64,000 bases of DNA, taken from Zobellia galactanivorans. GTDB lineage: Bacteria > Bacteroidota > Bacteroidia > Flavobacteriales > Flavobacteriaceae. Each line of letters opens with the position of its first letter. The first letter of the stretch is position 1. The notes below the pieces were generated by a model. The model ran no database searches. It was not told where the DNA came from and saw only the letters and a program-made list of their open reading frames with translations. The stretch is from assembly GCF_000973105.1 (NCBI RefSeq), contig NC_015844.1, positions 930,001-994,000 on the forward strand, written 5' to 3'. Positions 1 to 64,000 of the stretch are shown in pieces. The position numbers and the translations under genes are program-made.

Positions 1-80
1 CAAGTTCGCCAATGACCTGGAAAAAGCAGACCCGCTTCCATCAGGATGCGAATTTTAGTCCACATATTAAGAGGGCTCCC
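1..80. other. window-edge fragment, undecided
   Basis: The first bases could be the 3' end of a plus-strand gene: a frame open from base 2 ends at a TAG at 56-58 and would give a C-terminus ending in PLPSGCEF. They could equally be the 5' end of a minus-strand gene starting at an ATG at 65..63. Both frames are open to the window edge and too short to identify. The rpsO promoter begins just downstream, so nothing upstream seems to be co-transcribed with rpsO. Confidence 0.2.
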
Positions 81-110
81 TTTAAAATATCAATTTTAAT
101 TGTATCTTTG
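81..110 (+). promoter_or_regulatory. rpsO promoter (Bacteroidota type)
   Basis: TATCTTTG at 103-110 fits the Bacteroidota -7 element TAnnTTTG. A TTTA at 81-84 sits 18 bases upstream in the position of the -33 TTTG element. Transcription would start a few bases after 110, giving a leader of about 45-50 bases before the rpsO ATG at 165. Confidence 0.55.
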
Positions 111-164
111 CCGCTTGACCGAAAATCGGCCATATACATAAAAATCATTTAAAATAATATTGGC

Positions 165-434
165 ATGTATCTAACAAAAGAAGTAAAAGCCGAAATCTTT
201 AAGAAACACGGCGGAAAAGAGGAGAACACTGGTTCTACCGAAGGACAAATCGCATTGTTTACACACCGTATCAATCATTTGACCGGCCACTTAAAAAGAA
301 ACCACAAAGATTTCAACACTGAGCGTTCGTTAGTACGTTTGGTAGGTAAGAGAAGAAGTCTACTAGATTACTTGAAAAAGAAAGATATTGTAAAATATCG
401 TGAGCTTATCAAGGAACTAGGCATTAGAAAATAA
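165..434 (+). CDS. rpsO: 30S ribosomal protein S15
   Basis: S15 is a primary 16S rRNA-binding protein of the small-subunit platform and contacts 23S rRNA in an intersubunit bridge. The 89-residue length is exactly usual for the family. The signature is clear: the GSTEGQIALFTHRINHLTGH segment near residues 23-42, then HKDFNTERSL and the VGKRRSLLDYLKKKD block near residues 60-74. It has its own promoter and a strong terminator after it, so it seems to be transcribed alone, although pnp follows as in many bacteria. In E. coli S15 represses its own translation; no comparable leader fold was recognised here. Confidence 0.98.
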   Translation: MYLTKEVKAEIFKKHGGKEENTGSTEGQIALFTHRINHLTGHLKRNHKDFNTERSLVRLVGKRRSLLDYLKKKDIVKYRELIKELGIRK

Positions 435-441
435 GTATATC

Positions 442-475
442 ATAAGGGCTGAAATTTTCGGCCCTTATTTTTTTT
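442..475 (+). terminator. rpsO rho-independent terminator
   Basis: ATAAGGGC (442-449) pairs perfectly with GCCCTTAT (461-468). Further pairing is possible inside the loop, and a T-run follows from about 467 to 475. It lies 8 bases after the rpsO stop codon. Confidence 0.85.
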
Positions 476-630
476 ATCTATTTTAGTAATCCTATGTATT
501 AGGATATTTTTTTTACAAAAAGCTGCACCCAGTTTTTCATTGGTCAACACAACACAACAACTTCGACCTTCAACAAGTCGATAAGACCATTGTTTAACGA
601 TTCGTCGAAAGACGTATTTAATTAAAATTT

Positions 631-2853
631 ATGATTCCAAAAGTATTTAAAGAGGTCATCGACCTCGGGGACGGTAGGGAAATTTCTATCGAAACCGGAA
701 AATTGGCAAAACAGGCCCATGGTTCTGTTGTTGTGCAATCAGGAAAATGTATGCTGTTGTGTACCGTTGTTTCCAATTACAAACAAAGTGATGTTGACTT
801 TCTTCCACTTACGGTAGACTACCGCGAAAAATTTGCAGCAGCGGGCCGTTACCCAGGGGGGTTCTTCAAAAGAGAAGCCAGACCAAGTGATGGGGAAGTA
901 TTGACCATGCGTTTGGTGGACCGTGTACTACGCCCACTTTTCCCAAAAGATTACCACTCTGAAACCCAGGTGATGATCCAACTCATGTCGCATGACGAAA
1001 ATGTAATGCCAGATGCAATGGCCGGTTTGGCTGCATCTGCCGCCATTCAATTATCCGATTTCCCATTTGAATGTGCTATTTCAGAAGCACGTGTCGGTCG
1101 TGTTAACGGTGAGTTCATCATCAACCCTACCAGAGCGCAATTAGAAGAGTCCGACATCGATATGATGATCGGTGCCTCTGCCGATTCCGTTATGATGGTA
1201 GAAGGTGAGATGGATGAAATTTCCGAAGAGGAAATGACAGAAGCCATCAAATTCGCACACGAAGCGATCAAAGAACAATGTGCCGCCCAATTAAGACTTG
1301 CCGAAGCTTTCGGAAGGAAAGAAGTTCGCGAGTACGAACCGGAAAGAGAAGACGAAGAATTGGCCAAAAAAGTTCACGACCTTGCTTATGACAAAGTATA
1401 CGCCGTGGCAAAAGCCGGTTCAGCAAAACACGAGAGAACTGCCGCATTCGATGCCATCAAAGAAGAAGTAATAGCTACTTTCTCTGAAGAAGAGCAAGAA
1501 GAATACGGTTCCTTGATCTCTAAATATTTCTACAAGGCCGAGAAAGCCGCTGTTCGCGACCTTACCTTGAACGAGGGCTTACGTTTAGACGGACGTAAGA
1601 CCGATGAAATCAGACCTATCTGGTGTGAAGTCGATTACTTGCCTTCAACACACGGTTCCGCTATTTTCACCCGAGGTGAAACCCAAGCCCTTGCAACCGT
1701 AACCTTAGGTACTTCTAGGGATTCCAACCAAATAGACATGCCATCGCACGAAGGCGAAGAGCGTTTCTATCTACATTATAACTTCCCTCCTTTCTCAACA
1801 GGTGAAGCAAGACCTATCCGTGGTACCTCCCGTAGGGAAGTAGGACATGGTAACTTGGCACAACGTGCCTTGAAAGGAATGGTTCCTGATGACTGCCCTT
1901 ATACCGTACGTGTTGTTTCTGAAGTATTGGAATCTAACGGTTCTTCTTCTATGGCAACGGTATGTTCGGGTACTATGGCATTGATGGACGCCGGTGTTCA
2001 ATTGAAAAAACCGGTATCAGGTATCGCCATGGGCTTGATTACAGATACGGAAAGTGGTAAATATGCCGTACTTTCAGATATTTTAGGGGATGAAGATCAC
2101 TTAGGTGATATGGACTTTAAAGTAACCGGTACCGCCGATGGTATTACCGCTTGCCAAATGGACATTAAGGTAAAAGGCCTTTCTTACGAAATTTTGGTAA
2201 ATGCCTTGAAGCAAGCCAAAGATGGTCGTTTACACATCCTTAAAAAACTGACCGATACTATCGCCGCTCCGAACCCAGACGTAAAACCTCACTCTCCGAA
2301 GATGGTAACCCGTGTAATTCCTAACGAATTCATTGGTGCACTTATCGGACCTGGTGGAAAAGTGATCCAAGAACTTCAGAAAGAAACCGGAACTACCATT
2401 GTTATCAATGAAGATCCCGTTACCGAAGAAGGTATTGTTGAAATATTGGGTACGGACCAAAATGGTATCGATGCGGTATTGACCAAAATAGACTCTTTAA
2501 TGTTCAAACCTGAAGTAGGCAGTGTTTACGAGGTGAAGGTCATTAAAATGTTAGATTTCGGTGCCGTAGTCGAATATTTAGACGCCCCGGGCAATGAAGT
2601 ATTGTTGCACGTGTCCGAATTGGCATGGGAACGCACCGAAAATGTTTCCGATGTTGTAAACATGGGCGATGTTTTTGACGTAAAATACATGGGTACCGAC
2701 CCTAGAACCCGCAAAGAAAAGGTTTCTAGAAAAGCCTTGTTACCTAAACCCGAAGGTTTTGTAGAAAGACCACCACGTAACGACAAGGATCGTGGTCGCG
2801 GTAGGGACGATAGACGAGGTGGCGGACGTGATCGCAAACCTAGAAGAGATTAA
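631..2853 (+). CDS. pnp: polyribonucleotide nucleotidyltransferase (PNPase)
   Basis: PNPase is a trimeric cytoplasmic enzyme that degrades RNA 3' to 5' by phosphorolysis and can also add tails. The 740-residue chain shows two RNase PH-type domains (about residues 10-225 and 315-545) flanking a helical linker. A KH domain follows near 555-615, with the motif [16 protein letters not shown]. An S1 domain (about 622-692) comes next, containing [19 protein letters not shown]. After that is a short Arg/Gly/Asp-rich basic tail of about 30 residues ([19 protein letters not shown]), probably unstructured and RNA-binding. The 196-base gap after rpsO holds the rpsO terminator, so pnp probably has its own promoter; I saw no clean -7 element. 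Confidence 0.97.
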
Positions 2854-2879
2854 TCTTTCTAAAAGTTTAACATAATTTA

Positions 2880-2909
2880 AGCCCCAACTCGTTAAGTTGG
2901 GGCTTTTTT
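2880..2909 (+). terminator. pnp terminator
   Basis: A perfect 10-bp stem AGCCCCAACT (2880-2889) / AGTTGGGGCT (2895-2904) with a 5-base loop is followed by six T. It sits 27 bases after the pnp stop. Confidence 0.9.
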
Positions 2910-3016
2910 ATGCGACTTATCTAAAAAATGAACTTTTTTTCACCTGTTTGTAACATTTCTGGCTTTATTACGTATAAGTATATGCAGTCTATGCAAACTG
3001 AACCTAATTTATTTAC

Positions 3017-3880
3017 ATGAGACAGCTTAAAATAACAAAACAGGTCACCAACAGGGAGACCGCATCTTTGGACAAGTACTTGCAAGAAATAGGCAAAGTA
3101 GACTTGATTACAGCAGATGAAGAAGTAGAATTGGCACAACGCATCAAGGCAGGCGATCAGGTCGCTCTTGAAAAACTCACAAAGGCCAATCTTCGATTCG
3201 TTGTATCGGTTGCCAAGCAGTACCAAAACCAGGGACTTACTTTACCCGATTTGATCAACGAGGGTAACCTTGGCCTTATTAAGGCCGCACAACGCTTTGA
3301 CGAAACGAGGGGATTTAAATTTATTTCCTATGCTGTATGGTGGATTCGTCAATCGATTTTACAAGCTTTGGCCGAACAATCACGTATTGTACGTTTGCCA
3401 TTGAACAAAATTGGTTCGATCAACAAAATCAACAAGACCTTTGCTTTTCTTGAGCAAGCACATGAGCGTATGCCATCTGCGGAAGAAATTGCAAAAGAGC
3501 TGGATATGACGGTGGAGGATGTGAAGCAATCACTTAAGAACTCAGGTCGTCACGTATCTATGGACGCTCCTTTGATCGACGGTGAAGATTCTAACCTATA
3601 CGATGTACTTCGTAGTGGTGAATCGCCAAACCCCGACAAAGAATTGTTGCACGAATCTTTGCGCACCGAAATTGAGCGCGCTTTGGAAACCTTGACCCCT
3701 AGGGAAGCCGATGTCATCCGTTTGTACTTCGGTTTGGCCGGACAGCACTCAATGACACTAGAGGAAATTGGCGAAACTTTTGACCTGACAAGGGAAAGGG
3801 TTCGTCAGATTAAGGAAAAAGCGATCAGAAGGTTGAAACACACTTCAAGAAGTAAGATCCTAAAAACCTATTTGGGTTAA
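3017..3880 (+). CDS. rpoD: primary RNA polymerase sigma factor (RpoD/SigA type)
   Basis: This is a sigma-70 family factor of 287 residues. It directs core RNA polymerase to housekeeping promoters. Region 1.1 is absent, as is usual for Bacteroidota primary sigma factors, and the chain starts almost directly at region 1.2 ([20 protein letters not shown], residues about 19-38). Region 2 contains [17 protein letters not shown] and [16 protein letters not shown]. Region 4 near residues 230-275 has [28 protein letters not shown]-type helix-turn-helix content. It is monocistronic, between the pnp terminator and its own terminator. The TAnnTTTG elements seen in this window are the kind of promoter this sigma recognises in the phylum. 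Confidence 0.95.
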
Positions 3881-3995
3881 TCGACCCGAGAAAATTACAC
3901 GTTAAATAATCCTTAAATTGGATATTTGGCATATATATTGTAATTTTAAAAGCAACAACAGTTTATCATGACTGTTCGTTTTTTGATTGATGAAT

Positions 3996-4024
3996 AAACT
4001 CCGGCTGATTACCGGAGTTTTTTC
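3996..4024 (+). terminator. rpoD terminator
   Basis: A 9-bp stem AAACTCCGG (3996-4004) / CCGGAGTTT (4012-4020) with a 7-base loop is followed by a T-run. A short spurious ORF starts inside it and was not annotated. Confidence 0.8.
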
Positions 4025-4117
4025 ATTTATAACATTTAAATTACACCCGCACTACAATAGCGTATTTGCAGAATGTAGTCATGGTTCGAGACCAAAAACA
4101 CTATACCTCCAACACCT

Positions 4118-4360
4118 ATGGAATCTGAAAACAAAACACCGAAAACCCAGCCGAACAACCCCTTACATGGGGTAAAACTGGCCGATATCCTAGAAAAGCT
4201 TACAGAAAAATACACTTGGGAAGAACTGGCCGAACGCATAAACATCAACTGCTTCAAAAGCAATCCTACCATAAAATCCTCGCTTAAGTTCCTAAGGCGA
4301 ACACCATGGGCCCGAACCAAGGTAGAACAGTTGTATCTCAAATCGTTTCACAAAAAATAG
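4118..4360 (+). CDS. VF530 (DUF2132) family DNA-binding-like protein
   Basis: This 80-residue protein carries the family core [19 protein letters not shown] (about residues 13-31), [13 protein letters not shown] and the ending [17 protein letters not shown]. That is the signature of the VF530/DUF2132 family, small helical proteins whose structure suggests DNA binding; their biological role is not established. The acidic and polar first 12 residues look disordered. The stop codon lies 3 bases before the trmL ATG, so the two are almost certainly co-transcribed. The family call is firm; function is unknown. Confidence 0.85.
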
Positions 4361-4363
4361 CCC

Positions 4364-4813
4364 ATGTCGTTCAATATTGTACTTGTAGAACCAGAAATAC
4401 CCAACAATACCGGAAATATTGGCAGACTGGCACTGGCCTCTGGCGCCAAGCTGCACCTTATAAAACCCTTTGGCTTTGAATTGGATGACAAACGCCTTAA
4501 ACGGGCAGGACTTGACTATTGGCCCCATCTCGATTTGTACCTATACGATAGCTTAGACGACTTTCTGAAGCAACACGGCGACAAGAACCTCGTACTCTTT
4601 TCCAGCCATGCTTCAAAAAACCATTGGTCCATTCCTTATGAAGACGAACAATTTCTGGTATTTGGCAAAGAATCGGTGGGCCTTCCCCCTTCCCTAGTTT
4701 CGAGGTACGAAGACCACCTGTATAAAATACCCCTTTACAGCGAGCACGTTCGAAGCCTGAACCTGGCCAATGCCGTGGGCATTGCGGTTTATGAAGGCCT
4801 TAAGCACATATAA
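4364..4813 (+). CDS. trmL: tRNA (cytidine(34)-2'-O)-methyltransferase, TrmL type
   Basis: A small SPOUT-family methyltransferase of 149 residues. TrmL methylates the 2'-O of the wobble nucleotide of tRNA-Leu using S-adenosylmethionine. Visible signatures are the N-terminal LVEPEIPNNTGNIGRLALASGAKLHLI (about residues 6-32, where Asn and Arg are typical), the central LVLFSSHA and FGKESVGLPP segments, and the C-terminal trefoil-knot strand VRSLNLANAVGIAVYEGL near 128-145. Length and motifs match the stand-alone TrmL group rather than the longer SpoU/TrmH enzymes. It follows the VF530 gene with a 3-base gap. Confidence 0.93.
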   Translation: MSFNIVLVEPEIPNNTGNIGRLALASGAKLHLIKPFGFELDDKRLKRAGLDYWPHLDLYLYDSLDDFLKQHGDKNLVLFSSHASKNHWSIPYEDEQFLVFGKESVGLPPSLVSRYEDHLYKIPLYSEHVRSLNLANAVGIAVYEGLKHI

Positions 4814-4930
4814 GCAAAACCCTCTTAGACGGGACCGTACACACCTTAAGGGACTACAAATTGTTAAAAGCGACAAGCTTTGTAAAAAAACGCTTAAATT
4901 GAGTGGTAAACCTCTCGTTTTCTTAACTAA

Positions 4931-5962
<1,032 letters not shown>

Positions 5963-6024
5963 GCAAAACAGCAGAAATACCATTCTTTTGTCAGCATGGG
6001 ATAATACGTAAAAACACAATTCAC

Positions 6025-6032
6025 TACTTTTG
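6025..6032 (+). promoter_or_regulatory. putative -7 element for rpe-ypdA
   Basis: TACTTTTG fits TAnnTTTG and lies 27 bases before the preferred rpe start at 6059. I saw no good -33 element at the expected distance. Confidence 0.35.
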
Positions 6033-6058
6033 TACAAACCCTTTTGAACAGACATAAA

Positions 6059-6739
6059 ATGAGCAAGACAAAAATTGCACCTTCCCTTCTGGCGGCCGAT
6101 TTCGGCAACTTGCAGCGCGATATAGAAATGGTAAACGAAAGTGATGCGGACTGGCACCATATCGACATTATGGACGGGGTATTCGTACCCAACATCTCCT
6201 ACGGTATGCCCGTCGTAAAAACCATTGCCAAGCATGCTACAAAGCCCTTAGATGTGCACTTGATGATTGTAGACCCAGACCGTTATATCAAAACTTTTGC
6301 CGAGCTGGGCGCCACCCATCTGACCGTTCACTACGAAGCTTGCACACATTTACACCGAACGATACAGGCCATAAAGGCAGAAGGCATGAAGGCCGGGGTT
6401 GCCCTAAACCCGCATACCAATGTCAACCTGCTCAAAAACGTAATAAAAGATTTGGACATTGCCCTTATCATGAGCGTTAATCCGGGATTTGGGGGACAAA
6501 GTTTTATTGAAAATACCTATGAAAAGATACACAACCTCAAAGAACTGATCAAAGAATCGGACGCCCCTACCCTAATAGAGGTCGATGGCGGTGTCAATTC
6601 AAAAAACGCAAAAGCCCTGATCAAAGCCGGTGCCGATGCCCTGGTAGCGGGAAGCTTTATCTTTAATACCGAAGACCCAAAACAGACCATTTCAGAACTT
6701 AAAAAATCTACCGATAGATGGAGCATTTTCGAGTTGTAA
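6059..6739 (+). CDS. rpe: ribulose-phosphate 3-epimerase
   Basis: A TIM-barrel enzyme that interconverts ribulose 5-phosphate and xylulose 5-phosphate in the pentose phosphate pathway. The start at 6059 gives MSKTKIAPSLLAADFGNL, the usual family N-terminus; an in-frame ATG at 6044 would add five residues. Conserved segments are WHHIDIMDGVFVPNISYG, DVHLMI, a LIMSVNPGFGGQSFI loop near residue 135, and the phosphate-binding VDGGVN and GADALVAGSFIF motifs. The last 22 bases overlap the next gene, which is strong evidence of co-transcription with the YpdA-type reductase, an enzyme that depends on NADPH. Confidence 0.96.
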   Translation: MSKTKIAPSLLAADFGNLQRDIEMVNESDADWHHIDIMDGVFVPNISYGMPVVKTIAKHATKPLDVHLMIVDPDRYIKTFAELGATHLTVHYEACTHLHRTIQAIKAEGMKAGVALNPHTNVNLLKNVIKDLDIALIMSVNPGFGGQSFIENTYEKIHNLKELIKESDAPTLIEVDGGVNSKNAKALIKAGADALVAGSFIFNTEDPKQTISELKKSTDRWSIFEL

Positions 6740-7698
6740 TTATAGGAGGCGGACCTATAGGAATCGCATGCGGACTTGAAGCCAAAAAAAAAGGACTGGA
6801 CTACGTCATCCTTGAAAAAGGCCCTATTGTAAACTCCTTGTTCAACTACCCACAGAACATGCAGTTTTTTTCTTCTTCGGAAAAGCTTGAAATCGATGAA
6901 ATACCTTTCATCAGCAAAGAGGCCAAACCCAAGCGAAACGAGGCCCTAGAGTATTACCGAAGAATAGTTAGTTCCAACAAGCTGAACATACGCCTATTCG
7001 AAAAAGTGGAAAAAGTGGAAAAGACCAACGGAAGTTTTAGCATCGCCACTAGCAAACAGAGCTATACCGCCGACAAGGTTGTCGTGGCCACAGGGTTTTA
7101 CGACCTGCCCAATACCCTGAACATACCCGGGGAAGACCTACCTAAAATTGCCCATTACTACAATGACCCGCATTATTATGCCCATCAAAAACTAGCCGTT
7201 GTGGGCGCTAGTAATTCGGCCATTGACGCAGCTTTGGAATGTTGGCGCAAGGGAGCCGAAGTTTCACTGATCATAAGGGGAAACGAAGTGGGCCAACGTG
7301 TAAAATATTGGGTGCGCCCCGATATCATCAATCGTATCGAAGAGGGCAGTATCAAGGCGTATTACAATTCCGTGCTTAAAGAAGTTCGCCCAAATGAAAT
7401 CGTCGTCGATACCCCTGAGGGTACTATCACTTTAGAAAACGACTTTGTATTGGCCTTGACAGGTTACAAGCCAAATTTTGACTTCTTGACACGTATGGGA
7501 GTCAAACTTTCAGATGACGAAAAAAAATTGCCCCAATACGATCCCGAGACCATGGAGACCAATGTCTCCGGAATTTATTTGGCAGGGGTTATCTGCGGAG
7601 GGATGGAAACCCACAAGTGGTTTATAGAAAACTCTAGGATACACGCCAAACTCATCATTGCCTCGATCCTTAAGGAAGAGGAAATCAGCAAAACCTAA
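6718..7698 (+). CDS. ypdA: YpdA family bacillithiol disulfide reductase (putative)
   Basis: A 326-residue FAD/NADPH oxidoreductase of the YpdA family. The N-terminal dinucleotide motif VVIIGGGPIGIACGLEAKKKGLD is followed by the family stretch FNYPQNMQFFSSSEKLEI (about residues 43-60), and a second nucleotide-binding motif VVGASNSAIDAALECWRKG lies near 160. It lacks the CxxC redox pair of thioredoxin reductases, as expected for YpdA. In Firmicutes, YpdA reduces bacillithiol disulfide with NADPH, and some Bacteroidota make bacillithiol. That this organism uses it so is inference. The ATG lies inside the rpe coding end. The overlap with a pentose phosphate gene fits an NADPH-linked redox role. 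Confidence 0.85.
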   Translation: MEHFRVVIIGGGPIGIACGLEAKKKGLDYVILEKGPIVNSLFNYPQNMQFFSSSEKLEIDEIPFISKEAKPKRNEALEYYRRIVSSNKLNIRLFEKVEKVEKTNGSFSIATSKQSYTADKVVVATGFYDLPNTLNIPGEDLPKIAHYYNDPHYYAHQKLAVVGASNSAIDAALECWRKGAEVSLIIRGNEVGQRVKYWVRPDIINRIEEGSIKAYYNSVLKEVRPNEIVVDTPEGTITLENDFVLALTGYKPNFDFLTRMGVKLSDDEKKLPQYDPETMETNVSGIYLAGVICGGMETHKWFIENSRIHAKLIIASILKEEEISKT

Positions 7699-7704
7699 AA
7701 TTTA

Positions 7705-7729
7705 CATACCCCCGTTTTCAGGGGGTATG
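7705..7729 (+). terminator. hairpin after ypdA, possible weak terminator
   Basis: CATACCCCC (7705-7713) pairs with GGGGGTATG (7721-7729) around a 7-base loop. Only three T follow, so it may be a weak terminator or an mRNA-end stabiliser. Confidence 0.5.
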
Positions 7730-7798
7730 ATTTCACGGTTACAGGTATTTACCAGGGTGGTACAAAATATGACATTTGTACCATCAAGAACCTGAACA

Positions 7799-8293
7799 AT
7801 GAAACACATCTACCCAACACTTTTATGCATTTGTCTAGCCGTGGCCGCGTACTACAACAACAAATCGAACAAAGCACATGATGGGGGGCATTTCGGAAAA
7901 CCCGAACAGTATACCCTATTGGTCCAACGGGGTGCCTTTCATTTCGATTCGTTCAAACTTACCCGGAACAAAATTTCGCACATTCCGGGCATCGCCTCCA
8001 ATTTTGAGACCTCAACCTATAACAATAACAGCCAAACCTTTTTAGACAGCTTACAGACCATCGGTTTTTTTAAGAAATTAGAGGCCAGCGGATTCTGGGA
8101 CCTAGAATCCTATTACGGTACCGACACCTCTTGCACCAGTCAACTAATTGTCACCTTGCGCACGGGCAAAAAGTCAAAAACCGTAATTTGCGACGATTAC
8201 CAAAGTGATTGCCCCGAATTGCTAAAATATATCGAGAAAAAAGTTGTTGAATTGGAAGGGAACCATTTAAAACGCGCGTACCTCCCAGGATAA
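7799..8293 (+). CDS. small exported protein of unknown function
   Basis: A 164-residue protein that I do not recognise. The N-terminus (MKHIYPTLLCICLAVAAYY) looks like a signal peptide or membrane anchor; a Cys at residue 10 sits in a hydrophobic run but without a good lipobox. The body is soluble and charged, with YTLLVQRGAFHFDSFKL near residue 38 and three later cysteines (TSCTSQL, ICDDYQSDCPEL), which could form disulfides outside the cytoplasm. Its stop lies 10 bases before the likely start of the sensor kinase gene. It may therefore belong to the same transcript and to the same signalling unit. Confidence 0.75.
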   Translation: MKHIYPTLLCICLAVAAYYNNKSNKAHDGGHFGKPEQYTLLVQRGAFHFDSFKLTRNKISHIPGIASNFETSTYNNNSQTFLDSLQTIGFFKKLEASGFWDLESYYGTDTSCTSQLIVTLRTGKKSKTVICDDYQSDCPELLKYIEKKVVELEGNHLKRAYLPG

Positions 8294-8303
8294 AACCAAA
8301 GCA

Positions 8304-10292
8304 CTGAAAACAAAATACAGCCTACATATCGCCCCTAGCTTTCACCTACTCGCGATTATCACCCTGATATTCTTCTTGGGGATATCGCCCGTGAAGGCCC
8401 AAGAAGCCGATGGTGATTCAGCAAACACGGACAAGGTTCAGATAAATACCTTCTCTACCATTCCGAACAACAAGGAAGAATCGCTAACCTCATACTACGA
8501 GGCCTTAAACAATGCCGATTACGGGAGCCAGCGCTTTTCGGTTTTTGAGCAATTGGCGGAACAACATATCAAAAGGGGAAATACCGATTCTATCCTGCAC
8601 TACGGCAACCTATACATGAAGGAACTCGGTAATTGGGACAAACCGGATGCCTCTAAGCAATTGCACTATGCCAAAGCACATTACTTTTTAGGTATCGGCA
8701 GCCACATCAACGGTCTCTTGGACAAATCGGTAGAGTGGCACATCAAAGGCCTAAAAGATGCAGAAGCCGCCCATTCGGAAGAGTTTCAATACAAGAACAA
8801 AATCGGCTTGGCCCATAGTTACATACAAAACTCGGAAAGCGATAAAGCCCTTGAAACCCTGACAAAGGCCATTATGGATTTTGGCACCATGTTTCCGGAA
8901 CTCACCATACAGGCCCAAATATTTATGGGCAATGCCCATTTGATGAAAGGAGAATACGAGTTGGCCAAAACACAATACGACGAGGCCTTGCGTATGGCCA
9001 CCGACTTTAAGGATTTTGAAAAGCAACTTGCGGCAAAACTTGAACTGGCCAAACTGGCCCAAGCAACGGGAGCTATCGAAAAGGCATTTCAAGAGTACGA
9101 ATCCGTTCGAAACCAAGCTTTGGCAAACGATCTTACCGCCATATATTTTGAAGGTTCGCTGCTATTGGCCAAGCTCTATTACTTGGAAGGGATGTACGAA
9201 ACCGCGAACATAGCCCTAAGCATTGCCTATATCAATGCCATAGAGCGCGAAAACTTACAGTTCCAAAAGGAGACCTTAACGATGCAGGCCAGGAGTTTTT
9301 CGCAATTGGAAGACTATAAAAACGCCTATGCGGCAATGACCCAGCTGTTCCGTGTCAACAATAAGATCACGGCCAAACAACAACGGGAAATCATTAAAGA
9401 GCTCGAAATTCAATACGAAACCCTAGAAAAAGAGAAAACGATTTCAAGTCTTGAAGAAGAGCAAATCGCCAAGAACGCGGAATTAGAAAGGCAAAAAACG
9501 ATTAAGAACGCATTTCTTATCGGCTTTTTAATCATATTGATCCCCATTATCGCCTTACTCTATGTTTACTATCAAAAAATTCAGGCCCAAAGCGAACTCA
9601 CAAAAAAACAGGAAGTCATAAACCAGCAAAGGGTTACCGCCCTAAAACAAGAGCAAGAACTCAACTTGATCAAGGCCGCCATAGAAGGCCAAGACGAGGA
9701 GCGCAAACGAATCGCCCAAGAATTACACGACAGTATAGGCGGAAACCTAGCCGGAATCAAGCTACAGGTAGCTTCCCTGACCAAGGAATCTTCCAAGTGG
9801 AAGGAAATTAACCATCAACTGGACGAAACCTACCAACTGGTGCGCGATATATCGCATACGCTTATCCCCAAGAAATTCAAGCAACATGCTTTTTCAGAGC
9901 TTATCAGGGAATACATTGGCTCCATTTCCCGTAGCGGAAAACTTGAAATCGGTTTTTACCCCCATCCTGAAGCGGATATCAACGGCATTGACGACATGAC
10001 CCAAATGGAGCTGTTCAAGGTTATTCAAGAATTGATGACCAATACCCTCAAACATGCCGAAGCAAGTCGGGTTGACATCCACTTGAACCTGCTGGAAAAG
10101 GAATTGTCACTTCTCTTTGAAGACAATGGAAAAGGATTTGACCCATCCGACATAAAAGAAGGTATCGGTTTTGAAAATATACGGAGCAGGATAAACCATA
10201 TGAACGGTACGTTTCACATCGACTCATTACAAAACAGGGGCACTGTTATTTCCATAGAAATCCCCATAAAACCCACTTCAAATGAAATATAA
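8304..10292 (+). CDS. sensor histidine kinase, NarL/DesK type, with TPR sensor domain
   Basis: A membrane histidine kinase of about 660 residues. A periplasmic-type N-terminal half holds several TPR-like helical repeats (roughly residues 60-380). One membrane helix follows (FLIGFLIILIPIIALLYVYY), then a coiled linker, a HisKA_3 dimerisation domain with ERKRIAQELHDSIGG (phospho-His in ELHDS), and a HATPase_c domain with ELMTNTLKHA, FEDNGKGF and GIGFENIRSRI. No ATG opens the frame. The first possible start in most tracks is TTG 8376, but that removes a perfect signal peptide encoded from CTG 8304 (IITLIFFLGISPVKAQ, cleavage after KA). I prefer 8304. It overlaps its response regulator by 11 bases. 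Confidence 0.9.
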   Translation: MKTKYSLHIAPSFHLLAIITLIFFLGISPVKAQEADGDSANTDKVQINTFSTIPNNKEESLTSYYEALNNADYGSQRFSVFEQLAEQHIKRGNTDSILHYGNLYMKELGNWDKPDASKQLHYAKAHYFLGIGSHINGLLDKSVEWHIKGLKDAEAAHSEEFQYKNKIGLAHSYIQNSESDKALETLTKAIMDFGTMFPELTIQAQIFMGNAHLMKGEYELAKTQYDEALRMATDFKDFEKQLAAKLELAKLAQATGAIEKAFQEYESVRNQALANDLTAIYFEGSLLLAKLYYLEGMYETANIALSIAYINAIERENLQFQKETLTMQARSFSQLEDYKNAYAAMTQLFRVNNKITAKQQREIIKELEIQYETLEKEKTISSLEEEQIAKNAELERQKTIKNAFLIGFLIILIPIIALLYVYYQKIQAQSELTKKQEVINQQRVTALKQEQELNLIKAAIEGQDEERKRIAQELHDSIGGNLAGIKLQVASLTKESSKWKEINHQLDETYQLVRDISHTLIPKKFKQHAFSELIREYIGSISRSGKLEIGFYPHPEADINGIDDMTQMELFKVIQELMTNTLKHAEASRVDIHLNLLEKELSLLFEDNGKGFDPSDIKEGIGFENIRSRINHMNGTFHIDSLQNRGTVISIEIPIKPTSNEI

Positions 10293-10926
10293 CCTCATCA
10301 TAGCAGATGACCACAAAATGTTCATTGACGGCCTCCTAAGCATCTTGAACGATGCCCCTGAATTTTCGGTAAGGACCACGGCCAAAAACGGAAAACAAGT
10401 CGTTAAATATCTAGATATCAATGGCACTGACGACCTCCATTTACTGATAACGGACCTCAGCATGCCCGAAATGGACGGCATAGCCTTAAACCGCATAGTG
10501 AAGGAAAAACACCCTAGCCTAAAGACCTTGGTAGTGAGTATGCATATTGATGGAAGTATGATCGAAAAACTGATCCAAAACAATGTAGACGGCTATGTAC
10601 CCAAAAACGCAGAAAAAGACGAGCTCTTAACCGCCATGCGCACCATTGTCAAGGGCGAAAAGTATTTCTCACAGGAAATCAAACAGGCCTATACCGATGC
10701 CATGTTCGAAAACAAGAAGCAAGACGAAGTGCATCTTACCGACCGTGAAAAAGAAGTCTTAAAGCTCATTGCCGACGAATACACCACCCAAGAAATTGCC
10801 GATAAACTCTATTTAAGCAAACATACCATAGAAAGCTATCGCAAGAACCTCATCTCAAAACTGCAGGTAAAAAACTTGGCCGGCCTGACCAAGCATGCCA
10901 TTAAAATCGGACTTCTCGATTCTTGA
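10282..10926 (+). CDS. NarL-type response regulator
   Basis: A 214-residue two-component regulator, cognate to the kinase whose 3' end it overlaps. The receiver domain has the acidic pair D9-D10 (IIADDHK), the phosphoacceptor D58 (LLITDLSMPEMDG) and the usual switch Ser/Lys region (VVSMHID, YVPKNAEKDE). A LuxR/GerE helix-turn-helix follows near residues 150-210 (LTDREKEVLKLIADEYTTQEIADKLYLSKHTIESYRKNL). All key receiver residues are intact, in contrast to the regulator at 43883. Its target genes cannot be read from the sequence. The stop codon directly abuts the convergent PepSY gene. Confidence 0.95.
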   Translation: MKYNLIIADDHKMFIDGLLSILNDAPEFSVRTTAKNGKQVVKYLDINGTDDLHLLITDLSMPEMDGIALNRIVKEKHPSLKTLVVSMHIDGSMIEKLIQNNVDGYVPKNAEKDELLTAMRTIVKGEKYFSQEIKQAYTDAMFENKKQDEVHLTDREKEVLKLIADEYTTQEIADKLYLSKHTIESYRKNLISKLQVKNLAGLTKHAIKIGLLDS

Positions 10927-11436
10927 TCATACAAAAAGCAAGATCAAGGTAAGAAGTAGCCCGCCCAAGGCAAAATAGAGTCCTTTTTTAAAGATCGGGG
11001 CACTGGGCCTGAACATCCAAAAGGCCGATATCACAAAGAAAAGCAAGGAAGCCCCAAAGAAAATATTCAGAAAAAACAAGGGTTGGCTAGAGGTCGCCTT
11101 ATGCACCTTGGTCATTTTGTCCAAAACGAAAGGCAATGTTTTAACGGTATATGAGGCCAAGCCCGTTTTACTGTCATAAGAACCGCCTTCAAAGTGCACG
11201 ATACCGCCCTCTTCCTTTTCTAGCTTAAAGTGTTTTATTTTGAGCATCTTGCCTAGGTCGTCAGCCTTAACATTGGGCTGTATCGTTTTTTCAATGGCAA
11301 ACTCTTTCTTGAGAAAATCGGTATCCCTAAAAATCAAGATAATACCACTTATGGCGTACATGGCCATGATACCGGCCAAGAAAAAGCCAAGGTAACGGTG
11401 ATAGGTGCGCATTTTTTCTTCCGTTTTTCTTCCCAT
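10927..11436 (-). CDS. PepSY-associated membrane protein (small)
   Basis: A 169-residue inner-membrane protein. An N-terminal helix (YLGFFLAGIMAMYAISGIILIF, about residues 14-35) carries the RYLGFFLAG...YAISGI pattern of PepSY-associated transmembrane proteins. A soluble PepSY-like segment runs to about 115, and two more helices lie near 120-142 and 150-168. Such proteins often sit beside TonB-dependent receptors and are linked to iron or other metal-chelate uptake. Here the receptor gene ends 23 bases upstream on the same strand, so the two are probably one operon. An ATG eight codons further in (MRTYHR) is an alternative start. Substrate unknown. Confidence 0.8.
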   Translation of the reverse strand: MGRKTEEKMRTYHRYLGFFLAGIMAMYAISGIILIFRDTDFLKKEFAIEKTIQPNVKADDLGKMLKIKHFKLEKEEGGIVHFEGGSYDSKTGLASYTVKTLPFVLDKMTKVHKATSSQPLFFLNIFFGASLLFFVISAFWMFRPSAPIFKKGLYFALGGLLLTLILLFV

Positions 11437-11458
11437 TTTTAGTCTTTAATTCGTTGAT

Positions 11459-13840
11459 TTATCTTCTTCTACCGGAATATTCCATGGCCTCGCCTTTACC
11501 GAAACCGTAACTGAAGCCAAAAGTAATAAACCTACCACGTTGTCTTCGGCTATAACTTGAAAAATCTTCCTGTATCGTTTCCGTTTCGTTTACCCGAGAA
11601 GCGAAGGCATCTCTCACCCCTATATTCACTACGCCTTTGCCCTTCAATATTTTTTTACGGGCACCGAGGTCTAAAAACAGGTTTTCACTGGTTCTGCCCT
11701 GAATGGTTTCATAACCACTCTGATAATTTCCGGTTGCCTCGAAATCAATATCGGCCGGCATCTTGATCTTGGCCATGAGCTTTCCCGACCATCGGTCAGC
11801 GGTAAAATCGAATACTTGCTCACCTAGGCTTCCATCCCTTACAAACCTATTATAATTTAAATCGGTAGTGGCGGTAAACCATTTTACCGGACTGTATTTC
11901 CCATTAAACTCCACACCTGTGGCCTTGTTCGTTCCAATATTTTCGGGACTACTAATTTTCACGTCATCGTCGAAAGTATAGATAGATTCGATCACTTCGG
12001 TGGTGTAACGGTGATAAACGCTAAAATTGAGGGATGCCTTACCTAAAACATAAATGCTCGTTATCTCGTATGAATCGGTGAATTCGGGCTGCAAACTAGG
12101 ATTACCTTTACGGATATTAAAGTTGTTCCTGATATTGAAAAAGGGGTTCAAATCCCATAAATCGGGTCTGTACACCCTGCGGGAATACCCTGCCTGCATG
12201 GAGACCTGGTCAGTGAATTTATACGACGTATGCGCACTTGGGAAGAGATTGGTATACTTTTGCCCATTCTTTTCATCGGTATTTTTCAACAAGGTATTGA
12301 GATGGGTCTGTTCCGCCCGTACACCGGCCTTTATTCCCCACTTATTACCTTCATATGCCGCTGTACCGTAAAAGGCCATAACCTTTTGGTCGTATTCAAA
12401 AACATTGGTCAAGTCTGGATTGGATTGATACTCCCCTAACACAAAATCTTCTACCTCATAATCGTTGCTGACATCGTTCATGACATATTGCCCCCCGGTT
12501 TCCATGGTCCACTCTTCATTAAATGGCCGGGTATAATCTAACTTAAAAGTATACTCGGCTTCCTTAAACTCGGTTCGCGTTCGTTGCACACCATCACGAT
12601 CTTCCCCGAATACGGTCAGATCTTCAAAATCGGAAGATTGGTCCTTCCCAAAGAAATTCCCCAAGGCACTGAACAAAAGGTCGTGATCTTCGTGATCTTT
12701 AAAATCACTTTTGTACTGCAATTCATATTGGTATTTTGGGTTGGTAGCCTCGGTCGTTTCGGTACGCTCCCATTCAGAGACCAACTCGTCATTTGCATCC
12801 CAAGCCTTAAAATTGGTGTTTGAGGGCTGATCTTCGATTTCGTAGGCAAAATTTCCCGACAAGGTCAGTACGTTATTCTCATTGATATAGTAATCCGTTC
12901 CTAGGATAACATTGTAAAATTCCTCATTCCTAAACTCCTCGCCCACAGAAGAAATGGAAGTACCATCGGTCAAATCTCGGTTAACATTCTCCACATCGCT
13001 AGGGAGTTCCCTATAACCGGCCCCTAACTGACTAAACAGATTGAAGCGTTCGGTTCGGCGGTTAAGGCTAAGTCCGAAACTATGGTTATCGGGAGAGCCC
13101 GTATTCAAACTAATGGAGCCGTTAAGTCCCTCACGTTCCTCCTTTTTTATAACGATATTGATAATTCCCGAAGTACCCTCCGCATCGTATTTTGCCGAAG
13201 GGTTGGTAATGACCTCTACCCTTTCGATCATATCGGAAGTAATCGTCCCCAAGGCATTTCCGCCCTCTCCGGTAAGGATTGAAGGTTTTCCATTTATCAA
13301 GACTTGCACGCCTTGGCTTCCGCGTAAGCTTATCTGCCCTTCAATATTCACGTTCACCGACGGCACGTTATTTAGAACCTCAAGGGCACTCGCACCTGTG
13401 CTACTGATATCCTTTCCGACATTGAATACACGTTTATCTAACTTGAACTGGGTTCGTGAAACCTCGCCTGCCACCACGACTTCGGATAACTGTTGGGCAT
13501 CTTGCCCGAGTTCTACCTTCCCTAAAGCGATTTTACCGTTTGCGGGCACGAGGTCGTCAAATCTTTTTTTCTCAAATCCTATAAAACTGACTTCAACAAA
13601 GAAATTACGGGCCTCGGTCTTGAGACTAAACGAACCGTCATCTAGGGTCGTGGTACCCGTGATACCCTTTTGGGTGGCCTTATCGCCTACCAGGACCGTA
13701 GCAAAAGCTATCGGTTGCCCGCCTCCCTTTTCGACTACTGTTCCGGTAATCTCGATTTCACCATCTTGGGCCAGTCCCAATTCCGTAATCATCAATACAA
13801 AAAGAAGCACGTAAAACGTGCTGGTAAATTTTAAATGCAT
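11459..13840 (-). CDS. TonB-dependent outer-membrane receptor
   Basis: An outer-membrane beta-barrel protein of 793 residues from the ATG at 13840. That start gives a clean signal peptide (MHLKFTSTFYVLLFVL...GLAQ); the longer frame to GTG 13882 adds 14 unlikely residues. Order of domains: carboxypeptidase-regulatory-like Ig domain (ITGTVVEKGGGQPIAFATVLV...), then a TonB plug (GASALEVLNNVPSVNVNIEGQISLRG), then a barrel ending in an aromatic strand (GRFITFGFSYGFG). It resembles the 'outer membrane beta-barrel family' receptors without a SusD partner. No SusD-like gene is adjacent, arguing against a glycan-uptake locus. With the PepSY protein downstream and metal transport genes upstream, metal-chelate uptake is a reasonable inference. 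Confidence 0.88.
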   Translation of the reverse strand: MHLKFTSTFYVLLFVLMITELGLAQDGEIEITGTVVEKGGGQPIAFATVLVGDKATQKGITGTTTLDDGSFSLKTEARNFFVEVSFIGFEKKRFDDLVPANGKIALGKVELGQDAQQLSEVVVAGEVSRTQFKLDKRVFNVGKDISSTGASALEVLNNVPSVNVNIEGQISLRGSQGVQVLINGKPSILTGEGGNALGTITSDMIERVEVITNPSAKYDAEGTSGIINIVIKKEEREGLNGSISLNTGSPDNHSFGLSLNRRTERFNLFSQLGAGYRELPSDVENVNRDLTDGTSISSVGEEFRNEEFYNVILGTDYYINENNVLTLSGNFAYEIEDQPSNTNFKAWDANDELVSEWERTETTEATNPKYQYELQYKSDFKDHEDHDLLFSALGNFFGKDQSSDFEDLTVFGEDRDGVQRTRTEFKEAEYTFKLDYTRPFNEEWTMETGGQYVMNDVSNDYEVEDFVLGEYQSNPDLTNVFEYDQKVMAFYGTAAYEGNKWGIKAGVRAEQTHLNTLLKNTDEKNGQKYTNLFPSAHTSYKFTDQVSMQAGYSRRVYRPDLWDLNPFFNIRNNFNIRKGNPSLQPEFTDSYEITSIYVLGKASLNFSVYHRYTTEVIESIYTFDDDVKISSPENIGTNKATGVEFNGKYSPVKWFTATTDLNYNRFVRDGSLGEQVFDFTADRWSGKLMAKIKMPADIDFEATGNYQSGYETIQGRTSENLFLDLGARKKILKGKGVVNIGVRDAFASRVNETETIQEDFSSYSRRQRGRFITFGFSYGFGKGEAMEYSGRRR

Positions 13841-13974
13841 GGTACTAGTTGTTTGGATTATAAAAATGCGTAAAAAAACCACACCAACAGAATCCTAACT
13901 AGGCTATCTATCAATTTTAACAATATTCCCTCCATCTGAGAAATCAGTTCCCCTCAAAATAGGAACGCTTCCTC

Positions 13975-15972
13975 CTATTGCCATTTCATATTTTGCAATC
14001 GAACCGCGTTTAAAACGGCCAATAAAGCAACGCCCACATCGGCAAAAACGGCCTCCCACATGGTAGCGACGCCACCGGCCCCCAGAATCAAGACAATGGC
14101 CTTCACCCCAAAAGCCAAACCGATATTCTGCCAAACGATACGGCGTGTAGACCTTCCTATGGCGATGGCTTGGACCACTTTTTCCGGTTGGTCCGTTTGT
14201 ATGATCACATCGGCAGTTTCAATGGCCACATCGCTGCCCAAACCGCCCATAGCAATTCCCAGATCACTGGCCGCCAAGACCGGGGCATCGTTGATACCGT
14301 CACCTATAAAGGCCACTTTTGCCCCGGCAACGCCCTTTAGTCGTTCTACTTCCTTAAGCTTATCTTCAGGCAGGAGTCCGCCCATGGCCGAATCGACATG
14401 TAGTTCTCCCGCTACTTTTTGCGTAATGGCCTCTTTATCGCCCGACAGCATCACAATTTTTGAAATGCCCATTTTCCGAATGCTTTCGACCGCCTCCATA
14501 GCGCCTTCCTTTAGCTCGTCGGCAATCACGACATAGCCTGCAAACTTTCCTTCAATAGCTACCATAACCGTGCTTTCAACGACGGCACGCGCTGCTTCAG
14601 GAACGACAATTCCATTGACGAGCATCAGGGCCTCGTTCCCCGCCAATACCGATTTACGGTCAACGGTACCTATCAGTCCCTTACCCGCAACTTCAAAAAC
14701 ATCTTGGGCCTTATGTCCTTCCCCATCGTTTTTATAGTCCAAAATTGCCTTGGCTATCGGATGGGTGGATTGGGCTTCAATGGCCATGAGATAATGCATA
14801 AAATCTTGTTCGGTCAAGGGGGCATTGGTGGATCCGTCCTCGGAATACACTACGATGTCCTTTATCTTGAACACGCCCTTGGTCATAGTACCCGTTTTGT
14901 CCATGGCCAAAGTGTTGATTTTGGTTATGGTATCCAAAAAGGAAGCCCCCTTGAACAGAATACCGTTGCGTGAAGCCGCCCCCAAACCTCCAAAATAGCC
15001 CAAGGGAATAGAGATCACCAAGGCACAAGGACACGAGATTACCAAGAAGATCAACGCACGGTACAGCCATTCGCTAAATATATAATCTTGCACAAAAAAG
15101 TAAGGAAACAAGGTCAGGCCAATGGCCAAGAATACCACGATCGGTGTATATATCTTGGCGAACTTTCGGATAAACAGTTCCGTTTTCGACTTACGGGCCG
15201 TAGCATTCTGTACCATGTCAAGTATACGGGCAATGGAACTATCCTTAAATTCCTTGGTCGTCACAATTTCAACGACACCGTCAAGATTGATACTTCCCGC
15301 ATATACCTTATCGCCGTGAAGAATGGTCGAGGGTTTGCTTTCCCCGGAAATAGCCGCCGTATTCAGACTGGCTTTTTGCGATACCAATTTTCCATCCAAG
15401 GGCACTTTTTCACCTACCCGTACCTGAATACGCTCCCCTATTTTCACCGATTCGGGCGCTACCGAAACCGGATTGCCATCACGGAGAACGGTAGCCGATT
15501 TGGGCCTAACATCCAAGAGAGCCTTTATATTTCCCCTTGCCTTTGTCACGGCCGAATGTTGGAACAGTTCACCTACGGTATAAAAAAGCATTACCGCTAC
15601 CCCCTCAGGGAACTCGCCAATGGCGAATGCCCCGACCGTAGCGATTGACATCAAGAAAAATTCCGTAAAAAAATCACCTTTTAATATACTCTCCCAACCT
15701 TGCTTCATGACCGGAAAACCTACTGGAATATATGCCGCTACATACCAAACGATTCTGAGCCAATCCTTAAAAAAACCTACATTAAAAAAATCGAGCAGAA
15801 TGCCCGACATCAACAATACGAAACTTATGATTGCAGGTGTGTATTGTTTGATACGGCTCGACTTGGCATTCTTTTGGCTATCACAACAACTGCCCCCGTG
15901 GTCGTGCCCATCACCTGCGGAATGTTCATGGGCTCCAGTATCACGAAGAACGATTTTCTTTTTTTTCATCAT
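13975..15972 (-). CDS. heavy-metal translocating P1B-type ATPase (Zn/Cd/Co type)
   Basis: A 665-residue inner-membrane pump. It opens with a His/Cys-rich metal-binding tail (HEHSAGDGHDHGGSCC, residues 15-30) in place of a full HMA domain. Membrane helices, the actuator TGE-type motif (AAISGES, about 207-213), the metal-site CPC (314-316 in SCPCAL), the phosphorylation motif DKTGT with D358, and the hinge GDGINDAPVL near the C-terminus are all present. CPC with a histidine-rich N-terminus points to zinc, cadmium or cobalt export (ZntA/CadA group). It follows a relic of an RND metal-efflux operon on the same strand, so it is probably the working metal exporter of this locus. Confidence 0.93.
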   Translation of the reverse strand: MMKKKKIVLRDTGAHEHSAGDGHDHGGSCCDSQKNAKSSRIKQYTPAIISFVLLMSGILLDFFNVGFFKDWLRIVWYVAAYIPVGFPVMKQGWESILKGDFFTEFFLMSIATVGAFAIGEFPEGVAVMLFYTVGELFQHSAVTKARGNIKALLDVRPKSATVLRDGNPVSVAPESVKIGERIQVRVGEKVPLDGKLVSQKASLNTAAISGESKPSTILHGDKVYAGSINLDGVVEIVTTKEFKDSSIARILDMVQNATARKSKTELFIRKFAKIYTPIVVFLAIGLTLFPYFFVQDYIFSEWLYRALIFLVISCPCALVISIPLGYFGGLGAASRNGILFKGASFLDTITKINTLAMDKTGTMTKGVFKIKDIVVYSEDGSTNAPLTEQDFMHYLMAIEAQSTHPIAKAILDYKNDGEGHKAQDVFEVAGKGLIGTVDRKSVLAGNEALMLVNGIVVPEAARAVVESTVMVAIEGKFAGYVVIADELKEGAMEAVESIRKMGISKIVMLSGDKEAITQKVAGELHVDSAMGGLLPEDKLKEVERLKGVAGAKVAFIGDGINDAPVLAASDLGIAMGGLGSDVAIETADVIIQTDQPEKVVQAIAIGRSTRRIVWQNIGLAFGVKAIVLILGAGGVATMWEAVFADVGVALLAVLNAVRLQNMKWQ

Positions 15973-16100
15973 TGTTCAAAATTATCAATTCATCCCCCCT
16001 GTTTCAAAGGGTATACCGTTAAAGCTATCTAAAGTAACGGCATCCTAATGAAAATAAGGGCCTTAAACGCAAAAAATATTGCACAAAATGGGCGGTATTT

Positions 16101-16586
16101 TCATCGATGGCTATGTTCCGTCTCTCCCTTTTTCATTTCCGCCATCAAATAGTAGGCATTGTTGAACGCAAATGCCACAATAGCTTCCAAGGGCCGTAAA
16201 AAACGAACAGCTGCCCAATCGCCATCTTTCACCCCTAGCGTGACCTCGTGGGGAACAAAACGGTAAGCACCCCCTTCATTTCCTACGGCAAATTCAAAAC
16301 TTTTTGCCCCCTCTTTGACACTAGCGCTTACGGGAAGGGCCCTTACTAAATTGTTCCCTACCTGAATACGATCTTTTATGTACATTCCCGCAATCAGGTT
16401 GCCCCCCTTGTTTTCTATTTCGGTATGTTCGCGCAAGGCTTTCGGGTTCTGCTCAAAGGTAATATCAGGCACGGCATCTATAGGAACTTGGGTTATGATC
16501 CAAATACCAGCACCAATAAGTGCTAGCGTGAAGAGACCCACAATAAATTTATTATGGATTGAAAAATCAATGATTCTATTAATCAT
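16101..16586 (-). pseudogene. in-frame relic: start of CusA/CzcA fused to end of CusB-like adaptor
   Basis: The 161-codon frame joins two unrelated pieces. Residues 1-43 (MINRIIDFSIHNKFIVGLFT through VPIDAVPDIT) are the N-terminus and first membrane helix of a CusA/CzcA heavy-metal RND pump, normally over 1,000 residues. Residues 44-161 are the C-terminal part of a CusB-like periplasmic adaptor of the Bacteroidota type, with KGGNLIAGMYIKDRIQVGNN, VRALPVSASVKEGAK and the ending FNNAYYLMAEMKKGE followed by His. The simplest history is one deletion in an operon cusA-(tolC)-cusB that removed the rest of the pump, any outer-membrane channel gene and most of the adaptor, leaving an open frame. The junction is near 16458. 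It may be expressed but cannot pump metal. The neighbours, a DUF6660 gene and a P1B ATPase, are typical of such operons. Confidence 0.8.
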
Positions 16587-16713
16587 ATGGGTTGCTATAA
16601 TTCAGTTAGAAAATGTCTATTTCTGTCGAGAAATATTAACGTCAAAAATTAGGGTAATGAAATCTAAAACGAATTCATTACAACAGGATACAGGTATCCC
16701 CTAAAAAACTGAA

Positions 16714-17022
16714 TTATACCTTGGGAGGTTGTAAGAGGTCTAGAGAAATATCTTTGCCCAAACTATCGAAATGGGCTAATTCTTCTTGAGGAATTGAGGG
16801 CTGAAAAGGTTCAAACGAAAAGATTTCAAAACTGACCGTATGTGTATGGCAGCAATGGCAGTGGCAGAACGGAGAACACAAATCGTTTAGGGCATGCCCG
16901 TAACCATCACCGCTATCCGCAACTACGGAAACTTGACCATCGGCAAGCGGTTCCATATCACTACAGGGTACCACATTGAGTGCCAGAAAGTAAAAGGACA
17001 ATATGAAGGTCAATAGTTTCAC
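16714..17022 (-). CDS. DUF6660-type small Cys/His-rich exported protein
   Basis: This is the small protein usually found at the head of Bacteroidota metal-efflux (czc/cus) operons. From GTG 17022 it is 102 residues: a signal or anchor sequence (VKLLTFILSFYFLALNVVPC), a variable segment, then the metal-binding-like cluster LCSPFCHCHCCHTH and a C-terminal LGKDISLDLLQPPKV ending typical of the group. An in-frame ATG-like start at 17109 would add 29 unlikely residues. Role unknown; metal sensing or binding in the periplasm is plausible from the Cys/His cluster. It now precedes only the cusA'-'cusB relic. Confidence 0.75.
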   Translation of the reverse strand: MKLLTFILSFYFLALNVVPCSDMEPLADGQVSVVADSGDGYGHALNDLCSPFCHCHCCHTHTVSFEIFSFEPFQPSIPQEELAHFDSLGKDISLDLLQPPKV

Positions 17023-17026
17023 GAAG

Positions 17027-17034
17027 CAAAGATA
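17027..17034 (-). promoter_or_regulatory. -7 element directly upstream of the DUF6660 gene
   Basis: The minus strand reads TATCTTTG (plus CAAAGATA), a perfect TAnnTTTG. Only four bases separate it from the GTG at 17022, so transcription would begin at or next to the start codon. Confidence 0.45.
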
Positions 17035-17135
17035 AAAAGATTTTGATCGGTGGTTGTTCCCCGAAGCATTCATTCGGCACAAAATAAATTCACACAAACC
17101 TCCCCACACTATATTTTAGCCCCAAGCCATAGAAG

Positions 17136-18314
17136 CTACAGATAACGCAACCACCACTTCTCCCTATGGTTGCTTTTATACCGGTCAAACCATGCGCATA
17201 AAGGATAGAGGGCTACAACAAGTACCGCCCAAATTAGGTACACCACCCCTAGACCAAAACCATATCCCTTTAGGCCTGGTTGCATTGTAACCCATAGGTC
17301 CACATACATATCCGATGCCCTAAAGCCTGTTAATACCGCTGCAAATAATGCCAGTAAGTGAATAACATAAATATGGATTATATAAAAGAACATGGGCACA
17401 CGACCTATGATTACCAATTTATCAAATACCCATCCCTTCCATTTTTCGGCAAAGGCCAAAAGCATAATGGATGGGCCTATCGTAATTAGCAGGAACAACA
17501 GTGAGGGCGGATATTTGGTCACATTAAAAAAGGACATCAACGTATAGCTCCACGAACCTTGTGAAGTCCACAAATACGGATCTCCATAATAATTCATAAC
17601 CCGGAGTATCAAAAATGCCACGGTAATCCCAGCGCCCATTTGCAGGAGAATTTTCGCCCTGGTCTTACTATCAAAACTCTGTTTATAGATGGTTCCAAAA
17701 TAATACCCTAAAGGCATCACAAAAACCCAAGGTAAAATAGGATAGGCAACAAAGATCCGAACATCGCCATAAGTCAACAATTTAAATCCATGGAGAAACG
17801 ACCAAATACCGGAATTCAGGCTTCCGCCCGATTCGAAAAAATCGAATAGGTTATGTCCGCCTACGACCAAGGCGGAAAGTATCAAGACCACTCTCTTGGG
17901 CAGATGGATCAATCCTGCCAAGAAAATCATCGCCAGACCAAGAATCCATATTACCTGCAGCATACTATAGGACAAATCGAATTTAAAAAGCCATGCGAAT
18001 TTTACCACGGTAAGCTCTAAGAAAATTAACCAAAAGCCACGCTTAAGAAGCCAATTAGACAAGTATTTCAAACCTTTTCGCTGGCCGACAAAAAAAGCGG
18101 ATGTTCCCGCCAAAAACACAAATACGGGCGCGCAATAATGGGTGATAAATCGCGTAAAGAAAAGAGGGCCGTTGGTTTGTGTTAAATCGGTGGGATCAAA
18201 AAGAAAGGCATCGTAATGAAAATAATCACGCACATGGTCCAAGGCCATGATCACCATGACCAAACCTCTTAACATGTCTATTGATTTAATTCTGTTATAG
18301 GTGGTTTTAATCAT
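17136..18314 (-). CDS. DUF1624 / HGSNAT-like multi-pass membrane protein
   Basis: A 392-residue integral membrane protein with about ten hydrophobic helices. The N-terminus RIKSIDMLRGLVMVIMALDHVRDYFH is the signature of the DUF1624 group, related to heparan-alpha-glucosaminide N-acetyltransferase and other acyltransferases; the SxDxLRG...ALDHxRD residues are those conserved in the family. These proteins are thought to move acyl groups across the membrane to sugar substrates, but the substrate here is unknown. It is transcribed alone as far as can be seen. The C-terminal end (CAWFDRYKSNHREKWWLRYL) is typical of the group. Confidence 0.85.
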   Translation of the reverse strand: MIKTTYNRIKSIDMLRGLVMVIMALDHVRDYFHYDAFLFDPTDLTQTNGPLFFTRFITHYCAPVFVFLAGTSAFFVGQRKGLKYLSNWLLKRGFWLIFLELTVVKFAWLFKFDLSYSMLQVIWILGLAMIFLAGLIHLPKRVVLILSALVVGGHNLFDFFESGGSLNSGIWSFLHGFKLLTYGDVRIFVAYPILPWVFVMPLGYYFGTIYKQSFDSKTRAKILLQMGAGITVAFLILRVMNYYGDPYLWTSQGSWSYTLMSFFNVTKYPPSLLFLLITIGPSIMLLAFAEKWKGWVFDKLVIIGRVPMFFYIIHIYVIHLLALFAAVLTGFRASDMYVDLWVTMQPGLKGYGFGLGVVYLIWAVLVVALYPLCAWFDRYKSNHREKWWLRYL

Positions 18315-18688
18315 ACCATTAATACTCGGAAATTAACAGTTTAATACATTTATAAGAAACAACAACGCTTCTTTAAGTAGGATTAAGGTAAACCAAAATG
18401 TAAGTTATTTCATAAAGTTCTTATGTGCTGCGCACAAAAATGTATAAGCTGCAGCTTTTTGCTTATAAATGGGAGGTTTACTGCATCACCTGATCCGTAT
18501 CCGCTCATATTAAGACCTATGGGGAATTACGACAAAACATACGGATTAGCATACAGGATATTAGTCGTGCAGAGCCGAGGCTTAATCAAAAGGTTTACCT
18601 ATTTTTATGCAATTGTGCACAAAACACAACCGTAGAATGAACCCTGGCCCCAATGGTTGGCCAAGACTTTTGACAATACATAAAGCAT
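18315..18688. other. intergenic region with small dyads, no supported gene
   Basis: This divergent intergenic stretch has two short overlapping plus-strand frames (70 and 93 codons) with no recognisable composition or start context, so I do not call genes. It holds a hairpin TATAAGC (18443-18449) / GCTTATA (18461-18467) and an 8-bp inverted repeat ATCCGTAT (18493-18500) / ATACGGAT (18539-18546). Promoters for both flanking genes must lie here. I saw no clean TAnnTTTG element. Confidence 0.5.
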
Positions 18689-19606
18689 ATGAAAATAGGA
18701 ATTTTAGGAATGGGTGGAGTCGGGAGTTTCGTCGGGGCAAAACTTACGGAAAATTACAAAGACGATCCAGATACCCAGATTGTTTTTATTTGCCGCAACA
18801 AAACCAAGGAAAGCATTATCACCAATGGCCTTTCATTAACCACGGAAGGCAAAACCATTATGTGCAAACCCTATTTGGTATCGGATGACAGCAAGGAAAT
18901 AGGTTTACTCGATCTATTGATCGTATCGACCAAATCGTTTTCACTCGGTAACGCCATTGGCCAATATCAAGATTGCCTGAAGAAGGAAACGATAATACTT
19001 CCTATACAGAATGGGGTAGACTCAAAAAACGTAATCGAAAACAGCATTGACCAAGACAATTCAAAAATACTCGAAGCCTGTATCTACATCGTTTCAAACA
19101 TAGAACGACCGGGAGTAGTAAAACACCTTGGGGGCCCAGGAAAAATTTTCTTTGGAAATAGCGATGGCCAAGATTATAAATGGTTAGAAGAACTATTGGT
19201 CAAAGGGGGCCTAAATGCAAGCTACACCAAGGATATCAAAACCATACTATGGAAAAAATACCTTTTTGTTTCTCCCTTGGCCGCAATGACCGCAGCGCTC
19301 GACATTACACTTGGGGAATTGGCCGAAAACCCAGCACACATGGCCAAACTTGAAAAAATGATGAAAGAAGTCCGAGAACTGGCGAAGCACTTCGGCATCA
19401 CCCTAAGCGATATGGATATCAACGAGGCATTGGCAATGATCTCAAATTTCCCCTACCAATCAAAAACCTCCCTTCAATTAGATATTGAAAGCAAGAATAA
19501 AGATACCGAAAAAGCCAATTTGGTCGATTATATGATAACTACCGGTAAAACATTCGGGGTCAAGGTTGACCATTACGAAGAGATGAGTGCAAAAATCACG
19601 GTTTGA
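18689..19606 (+). CDS. ketopantoate reductase family oxidoreductase (PanE/ApbA-like)
   Basis: A 305-residue NAD(P)-dependent reductase. The N-terminal Rossmann motif MKIGILGMGGVGSFVGAKL is followed by the family segment LLIVSTKSFSL and PIQNGVDSKNVIE (about residues 110-122, where Asn is catalytic-site). The C-terminal helical domain (ILWKKYLFVSPLAAMTA..., with the conserved Lys) is that of 2-dehydropantoate 2-reductase. PanE makes pantoate from ketopantoate for coenzyme A synthesis. Many paralogues have other 2-keto acid substrates, and no pantothenate genes are nearby, so I leave the symbol open. The next gene begins 8 bases after its stop. Confidence 0.82.
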   Translation: MKIGILGMGGVGSFVGAKLTENYKDDPDTQIVFICRNKTKESIITNGLSLTTEGKTIMCKPYLVSDDSKEIGLLDLLIVSTKSFSLGNAIGQYQDCLKKETIILPIQNGVDSKNVIENSIDQDNSKILEACIYIVSNIERPGVVKHLGGPGKIFFGNSDGQDYKWLEELLVKGGLNASYTKDIKTILWKKYLFVSPLAAMTAALDITLGELAENPAHMAKLEKMMKEVRELAKHFGITLSDMDINEALAMISNFPYQSKTSLQLDIESKNKDTEKANLVDYMITTGKTFGVKVDHYEEMSAKITV

Positions 19607-19614
19607 TGTAATCC

Positions 19615-19956
19615 ATGGATATAATAAAACAAGTTAAAGGCTATTTGGTTTGGGTGTTTATATCACTACTAGCCGGAATTGCACACATGCGTATCATCTT
19701 AGGACCAAAACCGAAGCCTTCCACCGGTTTTTTAAAAATGTTTGACTGGGCTTACGGCGTCGCCCTACTTCACGTAGGGTTGGTCATTGGAAGCATCATA
19801 GCCTTTCTATTCATTATTATCGATCATTTTTACCTCAAGAAAAAACTCGCAGCCAATGCAAACCGAAGCTTGATCCGCCTTCTGGTTATTTTGATCTTGG
19901 CCCTTATCGTTGGCACAACGCATTATATATGTGAGGAGGTCATTGACATCATCTAA
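19615..19956 (+). CDS. small membrane protein of unknown function
   Basis: A 113-residue protein with three predicted membrane helices (about residues 10-28, 43-68 and 84-103) joined by short basic loops. No motif that I recognise. The start at 19615 follows the panE-like stop by 8 bases, so it is likely to be expressed from the same transcript. Confidence 0.7.
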   Translation: MDIIKQVKGYLVWVFISLLAGIAHMRIILGPKPKPSTGFLKMFDWAYGVALLHVGLVIGSIIAFLFIIIDHFYLKKKLAANANRSLIRLLVILILALIVGTTHYICEEVIDII

Positions 19957-20098
19957 GAATACGATGTAAATAGGTCTGTATGTTTTTTATAGGATTAAGT
20001 CACTTCTCCCCGTCACTTAAAGATTTTACATCCCACCTTGTAAAAACAATCGGAATAAAGGTCCTAAGGCCCCGTATCGAAATATCGTGATATTGCCT

Positions 20099-20106
20099 TA
20101 TCTTTG
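20099..20106 (+). promoter_or_regulatory. -7 element for the dus gene
   Basis: TATCTTTG, a perfect TAnnTTTG, lies 18 bases before the dus ATG at 20125 and would give a leader of about a dozen bases. The -33 element is not clear. Confidence 0.5.
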
Positions 20107-20124
20107 TAAGCTCAAAACCCGTTG

Positions 20125-21087
20125 ATGTCTTACACACTCTTATCTTCCCCTTTACAAGGCTTTACCGATTTTGTTTTTCGCAATGCACAGCAAAAGTTTT
20201 TTGGAGGAATAGACACCTATTATGCCCCATACATCCGGTTTAACCGAAAGATGATCATTAAGGGGTCTTACCAGCGTGATTTGAATCCTGAGGTAAATAC
20301 TTCCTTGGAACTCATTCCACAAGTAATGACGGCTGACGTCGAGCATTTTTTATTTGTGATAAAATATATTCAGTCTTTAGGATATACGGAACTGAACTGG
20401 AATCTGGGGTGCCCTTACCCTATGGTCACCAATAGCGGAATGGGTTCGGGCCTTATTTGCAATACCGAAAAAATAGACCACATATTAGATCGTGCACATA
20501 GCGAGACCGATGTTACCATTTCGATGAAAATGCGTCTCGGCTATGAGAACAGCAATGAAATACTAGAGGCCTTTCCCATACTGGAAAAGTACCCTCTTAA
20601 AAACGTGGCCATCCATGCCCGACTGGGGAAACAATTATACAAAGGAGGCGTAGACCTAGAAGCCTTCCAAAAATGCGTGGATGTAGCAAAACACACCTTG
20701 TACTACAATGGCGATATCACTACCGTAGCACAGTTCAAGACCTTGAGGGAACGCTTCCCATCCATAAACCATTTTATGATAGGCAGGGGCCTTATCGCCG
20801 ATCCGTTTTTACCCAGTATGATTAAAGCGGACACTACGGACTACCCTGTCGATCGCTGGGATATTTTCAGGGAATTTCACGATACCATCTACACACAGTA
20901 CGACGCCATGCTTTCGGGACCGACCCCTATAAAGATGAAAATGCTTGGTTTTTGGGAGTTTTTTTCCCAATCTACCCACAACCCGCAAAAAGTCTACAAG
21001 GCCATAAAAAAAGCGGGGAATCCTGTGAAGTATAGACAGGCCGTAGGGGAAATCATAGCGGCACAAAAAAGACAACTCAAAGCATAA
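20125..21087 (+). CDS. tRNA-dihydrouridine synthase family protein
   Basis: An FMN-dependent TIM-barrel enzyme that reduces uridine to dihydrouridine in tRNA. The flavin-binding start LLSSPLQGFTDFVFRN (residues about 3-18), the catalytic cysteine in ELNWNLGCPYPMVTNSGMGSGL (about 90-111), KMRLG near 138, HARLGKQLYKGGVD near 168, and GRGLIADP near 222 all fit the Dus family. The true start is ATG 20125; a TTG three bases earlier is not needed. This is a DusC/flavobacterial subtype, shorter than DusB, so which tRNA position it modifies cannot be told from the sequence. Confidence 0.9.
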   Translation: MSYTLLSSPLQGFTDFVFRNAQQKFFGGIDTYYAPYIRFNRKMIIKGSYQRDLNPEVNTSLELIPQVMTADVEHFLFVIKYIQSLGYTELNWNLGCPYPMVTNSGMGSGLICNTEKIDHILDRAHSETDVTISMKMRLGYENSNEILEAFPILEKYPLKNVAIHARLGKQLYKGGVDLEAFQKCVDVAKHTLYYNGDITTVAQFKTLRERFPSINHFMIGRGLIADPFLPSMIKADTTDYPVDRWDIFREFHDTIYTQYDAMLSGPTPIKMKMLGFWEFFSQSTHNPQKVYKAIKKAGNPVKYRQAVGEIIAAQKRQLKA

Positions 21088-21245
21088 CTAATTCTGGTAA
21101 TATCTAACTTCATAACCAATACGAATCTTCACATTACAGCATAGAAAACAATTACGCTAAAAAAGCTTTATCATCTATATAGAAAATGATAATCAGTTAC
21201 AACTAATTTATTAATGCTTACCAATTCCCTCTATATCAGTTGAAA

Positions 21246-21569
21246 TCAAACGCCTAAACACCCACCAAAATCTGGACAAATATGCGGTAACAGAATCCAA
21301 ACATGAATAAAAAATAGGATAATAAAAAGTAATCCTATTAATAAAGCATGACTAATATAAACCTCATCTCCCGCAGGCTTGATTATAGGCCACAACAATC
21401 CGAAAATTCCTGTTACAAATAAAAAGAAAGGTATACCCGAAGAAAAAATTAGAACCTGTGCACTAAATTGATCTTTCAAGGCACCGTAAAAAATAAATCC
21501 TATAATTAAAGATAGAATCAATAAAATCCAATACACTTTTTTAGCCGTACCATTTTTAACTGTAGCCAT
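21246..21569 (-). CDS. small four-helix membrane protein of unknown function
   Basis: A 107-residue protein from ATG 21569 (MATVKNGTAKKVYWILLIL). A further upstream TTG/GTG-type start at 21596 would add nine residues. Three or four hydrophobic helices are visible (about residues 13-31, 37-60, 74-97), and it ends in CPDFGGCLGV with two cysteines. I do not recognise a family. Base composition is richer in A/T than its neighbours. It stands alone between the dus gene and a tRNA gene. Confidence 0.65.
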   Translation of the reverse strand: MATVKNGTAKKVYWILLILSLIIGFIFYGALKDQFSAQVLIFSSGIPFFLFVTGIFGLLWPIIKPAGDEVYISHALLIGLLFIILFFIHVWILLPHICPDFGGCLGV

Positions 21570-21775
21570 GATATATGATTTTTTAATTAGAACCACATAA
21601 ATATACTGGTTATCAAGGCAGTATTAAATGACCTGTATCATACGATGGAGTTATTGAAAAAAAGTGGGTTCGTGTAATTTTATCTTAAGAATGAACGCTG
21701 CTGATCTAAAAATTCTATTACAGCTATCTTAAAATCAATAAAGGTTGTAGTTAAATGTAGAATGCTATGTAACAA

Positions 21776-21804
21776 AAAAAAGCTACTAATTAAAATTAGT
21801 AGCT
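21776..21804 (-). terminator. terminator of the tRNA-Arg gene
   Basis: AGCTACTAAT (21781-21790) pairs with ATTAGTAGCT (21795-21804) around a 4-base loop. The adjoining A-run on the plus strand gives a U-run on the minus transcript, so it terminates the tRNA transcript. Confidence 0.8.
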
Positions 21805-21816
21805 TTACAATTAAAG

Positions 21817-21890
21817 TGACCCCGGCAGGATTCAAACCTGCAACCCTCAGAGCCGAAATCTGATGCGCTATTCAGTTGCGCCACGGGGCC
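21817..21890 (-). tRNA. tRNA-Arg (anticodon TCG)
   Basis: The minus strand folds as a tRNA of 74 bases without an encoded CCA. The acceptor stem GGCCCCG pairs with CGGGGTC with one G-T pair; the anticodon arm is TCAGA-TTTCGGC-TCTGA, giving anticodon TCG; the T-arm is GCAGG-TTTGAAT-CCTGC. A terminator follows 13 bases downstream, so it is probably a single-gene transcript. Confidence 0.95.
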
Positions 21891-21894
21891 AATT

Positions 21895-22341
21895 TTATGC
21901 TAATTTCTGTTTTACTATGGCCGAAATGGTCTTACCATCGGCCTGACCGGCCAATTCTTTGGACACCATGCCCATAACCTTGCCCATATCTTTCATACCT
22001 GACGCGCCTGTGGCGTCTATGGTCTGGACCACTACTTTTTCTATTTCTTCTTCGGTAAGCTGTTCCGGCAAAAATTGCTCGATTACGGCTACCTGTGCCA
22101 ATTCGGGTTCCGCTAGGTCTTCCCTACCTTGTTCCTTAAAAATAGCGGCACTATCCTTTCTTTGCTTCACTAGTTTTTGAACCAGTTTCACTTCTTCCTC
22201 CTCGGTCATTTCACCACCCGTCCCACTGGTCTGGGCCAAAAGCAAAGCCGACTTAATGGCACGGAGCGATTCTAGCGCAACGGCATCCTTTGCCCTCATT
22301 GCCGCTTTCATCTGTTCCATTACCTTTTGTTGTAAGCCCAT
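21895..22341 (-). CDS. yqeY: GatB/YqeY domain protein
   Basis: A 148-residue YqeY protein. It has the helical tail-domain fold also found at the C-terminus of the GatB subunit of the tRNA-dependent amidotransferase, and probably binds tRNA; its exact role is unknown. Visible markers: MKAAMRAKDAVALESLRAIKSALL near residue 10, KQRKDSAAIFKEQGREDLAEPE near 75, IEQFLPEQLTEEEI near 103 and the GMVSKELAGQADG...IVKQKL ending. It lies just downstream of ftsZ, the usual place in flavobacteria, but a hairpin separates them. It ends 5 bases before the tRNA gene. Confidence 0.92.
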   Translation of the reverse strand: MGLQQKVMEQMKAAMRAKDAVALESLRAIKSALLLAQTSGTGGEMTEEEEVKLVQKLVKQRKDSAAIFKEQGREDLAEPELAQVAVIEQFLPEQLTEEEIEKVVVQTIDATGASGMKDMGKVMGMVSKELAGQADGKTISAIVKQKLA

Positions 22342-22373
22342 GCTTTTTATTTAGGACTGCGAAGATAAAAAAT

Positions 22374-22405
22374 AAACCCGAAAAAAAACTAATTTTTTCG
22401 GGTTT
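22374..22405 (-). terminator. terminator after ftsZ
   Basis: AAACCCGAAAAAA (22374-22386) and TTTTTTCGGGTTT (22393-22405) form a 13-bp stem with a 6-base loop. On the minus strand a T-rich tract follows. It closes the long division and cell-wall cluster before yqeY, though read-through is possible. Confidence 0.7.
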
Positions 22406-22438
22406 AAGCTTGAGTTAGTTAAGTTTATTTTGAAATCC

Positions 22439-24400
22439 TTAATCTACATTATCGTGTAGAAAAGAATTGTTGGAGCGCAACCTAATCTCATCGTTACTAT
22501 CCTCACTTAACGTCGTTCTTGAAACCCTGGTTTCATCTCTTCTGACATCGTTTAAATCGATTCCCTGACGTCTGTAGGCCGGTTCTTTTTCAATTTCATC
22601 TATACTGCTCACACTGTTCTGGAACTTATAGTTGAAATCTTTCAGCTTTCTTCTTCTCTCATCTGCCCTTTCCCTTAAAAGGTCTTCGATAGGACTGTTC
22701 ATCGGATCGACTTCAACAGGAGGCTGTTCTTGTGTTTCCACCCGTCTTTCAACCGCTTTCACCTCTATTCTAGGCTCTTCCTTTACCACCTGTTGTGGTT
22801 TTGGCGCTTGCTTTTGAACCGGTTTCGCCCTGTTCAGCTTATCCTCTATTTCCATATAGTCGTCTAAGCTATAGCGCTTTTCACCTTGGTCGTTGTGTTC
22901 TAAAACAGGAATGACCTCTACATGGCTTTTTACCTCGATATCCTTGACATCATCGTCTAGGCTAAAAGTAATCACGTTCTCTTGCTCCTCTTCATCCACC
23001 TCGTCTTTTTGCGTCAAGGGCATATCAAAGCTCATAGTGATCTGCTCTTCCTTTAGATTGTCGTATGGAACGGTCATGGGATCGACCACCTCCATATCGT
23101 TTATTGAATCTTGAGCATTTACGATTACAAAATCGTCTTCTGAAGTATCTACTTCGGCCACTTCCTCTAAAACCTCTTCATAAAAAACGTTGAAGTTTTT
23201 GATATAGCTTGTGGTCTCCACTAAATCCATACCCGGCTCCTCTTTCACATCTTCCTCAAGAGTGTGTTTGATCACCGGCGCTTCTTCCTTTACTGTTTCG
23301 ATCGGCATTTGATGAACGATATTCTTTCTAGCCGTCAAATCGTGTTGGGCACGTTGCTCATCTTCCAAAGTATGGATGATTTTCTTGGCCTCGGTATTGA
23401 CGATATCGTTCTGCTGATCAACATCGAAACCCGTAGCAATAACGGTTACGGCAATCGCTTCTCCTAAATCTTCGTCTTCACCGACACCCATGATGATGTT
23501 GGCGCCATGGCCGGCCTCGACCTGAATATAGTCGTTGATCTCACCGATTTCATCGATAGTGATTTCTTGAGAACCTGAAACGATAAGCAAAAGTACGTTC
23601 TTGGCCCCACTGATCTTGTTATCATTAAGTAGGGGAGAATCCAAGGCTTTTGTGATAGCCTCGTGCGCCCTTGCGGAACCGGTTGCCTGGGCCGAACCCA
23701 TAATGGCGGTACCACTATTTGAAAGTACCGTCTTGGCATCCCTAAGGTCAATATTCTGGGTATAGTGGTGGGTAATAACCTCGGCTATACCTCTTGCCGC
23801 GGTCGATAATACTTCATCCGCTTTAGAGAAACCTGCCTTGAAACCTAAGTTTCCGTAGACTTCACGTAGTTTGTTGTTATTGATAACGATCAAGGAATCT
23901 ACATTGGAACGTAGTTTTTCGATACCGATCCTTGCCTGTTCGCAACGCATTTTACCTTCAAACTCAAAAGGCATGGTAACGATACCCACGGTAAGCACGT
24001 CCAATTCTTTTGCTTGTTTGGCTATTACCGGTGCGGCACCTGTACCGGTACCACCACCCATACCAGCGGTAATAAATATCATTTTGGTAGTAGTGGCCAA
24101 CATCTGTTTGATCTCCTCCATACTTTCCAAAGCGGCCTGTTCACCTACCTCAGGGTTGGCACCAGCACCCAAACCTTCGGTCAATGAAACACCCAATTGT
24201 ATTTTAGTAGGCACAGGACTATTATTTAAGGCCTGTGAATCGGTATTACAAATAACGAAATCTACGCCATTGATACCCGACTGGAACATGTGGTTGATTG
24301 CGTTGCTACCACCGCCCCCTACGCCGATTACTTTAATTACATTGCTTTGATTCTTTGGAAGATCAAATGAAATTCCATCAAATTCCGTGTTGTTGTTCAT
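22439..24400 (-). CDS. ftsZ: cell division protein FtsZ
   Basis: FtsZ is a tubulin-like GTPase that polymerises into the division ring at mid-cell. The GTPase core (about residues 15-335) has NAINHMFQSGINGVDF, the tubulin signature GGGTGTGAAPVIA near 112-124 and NFNVF-type later segments. At 653 residues it is far longer than the roughly 380 of E. coli FtsZ: after the core come about 300 acidic, low-complexity residues and then a conserved short end peptide (RLRSNNSFLHDNVD) that probably binds FtsA or other partners. Such long linkers are usual in Bacteroidota. It ends the dcw cluster, 38 bases after ftsA. Confidence 0.97.
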   Translation of the reverse strand: MNNNTEFDGISFDLPKNQSNVIKVIGVGGGGSNAINHMFQSGINGVDFVICNTDSQALNNSPVPTKIQLGVSLTEGLGAGANPEVGEQAALESMEEIKQMLATTTKMIFITAGMGGGTGTGAAPVIAKQAKELDVLTVGIVTMPFEFEGKMRCEQARIGIEKLRSNVDSLIVINNNKLREVYGNLGFKAGFSKADEVLSTAARGIAEVITHHYTQNIDLRDAKTVLSNSGTAIMGSAQATGSARAHEAITKALDSPLLNDNKISGAKNVLLLIVSGSQEITIDEIGEINDYIQVEAGHGANIIMGVGEDEDLGEAIAVTVIATGFDVDQQNDIVNTEAKKIIHTLEDEQRAQHDLTARKNIVHQMPIETVKEEAPVIKHTLEEDVKEEPGMDLVETTSYIKNFNVFYEEVLEEVAEVDTSEDDFVIVNAQDSINDMEVVDPMTVPYDNLKEEQITMSFDMPLTQKDEVDEEEQENVITFSLDDDVKDIEVKSHVEVIPVLEHNDQGEKRYSLDDYMEIEDKLNRAKPVQKQAPKPQQVVKEEPRIEVKAVERRVETQEQPPVEVDPMNSPIEDLLRERADERRRKLKDFNYKFQNSVSSIDEIEKEPAYRRQGIDLNDVRRDETRVSRTTLSEDSNDEIRLRSNNSFLHDNVD

Positions 24401-24438
24401 AGTGTCTTTTATTACTGGTTAATGTGTGTTTCTGTCTT

Positions 24439-25776
24439 TTACTCGGCATTATCCAAAAAGTCCTTCAACTTTTCCGACCATTTATCAAATACCGATTTGC
24501 GCTCTTTCTTGACCTTAGGCCCATTTGACTGGGGCGCTTCCTCTTCGTGTCCCGCCATAACGAGCTCTCCTTCGTCTACGAGCGTTTCTTTGGTTTCTGC
24601 CGTTTTGATCTTTTTCTCATTGGCTACGGCGTTCATCAAAAGACCAACGGCGGTAGCGTAGAGGGGACTGGCGATTTCGGCATCTGAATCGCCTGCCAAA
24701 TGTTCATTAGGGTATCCGATACGTGTATCCATACCCGTAATATATTCAACCAATTGCTTTAAATGCTTCAACTGGCTACCGCCACCTGTAAGCACTATAC
24801 CTGCAATCAGTTTCTTTTTCTGTTCTTCATGGCCGTAATTCTTGATTTCCGTATAGACTTGCTCTACAATCTCAACAACCCGTGCATGAATGATTTTCGA
24901 AAGGTTCTTAAGGGTAATTTCCTTAGGCTCCCTACCACGAAGACCGGGTATGGAAACAATTTCATTATCCTTGTTTTCACCTGGCCAAGCCGAACCGAAC
25001 CTTATCTTTAAAAGTTCTGCCTGCTTTTCAATAATGGAGCAACCTTCCTTGATGTCTTCGGTGATGACACCGCCACCAAATGGAATTACGGCCGTATGCC
25101 GTATGATACCATCCTTAAAAATGGCCAAGTCGGTAGTACCGCCCCCTATATCGATCAATGCCACACCGGCTTCTTTTTCTTCCTTGCTCAAAACCGCATC
25201 GGAAGACGCCAAGGGCTCTAGGGTGATGTTCCCGAGGTCGAGTCCGGCGCTCTTGATACACCGGCCTACATTCTTGATGGAAGAAACCTGGCCTACCACC
25301 ACATGGAAATTAGCTTCAAGACGGCCACCATACATGCCAATCGGCTCTTTGATCTCGGCCTGTCCGTCCACTTTATACTCTTGTGGAAGTACGTGAATGA
25401 TCTCTTCACCCGGAAGCATTACCAACTTGTAAACCTGGTTACAAAGCTTATCTAAATCATCATCATTGATGACCTCCTCAGAATCGGGCCTGGTGATATA
25501 ATCGCTATGGTGCAGACTTCTTATATGCTGCCCGGCAATACCGACCACAACCGACCCAATCTTCAAACCGGAATTGGCTTCCGCCTCTTCCACAGCCTGC
25601 TGTATCGATTGAATGGTTTGCGTAATATTGTTTACAACACCACGGTGCACCCCTAAACTCTTAGATTTACCGATGCCCAGAACCTCAATTTTACCATACT
25701 CGTTTTTCTTACCGATTATGGCTACGATCTTGGTTGTTCCAATGTCCAATCCTACCGAATAATTACCTACTTCCAT
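24439..25776 (-). CDS. ftsA: cell division protein FtsA
   Basis: An actin-like ATPase that tethers FtsZ filaments to the membrane and recruits later divisome proteins. Phosphate-binding motifs GLDIGTTKIVAIIG (about residue 9) and LIDIGGGTTDLAIFKDG (about 205), and the adenosine motif GIVLTGGGSQLKHL (about 322), are intact. The C-terminal tail ends FDKWSEKLKDFLDNAE, an amphipathic helix that fits membrane attachment. Length is 445 residues, slightly above E. coli FtsA. It starts 3 bases after the ftsQ stop and is followed by ftsZ, which supports translation in step. Confidence 0.97.
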   Translation of the reverse strand: MEVGNYSVGLDIGTTKIVAIIGKKNEYGKIEVLGIGKSKSLGVHRGVVNNITQTIQSIQQAVEEAEANSGLKIGSVVVGIAGQHIRSLHHSDYITRPDSEEVINDDDLDKLCNQVYKLVMLPGEEIIHVLPQEYKVDGQAEIKEPIGMYGGRLEANFHVVVGQVSSIKNVGRCIKSAGLDLGNITLEPLASSDAVLSKEEKEAGVALIDIGGGTTDLAIFKDGIIRHTAVIPFGGGVITEDIKEGCSIIEKQAELLKIRFGSAWPGENKDNEIVSIPGLRGREPKEITLKNLSKIIHARVVEIVEQVYTEIKNYGHEEQKKKLIAGIVLTGGGSQLKHLKQLVEYITGMDTRIGYPNEHLAGDSDAEIASPLYATAVGLLMNAVANEKKIKTAETKETLVDEGELVMAGHEEEAPQSNGPKVKKERKSVFDKWSEKLKDFLDNAE

Positions 25777-25779
25777 AAC

Positions 25780-26499
25780 TTAAATTTTGGTGCACACTAC
25801 TTGATTGTCAAACTCTAAACTAACAACATCATAGTTTTGCAGAGTTTTGTCTTTATTTGCCTTGGCGTAAAATGCCTTGAAATTGCTAAACTTTTCTTCC
25901 AGTCTTTCTACGTCACCTAAATCGACAACAAACTCTTCCGTACGAAAACGAAGCTGATATTCATCTTCATTCTCGATATGTAGCCCAATGATGTTTTTCT
26001 TCAGAAACTCGTCCGTATTGACATAGTTCAAAATTTTATATACATCTGCCAAGCCTTTTTCCGTGGTGCGGCCCGTGATTATGGGTACGCGTGCAGAATA
26101 ACTCGTTGACAGCGGCATCCGCTTTCCGTCCTCGTCAAGGTAAAATTTTGAATCCCCTTCTATACGTCCGATTGGTGTGCGTTGAATGATTTTCGACGCC
26201 AACTTACCGTTTACAGTAAGATAAACTTGGGCACTTTTCACCATTTTGTTGGCCTCAATGGCCTTCTCAATAGTATTCAAAACTAATTTTTCTTTGGGCA
26301 CGTTTTCAAGACTGCCGAATTTTTGTATTAACAATTTATTAACCGCGCCTTCCGTAATGAACAAATTTTGATTTTCCACAAAATCGATGGCAATGCCGTT
26401 TATGCTTCTTTTCGCACTTCTTTGGTTAGAAAATGCGTAAAGCCCCGTTATTACAACGACCAAGGCCAATAGCTTTATGTAGTTATAATTAATACGCAT
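25780..26499 (-). CDS. ftsQ: cell division protein FtsQ/DivIB
   Basis: A bitopic membrane protein of 239 residues that links cytoplasmic and periplasmic parts of the divisome. One N-terminal helix (YIKLLALVVVITGLYAFS, about residues 7-24) is followed by a POTRA-like region (IDFVENQNLFITEGAVNKLL...), with sparse sequence conservation, as usual for flavobacterial FtsQ. The call rests mainly on position between murC and ftsA, the length and the membrane topology. It overlaps the end of murC by 11 bases. Confidence 0.9.
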   Translation of the reverse strand: MRINYNYIKLLALVVVITGLYAFSNQRSAKRSINGIAIDFVENQNLFITEGAVNKLLIQKFGSLENVPKEKLVLNTIEKAIEANKMVKSAQVYLTVNGKLASKIIQRTPIGRIEGDSKFYLDEDGKRMPLSTSYSARVPIITGRTTEKGLADVYKILNYVNTDEFLKKNIIGLHIENEDEYQLRFRTEEFVVDLGDVERLEEKFSNFKAFYAKANKDKTLQNYDVVSLEFDNQVVCTKI

Positions 26500-27862
26500 C
26501 TTGTAATTCTTTTGTGATTTTACTTACTTCCAATCCTATATCTCCGGCCCCCATAGTAATAAGTACCTCTGGATTTTGCCGCTTTATCTCATCTAGCAAT
26601 TTGGATTTCTCGATTATTTTTCTTTTCGGGTTTGTAATTTTCCCCAGCAACCATTCCGCCGTTACCCCTTCTATCGGTTTTTCGCGTGCGGGATAGATAT
26701 CTAACAACAGCACACTATCAAACCTTGAAAGGCTTTGGGCAAAGGCATCGGCAAAATCCCTGGTTCTCGAAAACAGGTGGGGCTGAAAGACCGCCAATGT
26801 TTTTTTGCCCGGATGCATTTCGGCAACCGCATCGTACACCGCATTTATCTCGGTAGGATGATGGGCATAATCGTCGATAAAAACAAACTTCTCCGTCTTT
26901 ATTTTATAGGAGAACCGCCTTTGCACCCCTTTGAAGGTCGCCAATGCACTTGCCAATTTTTCAAGGGGCAAGCCCGCACGGGTCGCCATGGCAAAAGCCA
27001 CCAATCCGTTTAAAAGATTGTGCCGGCCCGGCTTATTGAACATTACGTTGGTCAAAACGGTTTCCGGCGTCACCAAATCAAAAACATAAGTACCGTTTTC
27101 TATTCTTAGGTGCGTTATACAATAATCCGCCCCGTCTTCTATACCATAGGTTATACCTTTCAAGGGAAGACCTTTTCGCACAAAAAGGGCTCCATCCGAG
27201 GGAATCTTATCGGCAAACTCTAAAAATGACTTCTGTAACTCTTCCGGATTACCGTATATATCCAAATGGTCGGCATCCATAGACGTGATACAGGCCACAT
27301 TGGGGAACAACCTCAGGAAGGAACGATCGAACTCATCTGCCTCGACCACCGAAAAGTCGGTCCCCTCAAACACAAAGTTACTATTGAAATCTTCCGATAT
27401 TCCTCCTAAAAACCCCGTAAAGGCAGCACCGGACTCTTTGAGCAGATGTGCCAAAATACTTGTGGTAGTCGTCTTGCCATGGGTACCCGCAACAGCCAAA
27501 CAAAAGCTGTCTTTGGTAATAAGCCCTAAAACTTCGGAGCGTTTTTTGATTTCAAAACCCTGGGCCAAAAAATATTGATATTCCGAATGCTCCAAAGGCA
27601 CTGCCGGAGTATAGACCACCAGGGTGTTTTCCTGATTTTTAAAACCTTCCCCCACCGCTGAAATATCATCATCGTAATGAATGGCGACACCCAAGCCGGA
27701 AAGCTCTTCGGTAAGTGGTGTTTCGGTCTTATCATAACCTGCCACTTGCTTACCAACGAACTTAAAATAACGTGCCAAAGCAGACATACCAATGCCTCCG
27801 ATGCCAATAAAATATACGTTATGTATGCGTTTTAAGTCCATTTCTACTTCTTCCCATGCCAT
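26489..27862 (-). CDS. murC: UDP-N-acetylmuramate--L-alanine ligase
   Basis: Adds the first peptide residue, L-Ala, to UDP-MurNAc at the cost of ATP; cytoplasmic. The Mur ligase hallmarks are present: N-terminal VYFIGIGGIGMSALARYF, the ATP motif AGTHGKTTTTS near residue 123, the DADHLDIYG motif, and DDYAHHPTEI in the C-terminal domain. Length 457 is usual. The ATG at 27862 shares one base with the murG stop (TAATG), a sign of coupled translation; an ATG eight codons further in (MDLKRI) could also serve. Confidence 0.97.
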   Translation of the reverse strand: MAWEEVEMDLKRIHNVYFIGIGGIGMSALARYFKFVGKQVAGYDKTETPLTEELSGLGVAIHYDDDISAVGEGFKNQENTLVVYTPAVPLEHSEYQYFLAQGFEIKKRSEVLGLITKDSFCLAVAGTHGKTTTTSILAHLLKESGAAFTGFLGGISEDFNSNFVFEGTDFSVVEADEFDRSFLRLFPNVACITSMDADHLDIYGNPEELQKSFLEFADKIPSDGALFVRKGLPLKGITYGIEDGADYCITHLRIENGTYVFDLVTPETVLTNVMFNKPGRHNLLNGLVAFAMATRAGLPLEKLASALATFKGVQRRFSYKIKTEKFVFIDDYAHHPTEINAVYDAVAEMHPGKKTLAVFQPHLFSRTRDFADAFAQSLSRFDSVLLLDIYPAREKPIEGVTAEWLLGKITNPKRKIIEKSKLLDEIKRQNPEVLITMGAGDIGLEVSKITKELQDAY

Positions 27863-28965
27863 TATTTACGGGTGGCATTCCCAATTAATTTTTCAATTTC
27901 GTCCACGATATCTTTTGTCGCGTTCGGCAAGGCCAATTTTTTAATGTTCGCCGACAAACGTTCTTGTTGCCCCTTATCATTAAAAAGCCCCATAAACACC
28001 CTTTCAAACTTGGCATCCAACTCACTTTCCTTCAACAACAATGCCGCATTATCGTTTGCCAATGCCCGGGCGTTCTTCGTCTGGTGGTCTTCGGCCACAT
28101 TGGGCGAAGGAACAAATATCACCGGCTTTCCTACAATGCACAATTCAGAGACCGAACCCGCACCCGCACGTGATATGATAATATCGGAAGCAGCATAGGC
28201 ATAATCCATTCGATTTAAAAAATCGAGCACCTTTACCGAATCGGAATTGTATTTCGCATATTCATCGATATAGAGCTTTCCGCATTGCCATAGAAGCTGT
28301 ACCCCGTTTTGCTCAAAAAGACCGAGGTTCTTTGCCACCAATTGGTTAATTCGTCGGGCACCAAGGCTTCCTCCCAAAATCAAAAGGGTAGGCACATCGG
28401 TTTTCAATCCGAAGAACTTCAAGGCCTCGTTTTTATCGGCCGTCATTTCAACCAGGTCTCCCCTGACCGGGTTACCTGTTTTTACGATCTTGTCCTTGGG
28501 AAAAAACCGGTCCATTTCATCATAGGCCACACAAATTTTGGCCACTTTATCTTTCAGTAGTTTATTGGTAATACCCGCATAGGAATTCTGCTCTTGCAAT
28601 ACGCAGGGCACCCCTTTTCCGGAAGCGACCTTCAACATTGGCCCACTGGCAAATCCCCCAGTACCTATGACGGCATGCGGTTTGAATTTGCGTACTATTT
28701 TTCCGGCCTGTATCAAACTACTTATTACTTTAAAAGGAAACATTAAATTTTTAAGGGTCAGTTTCCGTTGCAACCCGCTAATCCACAATCCCTCGATCTC
28801 ATAACCTGCTTGAGGCACTTTTTCCATCTCCATTCTATCCTTGGCGCCCACAAATAAAAACTGCGCGTCAGGATGCCGTCTTTTCAATTCGTTCGCAATG
28901 GCGATCGCCGGATAAATATGCCCGCCCGTTCCACCACCGGAAAGTATGAATCTATAATTGCCCAC
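27862..28965 (-). CDS. murG: MurG glycosyltransferase (lipid II synthesis)
   Basis: A peripheral membrane GT-B enzyme that adds GlcNAc from UDP-GlcNAc to lipid I to form lipid II. The N-terminal glycine-rich loop [20 protein letters not shown] (about residues 8-27), the middle [11 protein letters not shown], and the C-terminal donor site [11 protein letters not shown] and [11 protein letters not shown] are all clear. Length of 367 residues fits. Its start overlaps ftsW by 14 bases and its stop shares a base with the murC start, so the three are tightly coupled. Confidence 0.97.
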
Positions 28966-30151
28966 TCAACACTTCTAAAGGGTTCGTTTCATCTATCTCT
29001 TCGGACGGCTTTTCTACTTTAGCCTCCTTATTGCTCACACTCAAAATAACACCGATGGCCAAGCAGGTCATCCAGCTACTGGTACCACCGCTACTGATCA
29101 GCGGCAAGGTCTGCCCCGTTACCGGAAAAAGCTCGACCGCCACGGCCATATTGATCAACGCCTGAAAGACTATGGGAAGCCCTACCCCAAGCGCTGCCAA
29201 CTTACCGAAAATAGTGGCACTTCCATTGGCCACGACCACGATCCGGAACAGCAGGAACATATAAAAGAACATAAGGGCGAAACCACCCACCAGTCCATAC
29301 TCCTCCACGATAATGGCATAAATAAAATCCGATGAGCTCTGTGGCAAAAAGTTTTTCTGAATGCTTTTTCCCGCACCTTTACCGACAATACCTCCCGTAG
29401 CAATGGCAATCTTGGCCCGCTCGATCTGGTAATCGGCCTCGGTATCTTCCGAATCGGCAAAATTCTCTACCCTACTGATCCACGTATCGACGCGGTTCGG
29501 GAACAGCCCTGGAATAGCCTTTGCCGTAAGTATAAAGAACGCCAAGCTCAATACACTCGCCCCAATGATACCGAACAAATATTTTAGCGGATACCCCCCT
29601 AAAAAGCAAAGCAAGAGTACCATTGAAAATATAATGGCCGCCGTTGAAAAGTTCGCGGGCAAAATTAAGGCCACCGTTAGAAAAACGGGAATCCACAAGG
29701 GCAATATACTTCTCTTAAAGGTAATCTCTTTATGCCTTACCTTACTCAGGTAGCGCGCCACATAGATCATTAGCACCACTGCGGCCAGGTTCGATGTCTG
29801 GAACGAGATACCAACTATGGGAACGCTGATCCATCGGCTTGCGTTGGCCCCGCCTATAGTAGTACCCTGGGCCAGGGTAAATACCAACAAAACCAGCACC
29901 AAAGGCATGGCGATCAAAGACAAACCCTTAAAGAAATGCGAGGGGATACGATGAACACCATAAATGATACCAAAGCCCAAAAACAATAGCAATGCATGTT
30001 TTACCAAATACCCAAACGTGGTTCCGTTACCCACTACATAGACCAAATTACTACTGGCACTATATACCGGCAAGAACGAAAACAAGCCCAAGAGGGCCGC
30101 AATGGCCCAAATAGCTTTATCTCCTTTGATATTTTCAAAAAATGCGTTCAC
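28952..30151 (-). CDS. ftsW: septal peptidoglycan polymerase FtsW (SEDS family)
   Basis: A multi-pass inner-membrane glycosyltransferase that polymerises lipid II at the septum together with its cognate class b PBP. Ten or so hydrophobic helices, the SEDS segments [20 protein letters not shown] (about residues 97-116), [31 protein letters not shown] (about 257-287) and [14 protein letters not shown] near the end are diagnostic. Placement between murD and murG in the dcw cluster distinguishes it from RodA. Length 399. Confidence 0.95.
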
Positions 30152-30163
30152 TGCGTACTGTCT

Positions 30164-31498
30164 TTACAAGTTCTTTACTGCGGCCTTAAATTGGTTTCCG
30201 CGATCTTCATAGTTCTGAAACAAATCAAAACTGGCACATGCCGGAGATAACAGAACCGTGTCTCCCCTCTCGGCAATCTTATAGGCCACTTTAACCGCTT
30301 CGTCCATGGCAAAGGTTTCCACCATTAGATCCACTACATTGCCAAAGGCATCCTTTATCTTTTCATTGTCCAATCCCAAGCAAACGATAGCCTTTACCTT
30401 TTCACGAACCAAAGGCATCAGCTCCCTGTAATCGTTACCCTTGTCCTGTCCTCCGACAATCCATACAATAGGTGTTTTCACACTATCCAAAGCATAGAAT
30501 ACGGAGTTTACGTTGGTAGCTTTAGAATCGTTTATATACTGTACATGGTGTATTTTCAATACGTTTTCAAGGCGATGGGGGGCTCCTTGAAAATTAGCGA
30601 TACTATCACGTATCGATGCTTTTCGTATGCTCACCAATTTTGCCGCTGTCATTGCAGCCATAGAATTTTTTAAATTGTGTTTTCCTTCAAGTGCTAAGGC
30701 GTCTTTTGTCATTTCCAATGTCTCGTTAGTTATGTTCAGTATTATGTTATTGTTCTTTAGATATGCTCCTTCCCCCAGTTCCTGTTCTATGGAAAATGGG
30801 AGTAATTTTGATTTAACGGGATGCTTTTCAAGCCAGGCAACAATCACCGGATCGTCTGCGTCATAAATTAAAAAGTCGTCTTCGTTCTGGTTCTGTGCTA
30901 TTCGGAATTTTGAAGCGACATAATTTTCAAACTTGTAATCATATCGGTCCAAATGATCCGGCGTAATGTTCGTTAGGATGGCGATATGCGGTTTAAAATC
31001 CACAATCCCGTCCAACTGAAAACTGCTGATTTCCAAAACGTAGAAATCATAATTGTTCTCAGCGACCATTTTAGCGTAGCTATCACCGATATTCCCCGCC
31101 ATCCCTACGTTCAACCCACCTTCTTTTAACAAGTGGTTGGTCAACATAGTAGTGGTGGTCTTTCCGTTACTTCCGGTTATACCGATCAAAGTAGCATCGG
31201 TATATCGCGATGCGAACTCAATCTCCGAAATAACAGGAATGCCCTTATCGTGCAATGCCTTCACCAATGGAACCGTATCGGGTATACCCGGACTTTTCAT
31301 GACCAGATCCGCATTCAGGATCTTTGCTTCCGTGTGCTTTTCGGCTTCCCAATCAATATCAAAATGTTCAAGAACGTCTCTATATTTCTCTTTTATCTTT
31401 CCCCGGTCCGATACAAAAACCTCGAACCCCTGTTGTTTTCCTAAGATGGCCGTACCCACTCCGCTTTCGCCTCCTCCTAAAACCACCAATCTTTTCAT
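30164..31498 (-). CDS. murD: UDP-N-acetylmuramoyl-L-alanine--D-glutamate ligase
   Basis: Cytoplasmic Mur ligase that adds D-Glu. Visible are the UDP-binding N-terminus (RLVVLGGGESGVGTAILG), the ATP loop GITGSNGKTTTTMLT near residue 110, the NITPDHLDRY motif near 190, NDSKATN near 320 and the C-terminal LLSPACASFDLFQNYEDRG signature of MurD. Length 444 is usual. It starts 1 base after the mraY stop and is followed 12 bases later by ftsW. Confidence 0.97.
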   Translation of the reverse strand: MKRLVVLGGGESGVGTAILGKQQGFEVFVSDRGKIKEKYRDVLEHFDIDWEAEKHTEAKILNADLVMKSPGIPDTVPLVKALHDKGIPVISEIEFASRYTDATLIGITGSNGKTTTTMLTNHLLKEGGLNVGMAGNIGDSYAKMVAENNYDFYVLEISSFQLDGIVDFKPHIAILTNITPDHLDRYDYKFENYVASKFRIAQNQNEDDFLIYDADDPVIVAWLEKHPVKSKLLPFSIEQELGEGAYLKNNNIILNITNETLEMTKDALALEGKHNLKNSMAAMTAAKLVSIRKASIRDSIANFQGAPHRLENVLKIHHVQYINDSKATNVNSVFYALDSVKTPIVWIVGGQDKGNDYRELMPLVREKVKAIVCLGLDNEKIKDAFGNVVDLMVETFAMDEAVKVAYKIAERGDTVLLSPACASFDLFQNYEDRGNQFKAAVKNL

Positions 31499-31499
31499 C

Positions 31500-32720
31500 T
31501 TATCTAACTTTCAAGGTAACCACGGTTATGACCGCTAAAAGGATGGCAATAATCCAAAACCGGGTAACGATCTTACTTTCGTGATATCCTTTTACCTGAT
31601 AGTGATGATGGATGGGCGACATTAAAAAAACACGCCTACCTTCCCCAAATTTCTTTTTGGTATACTTAAAATAGCCTACCTGTATCATGACCGATAGCGA
31701 CTCGGCAAAGAAGATTCCGCACAACACGGGAATCAACAATTCTTTTCTGATAATAATGGCGATCACGGCAATGATGCCCCCGATCGTCAAACTACCGGTG
31801 TCTCCCATAAAAACCTGGGCCGGAAAGGCGTTATACCAAAGAAAGCCCACCAATGCCCCCACAAATGCCGTTATAAAGACCACCAATTCTCCCGAATTGG
31901 GGATAAACATAATATCCAGGTAATTTGAAAAGATGACGTTACCCGACACCCAAGCAAAAACCCCCAGTGTAAAAACTATGATGGCCGACGTACCCGCCGC
32001 AAGGCCATCGATACCATCGGTAAGGTTGGCCCCGTTGGAAACCGCCGTTACGATAAGTATCACGATCGGTATGAATATCAACCAAGCGTAGTCACGGGCA
32101 CCTTCTCCCGCCCAACCGATAAAATCGCTATAATCCAACTCGTTGTTCTTAAAAAAAGGAACCGTGGTGCGCACCGATTTGATTTCCTTGCCTATAACGT
32201 CACGTACGGTCAATTGCTCGGTAATAATGGTACTGGAATCGTCCCTCATGGTCACCCCGGGATGAAAGTACAAGGTCGCCCCAACCCCAAGACCAAGAAC
32301 CACTTGACCCAACACCTTAAACCTACCTTTAAGACCTTGTTTATCTTTTTTGAATACCTTGATATAATCATCGGCAAAGCCTATAAAGCCCATCCAAAGC
32401 GTAGTGACGATCAGCAAAATGATGTAGATGTTATCAAGTTTTGCCAACAAAAGCACTGGAATCAAAGTTGACATGATAATGATGAGGCCGCCCATGGTCG
32501 GCGTACCCGCCTTTTGCTTTTGTCCTTCAAGACCAAGGTCACGTACACTCTCACCTATCTGCTGTCTTTGAAGAAAAAGAATAACCCGCTTACCATATAC
32601 CGTTGCTATCATCAACGAAAGCAGAATGGCCATGGCCGCCCTAAAGGTGGTGAACTGAAACAAGCTCGCCCCTGGCAACTGGTATTCATTTTCTAAATAT
32701 TCGAATAGGTAGTATAGCAT
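31500..32720 (-). CDS. mraY: phospho-MurNAc-pentapeptide transferase MraY
   Basis: Integral membrane enzyme that moves phospho-MurNAc-pentapeptide from UDP to undecaprenyl phosphate, forming lipid I. Conserved catalytic regions are KAGTPTMGG (about residue 71), GFADDYIK (about 113, with the Asp pair), the [10 protein letters not shown] loop near 233 and the FMGDTGSL...SPIHHHYQ series in the C-terminal half. A stretch of about 50 residues between helices near 160-215 is an insertion typical of Bacteroidota MraY. Length 406. Confidence 0.97.
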
Positions 32721-32759
32721 CTTTTAAGCTTCTAGTCTTTATATTTTCTTTGGTCTTCG

Positions 32760-34223
32760 TTATTTATCCAAGCGCTTAAGCACGTCTTTCACCGTTTCAA
32801 AATCGTCAAAGTGAATGCGCTTTCCATTCGTTTCCTGATAGGTCTCATGTCCTTTTCCGGCAATGAGTATGATATCTTCGGCATTAGCCAACTGGCATGC
32901 CGTTTTTATAGCCTGCTCCCTATTTTCTATGGATAGGATTTTCTTTACGTTCTGTGGTTCCACCCCTTTTTCCATAGCATCTATAATGGCTATGGGAGAC
33001 TCCCCTCTCGGGTTGTCGGAGGTAAAAATGGCCTTATCGCTCAACTGCGAAGCAATATGACCCATAACCGGACGCTTAGAGCTGTCTCTATCGCCACCAC
33101 ACCCCACAACGGTGATAACGTTTTCATTTCCAGTTCTCAGCGTACTGATTGTTTCCAGTACGTTTTTTAGCGCATCCGGCGTATGGGCATAGTCAACTAT
33201 AGCCGTAATTTTTTTACTCGATATAAAATATTGAAAGCGGCCGTCTACGTTTTCCAGTTCGCTCAACAATCGCAAGGTTTCCAAGGTTTCCATGCCCAAC
33301 AGGTCGGCCGTGGCAAAAATCGCCAACATATTATAGGCATTGAAATGACCTATAAGCCTTGACCAGAGTTCATGTTCGTTTATTTTGAGCAACGTACCGC
33401 TAAACTGGCTCTCCAGTACCTGTGCCCGATAATTGGCATAGGTCCTAAGGGCATATGTATACTTTTTGGCCTTGGTATTCTGCAACATAACCGCTCCGTT
33501 CTTATCATCTATATTCGAAAGGGCAAAAGCAGTTTTAGGCAGCTGATCGAAAAGTATTTTTTTGGTATCCCTATACTCGGCAAAAGTCTTATGATAATCT
33601 AAGTGGTCATGGGAGAGGTTGGTAAAAATAGCCCCCTCAAAGGTCAAGCCTTGTGTTCTTTTTTGATGGATGCCATGCGAACTCACTTCCATAAAGCAGA
33701 ACTCCACCCCGGCCTCGTTCATTAGGTGCAAATGCGCATTGATCGTCAATGCATCGGGAGTGGTATGACTGGTGGCGTACACTTGATCATCAACCATTAT
33801 TTTAATGGTAGACAAAAGCCCTACCTTATACCCCGCCTTCTTGAACAATTGGTACAACAGACTCGATATGGTAGTCTTACCGTTGGTTCCGGTAACCCCT
33901 ACCAATTTTAAGTTTTTGGAAGGATTGCCGTAAAAATTGGATGCCATCATGGCCAAGGCCGTATTACCATCCTTTACCTCTACATAGGTTACGCCATCTA
34001 TTATCTGTTCCGGCAAGGTTTCGCACACAATAGCCTTTGCCCCAAGGTCAATGGCCTTGCCTATGAACAAATGGCCATCGGTCAACGTTCCCTTGATAGC
34101 CACAAAAACATCGTCCATTTCGACCTTTCTAGAATCAAAACGGATGTTGTTCACCAATACATTGGTAGAACCGATTACATCGGTCAGGCTTGCCCCGAAC
34201 AATATGTCCTTCAATAGTCTCAC
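32760..34223 (-). CDS. murE: UDP-MurNAc-L-Ala-D-Glu--2,6-diaminopimelate ligase
   Basis: Adds the third residue of the stem peptide. The motif DNPRGESP near residue 405 is the signature of enzymes that use meso-diaminopimelate rather than lysine, so the wall is inferred to be of the mDAP type. The ATP loop GVTGTNGKTTISSLLYQL near 110, the substrate-binding SSHGIHQKRT and NLSHDHLDYH segments and the C-terminal IAGKGHETYQ are intact. Length 487. It overlaps the PBP gene by 4 bases. Confidence 0.96.
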   Translation of the reverse strand: MRLLKDILFGASLTDVIGSTNVLVNNIRFDSRKVEMDDVFVAIKGTLTDGHLFIGKAIDLGAKAIVCETLPEQIIDGVTYVEVKDGNTALAMMASNFYGNPSKNLKLVGVTGTNGKTTISSLLYQLFKKAGYKVGLLSTIKIMVDDQVYATSHTTPDALTINAHLHLMNEAGVEFCFMEVSSHGIHQKRTQGLTFEGAIFTNLSHDHLDYHKTFAEYRDTKKILFDQLPKTAFALSNIDDKNGAVMLQNTKAKKYTYALRTYANYRAQVLESQFSGTLLKINEHELWSRLIGHFNAYNMLAIFATADLLGMETLETLRLLSELENVDGRFQYFISSKKITAIVDYAHTPDALKNVLETISTLRTGNENVITVVGCGGDRDSSKRPVMGHIASQLSDKAIFTSDNPRGESPIAIIDAMEKGVEPQNVKKILSIENREQAIKTACQLANAEDIILIAGKGHETYQETNGKRIHFDDFETVKDVLKRLDK

Positions 34224-36226
34224 GATAGCTCTAGTGTAATTTTTTTAGCTTCCTTAATGCTCGTTCCCTGGGAAACGGACTGTCTTTTTACTTTTCCATT
34301 GCCCTTTACCTCTACCTCTATCCCAAGGTTTTCAAGGATCGAAACCGCATCCATACCGCTCATACCCTTCACATTGGGCACTTGCTTGTAATGTTTTTGG
34401 GCTTCGGCATAATATTTTTGATACGATTTTTCCAATCGCGGGTCTTCCATCTTGTCCATATCCACCTCGTCTACCAAAGGAGAAGTCGCATATACTTTCT
34501 GCGCTATGGACTTGAATACGGGCCCCGAAACATCGGCACCGTAGTACCCCACACTTTTATCCGGCTCATGGATAACCACGATACAGGAGTACTTTGGGTT
34601 TTCAGCAGGGAAATACCCCGCAAAAGTCGATATGTACTTTAGTTTATCAGGATCTTTCGAAACGTAATTTTTTTGCGCGGTCCCCGTTTTACCCGCCATG
34701 GAAAAATTAGGCGAATACAACCGGTGGCCCGTACCGTATTTTTTTTCGACTACATTTTTCAGCAGTTCTTGCACCTTGGAAGCGGTTTCCTTTGAACAGA
34801 TCGCTTCGCTGATCACCTCTTTATCGAACTTTTGAACGGTGCGGTCCCACTCCTTTACTTCCTTGATCAATCGAGGCTTTACCATTTCACCATCATTGGC
34901 AATGGCATTGTAAAAAGTAAGCACCTGCAAAGGCGTCATGGATACCTCGTAACCATGGGACATCCACGCCAATGAAATACCGGACCAACCCTTGTCGCCA
35001 GGAAACCTGATAACCGGCTCCCCTTCCCCTTTTATAGGGAGGTCCAATTTTTTATGGAGGTTCATACGCATCAAACGATTGACGAATTTCTCGGGATCGT
35101 TCTTGTAATTATTGTGGATCATTTTTGCGAAAGCCGTGTTAGAGGAAACCTCAAAGGCATGCCCTGCGGAAATCTTACCATATCCGCCCCACTTGGAATC
35201 CCTTACCGTTCTATCGTAAATTTTCCATCTTCCGTTCTCGGTATCGAGTACAGTACTGGTATCAATCACCTTATCCTCAAGGGCCGCCACAAGCGACATC
35301 AACTTAAAGGTAGAACCCGGCTCGTGCGATTCCCCTATGGCGTAATTCAAGCGCTCATAGTATTTACCGGCTTCGGTCCGTCCCAAATTCGATATGGCCT
35401 TCACTTCACCCGTTTCGGTTTCCATAACGATGACACAACCATGGTCGGCCTTATAATGCTCCAATTGCCCCAGCAAAGCGTGGTGGGCGATATCCTGAAT
35501 ATTAATATCGATGGTAGACACCAAATCATACCCATCTTTAGGCTCAACGATATTCTCCCACCCGATCGGCTTCCACTGGCCTTTGGCAATTTTTTGCTTT
35601 AAACGCTTCCCTTGAACACCCCTTAGGTATTCACCGTAGGCCCTTTCGAGCCCCACTCCTGAATAGTATCCGTTTTCGTCTACGTTCTCATAGCCCACAC
35701 TGCGCTCCGCGATTTTACCCAACGGATGCTCCCTAACCGTTTTCTGCTCTATGATCAAACCGCCTTTGTACGGCCCCTTATTGAATAGCGGAAAATCTTT
35801 GACCGCTATGTATTCGGAGTAATCAAGGTTTCTGGCTATAAGGGCATATCTGTTCTTGTTCACCTTGGCCTTCCTCAAAACTTGCTGATAGTGCGAAGAC
35901 GATTTACCCAACATTTTTGAAAGCGCATTGGACAAGGGAACGATATTCCTCCTAAAGTCTTCCTCACTCACGGTAACGGCATCGAAACGGATGGTGTAGC
36001 GCGATACGGAAGTCGCCAATAGACTACCATCGTCAGAATATAGATTACCGCGATTGGGCGCTATGGTAAACATCTTTTCAGTGCGCTCCATCGCCAAGGC
36101 CTTGTACTTATCGCCTTGCACAAACTGGATATTCACCAATTTGAAAAGCACGGCAATAGCGAACAAAAACATGAACGCCGTTACAACGTACAACCGGGTC
36201 AATATGCTTTTTTCGGTTACGGCCAC
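34220..36226 (-). CDS. ftsI: septal penicillin-binding protein with PASTA domain (FtsI)
   Basis: A class b transpeptidase of 668 residues that cross-links septal peptidoglycan with FtsW. One N-terminal membrane helix (VVTAFMFLFAIAVLFKLVNIQF) is followed by a PBP dimerisation domain and the transpeptidase domain, with the catalytic SxxK in EPGSTFKLMS (about residue 305), SSN near 360 and KTG in MAGKTGTAQKN near 511. A single PASTA domain closes the chain (QVPNVKGMSGMDAVSILENL, about 610-668); this is common in Bacteroidota and Gram-positive division PBPs and absent from E. coli FtsI. It shares one base with ftsL. Confidence 0.95.
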   Translation of the reverse strand: MAVTEKSILTRLYVVTAFMFLFAIAVLFKLVNIQFVQGDKYKALAMERTEKMFTIAPNRGNLYSDDGSLLATSVSRYTIRFDAVTVSEEDFRRNIVPLSNALSKMLGKSSSHYQQVLRKAKVNKNRYALIARNLDYSEYIAVKDFPLFNKGPYKGGLIIEQKTVREHPLGKIAERSVGYENVDENGYYSGVGLERAYGEYLRGVQGKRLKQKIAKGQWKPIGWENIVEPKDGYDLVSTIDINIQDIAHHALLGQLEHYKADHGCVIVMETETGEVKAISNLGRTEAGKYYERLNYAIGESHEPGSTFKLMSLVAALEDKVIDTSTVLDTENGRWKIYDRTVRDSKWGGYGKISAGHAFEVSSNTAFAKMIHNNYKNDPEKFVNRLMRMNLHKKLDLPIKGEGEPVIRFPGDKGWSGISLAWMSHGYEVSMTPLQVLTFYNAIANDGEMVKPRLIKEVKEWDRTVQKFDKEVISEAICSKETASKVQELLKNVVEKKYGTGHRLYSPNFSMAGKTGTAQKNYVSKDPDKLKYISTFAGYFPAENPKYSCIVVIHEPDKSVGYYGADVSGPVFKSIAQKVYATSPLVDEVDMDKMEDPRLEKSYQKYYAEAQKHYKQVPNVKGMSGMDAVSILENLGIEVEVKGNGKVKRQSVSQGTSIKEAKKITLELS

Positions 36227-36555
36227 TATTCTTCCTTCTTATTGTTTGATTTAACCTTTATTTGTTTTGGCGGCACCTCTGACGGGTACAAGCCTTTTTC
36301 CGCCACGATCTGCATTACCGTAGATTCCAACTTTAACTGTTGCACGTCTGAGCGCACATCTACAAATTCGTTCCGAAGCTCTTTTACCTCTTCGTTCAAT
36401 GCCGCTATCTGATGCACCTTTTTATCGGCACTATGCGAACTACCGATCATAACGGTGGCCAGAAAAGAGGTGAAAATGATAAACAGCCAATTTTTGGGGG
36501 CGTCGCCGCTCACCAAAAACCTACCTTTTAATATGTTCAACAATCCTTTTTTCAT
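36226..36555 (-). CDS. ftsL: FtsL-like cell division protein
   Basis: A 109-residue bitopic membrane protein. A single helix near residues 22-38 (NWLFIIFTSFLATVMIG) is followed by a coiled coil rich in heptads (KVHQIAALNEEVKELRNEFVDVRSDVQQLKLEST). This topology, and a position between rsmH and ftsI, define FtsL-like proteins in this phylum; sequence similarity to E. coli FtsL is low. FtsL forms a complex with FtsQ and FtsB to activate FtsWI. The start lies 28 bases after rsmH. Confidence 0.85.
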   Translation of the reverse strand: MKKGLLNILKGRFLVSGDAPKNWLFIIFTSFLATVMIGSSHSADKKVHQIAALNEEVKELRNEFVDVRSDVQQLKLESTVMQIVAEKGLYPSEVPPKQIKVKSNNKKEE

Positions 36556-36583
36556 TTTTTCGCTTTTCTTTATTCCTTTTACT

Positions 36584-37504
36584 TTATTTAATTATGCGCT
36601 CCGCAATTCTCAATTTGGCACTGCGGGCACGATTGTTCCTTGCTATTTCCTCTTTGGAAGGAACTATAAGCGACCCCACTTTTTTGAACGGAACATCAAC
36701 ATTTCCGTAAAAATCCTTCGGCGCCTCACCTTGAAATTGTCCTTCCCGTATAAATCGCTTTACCAAACGATCTTCCAAGGAATGATAACTTATTACACTT
36801 AGCCTTCCTCCTTCATCCAACAACTCCGGAGTCTGCAACAAAAACTCCTCGATTACCGCGATCTCTTGGTTCACTTCAATGCGAACGGCCTGATATATCT
36901 GGGCCAATATCTTATGCTCTTTGGCTTTCGGCAAGAACTTCTGCAGCGCCTCTTTCAACATTTCGGTAGTCTTGATCGGCGCTTCTTCCCGTTTTGCCAA
37001 AATGGTCTTGGCCATTGCATTGGCATTTCTTAAATCCCCATACTGAAAAAGAACCCTTCTTAAATCGTCGTAATCATAGTTATTGACCACTTCATAAGCC
37101 GACAAGAGGTTCCTTTTGCTCATCCGCATATCAAGATCGGCCTCGAACCGGGTAGAGAACCCACGTTCAGCTTTATCGAACTGATGTGAGGAAACACCAA
37201 AATCGGCCAAAATCCCATCCACTTTTCGAATACCGTAGAACTTCAAAAACTGCCGGATGAACCTGAAATTCTCATTGATCAGCGTAAAACGCGGATCGTC
37301 AATGGCATTTGCAAGCGCATCTTCGTCTTGATCGAAAGCGAACAACTTTCCTTCGCTTCCCAAGTACTCCAATATCTTTCTCGAGTGCCCACCGCCACCA
37401 AAGGTGACATCGACATACACACCGTTCTCTTTTATATTGAGTCCGTCAACGGACTCTTGCAACAATACAGGATTATGATACATAGCTTTCGTCATCTCCG
37501 TCAT
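36584..37504 (-). CDS. rsmH: 16S rRNA (cytosine(1402)-N4)-methyltransferase
   Basis: Methylates N4 of C1402 in the ribosomal P site. N-terminal YHNPVLLQESVDGL, SAM-binding DVTFGGGGHSRKIL (about residue 32), the GILADFGVSSHQFD motif near 100, RGFSTRFEADLDMRM and the C-terminal SYHSLEDRLVKRF are all typical. Several starts are possible (ATG 37504, 37495, 37483); each overlaps the end of mraZ, so translation is coupled. I keep the ATG at 37504, giving 306 residues. Its position after mraZ is the almost universal arrangement. Confidence 0.96.
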   Translation of the reverse strand: MTEMTKAMYHNPVLLQESVDGLNIKENGVYVDVTFGGGGHSRKILEYLGSEGKLFAFDQDEDALANAIDDPRFTLINENFRFIRQFLKFYGIRKVDGILADFGVSSHQFDKAERGFSTRFEADLDMRMSKRNLLSAYEVVNNYDYDDLRRVLFQYGDLRNANAMAKTILAKREEAPIKTTEMLKEALQKFLPKAKEHKILAQIYQAVRIEVNQEIAVIEEFLLQTPELLDEGGRLSVISYHSLEDRLVKRFIREGQFQGEAPKDFYGNVDVPFKKVGSLIVPSKEEIARNNRARSAKLRIAERIIK

Positions 37505-37946
37505 CACCCATTACCTCTTCCGCCAAATCGGCGAAATCCTCAGCGGTTTCTTCCAATACTTTCTCATAGCTATCCTTGTCCCAGATCTCTATAATGTTAA
37601 TGGCCGAACTCAAAACCACCTCTTTGGAGATGTTCGCAAACTCCACCAGGTTTTTCGGTATCAACATTCGTCCCGTACCATCGATCTCAATGACTTTCAC
37701 TCCGGCCGAAAAACGACGGATAAAATCATTGTTTTTCTTCTTGAAGCGGTTTTTCTTGTTCATCTTCTGCATCAGAAGATTCCACTCCTCCATAGGATAC
37801 AATTCCAGACAAGGTTGAAAAACAGATCTTTTGATCACAAAGCCTTGATTCAAAATCGGTGACATCTGATTTTTTAGGGCAACCGGAATCATTACCCTAC
37901 CTTTGGCATCGGCCTTACAATCGTATGTCCCAATGAAATTGATCAC
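37473..37946 (-). CDS. mraZ: MraZ, transcriptional regulator of the dcw cluster
   Basis: MraZ is an AbrB-like DNA-binding protein that in E. coli represses its own operon by binding repeated sites upstream of its gene. The 157-residue protein shows two MraZ half domains, each with a DxKGR-type motif: DCKADAKGRVMIPVALKN (about residues 9-26) and EIDGTGRMLIPKNLVEFA (about 92-109). The tail is acidic (EEVMGDDGDDES). It heads the whole cluster, and a set of three repeats fitting an MraZ box lies 45-74 bases upstream. Confidence 0.95.
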   Translation of the reverse strand: MINFIGTYDCKADAKGRVMIPVALKNQMSPILNQGFVIKRSVFQPCLELYPMEEWNLLMQKMNKKNRFKKKNNDFIRRFSAGVKVIEIDGTGRMLIPKNLVEFANISKEVVLSSAINIIEIWDKDSYEKVLEETAEDFADLAEEVMGDDGDDESYVS

Positions 37947-37976
37947 TTAAAAAAGCTGTTTTACAATACTATAACT

Positions 37977-37984
37977 CAAAACTA
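37977..37984 (-). promoter_or_regulatory. -7 element of the mraZ / dcw promoter
   Basis: The minus strand reads TAGTTTTG, which fits TAnnTTTG, 30 bases before the mraZ ATG. The -33 position falls inside the repeat array at 37991-38020. Confidence 0.55.
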
Positions 37985-37990
37985 CAAATT

Positions 37991-38020
37991 TTATTACCAC
38001 ATTTTACCACTAATTACCAC
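37991..38020 (-). promoter_or_regulatory. MraZ-box-like array: three 10-bp direct repeats
   Basis: Three consecutive 10-base units end in TTACCAC on the plus strand (37994-38000, 38004-38010, 38014-38020), so the minus strand reads GTGGTAA every 10 bases. This matches the layout of known MraZ operators, short G-rich units repeated at one helical turn. The array lies over the spacer and -33 region of the likely mraZ promoter. Two more GTGG half-sites on the plus strand (38035, 38055) are 20 bases apart. Confidence 0.65.
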
Positions 38021-38167
38021 TTTGTTAATAAATAGTGGGTTTTCGGCATAACTTGTGGTTAAATTTGCTTGAAAAAAAATGACGTTTTTGACCGCTGAAT
38101 GAAAAATAATGGCCAATTCTCGCTTTATTGAGCTATACTTGTAACCAAGTCATAATAGGATTATGCC

Positions 38168-38175
38168 TATCTTTG
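38168..38175 (+). promoter_or_regulatory. -7 element of the alpha/beta hydrolase gene
   Basis: TATCTTTG, a perfect TAnnTTTG, lies 25 bases before the ATG at 38201. No convincing -33 element at the usual distance. Confidence 0.45.
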
Positions 38176-38200
38176 GCCAACAGACCAAGAAGTATCTTGA

Positions 38201-38965
38201 ATGGAAAAAAATTTAATTAAGGAAGGAAAGTTCCGGTATATAGAGATAGGCGAAGGAACGCCGCTCATTATTTTACACGGTCTCATGGGAGGGCTAAGCA
38301 ACTTTCAAGGTGTCACCGACTACTTTCCGAAAAAGGGGTATAAGGTGCTCATACCCGAGCTACCGATTTACGATATGCCAATGCTTAAGACCAACGTAAA
38401 GCAATTTGCCAAGTTCTTGGCCAAATTCATTGAGTTCAAGCAGCTTGACAACGTTATACTACTGGGCAATTCCCTTGGAGGGCATATTGGCCTCCTACAC
38501 ACGAAACTCTATCCGAAAATGGTAAAGGCCCTCATTATAACCGGAAGCTCCGGATTGTACGAGAGCGCCATGGGCGATGGGTATCCAAGACGAGGCGATT
38601 ACGAGTTCATAAAGAAGAAGGCCCAAGATGTATTTTACGATCCCGAGATCGCCACCAAAGAAATCGTAGACGAAGTATTTGCCACGGTCAACGACCGTAA
38701 AAAGATCATAAAGACCTTGGCAATCGCCAAAAGTGCCATTAGGCACAATATGGCCGACGACCTTCCTAAAATGAACACCCCTATATGTATTATCTGGGGA
38801 GAGAACGACAGTGTAACACCACCCGACGTAGCCAAACTCTTTCACGAGCTGCTACCCGACTCGGATCTTTACTGGATCGAAAAGTGTGGCCATGCCCCTA
38901 TGATGGAGCATCCTGACAAGTTCAACGAGATTCTTGACAGCTGGCTGACCAAACGCAATTTCTAA
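38201..38965 (+). CDS. alpha/beta hydrolase
   Basis: A 254-residue alpha/beta-hydrolase-fold enzyme without signal peptide. The oxyanion-hole segment LHGLMGGLSNF near residue 25, nucleophile elbow GNSLGGHIG with Ser near 91, acid residue in WGENDSVTPPDV near 207 and catalytic His in CGHAPMMEHP near 235 complete the triad. Substrate cannot be predicted. It is divergent from mraZ and often lies beside the mraZ/dcw cluster and engB in flavobacteria. The engB gene follows 32 bases later, probably in the same transcript. Confidence 0.92.
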   Translation: MEKNLIKEGKFRYIEIGEGTPLIILHGLMGGLSNFQGVTDYFPKKGYKVLIPELPIYDMPMLKTNVKQFAKFLAKFIEFKQLDNVILLGNSLGGHIGLLHTKLYPKMVKALIITGSSGLYESAMGDGYPRRGDYEFIKKKAQDVFYDPEIATKEIVDEVFATVNDRKKIIKTLAIAKSAIRHNMADDLPKMNTPICIIWGENDSVTPPDVAKLFHELLPDSDLYWIEKCGHAPMMEHPDKFNEILDSWLTKRNF

Positions 38966-38997
38966 CAACCCTTCACTTCTCTTAAACAAGCTTAAAG

Positions 38998-39615
38998 GTG
39001 AACATTAAATCGGCAAATTTCGTAATCAGCAATACCGATGTGGCCAAGTGCCCCAACGAACCCTTGCCCGAGTACGCCTTTATCGGAAGATCAAACGTAG
39101 GCAAATCATCTTTGATCAACAGCCTAACCGAGCGAAAAAGCCTGGCCAAGACATCGGGCCGACCGGGCAAGACCCAATTGATCAACCACTTTAAGATCAA
39201 CGGTAATTGGTTCTTGGTCGATTTACCCGGATATGGTTACGCCCGAGTGTCGAAAAAGAGCAAGAACACTTTTCAAAAATACATTACCGACTATTTTATC
39301 AAGCGCGAACAACTGGTCTGCGCCTTTGTTCTAGTCGATATTCGCCACGAACCGCAAAAAATAGACATGGAATTCATGGAGTGGCTGGGCGAGAACAACA
39401 TTCCGTTCTGCATTATCTTTACCAAAGCCGATAAACTCAAGCCCAAGGCCATAGAAGAAAACGTAAACAAGTATATCTCGGAATTATTGAACGGGGTATG
39501 GGAAGAAGCCCCCTCCTATTTTATCACTTCCTCATCAAAGGGCTATGGCCGTGACGACGTACTCAATTTTATAGACAACATCAATGCCGACTTTTTTAAG
39601 GCTACAAAAGCTTAG
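38998..39615 (+). CDS. engB: ribosome biogenesis GTPase YsxC/EngB
   Basis: A 205-residue TRAFAC GTPase needed for late assembly of the 50S subunit. G1 [12 protein letters not shown] (about residue 30), a G2 Thr in the following loop, G3 [12 protein letters not shown] (about 76) and G4 TKADK (about 141) are intact. The start is GTG 38998; there is no closer ATG. The last four bases overlap the convergent gene at 39612. Confidence 0.96.
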
Positions 39616-39992
39616 GCCTTCACCCTTTCTTCAATAAGCCGTATCAACGATTGTGCATCTTCAATGGTATTCATTTCCTCCGTAGACACAAATACCTGAA
39701 GCTCTCCATTGCCCTGGGCCAATATGATCGGAAAACTAAACTTATTGCCAAACTTGGAAGCGTATTGCTTCTTGTATTCATCTTTGTGCAAAAACTCCAT
39801 TTCCAAATCGGTTTGCTCCCGAAATTGCTTCCAAATTTTGTTCTCGGTAAACACCCCAAAGGTAATATCGCATAAATTACAATTGTACGTACTGGGGTTT
39901 AAAATTTTGTGGGCACTATCTAACAATGCGTTTTTCAAACCAGAATCGGCGTTGTAGATAAAAATAAGTTTTTGAATATCGGAATCTTTCAT
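39612..39992 (-). CDS. uncharacterised flavobacterial protein with CxxC motif
   Basis: A 126-residue soluble protein with no signal peptide. It opens [22 protein letters not shown], then has a CxxC pair (C38, C41 in [12 protein letters not shown]) and a C-terminal strand-rich part ([24 protein letters not shown]). The order, a strand with a small-residue turn followed by CxxC, suggests a thioredoxin-like fold, but I cannot support a function. Similar genes are sometimes labelled GTPase in databases; no GTP-binding motif is visible. It is convergent with engB and overlaps it by 4 bases. Confidence 0.75.
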
Positions 39993-40039
39993 AATGCAAT
40001 GTAAAACTATATATTTATGTACTTAAAAGAACAAAAGCC

Positions 40040-40783
40040 ATGACCTATAAATCAACCGTATTACTTTTGTTCTTGATTACGGCTTTCTTTTCCTGTAAGT
40101 CACAACAACCGACCTTAACTTACAGTAGCGAGGACTTAAAAATCATCCCGCTCTCCAAAAACAGCTTCGTCCATATCTCTTACCTATCGACCGGAGACTT
40201 TGGAAAAGTGGCCTGTAACGGACTTATCTACATAAACCAAGGCCAGGCCGTTGTTTTCGATACGCCCACCGACAACGAAACTTCCGAAGAGCTCATCCAT
40301 TGGATAACCGAAACTAAAAAACAACAGATCAAGGCCGTGGTCATCAACCACTTTCACGACGACTGCCTTGGCGGGATCGAGGCCTTTCACGAACTAAGCA
40401 TTCCCTCTTACGCTAGCAATACGACCATAGAACTTGCTAAAAAAGAAGGAAACCCGGTTCCACAAATTGGTTTTGACACCACCAACGAACTGACCATTGG
40501 GAAGCAAAAAATAATCAACCGTCATTTTGGCGAGGCCCATACCAAAGACAACATTGTAAGTTACATCCCTAGCGAGCACCTCCTTTTTGGCGGATGCGCC
40601 CTTAAATCGCTCAATGCCGCCAAAGGATACCTAGGCGATGCGAACACCAACGAATGGGGCAACACCATCAAAAAGATAAAAGCAGCCTATCCCGACCTTA
40701 AAACGGCCATTCCCGGACACGGGGAATACGGAGGCTCAGAATTACTGGATTATACCATTTCCCTTTTTAGCACGAAACAATAA
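40040..40783 (+). CDS. subclass B1 metallo-beta-lactamase (lipoprotein)
   Basis: A zinc beta-lactamase of 247 residues. All subclass B1 ligands are present: HxHxD (H104, H106, D108 in HFHDDCLGG), H167 (FGEAHTKDN), C186 (FGGCALKS) and H227 (PGHGE). The N-terminus LLLFLITAFFSC is a lipoprotein signal with lipobox Cys 19, so the enzyme is expected to be anchored in the membrane facing the periplasm. B1 enzymes hydrolyse penicillins, cephalosporins and usually carbapenems; intrinsic chromosomal forms are common in flavobacteria (BlaB, MUS, TUS, JOHN types). No mobile element or composition break surrounds it, so it looks resident. Substrate range is unknown. Confidence 0.9.
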   Translation: MTYKSTVLLLFLITAFFSCKSQQPTLTYSSEDLKIIPLSKNSFVHISYLSTGDFGKVACNGLIYINQGQAVVFDTPTDNETSEELIHWITETKKQQIKAVVINHFHDDCLGGIEAFHELSIPSYASNTTIELAKKEGNPVPQIGFDTTNELTIGKQKIINRHFGEAHTKDNIVSYIPSEHLLFGGCALKSLNAAKGYLGDANTNEWGNTIKKIKAAYPDLKTAIPGHGEYGGSELLDYTISLFSTKQ

Positions 40784-40812
40784 GCCAACACAATATTCAA
40801 AGACCCAACACT

Positions 40813-41526
40813 ATGCACACTACAATACACAAAGCAGACACCAGAGGTCACGCCAACCATGGCTGGCTAAACAGCTACCACACCTTTAGCTTCGCCAACT
40901 ACCATGACCTCGAGCGCATGAATTTTGGTGTATTAAGGGTGCTAAACGACGACCAAGTAGCCGCCGGAATGGGTTTTAACACCCACACCCACAAGAATAT
41001 GGAAATCATCTCCATTCCCCTAGAGGGCGACCTGGAACACAAAGACGATATGGGCAACACCACAATCATACGTCAAGGCGACATACAGGCCATGAGTGCC
41101 GGAACGGGAATACAACATAGCGAAAAGAACAAAAGTCGGGATCAGCAGGTAAAATTCCTGCAAATATGGGTACTCCCCAACAAGGTCAACGTGAGTCCAC
41201 GTTACGACCAAATCAGCCTCAAGCCCGATAGCCTTAAGAACAATCTACAACAGATAGTTTCGCCCCATGCCGATGACGACGGCATTTGGATCCATCAAAA
41301 CGCATGGTTTCACCTAGGCGATTTTGACAAAGGCCAAAAGACCACTTACCAACTTAAAGACCCTGCAAACGGCGTCTATATTTTTCTTTTGGAAGGAAAA
41401 TGTACGGCCAACGGTATTGCCCTGGACAAAAGGGACGGATTGGGAATAGAGGAAGCCGAGCGTATAGACCTCTCCTATCTTGAAAATTCAAAAATCCTTT
41501 TAATGGAAGTCCCTATGGCCAATTAG
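40813..41526 (+). CDS. pirin family protein
   Basis: A bicupin of 237 residues of the pirin/YhhW group. Metal-binding and family motifs are at the N-terminus: HGWLNSYHTFSFANYHD, FGVLRVLNDDQVAAGMGFNTHTHKNMEIISIPLEGDLEHKD-type segments near residues 37-78, and GTGIQHSEKN near 97. Some pirins, such as E. coli YhhW, act as quercetin dioxygenases, while others are regulators; no function can be assigned here. It lies 29 bases after the beta-lactamase gene on the same strand, so the two may be transcribed together. Confidence 0.93.
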   Translation: MHTTIHKADTRGHANHGWLNSYHTFSFANYHDLERMNFGVLRVLNDDQVAAGMGFNTHTHKNMEIISIPLEGDLEHKDDMGNTTIIRQGDIQAMSAGTGIQHSEKNKSRDQQVKFLQIWVLPNKVNVSPRYDQISLKPDSLKNNLQQIVSPHADDDGIWIHQNAWFHLGDFDKGQKTTYQLKDPANGVYIFLLEGKCTANGIALDKRDGLGIEEAERIDLSYLENSKILLMEVPMAN

Positions 41527-41534
41527 AAAAGTCC

Positions 41535-41867
41535 TTATTTTAAATCCAATTTTTCCGCAAAATAATCGCAAAAATCTTTCATCGTTGCGGTCATTTTCTC
41601 GTCTTGGGTGGCTTTCATAAAGGTATCGGACAAAGAAACCAAAGTCTGATGGAAGAATATTTTCATTTCATCAACGGGCATATCTTTTGTCCACAAGTCT
41701 ATCTTGAGTGATTCTTTCGACTTACTGTCCCAAACCGACAAAAGCATGGCCTTAGCCTCTTCGTTGTCTATTCCCCCGTCTTGAGCCGACCATGTAAGTT
41801 CTTCGGGTACGCGGTTTTCGTCTAAACCAACTTTCAACGTTATTTCTGAAGTGTGCAACTTTGCCAT
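41535..41867 (-). CDS. gldC: gliding motility protein GldC
   Basis: A 110-residue cytoplasmic protein matching GldC throughout (SEITLKVGLDENRVPEELTW, QDGGIDNEEAKAMLLSVWDSKSKESL, DMKIFFHQTLVSL-like segment, MKDFCDYFAEKL). Loss of gldC in Flavobacterium johnsoniae impairs but does not abolish gliding. It follows gldB with a 1-base gap, the arrangement typical of flavobacteria. GldC is not part of the type IX secretion core and its precise role remains unclear. Confidence 0.95.
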   Translation of the reverse strand: MAKLHTSEITLKVGLDENRVPEELTWSAQDGGIDNEEAKAMLLSVWDSKSKESLKIDLWTKDMPVDEMKIFFHQTLVSLSDTFMKATQDEKMTATMKDFCDYFAEKLDLK

Positions 41868-41868
41868 A

Positions 41869-42870
41869 TTATTTCTTCGGTTTGTAATTTGATTTTTTAA
41901 ATATTTCCTCTGCCGGCAAATTGAGCATTTGCTGCAAGCTTAACTCGTTCCTATCCATAAACGCCCTTACGATCTGCCAACCTATAAACCGGCCTATACG
42001 TCCTGGCGACTCATTATCGAGTTCCAGTCCGAACTTCGAAAAAGGAGCCAGATCAAGAAAGCGAGGCCCTAACTTATTATCGGTACTATATAAATATTCC
42101 CTTTCAATAAAATTCCGCCATATAGGCTCTTCATTGGCTATGGCCCAGGCCAATTGCTCTTCGGAATAATTGATCCGCTGGGCTTCCGAAACCAAGGGCA
42201 ACAATCTATCCTTAAGGTAGAGTTCTTTGCCGTAGTAGATCATTTGCGCCAAAAAGCTTCTGTCGTTTGGGGCGGGCACCACTTTTTTCGCAAAGGCACT
42301 GGCCACATCAACCGTCAAATAGCGTTTGTCAAGATCTGCCCTGATGTACTTTTGAATATCGACGTAAAACCTATGGTCGGCACCCAAGTAGTTATCGAGA
42401 CCTATAAGCAATAGCGTATCGGTCAAAATAACACGGTTGCTATAATCGACATCGGAAGTCACCGTTACGACCTTTGGCGCATCGAATTGCGGGAAATAAT
42501 ATTTTATATGCTTGAACAAAAGCTCGAGCGACTGCTCTTCTTCCGAAAAATCGGAAAAGGCCTTTTCCACCTCGTCTAAAAGTTCCACCTGAACCGTATC
42601 CTGCATTTTAGCTATCCAAATACTATCTGAATACTGTTTCGGGAACAGATAGGGGTATTTTTTCTTCAATACCGGCAAATCTTCGGGTCGGGCCGCCGCA
42701 AATTCCTTATCGAACCTATCGATTTGCACATCTAATTTTATCTTCTTGACATCTTCAGACAGCTTTACACTTTCTTTACACCCGATAAATGAGGTAGAAA
42801 TTGTAAAAATGACAAAAAACGTCGCCAGTTTAGAAAGTAATTTCCGATTGATTTCAATATTTAACCTCAA
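41869..42870 (-). CDS. gldB: gliding motility lipoprotein GldB
   Basis: A lipoprotein of about 333 residues required for gliding in F. johnsoniae. The signal peptide ends in the lipobox FIGC; beyond it are VKLSEDVKKIKLDVQIDRFDKEF and other GldB segments to a C-terminal GLELDNESPGRIGRFIGWQIVRAFM. There is no in-frame ATG. The longest frame begins at TTG 42891, but that lies inside a -7 promoter element (TAACTTTG, 42896..42889), so TTG 42870 (encoding MRLNIEINRKLLSK) is the better start. gldC follows; nadE is divergent. Confidence 0.9.
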   Translation of the reverse strand: MRLNIEINRKLLSKLATFFVIFTISTSFIGCKESVKLSEDVKKIKLDVQIDRFDKEFAAARPEDLPVLKKKYPYLFPKQYSDSIWIAKMQDTVQVELLDEVEKAFSDFSEEEQSLELLFKHIKYYFPQFDAPKVVTVTSDVDYSNRVILTDTLLLIGLDNYLGADHRFYVDIQKYIRADLDKRYLTVDVASAFAKKVVPAPNDRSFLAQMIYYGKELYLKDRLLPLVSEAQRINYSEEQLAWAIANEEPIWRNFIEREYLYSTDNKLGPRFLDLAPFSKFGLELDNESPGRIGRFIGWQIVRAFMDRNELSLQQMLNLPAEEIFKKSNYKPKK

Positions 42871-42888
42871 GACATTAATTTTAGGGCA

Positions 42889-42896
42889 CAAAGTTA
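42889..42896 (-). promoter_or_regulatory. -7 element of the gldBC promoter
   Basis: The minus strand reads TAACTTTG, fitting TAnnTTTG, between gldB and the divergent nadE gene. No clear -33 element was found at the usual spacing. Confidence 0.45.
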
Positions 42897-42922
42897 GTCG
42901 ATTCCGACAAAATGAACATCCT

Positions 42923-43711
42923 ATGCAGACAGAAAAGGTAATAGATTATATTGTTGACTGGTTAAAAGAATATGCCGTAAACGCGAAAATGAAAGGATTT
43001 GTCATCGGCATATCAGGAGGAATCGACTCTGCGGTAACTTCTACCCTCTGTGCCAAGACAGGTCTTGAGCTCTTATGTCTTGAAATGCCGATACATCAAG
43101 CCGAAAATCAGGTTACGCGGGCTTCCCGACACATTGAGTGGTTACAACACAATTTTAAAAACGTAAAACGGCATGCCGTAAACCTAACACCGGTATTCGA
43201 CAGCCTTGTTGCCGCGCTCCCTCCCGTCGAAAACGAAGAGGAGCGTTTTATGTCCTTGGCGAACACGAGGGCACGTTTACGCATGAGCTCACTTTATTAT
43301 TTTGCGGCCCTTGACGGCTACCTGGTTGCCGGAACGGGAAACAAGGTAGAAGATTTCGGCGTAGGATTTTACACCAAGTACGGGGACGGCGGTGTCGACC
43401 TTAGCCCGATTGCCGACCTATTAAAGACCCAAGTATACGAAATAGCCCGTGTTCTAGGGATTAACGACGATATTCAAAAAGCGGCACCAACAGACGGCCT
43501 GTGGGGCGATGACCGTACCGACGAAGATCAGATAGGTGCAAGCTATCCTGAACTGGAATGGGCCATGAAAATGCAGGAAGAAGGTAAAACCGCCGATGAT
43601 TTTACTGGTCGTGACAAGGAAGTCTTTCTAATCTATACGAAGTTCAATTCCGCTAACCGCCACAAGATGATTCCGATACCCGTATGCGAAATACCACACA
43701 GCTTATTATAG
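42923..43711 (+). CDS. nadE: NAD+ synthase (ammonia-dependent)
   Basis: Amidates nicotinic acid adenine dinucleotide to NAD+. The start is ATG 42923 (MQTEKVIDYIVDWLKEYA); the longer frame from 42746 runs through the divergent gldB gene and is not real. The 262-residue protein has the N-type ATP pyrophosphatase loop GISGGIDSAVTSTL (about residue 30), GTGNKVEDFGVGFYTKYGDGGVD near 145 and the adenine-binding PTDGLW near 188. It lacks the glutaminase domain of eukaryotic-type enzymes, so free ammonia is the expected donor. The pair with gldBC in divergent order is common in flavobacteria. Confidence 0.95.
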   Translation: MQTEKVIDYIVDWLKEYAVNAKMKGFVIGISGGIDSAVTSTLCAKTGLELLCLEMPIHQAENQVTRASRHIEWLQHNFKNVKRHAVNLTPVFDSLVAALPPVENEEERFMSLANTRARLRMSSLYYFAALDGYLVAGTGNKVEDFGVGFYTKYGDGGVDLSPIADLLKTQVYEIARVLGINDDIQKAAPTDGLWGDDRTDEDQIGASYPELEWAMKMQEEGKTADDFTGRDKEVFLIYTKFNSANRHKMIPIPVCEIPHSLL

Positions 43712-43882
43712 TAACTTGACCTAAAAGGTGGTAGTCTAATCGAATAAATTCATAAAAAGCCCGTTTTTTATGAAAAAAATAGCAAATTTGTTTAAAGAAT
43801 TAGATTTTTAAGCCTTACATTGCATGTCAGTATTTTTAGACGGGCTAACAAGCGTTTATTGATCTAGATTAAAACTATCAAC

Positions 43883-44512
43883 ATGATAAAAGTATTAATT
43901 GCGGACAACCATCCCATTATTAGAATGGGTGTGACTAATGTTCTTGAATCTGCAAATGGGTTTGAAATGGTAGGTGCAGTATCAACGACTTCGGAACTTT
44001 TCAAAAAATTGGAAAGTACAAGTCCCGATGTCGTAATGCTGGAAATGGACATTCCTGAAATCAATGGAATAGCCACGCTAAGAAAAATCAAAAAAGAACA
44101 CCCTAACGTAAAAGTGCTAATGTACAGCGGTCAATCTGAAGACGTGTATGCATTAAGTACGATTCGCGCCGGTGCCTTTGGATATCTTTCGAAAGCTTCT
44201 GACATCGATTACATTATCACTGCAGTAAAAAAAGTAAGCGAAGGTAACATGTTCATCACGAACGAACTCGCCCAACGATTGGCTTTCGACGAAGGTACAC
44301 AGAAACCAAGAAGGTTCTTTAGAAAACTTTCTACACGTGAGGTGGAAGTACTGAAATTACTAGCTAGCGGGAAGCGAAACAAAGATGTTGCCATCGGTTT
44401 GAACTTAAACGAAAAAACGGTCAGCACCTATAAGGCGCGTTTGATGAAAAAGTTAAACGTAGACAATATGGTAGACCTTTTGCAACAGGCAAAAGCGTTA
44501 GAATTGTACTAA
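43883..44512 (+). CDS. atypical LuxR-type response regulator (Glu at phospho-site)
   Basis: A 209-residue receiver plus LuxR/GerE protein. The receiver keeps D8, the Ser of MYSG and the Lys of LSKA, but the phosphoacceptor Asp is replaced by Glu 54 (DVVMLEMDIPEINGI) and the acidic pair is D8-N9 instead of DD. Glu at this place often imitates the phosphorylated state, so the protein may act without a kinase; this is inference. The helix-turn-helix (LSTREVEVLKLLASGKRNKDVAIGLNLNEKTVSTYKARL) is intact. It has its own terminator and no kinase neighbour. Upstream is nadE. Confidence 0.93.
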   Translation: MIKVLIADNHPIIRMGVTNVLESANGFEMVGAVSTTSELFKKLESTSPDVVMLEMDIPEINGIATLRKIKKEHPNVKVLMYSGQSEDVYALSTIRAGAFGYLSKASDIDYIITAVKKVSEGNMFITNELAQRLAFDEGTQKPRRFFRKLSTREVEVLKLLASGKRNKDVAIGLNLNEKTVSTYKARLMKKLNVDNMVDLLQQAKALELY

Positions 44513-44536
44513 CAAGACCCTTCGTAAGACGTACAG

Positions 44537-44564
44537 ACCCTGATGATTTCATTAGGGTTTTTTT
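44537..44564 (+). terminator. terminator of the atypical response regulator
   Basis: ACCCTGATGA (44537-44546) pairs with TCATTAGGGT (44549-44558) with one G-T pair and a minimal loop, followed by seven T. Convergent with dnaG. Confidence 0.75.
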
Positions 44565-44599
44565 ATGCCCCAATATTTCGTTTTCACCTTAGCCAATAA

Positions 44600-46579
44600 T
44601 CAAGAAAGCACACGGTTCAGTTTTTTGTTCAACAACTTATTGAGTTGCAGGTAGTTCATAATCTCCTCAAGGGTTTCCCTATGGTCTTGCTGGCTTTCCT
44701 TCGTATGTTCTTGCAATGACGTCATCCGCTTCTTTATAAGAAAACAACGCAAGGTCAAAATGGTCTCACTTACCAATTGGGCCACCCCCTTTTTCTTCTC
44801 TTTCGGGTAAATATCCTTTCTTTCCCAACTATGGAGCACATACTTTTCCTCTTCCATCAATATGGAGGAAATTTCCGATACCAACGGTTGGTCCAAGCCA
44901 CTTAAAAACGTATTTATCGTAAAATTGGTATCTTGGTTCAATGCCTCGATGAGTTTATAATAAATGTTTCGAAACTGCTCGTTCGCCAATTCGATTTCAT
45001 CATCTTGCAGGTCCAAATAAATTTTTTCGTATACCTTGGCCTCTATCGACTCAGGCTCAAGTATCAGATCGCCCTTCTCGTTTTCTTTGAGCACCAAATC
45101 TTCAAACTCTTGTTTTTCATCCCCATAAAGCAACAACAGTTCAATAATCTTACGTTCGAGCAAATATTGTACATCTACCTTCTCTTCGGGTGCATCGTTC
45201 TTTACAACATCAAATGCCGTCTGCGGAGGCTGTTGTTTTTTTGCGGTATCAGAGGCTACCTTCTTGCCCATTTGCGCCAAAGTACTGAACAACACCCCTT
45301 CGGATACCTTCATGATATTGGCACATTCCTGAACATATATCTCCCGCTTGATCGCATCGGGTATCTTCGAGATACTCTGTACGATATCGCGAACCGTATC
45401 GGCCCGCTTTATAGGATCGTTGGCCGCCTCTTGAGCCAATAAACCGGCTTTAAACTGAATAAAGTCTTGTGATTTCTCCTCGAGATAGCGCTGTACATCT
45501 TCAAGGGCATTATTTTTGGCAAAACTATCTGGGTCTTCCCCTTCCGGAAAGGTACAGACCTTAACGTTCATACCCTGTTCCAAAATTAAGTCGATACCGC
45601 GCAAAGATGCCCGTAGGCCGGCAGCATCGCCATCAAAAAGAACCGTAATGTTTTTTGTCAACCTATTGATCAGCCGTATCTGCTCAGGTGTTAGGGCCGT
45701 ACCACTAGACGATACTACGTTGTGAATTCCCCTTTGATAGAACTGTATCACATCGGTATACCCTTCTACCAAATAACAATTATCTTCTTTGGCTATGGAC
45801 TGTTTGGCATAATAGATTCCGTAAAGCACCTTGCTCTTGTGGTAGATATCGCTTTCGGGGGAATTTAGGTATTTGGCGGCCTTTTTATCATTACCAAGAA
45901 TACGCCCTCCAAACCCTAAGACCCTACCGCTCATGGAATGTATCGGAAACATTACCCGGCCCTTAAACCGATCAAAGGTTTTTGGGTTATTCGGGTTTTG
46001 ACCATCGTGTTTTACAATGGTAAGTCCGGTTTTCTCAAGGTAGTTCAGCTTGTAACCTTCCTCTAGGGCAGCCTTGGTAAAACCGTCCCACTGATCAAGA
46101 CAATACCCAAGATTGAATTTTTTTATAGTGTCTTCGGTAAAGCCCCTTTCCTTAAAATAACTCAATCCAATGGCCTTGCCCAGCTCACTCTCCCATAACA
46201 TTTGGGCAAAGTGCTTCTGCGCATATTCGGAAACCAGGTACATACTCTCACGCTCATCGGCCTCTTGCCGTTGCTCATCGGTCCGTTCGGTCTCCTCTAT
46301 CTCTATATTGTATTTTTTCGCCAAGTATTTTATGGCTTCGGGATAGGTAAAATGTTCGTGCTCCATTAAAAAGGCCACCACATTCCCGCCCTTTCCGCTA
46401 CTAAAATCCTTCCAGATCTGTTTTACGGGAGACACCATAAAACTAGGTGTCCGCTCGTCGGAAAAAGGGCTGAGCCCCTTAAAGTTAGACCCCGACTTTT
46501 TCAATTGCACAAAATCTCCGATAACCTCTTCTAAACGGGCAGTTTCGTATACTTGGTCAATTGTGGTTTTAGAAATCAA
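44600..46579 (-). CDS. dnaG: DNA primase DnaG
   Basis: Makes RNA primers for the replication fork. The 659-residue chain has the three-part DnaG plan: N-terminal CHC2 fold (about 1-100), TOPRIM catalytic core with YLVEGYTDVIQFYQRG near 268 and LFDGDAAGLRASLRG near 310, and a helicase-interacting C-terminal region after about 430. The N-terminal fold keeps its framework (NFKGLSPFSDERTPSFMVSP, residues 32-51; FSSGKGGN) but all four zinc ligands are replaced: S37, S40, D58 and S61 in place of Cys, His, Cys and Cys. This appears typical of flavobacterial primases. Confidence 0.95.
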   Translation of the reverse strand: MISKTTIDQVYETARLEEVIGDFVQLKKSGSNFKGLSPFSDERTPSFMVSPVKQIWKDFSSGKGGNVVAFLMEHEHFTYPEAIKYLAKKYNIEIEETERTDEQRQEADERESMYLVSEYAQKHFAQMLWESELGKAIGLSYFKERGFTEDTIKKFNLGYCLDQWDGFTKAALEEGYKLNYLEKTGLTIVKHDGQNPNNPKTFDRFKGRVMFPIHSMSGRVLGFGGRILGNDKKAAKYLNSPESDIYHKSKVLYGIYYAKQSIAKEDNCYLVEGYTDVIQFYQRGIHNVVSSSGTALTPEQIRLINRLTKNITVLFDGDAAGLRASLRGIDLILEQGMNVKVCTFPEGEDPDSFAKNNALEDVQRYLEEKSQDFIQFKAGLLAQEAANDPIKRADTVRDIVQSISKIPDAIKREIYVQECANIMKVSEGVLFSTLAQMGKKVASDTAKKQQPPQTAFDVVKNDAPEEKVDVQYLLERKIIELLLLYGDEKQEFEDLVLKENEKGDLILEPESIEAKVYEKIYLDLQDDEIELANEQFRNIYYKLIEALNQDTNFTINTFLSGLDQPLVSEISSILMEEEKYVLHSWERKDIYPKEKKKGVAQLVSETILTLRCFLIKKRMTSLQEHTKESQQDHRETLEEIMNYLQLNKLLNKKLNRVLS

Positions 46580-46611
46580 TTTTGGTGATTTTTATGTGAA
46601 AACGAATCTCA

Positions 46612-46619
46612 CAAAGATA
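46612..46619 (-). promoter_or_regulatory. -7 element of the dnaG promoter
   Basis: The minus strand reads TATCTTTG (plus CAAAGATA), 32 bases upstream of the dnaG ATG. The -33 element is not obvious. Confidence 0.5.
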
Positions 46620-46750
46620 AAAAGAAAAGTACTCTACCCTATTTTCAGGGATATCATTTTAGCTAGCAAAAGGGTATTTTACACCCAGCCATTGTCTCAA
46701 CTTTGCCCCATAGATTTTTAACCCTATTACAAACCTAAAAAAACAACATT

Positions 46751-47176
46751 ATGATCTGGGGAATTACATTAATTTTATTGAGTATCGTAGCCGTACCATC
46801 ATTACTGCTATCAAAAAAACCGAACGCCGAAGAACTCTTGGAAAAAATAGAGCCCTACCAAGGATGGATCGGTATTGTATTTTGCTTCTGGGGCGTGTGG
46901 GGCATTATTAGCGCCATCTTAAACCTAGGATGGCTGACCTCCGCTCCGGTCTGGTGGATTACCTTTCTTGCCGGCAACATTGTTTCGGCAGGACTTGGTT
47001 TTATGTTGGGCTCAGGGCTCATTAACAAACTATTTCTATCAAACCGCCAAGATGCACGTGCGAAAGCCGAAGAGCTACGCCAAAAAATTGCACCGAAACA
47101 AGGCAAATTGGGGATATTGGGCATATTCATAGGTAGCTGGATGATTGTCGCCTCATTTTTATACTCCGTTGCATAA
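46751..47176 (+). CDS. membrane protein with internal duplication, unknown function
   Basis: A 141-residue inner-membrane protein with about four helices. Residues 26-56 ([18 protein letters not shown]...) and 106-136 ([18 protein letters not shown]...) are copies of one 31-residue unit at an offset of exactly 80, with 15 identical positions by my count. Each unit is an amphipathic helix with ProxGlnGly followed by a membrane helix containing a Trp. I do not recognise the family. The product probably forms a pseudo-symmetric hairpin in the membrane. Divergent from dnaG; SIMPL gene 68 bases downstream. Confidence 0.75.
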
Positions 47177-47244
47177 GTTTAAGGCACCTGAAACGTTTAT
47201 TCAAAAAAATACATACTTTTTTACATCACCCAAAAGTCGATTCC

Positions 47245-47853
47245 ATGAAAAAAGCAATAACAAGTTTAACCTTAATTTTTTTCTCATTTATGACATTTGC
47301 ACAAAACAGCCATCCGAACAGTATTAACGTCAACGGTACTTACGAATACAGTATAACACCGGAATACAGCTGTAGAATGGTCGTAAGCCTAAACAATGTG
47401 TATTACGATTCACAAACCATGAGCCTTGAAGAGGTAAAATCGGGATACTTCGAAAAACTGACGAAAGCCGGTATCAAAAAAGAGCGCCTTAAAGAATCGA
47501 CCCTGTATTACGAGCTATTGGGCTACGAGAAAGAAGGTACCGTAATCGAGTTCAGGACCAAGTCCCTCGATGAAATGCAAAAATTCCTTCATGTAAAATC
47601 GATTGGCGTTACCCGTTCCGATACGAATTTTGAAGTAGAGCTAAGTGAGGACGAAATGGCCGATTTTGCAAAACACGCCTATGAAGACGCGAAGAGCAAG
47701 GCTGCATCGATTGCCCAAAAAATTGGGCGAAAAATAGGCAAGGCCTTATACATTAGCGATACCAACCCCAGCAGGATTTCAGAATCTTTGTATTACGGCC
47801 ATACCGACGAGAAGAGGTTGTACGCAATCTCCGTATCGTTTGAGCTCTTATAA
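47245..47853 (+). CDS. SIMPL/DUF541-like exported protein
   Basis: A 202-residue protein with signal peptide (MKKAITSLTLIFFSFMTFAQ, cleavage after FA). The body starts with SINVNGTYEYSITPE, the strand typical of the SIMPL (DUF541) family. It shows the family's long helix with DAKSKAASIAQKIGRKIG near residues 150-165. SIMPL proteins occur in the periplasm or outer membrane; function is poorly known. It ends with a strong terminator. Confidence 0.78.
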   Translation: MKKAITSLTLIFFSFMTFAQNSHPNSINVNGTYEYSITPEYSCRMVVSLNNVYYDSQTMSLEEVKSGYFEKLTKAGIKKERLKESTLYYELLGYEKEGTVIEFRTKSLDEMQKFLHVKSIGVTRSDTNFEVELSEDEMADFAKHAYEDAKSKAASIAQKIGRKIGKALYISDTNPSRISESLYYGHTDEKRLYAISVSFELL

Positions 47854-47886
47854 AGGGAATACACTTATTCTAAGGACTATTTTACG

Positions 47887-47922
47887 ACTCCTCGACTTAA
47901 GATAAGTCGAGGAGTTTTTTTT
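47887..47922 (+). terminator. terminator after the SIMPL gene
   Basis: ACTCCTCGACTT (47887-47898) pairs perfectly with AAGTCGAGGAGT (47904-47915) around a 5-base loop, followed by eight T. Confidence 0.92.
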
Positions 47923-47954
47923 ATGGAAAGGCTTCCGGTAAAAATTTGATCCAC

Positions 47955-48932
47955 CTACTTTTTCCGGTCGACAACGTAGTTGACCATCAACTCAAGGGAA
48001 TCCCTATAGCTTGACGGCGGATAGCTGGCAAGGATTTTCAAGGCCTCCTCCTTAAAGAAAAGCATTCGTTGTACGGCGTAATCCAATCCCCCATTATTTT
48101 TCACGAAGGCAATCACCTCCTTGACCCGCTTCTTATCTTTGTTGTGGTTCTTTACGGAATTGATCAGCCATTTTTTTTCGGCCTTAGAACAAGTGTTAAG
48201 CGTATAGATCAGTGGCAGGGTCATTTTTTGCTCCTTGATATCGATCCCTGTAGGCTTTCCTATCTTGTCCTCCCCATAATCAAAAAGGTCGTCCTTTATT
48301 TGAAAGGCCATACCACAAAGCTCCCCGAACCTACGGAAGGTCTCTACATCAGGTGAATCCGGCTGTACGGAACAAGCCCCCAAACTACAACAAGCCGCAA
48401 TCAGGGTCGCCGTTTTCTGTCTGATAATATTGTAATACACCTCTTCGGTAATATCTAGGCGACGCGCTTTTTCTATTTGCAATAGTTCACCCTCGCTCAT
48501 TTCACGTACAGCTACCGAAATAATTTTTAAGAGATCAAAATCTTCGTTATCTATGGAGAGCAACAAGCCCTTTGATAGAAGATAGTCACCGACCAATACG
48601 GCAATCTTATTCTTCCATAGGGCGTTTATCGAGAAGAAACCCCTGCGCTTATTACTTTCATCAACCACGTCGTCGTGGACCAATGTGGCGGTATGTATCA
48701 ATTCGATTACCGATGCCCCACGGTAGGTACGTTCGTTTACCACTCCATTATTGAGCATCTTGGCGGTAAGAAATACGAACATAGGCCGCATTTGCTTTCC
48801 CTTACGATTAACGATGTAATAGGTAATACGGTTCAGCAGCGCCACTTTAGAAGACATGGCCTCGCGGAACTTCGTCTCAAAAAGCTCCATCTCTTGGTTT
48901 ACTGGCTCTTTTATTTGCGCTACTATTTTCAA
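47955..48932 (-). CDS. ispB: trans-polyprenyl diphosphate synthase
   Basis: An all-helical enzyme of 325 residues that extends farnesyl diphosphate with isopentenyl diphosphate to a long-chain polyprenyl diphosphate, probably the menaquinone side chain in this phylum. First aspartate-rich motif LVHDDVVDES (about residue 88), second motif AFQIKDDLFDYGED (about 208), and GKQMRPMFVFL near 50 are present. The residues before the first motif, which set chain length, are small, consistent with a long product. The symbol is by family; the exact chain length is unknown. Confidence 0.9.
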   Translation of the reverse strand: MKIVAQIKEPVNQEMELFETKFREAMSSKVALLNRITYYIVNRKGKQMRPMFVFLTAKMLNNGVVNERTYRGASVIELIHTATLVHDDVVDESNKRRGFFSINALWKNKIAVLVGDYLLSKGLLLSIDNEDFDLLKIISVAVREMSEGELLQIEKARRLDITEEVYYNIIRQKTATLIAACCSLGACSVQPDSPDVETFRRFGELCGMAFQIKDDLFDYGEDKIGKPTGIDIKEQKMTLPLIYTLNTCSKAEKKWLINSVKNHNKDKKRVKEVIAFVKNNGGLDYAVQRMLFFKEEALKILASYPPSSYRDSLELMVNYVVDRKK

Positions 48933-49111
48933 AAAAATCGGTTTAGCTGGTTACCTACTTAAGCGCATAAATTTAAGGAAAAAGAAATGAGTACATCCTA
49001 TGCTTCCCCTAGTAATCGCAAAAAGCACAAAAGATAGTCTGATCGTACGATTTACCCTATAAAAAACAGATAATTTGAATACACGTTCCACCTCAGAAAT
49101 ACACGAATTCC

Positions 49112-50152
49112 CTATTGTTTATTAGCCAACTGACCACAGGCGGCATCGATATCCTTGCCCCGCGACCTTCTCACCGTAACTACTATACCGTTTCTTTCCA
49201 AGGTATTCACGTACATGTCTATGGCACTGTTCGAAGCCTGTTGAAATTCGCCGTCATCTATGGGGTTATACTCAATAAGGTTCACCTTTGAAGGGGCAAA
49301 CCTGCAGAAATCAACCAAGGCATCGACATCGGTCTGCGAATCGTTTATACCTTGCCATACGACATATTCGTAGGTTATTCTACTTTTCGTCTTTGCATAC
49401 CAATACTCCAAGGCCTCTCGAAGGTCGGCCAAAGTAAAGGTAGCGTTAAAGGGCATTATAGAGGTACGGATATCATCAATAGCGGAGTGCAACGATACCG
49501 CCAATTTAAACTTCACCTCATCATCGGCCATTTTTCGTATCATCTTCGGCACACCTGAAGTGGAGACCGTAATACGCTTTGGCGACATACCCAGACCTTC
49601 TGGGGAAGTAATCTTATCTATGGCCTTCAATACATTATTGTAATTCATGAGCGGCTCTCCCATACCCATAAAAACAATATTGCTCAAAGGTCTATCGAAA
49701 TACAGGCGACTCTCATTATCGATTGCCACCACCTGATCATAAATCTCATCAGGATTGAGGTTTCGCATCCGCTTTAAACGGGCCGTAGCGCAAAACCGGC
49801 AATCGAGACTACATCCTACTTGACTCGAAACACAGGCCGTAGTTCTGGTCTTTGTGGGAATAAGCACCGATTCAACCACCAAATCATCGTGCAAAATGAC
49901 GGCATTCTTGATCGTACCGTCATTGCTACGCTGCATTTGGTCTACCTTTATATGGTTGATTACAAAATTGGCCTCGAGCATATCCCTGGTTTCCTTTGAA
50001 ATATTGGTCATACCCTCAAAGGAGTGGGCCGCCTTTTGCCATAGCCACTCGTAGACCTGATTGCCCCGAAAAGCCTTATCTCCTTGTGAGACAAAGAAAT
50101 TTCGCAATTGCTCTTTGGTCAATGCCCGTATGTCTTTTTTTTGTGCCTTCAC
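49112..50152 (-). CDS. rlmN: dual-specificity RNA methyltransferase RlmN
   Basis: A radical SAM enzyme that makes 2-methyladenosine at A2503 of 23S rRNA and A37 of some tRNAs. The iron-sulfur ligand motif CSLDCRFCATA (about residue 112), GMGEPLMNY near 163 and the catalytic cysteines near both ends fit the family (the one near the C-terminus is in AACGQLANK). Length 346. The upstream gene queA is also a tRNA modification enzyme, but a terminator separates the two. Confidence 0.96.
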   Translation of the reverse strand: MKAQKKDIRALTKEQLRNFFVSQGDKAFRGNQVYEWLWQKAAHSFEGMTNISKETRDMLEANFVINHIKVDQMQRSNDGTIKNAVILHDDLVVESVLIPTKTRTTACVSSQVGCSLDCRFCATARLKRMRNLNPDEIYDQVVAIDNESRLYFDRPLSNIVFMGMGEPLMNYNNVLKAIDKITSPEGLGMSPKRITVSTSGVPKMIRKMADDEVKFKLAVSLHSAIDDIRTSIMPFNATFTLADLREALEYWYAKTKSRITYEYVVWQGINDSQTDVDALVDFCRFAPSKVNLIEYNPIDDGEFQQASNSAIDMYVNTLERNGIVVTVRRSRGKDIDAACGQLANKQ

Positions 50153-50164
50153 ATTTTAGAAGCT

Positions 50165-50202
50165 AAAAACCCTTCTTTACTTAATATACAAATAAAGAAG
50201 GG
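50165..50202 (-). terminator. queA terminator
   Basis: CCCTTCTTTA (50170-50179) pairs with TAAAGAAGGG (50193-50202). On the minus strand the stem is followed by five T (plus AAAAA at 50165-50169). Confidence 0.8.
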
Positions 50203-50235
50203 CTTGAAATTTATGCTTTTGCCAGCTTGGCAAAA

Positions 50236-51285
50236 TTAGATTATTAGCATGGCATCACCATATGAATAGAACTTGTACTGCTCTAAAATGGCTTCCTTAT
50301 AAGCTTTTTTCATCAAATCATGACCAACAAAGGCAGACACCATCATCAACAAAGTTGATTTAGGTAAGTGAAAATTGGTCACCATACAGTTGGCAATACT
50401 GAAATCGTAAGGAGGGAAGATAAATTTATTCGTCCATCCATCAAAAGTATTCAGGGTATGCTCAGAAGAAACGGCACTTTCAAGTCCGCGCATAACGGTA
50501 GTACCTACGGCACAGATGCGTTTTTTCTTCAACTTGGCATTATTGACAATTTCCGTAGCCTTTTCATCTATGACCAGTTCTTCACTGTCCATTTTATGCT
50601 TGGACAAATCTTCTACCTCAACAGGGTTGAAGGTACCCAAACCTACATGTAAAGTTACCTCGGCAAAATCAACTCCTTTGATCTCAAGGCGTTTCAGCAA
50701 ATGCTTTGAAAAGTGAAGCCCTGCTGTTGGTGCCGCAACCGCTCCTTCATGCTTTGCATAAATGGTTTGGTAACGCTCCTCATCTTCCGGCTCTACGTCT
50801 CTCTTTATATATTTTGGCAATGGTGTTTGACCAAGCTCACGAAGTTTTCTTCTAAAATCGATATATGAACCATCATAAAGAAAACGCAAGGTTCTTCCTC
50901 TTGACGTGGTGTTATCTATAACTTCCGCTACCAAGGTTTCGTCTTCACCAAAATACAATTTGTTTCCGATACGTATTTTACGTGCAGGATCAACAAGAAC
51001 ATCCCAAAGGCGTTGTTCCTCATTTAATTCCCTCAACAAAAACACTTCGATCCTTGCCCCGGTCTTTTCCTTATTACCGTATAAGCGGGCAGGAAAAACC
51101 TTAGTATTGTTCAAAACCATTACATCGCCTTCATCAAAATAATTGATAAGGTCTTTGAACATTTTATGTTCTATTTTTCCGGTTTCTCGGTGAATGACCA
51201 TTAACTTGGACTCATCCCTATTCTCAGCTGGGTATTCGGCCAATAAATTATCAGGTAATTCAAAATGGAAGTGCGATAGTTTCAT
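50236..51285 (-). CDS. queA: S-adenosylmethionine:tRNA ribosyltransferase-isomerase
   Basis: Transfers and isomerises the ribose of S-adenosylmethionine onto preQ1 at tRNA position 34 in queuosine synthesis. The start [29 protein letters not shown] is typical, and the central [17 protein letters not shown] (about residue 160) and C-terminal [19 protein letters not shown] match QueA. Length 349. Single-gene transcript, with a promoter and terminator of its own. Confidence 0.97.
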
Positions 51286-51316
51286 TTATGAAATTTAGTT
51301 AAAAGTTTTGCGGTTG

Positions 51317-51349
51317 CAAATATACGATGTGTGGATAGGGGTTGTCAAG
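51317..51349 (-). promoter_or_regulatory. queA promoter
   Basis: The minus strand reads TATATTTG at 51324..51317 (fits TAnnTTTG). A CTTG at 51349..51346 lies 21 bases upstream as a near match to the -33 TTTG. Confidence 0.5.
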
Positions 51350-51456
51350 TAAAACACCGATTATATTGATTCTTATTGCATTGCACGGCATCACCAACCG
51401 ATACATCTCCTCCAAAAAATCAAAAATATTTTTACAACACCCTAAATTACAGTCAA

Positions 51457-52686
51457 TTACACCTCATCAACCAAGAAAGTCAATTTTTCAAGATCTTTCC
51501 AAAAATCAGGATATGATTTTGAAACCACCTCGGCGTCGTTCACATACAGCGGTATTTTCATGGCCAAGGGAGCAAAAGCCATGGCCATTCTGTGGTCATT
51601 ATACGTATCTATGGCCACTTCGGCCTTCATGGTTCCCGAGAGCCCCAGGGTCAAGTCCTTGTCCGTTACGGAAATATCGGCACCCAGTTTCGACAGTTCG
51701 GTATGCAAAGCTTCCAAGCGATCGGTCTCCTTGATCTTTAAGGTATGCAAGCCGGTCAAGTGGCAACCCATTCCGAGTCCGAAACACGTAACGGCAATGG
51801 TTTGCGCTATATCGGGTGCGTTGCCCAAATCAAACTGTACCGTTTGTCCCTTTGGGGCCCCAACTTTCCTTAAGACAAGGGTGTTCCCTTCAAAACGGGT
51901 CTCCACACCAAATTCGGTATACAATTCCTGAAGAACACTATCTCCCTGTAGACTATTATCTTTATAGGCAGACAAGCAGATTTCACTACCGACCTCGCTC
52001 AAGGCAACAATGCTATAATAGTAAGAGGCAGAGCTCCAATCGGATTCCACCACCAAATTAACAGGACCTACCTTTGCTTTGGGCGACACTTTTATAGTAT
52101 TGCCCTCGAAAGAGTTTTCCACCCCTATCTGAGACAAAAGGGCCAGGGTCATTTTTATATAGGGTACTGAAGTAATCTTACCGACCAACTCCAATTCGAG
52201 TCCGTTTTCAAGACTGGGCGCAATCAATAACAAGGAAGAGATATACTGGCTACTGATATTGGCAGGAAGGCTCACTTGACTTTTCTCCAGTTTCTTTCCC
52301 TTGATCAAAATCGGGGGATAGCCCTCATTTTTTCCATATGAAATCTCCGCTCCTAAATGCCGCAAGGCCTCAACAAGCACCTTGACCGGTCTTTCGGTCA
52401 TACGTTTTGAGCCGGTGAGCGTTACCTGTTTACCCTCTTGTGAGGCAAAAAATCCGGTAAGAAAACGCATAGCGGTACCCGCATGGTGAATATCCACTAC
52501 CCCATTTCCTATTTTCAACCCCTTTTGCATCACCTCTGCATCATCGGAGTTCGAAAGATTGTCAATGCTGATATTCGGATACAAGGCCTGCAGCAACAAA
52601 GACCGATTCGACTCACTTTTTGAGCCTGTAATCTGTATATTGTTACGCAATAATTGGTTTGACGGAGCGGATAGGTGTAGTTTCAA
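51457..52686 (-). CDS. aroA: 3-phosphoshikimate 1-carboxyvinyltransferase (EPSP synthase)
   Basis: Sixth step of the shikimate pathway, joining shikimate 3-phosphate and phosphoenolpyruvate. Family landmarks: ITGSKSESNRSLLLQAL (about residue 21), a HAGTAMRFLTGFFA segment near 90, the second half LKIKETDRLEAL near 320 and TYNDHRMAMAFAPLAM near 360. Length 409. The Gly of the usual NAGTA motif region reads HHAGTAMR here; whether this affects inhibitor binding is unknown. It lies apart from the Phe/Tyr operon at 59-63 kb, which it feeds. Confidence 0.95.
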   Translation of the reverse strand: MKLHLSAPSNQLLRNNIQITGSKSESNRSLLLQALYPNISIDNLSNSDDAEVMQKGLKIGNGVVDIHHAGTAMRFLTGFFASQEGKQVTLTGSKRMTERPVKVLVEALRHLGAEISYGKNEGYPPILIKGKKLEKSQVSLPANISSQYISSLLLIAPSLENGLELELVGKITSVPYIKMTLALLSQIGVENSFEGNTIKVSPKAKVGPVNLVVESDWSSASYYYSIVALSEVGSEICLSAYKDNSLQGDSVLQELYTEFGVETRFEGNTLVLRKVGAPKGQTVQFDLGNAPDIAQTIAVTCFGLGMGCHLTGLHTLKIKETDRLEALHTELSKLGADISVTDKDLTLGLSGTMKAEVAIDTYNDHRMAMAFAPLAMKIPLYVNDAEVVSKSYPDFWKDLEKLTFLVDEV

Positions 52687-52788
52687 AAGTTGTTCTCTTT
52701 AATAGGTTCTTAAACCGGACAGATCACTTGGCGACCTATACGTTTGCCCTATGCTGATAGGGTATAATTTAAGTTGCCAAATATAATA

Positions 52789-53115
52789 CTATTTGAGCTT
52801 TTCATTGTTGTGATGACGGTCATGATCTCGTTTTGTTTTCAAATCGAGCTTTTTATCAAAAGCCTTTTGAAGATCCACCCCGGTTTGATTGGCCAAACAG
52901 AGGGTTACAAAAAGAACGTCGGCCAATTCTTCACCAAGGTCTTTGTTCTTGTCCGACTCTTTTTCACTTTGTTCGCCATACCTGCGGGCAATAATACGGG
53001 CGACCTCGCCTACTTCCTCGGTAAGCTGTGCCATATTGGTCAATTCGTTAAAATAACGCACCCCGTGTTCTTTGATCCACTTATCTACTCTTTCCTGTGC
53101 TGTCTGAAGTTCCAT
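52789..53115 (-). CDS. MazG-like nucleotide pyrophosphohydrolase
   Basis: A 108-residue all-alpha NTP pyrophosphohydrolase. Metal-binding acidic motifs EEVGEVARIIARRYGE (about residue 31, ExxE) and DLGEELADVLFVTLCLANQTGVDL (about 63, ExxD) are those of the short MazG/RS21-C6 group, which cleaves canonical or damaged dNTPs to monophosphates. The ATG overlaps the end of the upstream DUF3857 gene by 35 bases, which implies co-transcription. Confidence 0.88.
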   Translation of the reverse strand: MELQTAQERVDKWIKEHGVRYFNELTNMAQLTEEVGEVARIIARRYGEQSEKESDKNKDLGEELADVLFVTLCLANQTGVDLQKAFDKKLDLKTKRDHDRHHNNEKLK

Positions 53116-55141
53116 TGGTAGTAATTTTGGATAAAACTACTTTTTCTGTTTGTTTTTCAACAACATTTTTAAAGAATTCTTTTAAAGAAGAATAGTGTTC
53201 AGACCCTATAACCGCTTGATTTAATTTAAGATCTATCATGAGTTGTAACTGCCGGCCACCACTCAAAATTTTATATTGAAAGCTTCCCATATTATCCATC
53301 ATACCAATATTCATGTCTGCTGGTTTTGATATTACTTCATAATCATCTGGAATAGAAATAATCACCAAATATTTATCTCTCTTGGGAAACATCAAATCTA
53401 TAGGGTATTTTCTCTCTTCCTGTTTGAAAGGATTTTCAGCCTCTACCAGGTGAAACAAGGGGGAAAAATAAATCTTATCCCCAACTACATCTGCCTGTTT
53501 ATCCAAAACAAACTCATAGCTCTCTTGTACAGACTTACCATTACCTTTCTTATTTTTAATTAGATAGTTTGAAATTTCAATACCGTTGTTTCGGTTTTCC
53601 AGTTTTTCCAGATAGTCGTCTTCGTTGCTACTGCCGTACGTATTCCTAAACAAATAAGCGTTATAGTAATGACCCGTACTCCTAAATTTACCTTTCACCT
53701 CGCCATTTTCATCTAGCTTAACGTTCATTTGCACGTTCTCTAGTGAAAGTTGACTGGGCAAAAGATTTATTGAAACTGAAGAGCCATCTTTTTCGATTTT
53801 CTTACCAAACCAATTCAACGCCCTTGTCGGCAATAAATTAGGACTGGTATATTTATTGGTGGCATCTAGCAATATCATTTCTCCGTCAATTTCAACAGAA
53901 GCTATCACATAATTGAATCCTTCCATAGTCGGAAACAAAGGAATACCGTGCCCTCTTGTACTCACCAAAACAGGCTTGGCGTTCAAGCCGGCCTCTTGCA
54001 ACATAGCCGTTAACATAAGATTGATATCGGCTACATTACCAGAACGTTCTTTATAGGCTCTTTTCACCCCCTTATCTACAGAGTAACCATAAATATTGTT
54101 CCAAGTCATACGGTTTTGTACATGGAAGAATATAGCTGCCATCAAATCAATTGAAGATGATGTACTTTTCTTTAAGACTACGAGATCCTCATCAAAATAT
54201 TTGTTTGAGGTTAATTGCCCGCCAAAATCACTACTCTTATATATATTTTTAATTACATCCTCCCAAGTAGTCGTGTAGTTTTTCTGCATTTGCTCAGGAA
54301 ACTTTATATACTGAAGCTCATATTTAACGGCACTTCTATAATTATTCATATCGTTTACGAAAGGCTCTTCCTTTAAAGCCGGCACGTCGCTCATATTATA
54401 ATCCGTACTATTTATCTTATAATCAATATTTTGATTTATGTATTTTGTAGTAGTCGGAGCAACCCCTCCTGGGGTAGATCTTATTGAACCAGTTAAATTA
54501 ATACTGCCAGATTTTGAGCTGTACTTGGGAGCTACGGTTAAATACCCTTTGATAAAGGGTTTAAAATTGAAATATTCCGGTGTGGCAAAACTTATTTCTT
54601 GTCTTTTTATCGGAATATCATATTGTAATACAATTTCATCTACAGAATAGAAAAATGGAGACGTAATCCTATATTGATATTCGATAACAGAACCTTCTTT
54701 TATATTCGGAAGGGTAAATTTCCCTTCCTTTCGGTACTTACTCAGTTCAGTCGTAAACACGGCGGATTTTTCCATTTTACTTTTTTCAACCTTCCCGTTC
54801 ACCAAATTATAGGTATATGCCTTTAACCCAGAAATGGACTCCACATCACTATCGTCCTTATATAGCGTTTGTGAAATGGTGGCATAATCAAACCCCGCCT
54901 TATTATATATTTTAATGCGTTCAAAGACATCGGTTATTACTTTAAATCCAATGCCTTTAGTATAATCGAACCTGATGTTCTTACTCCTGTACAAAACCGT
55001 GGCAGCAGCAGTGGAATCTTTGGGATTAAAGGTTTCTTTTAACTCTTGCTCAGAAACTTTTCCGAATTTAAAATTTTGGGCATTTACCGAAAACACCACG
55101 GTTAAAAGAACCCAAAAAAGAGTTGTTCTAGTCTGTATCAT
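53081..55141 (-). CDS. DUF3857 protein with degenerate transglutaminase-like domain
   Basis: An exported protein of 686 residues (signal peptide to FSVNAQ). An N-terminal DUF3857 domain (about 40-260) with the usual YRITSPFFYSVDEIVLQYDIPIKRQEISF-type strands is followed by a transglutaminase-like domain whose catalytic Cys and His are replaced: V370 in SGNVADINLM and Y411 in FNYVIASV, with only D426 kept. The C-terminal part is beta-rich. It is therefore unlikely to be an active protease or transglutaminase. It follows an active-type paralogue on the same strand by 29 bases and overlaps the MazG-like gene. Confidence 0.85.
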   Translation of the reverse strand: MIQTRTTLFWVLLTVVFSVNAQNFKFGKVSEQELKETFNPKDSTAAATVLYRSKNIRFDYTKGIGFKVITDVFERIKIYNKAGFDYATISQTLYKDDSDVESISGLKAYTYNLVNGKVEKSKMEKSAVFTTELSKYRKEGKFTLPNIKEGSVIEYQYRITSPFFYSVDEIVLQYDIPIKRQEISFATPEYFNFKPFIKGYLTVAPKYSSKSGSINLTGSIRSTPGGVAPTTTKYINQNIDYKINSTDYNMSDVPALKEEPFVNDMNNYRSAVKYELQYIKFPEQMQKNYTTTWEDVIKNIYKSSDFGGQLTSNKYFDEDLVVLKKSTSSSIDLMAAIFFHVQNRMTWNNIYGYSVDKGVKRAYKERSGNVADINLMLTAMLQEAGLNAKPVLVSTRGHGIPLFPTMEGFNYVIASVEIDGEMILLDATNKYTSPNLLPTRALNWFGKKIEKDGSSVSINLLPSQLSLENVQMNVKLDENGEVKGKFRSTGHYYNAYLFRNTYGSSNEDDYLEKLENRNNGIEISNYLIKNKKGNGKSVQESYEFVLDKQADVVGDKIYFSPLFHLVEAENPFKQEERKYPIDLMFPKRDKYLVIISIPDDYEVISKPADMNIGMMDNMGSFQYKILSGGRQLQLMIDLKLNQAVIGSEHYSSLKEFFKNVVEKQTEKVVLSKITTNGTSDSTGKSR

Positions 55142-55170
55142 GTTATTGGTTTTATGTAAAAAGTGGTTTG

Positions 55171-57081
55171 CTATTCTTTAAGAAGTACGATTGGTGCGTT
55201 ATCTATACTCGCTACTTCCTTTCTAAAATCACGATAATCTTTATATTTTTCCTTAGGGTATAAACCTTTTTTCAAAAAAAAGCGTCGTTCATAATTGACG
55301 GTATTACTTTCTTCATTGCGTTCAAAATTTACGGTATATACCCCAAATTCATTTTCAATTTTCTTTGTACTTGGCAGCGTCTCTACCACATATCCTTCCG
55401 GAAGCCTGATTGTTGAATTATCCTCCTCTAAATATCCACGCTGAATTTCAAAAGGCAATTTTCTGTTCCGATAGCGGTCTGGAATAATATTTCTATTATT
55501 GAAAGCATTGGCTATAAAAAAAATTCTTTCCCCACTTGTAGAAGCATAATTTGTTGCACTAAAAGATATGTTCTCATTAAAGACCACATCCTTTTTATTG
55601 TTTTCAAAATGATAATTGACAACAGTAAGGTTATTTATGGAACTCCACCTATTTTTAATTTGTCTTACAATTTCCACTTCGGTTTCTTCCTCTAATCTAA
55701 AATGACTATTGTATTTGCTTCCTTTAGTCACAACCTCAGTTTGCCCAGATATACTACCATCAGGTTTTAATTCATATGTTGCTATAATGGATTGGTAATT
55801 ATCTTCATTTACATAGGCCGTTGTAGTTATAATTTCACCTCCATCCGGCTTTACGACCATAACTTTTCTATCATCCGTAAAACTACCGATATACCCAAAT
55901 GGAAGAATTTGTGACGTACAGTCCAACCAATAATACTTGTCGTTATAGGGTATACATAGAATTACATGGTTCCCCTGTGCCAAATCGGCGAAGTCATCTT
56001 CAAAATCAACTTTATCGTTTCCTGCCTCAACCACGGCATAGTAAGCTGTTACCCCTACTGCTTTTAACAATGCCCCGGTATAGTTCGAAAGACCTTTACA
56101 ATCGCCATACTTTACACGGTCTACCTCTACGGCCGCAATAGGCTGCAGTCCACCAATACCTATTTGCACACTTACGTACCTAGTATTTTCCTGAACGTAT
56201 TTATAAATAATCTTTGCTTTTTCAAGATTATCTTCCACCCCCGCCACTAAAGCTTTGGCTTTTGCGATAGTTTCCGGGCTAAGCTCATCTCTCCCCGATA
56301 AAAGTTTATTGCCTACCCAAGAACCAAGTTCGGCCCAATTGTCTACAGAACCATCAAATCCTTTATAATGAAAATTCTTGATTCTAGTCATCAAACTCGG
56401 AGTGATTCTTTTGAACGAAGGACTCATACTTTCCCTCTTTACAGCAGGGATATTATTCGCCAAGTAGCTTATTGAGTTGTTTGTTTCATTTTTTTCAAAT
56501 TTGAAATTCTCCAAATTTTTCTCATGGATTATCGGCCTTAGACTTGGCTCTGCATAGGTAATGGAATAAAAGCTCTTCTCTACACTTGCAAAGAATCCTC
56601 CCAAAAAATACCAAGAAGGGATTGCTCCGGTATCAGATGTTTCATATTCATAGTTAAACTCAACCGTGTAAGGATAATTAATAGGGGTATAATTGTAGTA
56701 CAGCTTACGGTAATCGTTATAAAGCGAAAAACCATCCACTATGTTTACATCCCTAAAATCCTTCTTTTTAATTTTTTCTATTTGCCTCCCTGCCGCATCA
56801 TAAACAACAACATTAAGATTCTTTATGTTTTTTGAACCATCATACCCCAAGGCGGTCCTAGCGTGTTGGTCTCCTGCCCGGTTCAGAACGGTAACCACTT
56901 GTTTGCTCTTAACCGTCATTTTTTTTGAAGAAAAAATGTGAATATCCATCCTATCCAAGCGTACCACTGCATTGGCCATTTCGGTCAAATCCTCGTTTAG
57001 AAAAAGAGCTGGATAGTTTGAGTCTTGGGCATTTAAAAAGAAACTTATGAAAAGTAATGGAAATAAAAGCGGTAATCGCAT
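55171..57081 (-). CDS. DUF3857 and transglutaminase domain protein
   Basis: An exported protein of 636 residues with signal peptide (LPLLFPLLFISFFLNAQ). DUF3857 lies at about residues 45-230 and a transglutaminase-like domain at about 270-395. The triad is complete: Cys 328 (KYGDCKGLSNY), His 372 (GNHVILCI) and Asp 387 (YYWLDCTS). A beta-rich C-terminal part follows. Such proteins are widespread in Bacteroidota; their substrates are unknown. Composition is somewhat richer in A/T than its neighbours. It heads a unit with its degenerate paralogue and the MazG-like gene. Confidence 0.87.
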   Translation of the reverse strand: MRLPLLFPLLFISFFLNAQDSNYPALFLNEDLTEMANAVVRLDRMDIHIFSSKKMTVKSKQVVTVLNRAGDQHARTALGYDGSKNIKNLNVVVYDAAGRQIEKIKKKDFRDVNIVDGFSLYNDYRKLYYNYTPINYPYTVEFNYEYETSDTGAIPSWYFLGGFFASVEKSFYSITYAEPSLRPIIHEKNLENFKFEKNETNNSISYLANNIPAVKRESMSPSFKRITPSLMTRIKNFHYKGFDGSVDNWAELGSWVGNKLLSGRDELSPETIAKAKALVAGVEDNLEKAKIIYKYVQENTRYVSVQIGIGGLQPIAAVEVDRVKYGDCKGLSNYTGALLKAVGVTAYYAVVEAGNDKVDFEDDFADLAQGNHVILCIPYNDKYYWLDCTSQILPFGYIGSFTDDRKVMVVKPDGGEIITTTAYVNEDNYQSIIATYELKPDGSISGQTEVVTKGSKYNSHFRLEEETEVEIVRQIKNRWSSINNLTVVNYHFENNKKDVVFNENISFSATNYASTSGERIFFIANAFNNRNIIPDRYRNRKLPFEIQRGYLEEDNSTIRLPEGYVVETLPSTKKIENEFGVYTVNFERNEESNTVNYERRFFLKKGLYPKEKYKDYRDFRKEVASIDNAPIVLLKE

Positions 57082-57160
57082 TGCTTAGGTTTGGCATTGA
57101 AATTCAACACAAAACATACATTTTTCTTACATAGCGAAGAAAAAAATCGACAAAAAGCGC

Positions 57161-57613
57161 TTATTCCTTGTTTTTTGTATCTATTGCAATGGTAACCGGA
57201 CCATCATTGAGCAAGTCGACCTTCATATCGGCGCCAAAAATTCCCGTACCTATTTTTTTGCCCAAATCGACCTCCATTTGCTGCACGAACTTTTCGTATA
57301 AGGGAATCGCCACATCGGGTTTGGAAGCTTTGATATAAGATGGCCTATTGCCTTTTTTAGTAGCGGCATGCAAGGTAAACTGACTGACCACAATGGCATC
57401 GCCCCCTACAGCTTTGAGCGACTCGTTCATGACACCATTGGCATCGTTAAAAATTCTAAGGTTCACGATTTTACGTGACAACCATTCAATATCCTCTTGC
57501 CCGTCGGCATCTTCAATGCCCAGTAAGATCAAAAGTCCGTTCCGTATTTCTGATATTATTTGGCCGTCTACCCTTACACTGGCCCTTGACACTCTTTGAA
57601 TAATGGCTCGCAT
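57161..57613 (-). CDS. dtd: D-aminoacyl-tRNA deacylase
   Basis: Removes D-amino acids (and Gly from tRNA-Ala) from mischarged tRNA. The 150-residue protein has the family's active-site pair: SQFTLHAATKKGNRPSY (about residue 77) and NDGPVTIAID (about 136, the Gly-cisPro motif). The N-terminus MRAIIQRVSRASV is standard. It follows rsgA by 43 bases on the same strand and is probably co-transcribed with it. Confidence 0.97.
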   Translation of the reverse strand: MRAIIQRVSRASVRVDGQIISEIRNGLLILLGIEDADGQEDIEWLSRKIVNLRIFNDANGVMNESLKAVGGDAIVVSQFTLHAATKKGNRPSYIKASKPDVAIPLYEKFVQQMEVDLGKKIGTGIFGADMKVDLLNDGPVTIAIDTKNKE

Positions 57614-57656
57614 CGTTCTTAAACTGATTTCTTATTTTCTGATTCTACACCAAGAG

Positions 57657-58610
57657 CTACTTTTTTACGTCGTGGATATCGACCCTATAATTTTCCTCTT
57701 CTCCGGTTACCATTTGCACATAGCTCCTATAACGGCTCCATGCGACCTCCTCGTTTTCCAAGGCTTCCTTCACGGCACACTTTGGTTCATCGAGGTGTAG
57801 GCAATTGTTAAATTTGCAATTCCCCTTGAGTTTGAAAAATTCCGGAAAATAATCCCCTATTTCCTCCTTTTCCATATCCACGATACCAAAGCCCTTAATA
57901 CCCGGCGTATCGATAATACGCGCCCCAAAATCCAAGTCGAACATTTCGGCAAATGTAGTGGTATGCTGGCCTTGTAGATGTTGTCCGGAGATTTCGGTAG
58001 TTTTCAAATTGAGTTTTGGCTCCAGGGCGTTCACCAATGTAGACTTTCCTGCACCGGAATGCCCTGCAAACATACTGGTTTTACCGACCATCATTTCCTT
58101 TACCTTATCTACATTTTTACCAGACTTGGCCGAAATACCGATACAGGTATATCCCACATTTCTATAAAGCTCGGCCAGGTATTTAATTTCCGCCAGTTCT
58201 TCAATAGTATAGCTATCCACTTTATTAAAAAGTAGAACGGCAGGAATATCATAGGCTTCGGCAGTAGCGAGAAAACGGTCTATAAAAATCGTATAGGTGG
58301 TCGGGTTGTTTAAAGTGACCAATAGAAACACCTGATCTAAATTGGCCGCAATAATATGCGTTTGTTTTGAAAGGTTTACCGATTTTCGAATGATGTAGTT
58401 CTTACGATCGTCAATACCGTGAATGGTGCCTACGGTATCATCGCCCAATTGTTCTATTTTGAACGCCACCTCATCCCCCACGGCGATGGGGTTCGTACTT
58501 TTTATCCCCTGAATCCTAAACTTACCCTTAATACGGCATTCGTAAAATTCGCCATCTTGCGTTTTTACGGTATACCAACTTCCGGTAGATTTATATACAG
58601 TTCCTTTCAT
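57657..58610 (-). CDS. rsgA: ribosome small-subunit-dependent GTPase RsgA
   Basis: A GTPase that checks late 30S maturation. It has the circularly permuted order of motifs: G4 NKVD (about residue 126), G1 GHSGAGKSTLVN (about 178) and G3 DTPGIKGFG (about 228). An N-terminal OB fold (GTVYKSTGSWYTV) precedes, and a C-terminal zinc knuckle (CKFNNCLHLDEPKC) follows. ATG 58610 gives MKGTVYK; an ATG at 58625 would add five basic residues. Length about 317. Confidence 0.95.
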   Translation of the reverse strand: MKGTVYKSTGSWYTVKTQDGEFYECRIKGKFRIQGIKSTNPIAVGDEVAFKIEQLGDDTVGTIHGIDDRKNYIIRKSVNLSKQTHIIAANLDQVFLLVTLNNPTTYTIFIDRFLATAEAYDIPAVLLFNKVDSYTIEELAEIKYLAELYRNVGYTCIGISAKSGKNVDKVKEMMVGKTSMFAGHSGAGKSTLVNALEPKLNLKTTEISGQHLQGQHTTTFAEMFDLDFGARIIDTPGIKGFGIVDMEKEEIGDYFPEFFKLKGNCKFNNCLHLDEPKCAVKEALENEEVAWSRYRSYVQMVTGEEENYRVDIHDVKK

Positions 58611-58747
58611 TCTTTTCAATTTCATTACAAAGAAACAACTTTACTTCATACTATCAGCTTAAAACAGGCTGTCTTAAAGCTTGTTCCAACAAAAAAAGCC
58701 CCTATTCCCCCTCTGTTTTTTCACTATAAATGCAACCTTTTAGACTT

Positions 58748-58755
58748 TACTTTTG
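58748..58755 (+). promoter_or_regulatory. -7 element of the small exported protein gene at 58787
   Basis: TACTTTTG fits TAnnTTTG, 31 bases before the ATG at 58787. No clear -33 element. Confidence 0.45.
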
Positions 58756-58786
58756 TCTTTACTAAACCTAATTTAAATTTTAAACG

Positions 58787-59230
58787 ATGAAAAAGATAGC
58801 CGTAATAGCCTTTGTTTTAATTGCCACAACCCTCAGTGTGAACGCCCAAGAAATAAAAATAATTACCAGTGTCGAGTCTATTGTACCCAGCGGACTAGGG
58901 CGCTCAAGAATCATTGATGCCCAAGAGGAAAAGGATTTTGAAGAATATACCTCTGAACAGACCGAGGAAGACAATACCCGAAACAAATCTAAAAGGGGCA
59001 CTATCAGGGTAAAGAATTTTGAGGAAACCAAACTCCTCAACTTTTACAATATTGCCGGTATCCGCTTTCAAAATATTGCCGCGAACGATGCCGTTATCTC
59101 CTCGAAACTTACGAATATGCTTCAAGAAGGATGGGAGCTGGTCTTTGTAACCAGTGGCGTAGAAGCCGATGCCGGCGACAACGATGCCCAGGGAATTTTC
59201 ATTACGCGATATATTTTCAGAAGGGACTAA
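58787..59230 (+). CDS. exported protein of unknown function
   Basis: A 147-residue protein with a clean signal peptide (MKKIAVIAFVLIATTLSVNAQ). An acidic, probably disordered stretch (DAQEEKDFEEYTSEQTEED) precedes a basic patch and a compact domain (ETKLLNFYNIAGIRFQNIAA... LQEGWELVFVTSGVE ... IFITRYIFRR). The LxxGWELVFVTSG segment resembles a pattern seen in other small bacterial proteins, but I cannot name a family. Single gene with its own promoter and a shared bidirectional terminator. Confidence 0.78.
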   Translation: MKKIAVIAFVLIATTLSVNAQEIKIITSVESIVPSGLGRSRIIDAQEEKDFEEYTSEQTEEDNTRNKSKRGTIRVKNFEETKLLNFYNIAGIRFQNIAANDAVISSKLTNMLQEGWELVFVTSGVEADAGDNDAQGIFITRYIFRRD

Positions 59231-59238
59231 AAACACAT

Positions 59239-59268
59239 AAAACGGCTTGTCTTTCGACAAGCCGTTTT
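59239..59268. terminator. bidirectional terminator
   Basis: A 13-bp perfect stem AAAACGGCTTGTC (59239-59251) / GACAAGCCGTTTT (59256-59268) with a 4-base loop lies between convergent genes. It has T-runs in both directions, ending the Phe/Tyr operon on the minus strand and the exported protein gene on the plus strand. Confidence 0.9.
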
Positions 59269-59293
59269 ATTATAGTATATCGAATAGGTACTA

Positions 59294-60376
59294 CTATCCG
59301 TTTACAATCTTCTCTTGATGATTGATCGACTCTTGGTGAATGGCCTTGAACATTTTAAGGACAAATTCTTCACTCAATCCGCGAGATTCCCCTTCCAAGA
59401 TCATGGCTCCCAAAATCTGGTTCCAACGGTTCGACTGTAGTACGGCTACATTCTTCTGTTTTTTAAGCTCACCAATACTATCCGACACCTTCATACGTTT
59501 GCCCATAGTATCGATCAACTGGTTGTCGAGAATATCTATTTGCGCCCTAAGGTTGCTCAATTTAGCATTGTATTCGGCTTCGCTGTCGGTCTCTTTCCTG
59601 ATACGCAAATCTCTCATGATCTGCACCAACTTCTCCGGAGTAACCTGCTGAGCGGCATCACTCCAAGCATTGTCGGGATCAAAATGGGTCTCGATCATCA
59701 ATCCGTCGAAGTTCAGATCAAGTGCCGTTTGCGAAACATCAAAGATCATATCACGCTTACCGGTAATATGCGATGGGTCATTGATCAAAGGCAAATCGGG
59801 AAACTTGTTTTGGAACTCGATGGCCAATTGCCATTCGGGAATGTTCCTGTACTTCGTTTTCTCATAGGTAGAGAATCCTCTGTGGATGGCCCCTAACTTT
59901 CTGATCCCGGCGGTATGCAAACGTTCGATACCACCCAACCATAAAGCCAAATCAGGGTTTACAGGGTTCTTCACCAATACGATCTTATCAGTACCTTCCA
60001 AGGCATCTGCCAATTCTTGCATGATAAACGGACTCACGGTCGAGCGCGCTCCGATCCACAATAGATCTACATCATACTCCAATGCCAATTCAACATGGGC
60101 ACGATTGGCTACCTCTGTGGCCGTTTTTAATCCGGTTTCTTCCTTAACCTTCTGTAACCACTTCAAACCAAGTGCGCCAACACCTTCAAAGTTTCCTGGT
60201 CGTGTTCTTGGTTTCCAGATACCCGCACGGTAGTAGTTTACGTCGGTATCTTTTAACTCGTGAGCAATACGCAACACTTGTTCTTCGGTTTCAGCACTAC
60301 ATGGCCCTGCTATTACTAGTGGATGGTCTAACCCCATATCATCCAACCATGTTCTCATTTCTTTTGAATTCTCCAT
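59294..60376 (-). CDS. bifunctional DAHP synthase / chorismate mutase
   Basis: A 360-residue fusion. Residues about 1-260 are a type I-beta 3-deoxy-D-arabino-heptulosonate 7-phosphate synthase (VIAGPCSAETEEQVL near 20, GIWKPRTRPGNFEG near 52, KNPVNPDLALW near 136, NDPSHITGKRD near 198). Residues about 270-355 are an AroQ-type chorismate mutase (LRAQIDILDNQLIDTMGKRMKVSDSIGELK). It thus holds the first step of the shikimate pathway and the first step of the Phe/Tyr branch, an arrangement common in Bacteroidota, where the mutase domain can mediate feedback by prephenate. Last gene of the attenuator-controlled operon; its ATG shares a base with the tyrA stop. Confidence 0.95.
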   Translation of the reverse strand: MENSKEMRTWLDDMGLDHPLVIAGPCSAETEEQVLRIAHELKDTDVNYYRAGIWKPRTRPGNFEGVGALGLKWLQKVKEETGLKTATEVANRAHVELALEYDVDLLWIGARSTVSPFIMQELADALEGTDKIVLVKNPVNPDLALWLGGIERLHTAGIRKLGAIHRGFSTYEKTKYRNIPEWQLAIEFQNKFPDLPLINDPSHITGKRDMIFDVSQTALDLNFDGLMIETHFDPDNAWSDAAQQVTPEKLVQIMRDLRIRKETDSEAEYNAKLSNLRAQIDILDNQLIDTMGKRMKVSDSIGELKKQKNVAVLQSNRWNQILGAMILEGESRGLSEEFVLKMFKAIHQESINHQEKIVNG

Positions 60377-61236
60377 TACTTCTTGTTTAGTGGTATTCCG
60401 TTTAAAATTTCCTTTATTTTATTAGTATCGTTCATTTCGTTAAAAATTCCCGTGTAATCTCCTTTTTCCAATAGCTGTTTAAACTCTTGGAGGTTCTGTA
60501 TATATTCGGTCAAAGTTTCGACCACATTGTCTTTATTCTGTTTAAAAATTGGCGTCCACATGGCCGGCGAACTCTTGGCCAACCTTACCGTACTCTCGAA
60601 ACCACTGCCCGCCATGTCAAAAATATCACGTTCATTTTTCTCTTTATCGATTACGGTCTTTCCCAACATAAAAGAGCTGATATGTGACAAATGCGACACA
60701 TAGGCAATGTGCTTGTCATGGGCATCGGGGTTCATGTACCGAATACGCATTCCTATCTGCTGAAAAAGTTCCAGGGCCTTTTCCTGAAGCTTAAAGGCGG
60801 TTTTCTCTATCTCGCAGATAATATTCGTTTTACCCACGTATAAATTTTCAATGGCCGCCGACGGTCCCGAATGCTCCGTACCCGCAATGGGGTGCGCCGC
60901 CAGGTAATTTCTTCGTTTAGGGTGCGAATCTAAGGTTTTACAGATCAAACTTTTTGTAGACCCGCCATCAAAGACCACACAATCATCGTTAACCGCATCC
61001 AATATCTTAGGAAGCTCGGTAACCATAACATCTACGGGAATGCTAACAATGACCATATCGGCCACCCCTAGATCGTCGTAACTCGACTCTACATCGATGA
61101 TCCCCAGATCCAAGGCTTCGCGCAAATGCGAAACATTCGTATCTATACCGTAAATCTTGCACTCTGGGCGCAGGCGTTTGATATCCTTTGCAAAGGAACC
61201 TCCTATCAACCCGACACCAACTATAAAAACATTCAT
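60376..61236 (-). CDS. tyrA: prephenate dehydrogenase
   Basis: NAD(P)-dependent oxidative decarboxylation of prephenate to 4-hydroxyphenylpyruvate for tyrosine. The 286-residue chain has an N-terminal Rossmann motif (VGVGLIGGSFAKDIK), DGGSTKSLI and the AAHPIAGTEHSGPSAA segment near 117 containing the catalytic His, then VSHLSHISSFML near 179. There is no ACT domain, so feedback by tyrosine at the protein level is not evident. It lies 23 bases after the aminotransferase. Confidence 0.94.
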   Translation of the reverse strand: MNVFIVGVGLIGGSFAKDIKRLRPECKIYGIDTNVSHLREALDLGIIDVESSYDDLGVADMVIVSIPVDVMVTELPKILDAVNDDCVVFDGGSTKSLICKTLDSHPKRRNYLAAHPIAGTEHSGPSAAIENLYVGKTNIICEIEKTAFKLQEKALELFQQIGMRIRYMNPDAHDKHIAYVSHLSHISSFMLGKTVIDKEKNERDIFDMAGSGFESTVRLAKSSPAMWTPIFKQNKDNVVETLTEYIQNLQEFKQLLEKGDYTGIFNEMNDTNKIKEILNGIPLNKK

Positions 61237-61259
61237 TTTATCAACTCTTGTTCGTCATT

Positions 61260-62405
61260 CTAAAAACGGCTTATCGCCTCTTCAATCTTTTCTTCGGGCA
61301 CACACAATGAAAATCGTATATACCCTTCGCCCTTACTTCCAAAAATGGTTCCCGGGGTTATAAAAAGGTTCTTTTCGTACAGTACCTCATCTATAAACTC
61401 TTCGGCAGATTTGCTTCCTTCCGGCAACTTTGCCCAAAGGAACATTCCAACCGCATCGGTATCATAGGTACAGTTCAATTTATCGGCCAATTGACACATA
61501 AGCGCCTTTCTAGAGCGATATACCTCATTCAGCCTATCGAACCAATCTTGATCACTTTTCAGGGCCTCTATGGCTCCTTTCTGAATTCCGTAGAACATCC
61601 CCGAATCCATATTACTTTTTACCTTTAGCACGGCATTGATATGTTCGGCCCCGCCCAATACCATTCCTACGCGCCAACCGGCCATATTAAAGGTCTTGCT
61701 CAAGGAGTTTAGCTCTAGGGCCACCTCTTTCGCCCCATCGACGGCCAAAATACTTGCCGGCGCATCGTTAAGCACGAAACTATAGGGGTTGTCGTTTACC
61801 AAAAGGATATCGTTCTTTTTGGCAAATTCCACCAATTTTTCAAACTGCCCTTTTGTCGCCGTGGCCCCGGTCGGCATATGGGGGTAACTTGTCCACATGA
61901 TCTTTACCTTTGACAAATCGTGTTCCTGCAATTCTTCCAAATCGGGAAACCATCCGCTTTCGGCACTTAGGTTATAATATTTTGCCTCTGCCCCTACCAA
62001 CTTCGTGACCGAGGTATAGGTAGGATAGCCCGGATTGGGTATCAAGGCAACATCGCCCTCGTTCAAAAAGGCCATGCTAATGTGCATAATACCTTCCTTT
62101 GAACCCATTAAGGGTAAAATCTCGGTCAATGGATCTACCGTAACATCGAATTTTTCACTATAAAAATCCGCTACACCCTGACGCAGTTCGGGCAAACCCT
62201 GATAACTCTGATACTGGTGTGCACCTTCTTCCAAGACCGCATCTTGAATACTCTTTATGATCGCTTCTGAGGGAGCCAGATCCGGACTTCCGATACCCAT
62301 ATTGATCACGGGCCTTCCTTCGGCGATCAAACCTCTTACCTCTCGCAACTTTTTCGAGAAGTAATATTCTTCAACTGTATGTAAACGATTTGCCGTTCGT
62401 ATCAT
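61260..62405 (-). CDS. PLP-dependent aminotransferase (aromatic amino acid synthesis)
   Basis: A class I/II aminotransferase of 381 residues. Substrate loop GIGSPDLAPS near residue 37, NPGYPTYTSV near 122, the NDNPY segment near 204 and the Schiff-base lysine in SLSKTFNMAGWRVG near 234 are present. Located between pheA (4-base overlap) and tyrA, it is inferred to convert phenylpyruvate and hydroxyphenylpyruvate to Phe and Tyr, which completes the branch. Sequence alone would also permit aspartate or diaminopimelate as substrate. Confidence 0.9.
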   Translation of the reverse strand: MIRTANRLHTVEEYYFSKKLREVRGLIAEGRPVINMGIGSPDLAPSEAIIKSIQDAVLEEGAHQYQSYQGLPELRQGVADFYSEKFDVTVDPLTEILPLMGSKEGIMHISMAFLNEGDVALIPNPGYPTYTSVTKLVGAEAKYYNLSAESGWFPDLEELQEHDLSKVKIMWTSYPHMPTGATATKGQFEKLVEFAKKNDILLVNDNPYSFVLNDAPASILAVDGAKEVALELNSLSKTFNMAGWRVGMVLGGAEHINAVLKVKSNMDSGMFYGIQKGAIEALKSDQDWFDRLNEVYRSRKALMCQLADKLNCTYDTDAVGMFLWAKLPEGSKSAEEFIDEVLYEKNLFITPGTIFGSKGEGYIRFSLCVPEEKIEEAISRF

Positions 62406-63229
62406 ATTCTCGCATTTTTATATTCACCCAACACCTTAAAGTCTTCCGACATGATGTTCAACAGTGATTTTGCCTTGTCGAAACAATCATAACCATCAAA
62501 AGTCACGTCAACAAAAAAGGCGTATTTCCATGGTGTCTCAATTATGGGCAGCGACTGTATTTTGGTCAAGTTCAAATTGCAATCGCTCATAACATTAAGC
62601 ACAGCCGCAAGACTTCCGCGTTTATGGTCGGTAACAAAACGTACCGAGGCCTTGTTGATCTCTTCCTTCGGAAGCACTTTATTTTTTGTCTTTACAATAA
62701 TAAAGCGGGTTGCATTGTTTTGAATGGTCTGTATGTCCCGTGCTACGATGTTCAAATCGTATAAATCGGCGGCAACTTCCGGAGCTATGGCCGCAATATG
62801 CCTTAACTGTTGCTCTTGAATCCGTTTTGCCGTTTCGGCCGTATCAACATCTTCCACCATTTTAATGTGTGGATAATCGCCAAAAAATTCCTTGCACTGC
62901 AACAGGGCCATAGGGTGCGACCTCACTTCTTCAATATCGGCTATTTCCTGTCCCTTTAAGGCCATTAAATGGTGATGGATATTAAGGTAGTGCTCCCCAA
63001 TAATATGCAAATCCTTATGGTAAACCAGGGCATAGTTCGGTATGATCGAGCCAGCAATTGAATTCTCAATGGCCATTACACCTATATCAGCGGTCTTTTG
63101 CAGCAATTGATCTACCAAGAAATCAAACGACATACATTCTACCAAATCTACATTATCATCAAAATACTCTCGGGCTACTTGGTGGTGGTTAGACCCCTTA
63201 ATTCCCTGAATGGCTATTTTTAGCTTCAT
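62402..63229 (-). CDS. pheA: prephenate dehydratase
   Basis: Converts prephenate to phenylpyruvate. The 275-residue protein has the PDT domain (AIQGIKGSNHHQVAREYF at the start, GVMAIENSIAGSI near 50, the NNATRFIIV motif near 170) and a C-terminal ACT domain (about 190-270, GSLAAVLNVMSDCNLNLTKIQSLPI) that should bind Phe for feedback inhibition. The chorismate mutase domain seen in E. coli PheA is absent; here the mutase is on the DAHP synthase. First gene of the operon, 60 bases after an attenuator terminator. Confidence 0.96.
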   Translation of the reverse strand: MKLKIAIQGIKGSNHHQVAREYFDDNVDLVECMSFDFLVDQLLQKTADIGVMAIENSIAGSIIPNYALVYHKDLHIIGEHYLNIHHHLMALKGQEIADIEEVRSHPMALLQCKEFFGDYPHIKMVEDVDTAETAKRIQEQQLRHIAAIAPEVAADLYDLNIVARDIQTIQNNATRFIIVKTKNKVLPKEEINKASVRFVTDHKRGSLAAVLNVMSDCNLNLTKIQSLPIIETPWKYAFFVDVTFDGYDCFDKAKSLLNIMSEDFKVLGEYKNARI

Positions 63230-63289
63230 AACTGGCTTTCTGCCTTATGGGAAACACTTTTAAACGATAATTCCCAATAGGTATTGAAC

Positions 63290-63317
63290 AAAAAAAGTCC
63301 CGTTTTTCACGGGACTT
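63290..63317 (-). terminator. attenuator terminator upstream of pheA
   Basis: On the minus strand AAGTCCCGT (63317..63309) pairs with ACGGGACTT (63303..63295) around loop GAAAA, followed by a run of seven T (63296..63290). It is 60 bases before the pheA start and after a Phe-rich leader ORF, so it acts within the leader rather than at a gene end. Confidence 0.88.
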
Positions 63318-63357
63318 CAATTGGTTTATATCATGCAATATTTTACAACAGTCCCGT
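63309..63357 (-). promoter_or_regulatory. antiterminator of the pheA attenuator
   Basis: ACGGGACT (63357..63350), in the last codons of the leader ORF, is an exact copy of the terminator's 3' arm and can pair with AGTCCCGT (63316..63309), the terminator's 5' arm. The two pairings exclude each other. A ribosome stalled on the Phe/Tyr codons leaves the copy free (antitermination); one that reaches the stop codon covers it (termination). Confidence 0.82.
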
Positions 63358-63414
63358 ACCTCTCTCAAAAAAGAAGTAAAAATAAAAACCGTTGAAAAAG
63401 AATCGCTTTGTCAT
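63343..63414 (-). CDS. pheL: Phe/Tyr-rich leader peptide of the pheA operon
   Basis: A 23-codon ORF, ATG 63414 to TAA 63345..63343. It begins MTKRFFFNGFYFYFFFE and ends RGTGLL; 8 of 23 codons are Phe and 2 are Tyr, ten of them within positions 5-16. This is the make-up of attenuation leader peptides such as E. coli PheL. Its last codons overlap the antiterminator arm. The symbol is used by analogy of role, not by homology. Both products of the operon below are the amino acids that it counts. Confidence 0.85.
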   Translation of the reverse strand: MTKRFFFNGFYFYFFFERGTGLL

Positions 63415-63432
63415 AACACACTTAAACTTCGG

Positions 63433-63460
63433 CTAAAGTAACAATTAAATTTAAAAATAA
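63433..63460 (-). promoter_or_regulatory. likely promoter of the pheA leader transcript
   Basis: The minus strand reads TACTTTAG at 63440..63433, one base from TAnnTTTG, with a T-rich stretch about 20 bases upstream as a weak -33 region. Transcription would begin about 12 bases before the leader ATG. Confidence 0.4.
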
Positions 63461-63668
63461 ACGGGTAGAACCGATTTTTTTCCAATTTATATGTATCTCG
63501 CACTCAGGCATTGGTCTATTTTTATATTTCATAGTTCGCAGACACCTTTTTAAAAAATACGATATTACTTAATTGTTTATTTTTGATGGATGAACCGAAA
63601 GTACCCTTAAAAAGTACATCGTTAAAATCTACATTCAGAACAACTATCTAACTTTCATTTGTCCCAAT

Positions 63669-64000
63669 ATGTCTATAAGCGTCTACAAAATCAGCAAAAC
63701 TTTCGGAAGCCAAAAAGCTTTGAAGAACATCAGCTTTAAACTTCAAAAAGGGGAAATCGTTGGTTTTTTAGGGCCGAACGGCGCCGGAAAGTCAACCATG
63801 ATGAAGATACTGACCACCTATTATACGGCCGATAAAGGTGAGGCTTCGGTCAACTCCTTCGATGTTCTGACGGAAAAGAAAAAAGTTCAAGAGAGTATCG
63901 GCTACCTGCCCGAGCACAACCCCCTATATCTAGACATGTATGTAAAGGAATACCTTGCCTTTAACGCAGATGTCTACAAAACGGACAAAGCCAGGATACC
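63669..64000 (+). CDS. gldA: gliding motility ABC transporter ATPase GldA (5' part)
   Basis: The first 110 codons of an ABC ATPase cut by the window end. MSISVYKISKTFGSQKALKN is followed by the Walker A loop GFLGPNGAGKSTMMKILTTYY (about residues 32-52) and the Q-loop region SIGYLPEHNPLYLDMYVKEYLAFNADVYK, wording specific to GldA. With GldF and GldG it forms an ABC transporter linked to gliding in Flavobacterium; it is not universal among gliding members. It is divergent from the Phe/Tyr operon. Confidence 0.93.
   Translation, partial: MSISVYKISKTFGSQKALKNISFKLQKGEIVGFLGPNGAGKSTMMKILTTYYTADKGEASVNSFDVLTEKKKVQESIGYLPEHNPLYLDMYVKEYLAFNADVYKTDKARI

Follow-up and report, generated by a model that had tools for sequence, protein, structure and literature searches.

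Does the DNA ahead of pheA in Zobellia galactanivorans carry an attenuator, in which a ribosome translating a short leader decides whether the operon is transcribed? Attenuation, the textbook example of transcription coupled to translation, was worked out in proteobacteria and is little studied in Bacteroidota. The locus belongs to the window, by which we mean the whole stretch of 64,000 nucleotides that was analysed (NC_015844.1, positions 930,001 to 994,000); all coordinates below are window positions. An initial annotation had read the locus as a ribosome-mediated attenuator of a Phe/Tyr operon, and comparison with relatives speaks for this reading through conservation, codon constraint and the swap and slide controls. 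We consider it highly probable that the pheA-operon leader is a trp/phe-type ribosome-mediated transcription attenuator that responds to how much charged tRNA-Phe and tRNA-Tyr is available.

The genes that had been named downstream of the leader were all confirmed by Pfam. The prephenate dehydratase gene pheA (62402..63229, minus; PF00800, E 2.2e-57), whose product ends in a weak match to the ACT domain (PF01842, 21.9 bits, below the cut-off of 27), is followed by a class I/II aminotransferase gene (61260..62405, minus; PF00155), by tyrA for prephenate dehydrogenase (60376..61236, minus; PF02153 and PF20463) and by a gene for a DAHP synthase fused to chorismate mutase (59294..60376, minus; PF00793 and PF01817). 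Among the 80 named loci, the best 80 of 569, 77 have the four genes in this order, and the remaining three show fewer genes. Domains and gene order both indicate that the operon makes the amino acids read by the leader, as attenuators of this class do.

The leader peptide ORF, MTKRFFFNGFYFYFFFERGTGLL followed by a TAA stop, was found again at 63414..63343 (minus) with the 23 codons, 8 for Phe and 2 for Tyr, that had been claimed. It would represent the short leader ORF, rich in codons for the regulated amino acids, that is typical of the class. Past its stop lies the hairpin GAAGTCCCGT-GAAAA-ACGGGACTTT at 63318..63294, followed by a T-run. This is the terminator that had been described with 9 base pairs and that we count as 10. 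Its 5' arm, region 3, is GAAGTCCCGT (63309..63318, minus) and its 3' arm, region 4, is ACGGGACTTT (63294..63303, minus), after which the U-run extends from 63293 downwards. The hairpin starts 24 bases past the leader stop, and the pheA start follows 64 bases beyond the hairpin, giving 113 nt from leader stop to pheA start. The last 8 bases of region 3 (63316-63309) can also pair with region 2, ACGGGACT (63350..63357, minus), which occupies leader codons 20-22. This antiterminator left arm is indeed the exact 8-base copy of a part of the terminator 3' arm that had been reported in the final codons of the leader. From its last base to the last base of the leader stop codon the distance is 7 positions. 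Antiterminator and terminator are mutually exclusive pairings, and a terminating ribosome should be able to mask the left arm.

For the comparison with relatives we used a detector with two parts. The first is an ATG ORF, 10-45 codons long, in which a stretch of 9 residues contains 5 or more Phe/Tyr; the second, at most 60 bases past this ORF, is a hairpin with 7 or more pairs and a T-rich tail. The terminator filter originally demanded 4 or more G-C pairs and was relaxed to 3 or more after one locus (L131) had been inspected; the controls were run with the final detector. Leader and terminator were found together in 102 of 107 upstream regions of 400 nt from the family. Dinucleotide shuffles of these regions never gave the pair (0 of 2140), and among 3494 tiles from other parts of the relatives' loci it appeared in 3. 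A Phe/Tyr leader-like ORF alone is not rare, occurring in 152 of the 2140 shuffles and in 95 of the 3494 tiles, and is therefore unconvincing by itself. With up to 700 upstream bases, both parts were detected in 104 of the 107 family genomes that have pheA (out of a sample of 120 genomes). The initial annotation had named a relative without the leader as an outcome that would count against it; the detected module is missing in three of the 107 genomes (L191, L213 and L239, of which L239 has no more than 380 upstream bases) and present in the other 104. Among the named loci, which come from a second collection, leader and terminator were found in 80 of 80, these being the best, hence closest, 80 of 569 confirmed. 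The nearest named relatives are Zobellia, and the pheA of Z. uliginosa DSM 2061 shows 100% identity. Two loci carry repeated elements upstream of pheA: L164, where leader and terminator lie more than 500 bases upstream of the gene, and L213, where the leader was not found upstream of pheA. Of 636 overlapping tiles cut from the window, the detector scores two. One is the pheA leader; the other, at about 40200-40600 (minus), has the ORF MTVDYFLLPNGQFVGGVKTNLWNRVSFFFSKFYGRIASVRGNA and is probably a chance match.

Is the leader constrained as a reading frame? The following comparisons use a close set of 75 distinct relatives, which remain from 89 loci after removal of 12 duplicates and of L015 and L087, both of which have leader and terminator. 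Counted with its stop, the leader has 24 codons in 70 and 23 codons in 5 of the 75. Of 149 codons that depart from the consensus in its aromatic columns, 134 remain codons for Phe, Tyr or Trp, compared with a fraction of 0.20 expected from single random changes. The median content of the 104 family leaders is 5 Phe and 3 Tyr. These data bear on the idea that the hairpin is a constitutive partial terminator that merely lowers expression, next to an unrelated T-rich ORF in which poly-U gives Phe codons by chance. The region is AT-rich, leader-like ORFs alone do appear in the 152 shuffles mentioned above, and insulation might be needed for the ORF that diverges at 63669, which looks ABC-transporter-like by eye. 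However, start, stop, length and aromatic codons of the leader are conserved, the non-consensus codons stay aromatic, and the antiterminator pairing tracks the changes of the terminator in the family and class sets described below. We give this explanation hardly any chance. A Trp codon is also present in 73 of the 104 family Phe/Tyr leaders; such codons would perhaps suit an operon whose DAHP synthase supplies all three aromatic pathways.

Next to the codons stand the base pairs. The terminator stem is paired in 99.0% of cells in the 75 close relatives, compared with a mean of 90.6% and a maximum of 92.7% in dealt shuffles, in which the 3' letters are dealt anew. Its double-change cells number 54 versus 12.7 in these shuffles. 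The intrinsic terminator expected between the leader and the first gene of such an attenuator is thus present as a covarying stem. For the antiterminator, 93.2% of cells are paired, while the slid controls reach 24-48%. The dealt shuffles still pair 91.8% on average (maximum 92.8%); because they come so near to the observed value, the antiterminator pairing inside the close set is mostly plain conservation. Its double-change cells number 12 versus 3.8 in the shuffles and up to 13 in the slid controls, and since the slid controls match this count, we rejected it as stand-alone evidence. The exact 8-base copy is not general either: all 8 pairs are Watson-Crick in 13 of the 75 distinct close relatives. 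When G-U is counted, 36 of them have 8 pairs, 37 have 7 and 2 have 6; the outermost pair fails in 29 and the next one in 9. Measured from the stop codon, the best 2:3 duplex has its end in an identical position in 67 of the 75.

More information on the antiterminator came from swapping arms between loci. Over the 104 family loci, the own arm gives a mean of -10.74 kcal/mol and the differing arms of other loci give -7.98 kcal/mol, kinship being uncorrected. The lowest of 5000 permutations was -8.91 kcal/mol and in 99 of the 104 the own arm gave an energy no higher than the swapped median, again with kinship uncorrected. For the 20 class loci the values are -13.36 (own) and -10.57 kcal/mol (swapped), with the own arm at or below the swapped median in 19 of 20, likewise uncorrected for kinship. 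Inside the close set own and swapped arms differ little (-12.39 versus -11.77 kcal/mol; at or below the median in only 51 of 75) because the arms are nearly alike. Matched changes can be read directly from the arms: CGGGAC/GTCCCG in Zobellia relatives becomes CGAGAC/GTCTCG in loci such as L160 and L166, and in L131 TCAGGATT stands with AATCCTGA. To judge by these alignments, the arms of terminator and antiterminator change together between species. The check that had been proposed for the locus, a search among related Flavobacteriaceae for conserved Phe/Tyr codons and covarying arms, has thereby come out in favour of the attenuator.

The predicted fold contains a further element that the initial annotation had not mentioned. 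Region 1, CAACGGTTTT (63385..63394, minus), is predicted to pair with 63346-63355 and to form a 1:2 protector, in which CAACGGUUUU (63394-63385) faces GGGACUGUUG (63355-63346) and encloses an inner hairpin, UACUUCUUU / AGAGAGGUA (63357..63378, minus). In the 75 relatives the protector is paired in 92.4% of cells, with 39-56% in slid controls; the dealt shuffles have a mean of 90.6%, and 1 of 1000 reaches 92.4%. The inner hairpin is paired in 91.5% of cells versus 54-69% in slid controls, and none of 1000 dealt shuffles reaches the observed value (mean 90.3%, maximum 91.3%). In six sequences an A-U pair of the inner hairpin has become U-A; one side changes with a Tyr-to-Phe codon replacement and the other with a Gly-to-Glu replacement. 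The median energies in the 75 close relatives are nearly equal, with -13.8 kcal/mol for 1:2, -14.1 kcal/mol for 2:3 and -14.5 kcal/mol for 3:4, which is what a switch ruled by the order of synthesis and the position of the ribosome needs. As predicted from the sequence, the 1:2 hairpin completes the trp/phe-type set of parts. Leader, terminator and antiterminator were annotated correctly, and the architecture is fuller than described, with the 1:2 hairpin, a conserved promoter-like box and the Trp codon of the relatives left unmentioned.

The conservation of the leader allows a different reading, in which nascent-peptide arrest of the TnaC type controls the terminator and the leader peptide itself, rather than the speed of decoding, stalls the ribosome when free Phe or Tyr is sensed. 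The peptide is strikingly conserved in the close relatives and this includes non-aromatic residues (NG, KRGTGLL). Yet the codons of the conserved C-terminus also make up region 2, and those of NG form part of region 1. Furthermore, distant loci differ at the C-terminus of the peptide (NETLYV, SRD and others), while pairing with their own terminator is still better than with those of others, and the aromatic columns interchange Phe, Tyr and Trp. Arrest by the peptide is consequently very unlikely in our view.

A ribosome-mediated attenuator with these parts would work in the following way. When Phe and Tyr are ample, the ribosome should reach the stop codon and cover region 2; with region 2 covered, the 3:4 terminator would form and RNA polymerase would stop ahead of pheA. 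When charged tRNA is short, the ribosome would halt in codons 5-16, its footprint ending just ahead of region 2, and for most of these codons it would mask region 1. Region 2 would then be free, the 2:3 antiterminator could form before region 4 is made, and the operon would be transcribed. If no ribosome is present, 1:2 and 3:4 would form, transcription would stop and the operon would be off. The spacing was inspected for the last Phe codon: with this codon in the A site, 12 bases (Phe16 to Gly19) lie ahead of region 2. The footprint of a ribosome extends about 12-13 bases beyond the start of the A site, which places its edge just at region 2.

How the leader itself is started was examined upstream of its ATG. 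A Shine-Dalgarno-like motif was found in none of the 75 close relatives and in 1 of the 104 family loci. A candidate -7 promoter box, TACTTTAG (63433..63440, minus), follows the pattern TAnnTT[AT]G and lies 26 nt upstream of the leader ATG. It resembles the TAnnTTTG box described in the available part of PMC9723704. Such a box occurs at most 45 nt from the leader ATG in 70 of the 75 close relatives, at exactly -26 in 46 of these, and in 316 of 3750 mononucleotide-shuffled 45-mers as control. With the box this near to the ATG, little transcript probably precedes the leader.

Could the leader instead act mainly through Rho or at the level of translation, for instance by reinitiation at pheA, with the hairpin only secondary? 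Leader genes of Bacteroidetes were indeed reported to peak 11-14 bp ahead of the structural gene, which was read as reinitiation (PMC4833913, as far as its text is accessible). In the pheA locus, however, 113 nt separate the leader stop from the pheA start. The spacing from stop to terminator is steadier than that from stop to pheA, with 20-27 nt in 80 of the 104 family loci and a range of 18-53, and a hairpin with a T-rich tail, a feature on which the detector insists, is present in 80 of 80 named loci, the best 80 of 569. We regard control of this kind as extremely improbable for the main output and retain transcription attenuation as the preferred reading.

How does the locus relate to known leaders? 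The Phe_leader family of Rfam (RF01859) gives 31.8 bits (E 0.0013 in a 361-base search), below the gathering cut-off of 55. A scan of the whole window returned no Phe_leader match at gathering score, and a search of seven relatives returned none at E up to 0.1. One of them, L140, has a Thr_leader match that is likewise sub-threshold (29.4 bits). Because the Rfam matches are only sub-threshold, we claim no homology to the enterobacterial leaders; the pheA attenuator is an analogue of Phe_leader by mechanism and not a member by score. A T-box or riboswitch is absent from the two gathering-score matches of the window and from the six matches at E at most 1 in 63200-63560. Elsewhere in the window, a S15-Flavobacteria ribosomal protein leader (RF03161) was matched at 103-167 (+) with 74.5 bits. 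The enterobacterial pheL-pheA system has a Phe-rich leader ORF, mutually exclusive antiterminator and U-tailed terminator, and pheA downstream. The locus studied here has in common with it the leader rich in Phe codons, the exclusive antiterminator and U-tailed terminator and the downstream pheA. It differs in the additional Tyr codons, in Trp codons in the 73 of 104 family leaders, in the four-gene Phe/Tyr operon, in the lack of a Shine-Dalgarno-like motif and in the Bacteroidota-like promoter box.

Additional leaders were recognised by eye in the genome of Z. galactanivorans. Ahead of hisG (L228) we found the leader MKNRNTHHHFYTGSQAR with THHH, ahead of trpE (L229) the leader MNRNNVNTWWWNNSRQTS with WWW, and ahead of one of two ilvD-family genes (L231) the leader MKISTHTIVVVRVIPKEE with IVVV, each of them followed by a hairpin. 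The second trpE-domain match (L230) and the second ilvD match (L232) of this genome have no such leader by eye. Upstream of thrA (L235) lies a Thr/Ile-containing ORF, MYQHIANISTELFFTTNGSINTFGTTTPLG, for which a U-tailed terminator was not found. Attenuation seems to be used repeatedly in this genome, and the his, trp and ilvD leaders raise the odds for attenuation at pheA.

The pheA attenuator extends beyond the family. A class sample of 158 genomes contained 44 with a prephenate dehydratase domain, 39 of them outside the family. With this detector, both parts were found in 20 of the 39, the leader only in 3 and neither part in 16. In one family (f61), 11 of 21 loci carry two Phe/Tyr(/Trp) leaders in series upstream of pheA, each with its own terminator (L147, L275, L276, L278, L281, L282, L283, L284, L286, L289 and L290). 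A second family (f36) has two modules, each with a terminator, in 1 of 3 loci (L272). In a third family (f48), two leaders are present in 4 of 20 examined loci (L257, L259, L260 and L261); the hairpin after the second leader is bulged in these four, was missed by the detector and is seen in the fold, and the first terminator of L261 was judged by eye. L268 and L269, which are one split gene, and L293, with a weak second match, were left out of the tandem count. The double module occurs in none of the 107 genomes of the window's own family, and the window itself has a single attenuator. In the 11 tandem loci, pairing with the own terminator gives means of -10.6 and -10.8, versus -9.2 and -8.8 with the terminator of the other module, several single loci being reversed. 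We lean towards the view that Phe/Tyr attenuation of pheA is old and widespread in Bacteroidia and that it was doubled in several families, where serial modules for the same signal would multiply termination and give a steeper response with lower leak.

These serial double attenuators, which lie outside the window, are the most novel observation. The tandem attenuators that we met in the literature searched, as far as it is accessible, are those of Salmonella mgtCBR, where two leader ORFs answer different signals, ATP and proline (PMC3641672). What the cases share is a single leader mRNA that contains two leader ORFs one after the other. Unlike mgtCBR, as described in the accessible text, both leaders of a Bacteroidia pair appear to respond to identical amino acids, and a separate U-tailed hairpin accompanies each of them.

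The single pheA attenuator is not new in kind. The accessible text of a transcriptome study of Flavobacterium psychrophilum (2021) reports clues to leader-peptide attenuation ahead of amino-acid operons, and a structured 5' element before pheA that is conserved in other Flavobacteriaceae and has no Rfam match (PMC9723704). This is very probably the same element as the one described here. For pheA, the accessible part of that text shows neither a leader sequence nor arms nor covariation; what is added here is the survey of the pheA attenuator over 107 family genomes and other families. The earlier suggestion that such a mechanism may be unreported in Bacteroidota therefore holds in part. The F. 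psychrophilum study already contains attenuation clues and the pheA element, while a direct experimental test of the Phe/Tyr response in Bacteroidota was not found in the literature searched. Classic attenuation had been predicted in bacteria by comparative genomics (Lyubetsky 2007, Lopatovskaya 2010, as referenced in the accessible part of PMC4833913). In Bacteroides thetaiotaomicron, sORFs in 5' UTRs were likened to leader peptides (PMC7366714, accessible part). The likeness lies in short ORFs within long 5' UTRs of a member of the Bacteroidota; unlike here, the example given in that part concerns the UTR of a hypothetical protein and not pheA, and its sORFs are unvalidated. The accessible parts of PMC2864571 and PMC6429828 do not mention a pheA leader element.

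In summary, the parts of an attenuator are kept before pheA across a family whose leaders are without Shine-Dalgarno-like motifs. The pheA leader allows a direct test of whether the ribosomes of Bacteroidota trail the polymerase closely enough for coupling to control genes. The serial double attenuators would be a natural test of why cells put two decisions on one signal consecutively. If attenuation works as proposed, it would explain how these bacteria set the flux to Phe, to Tyr and into the common aromatic pathway.
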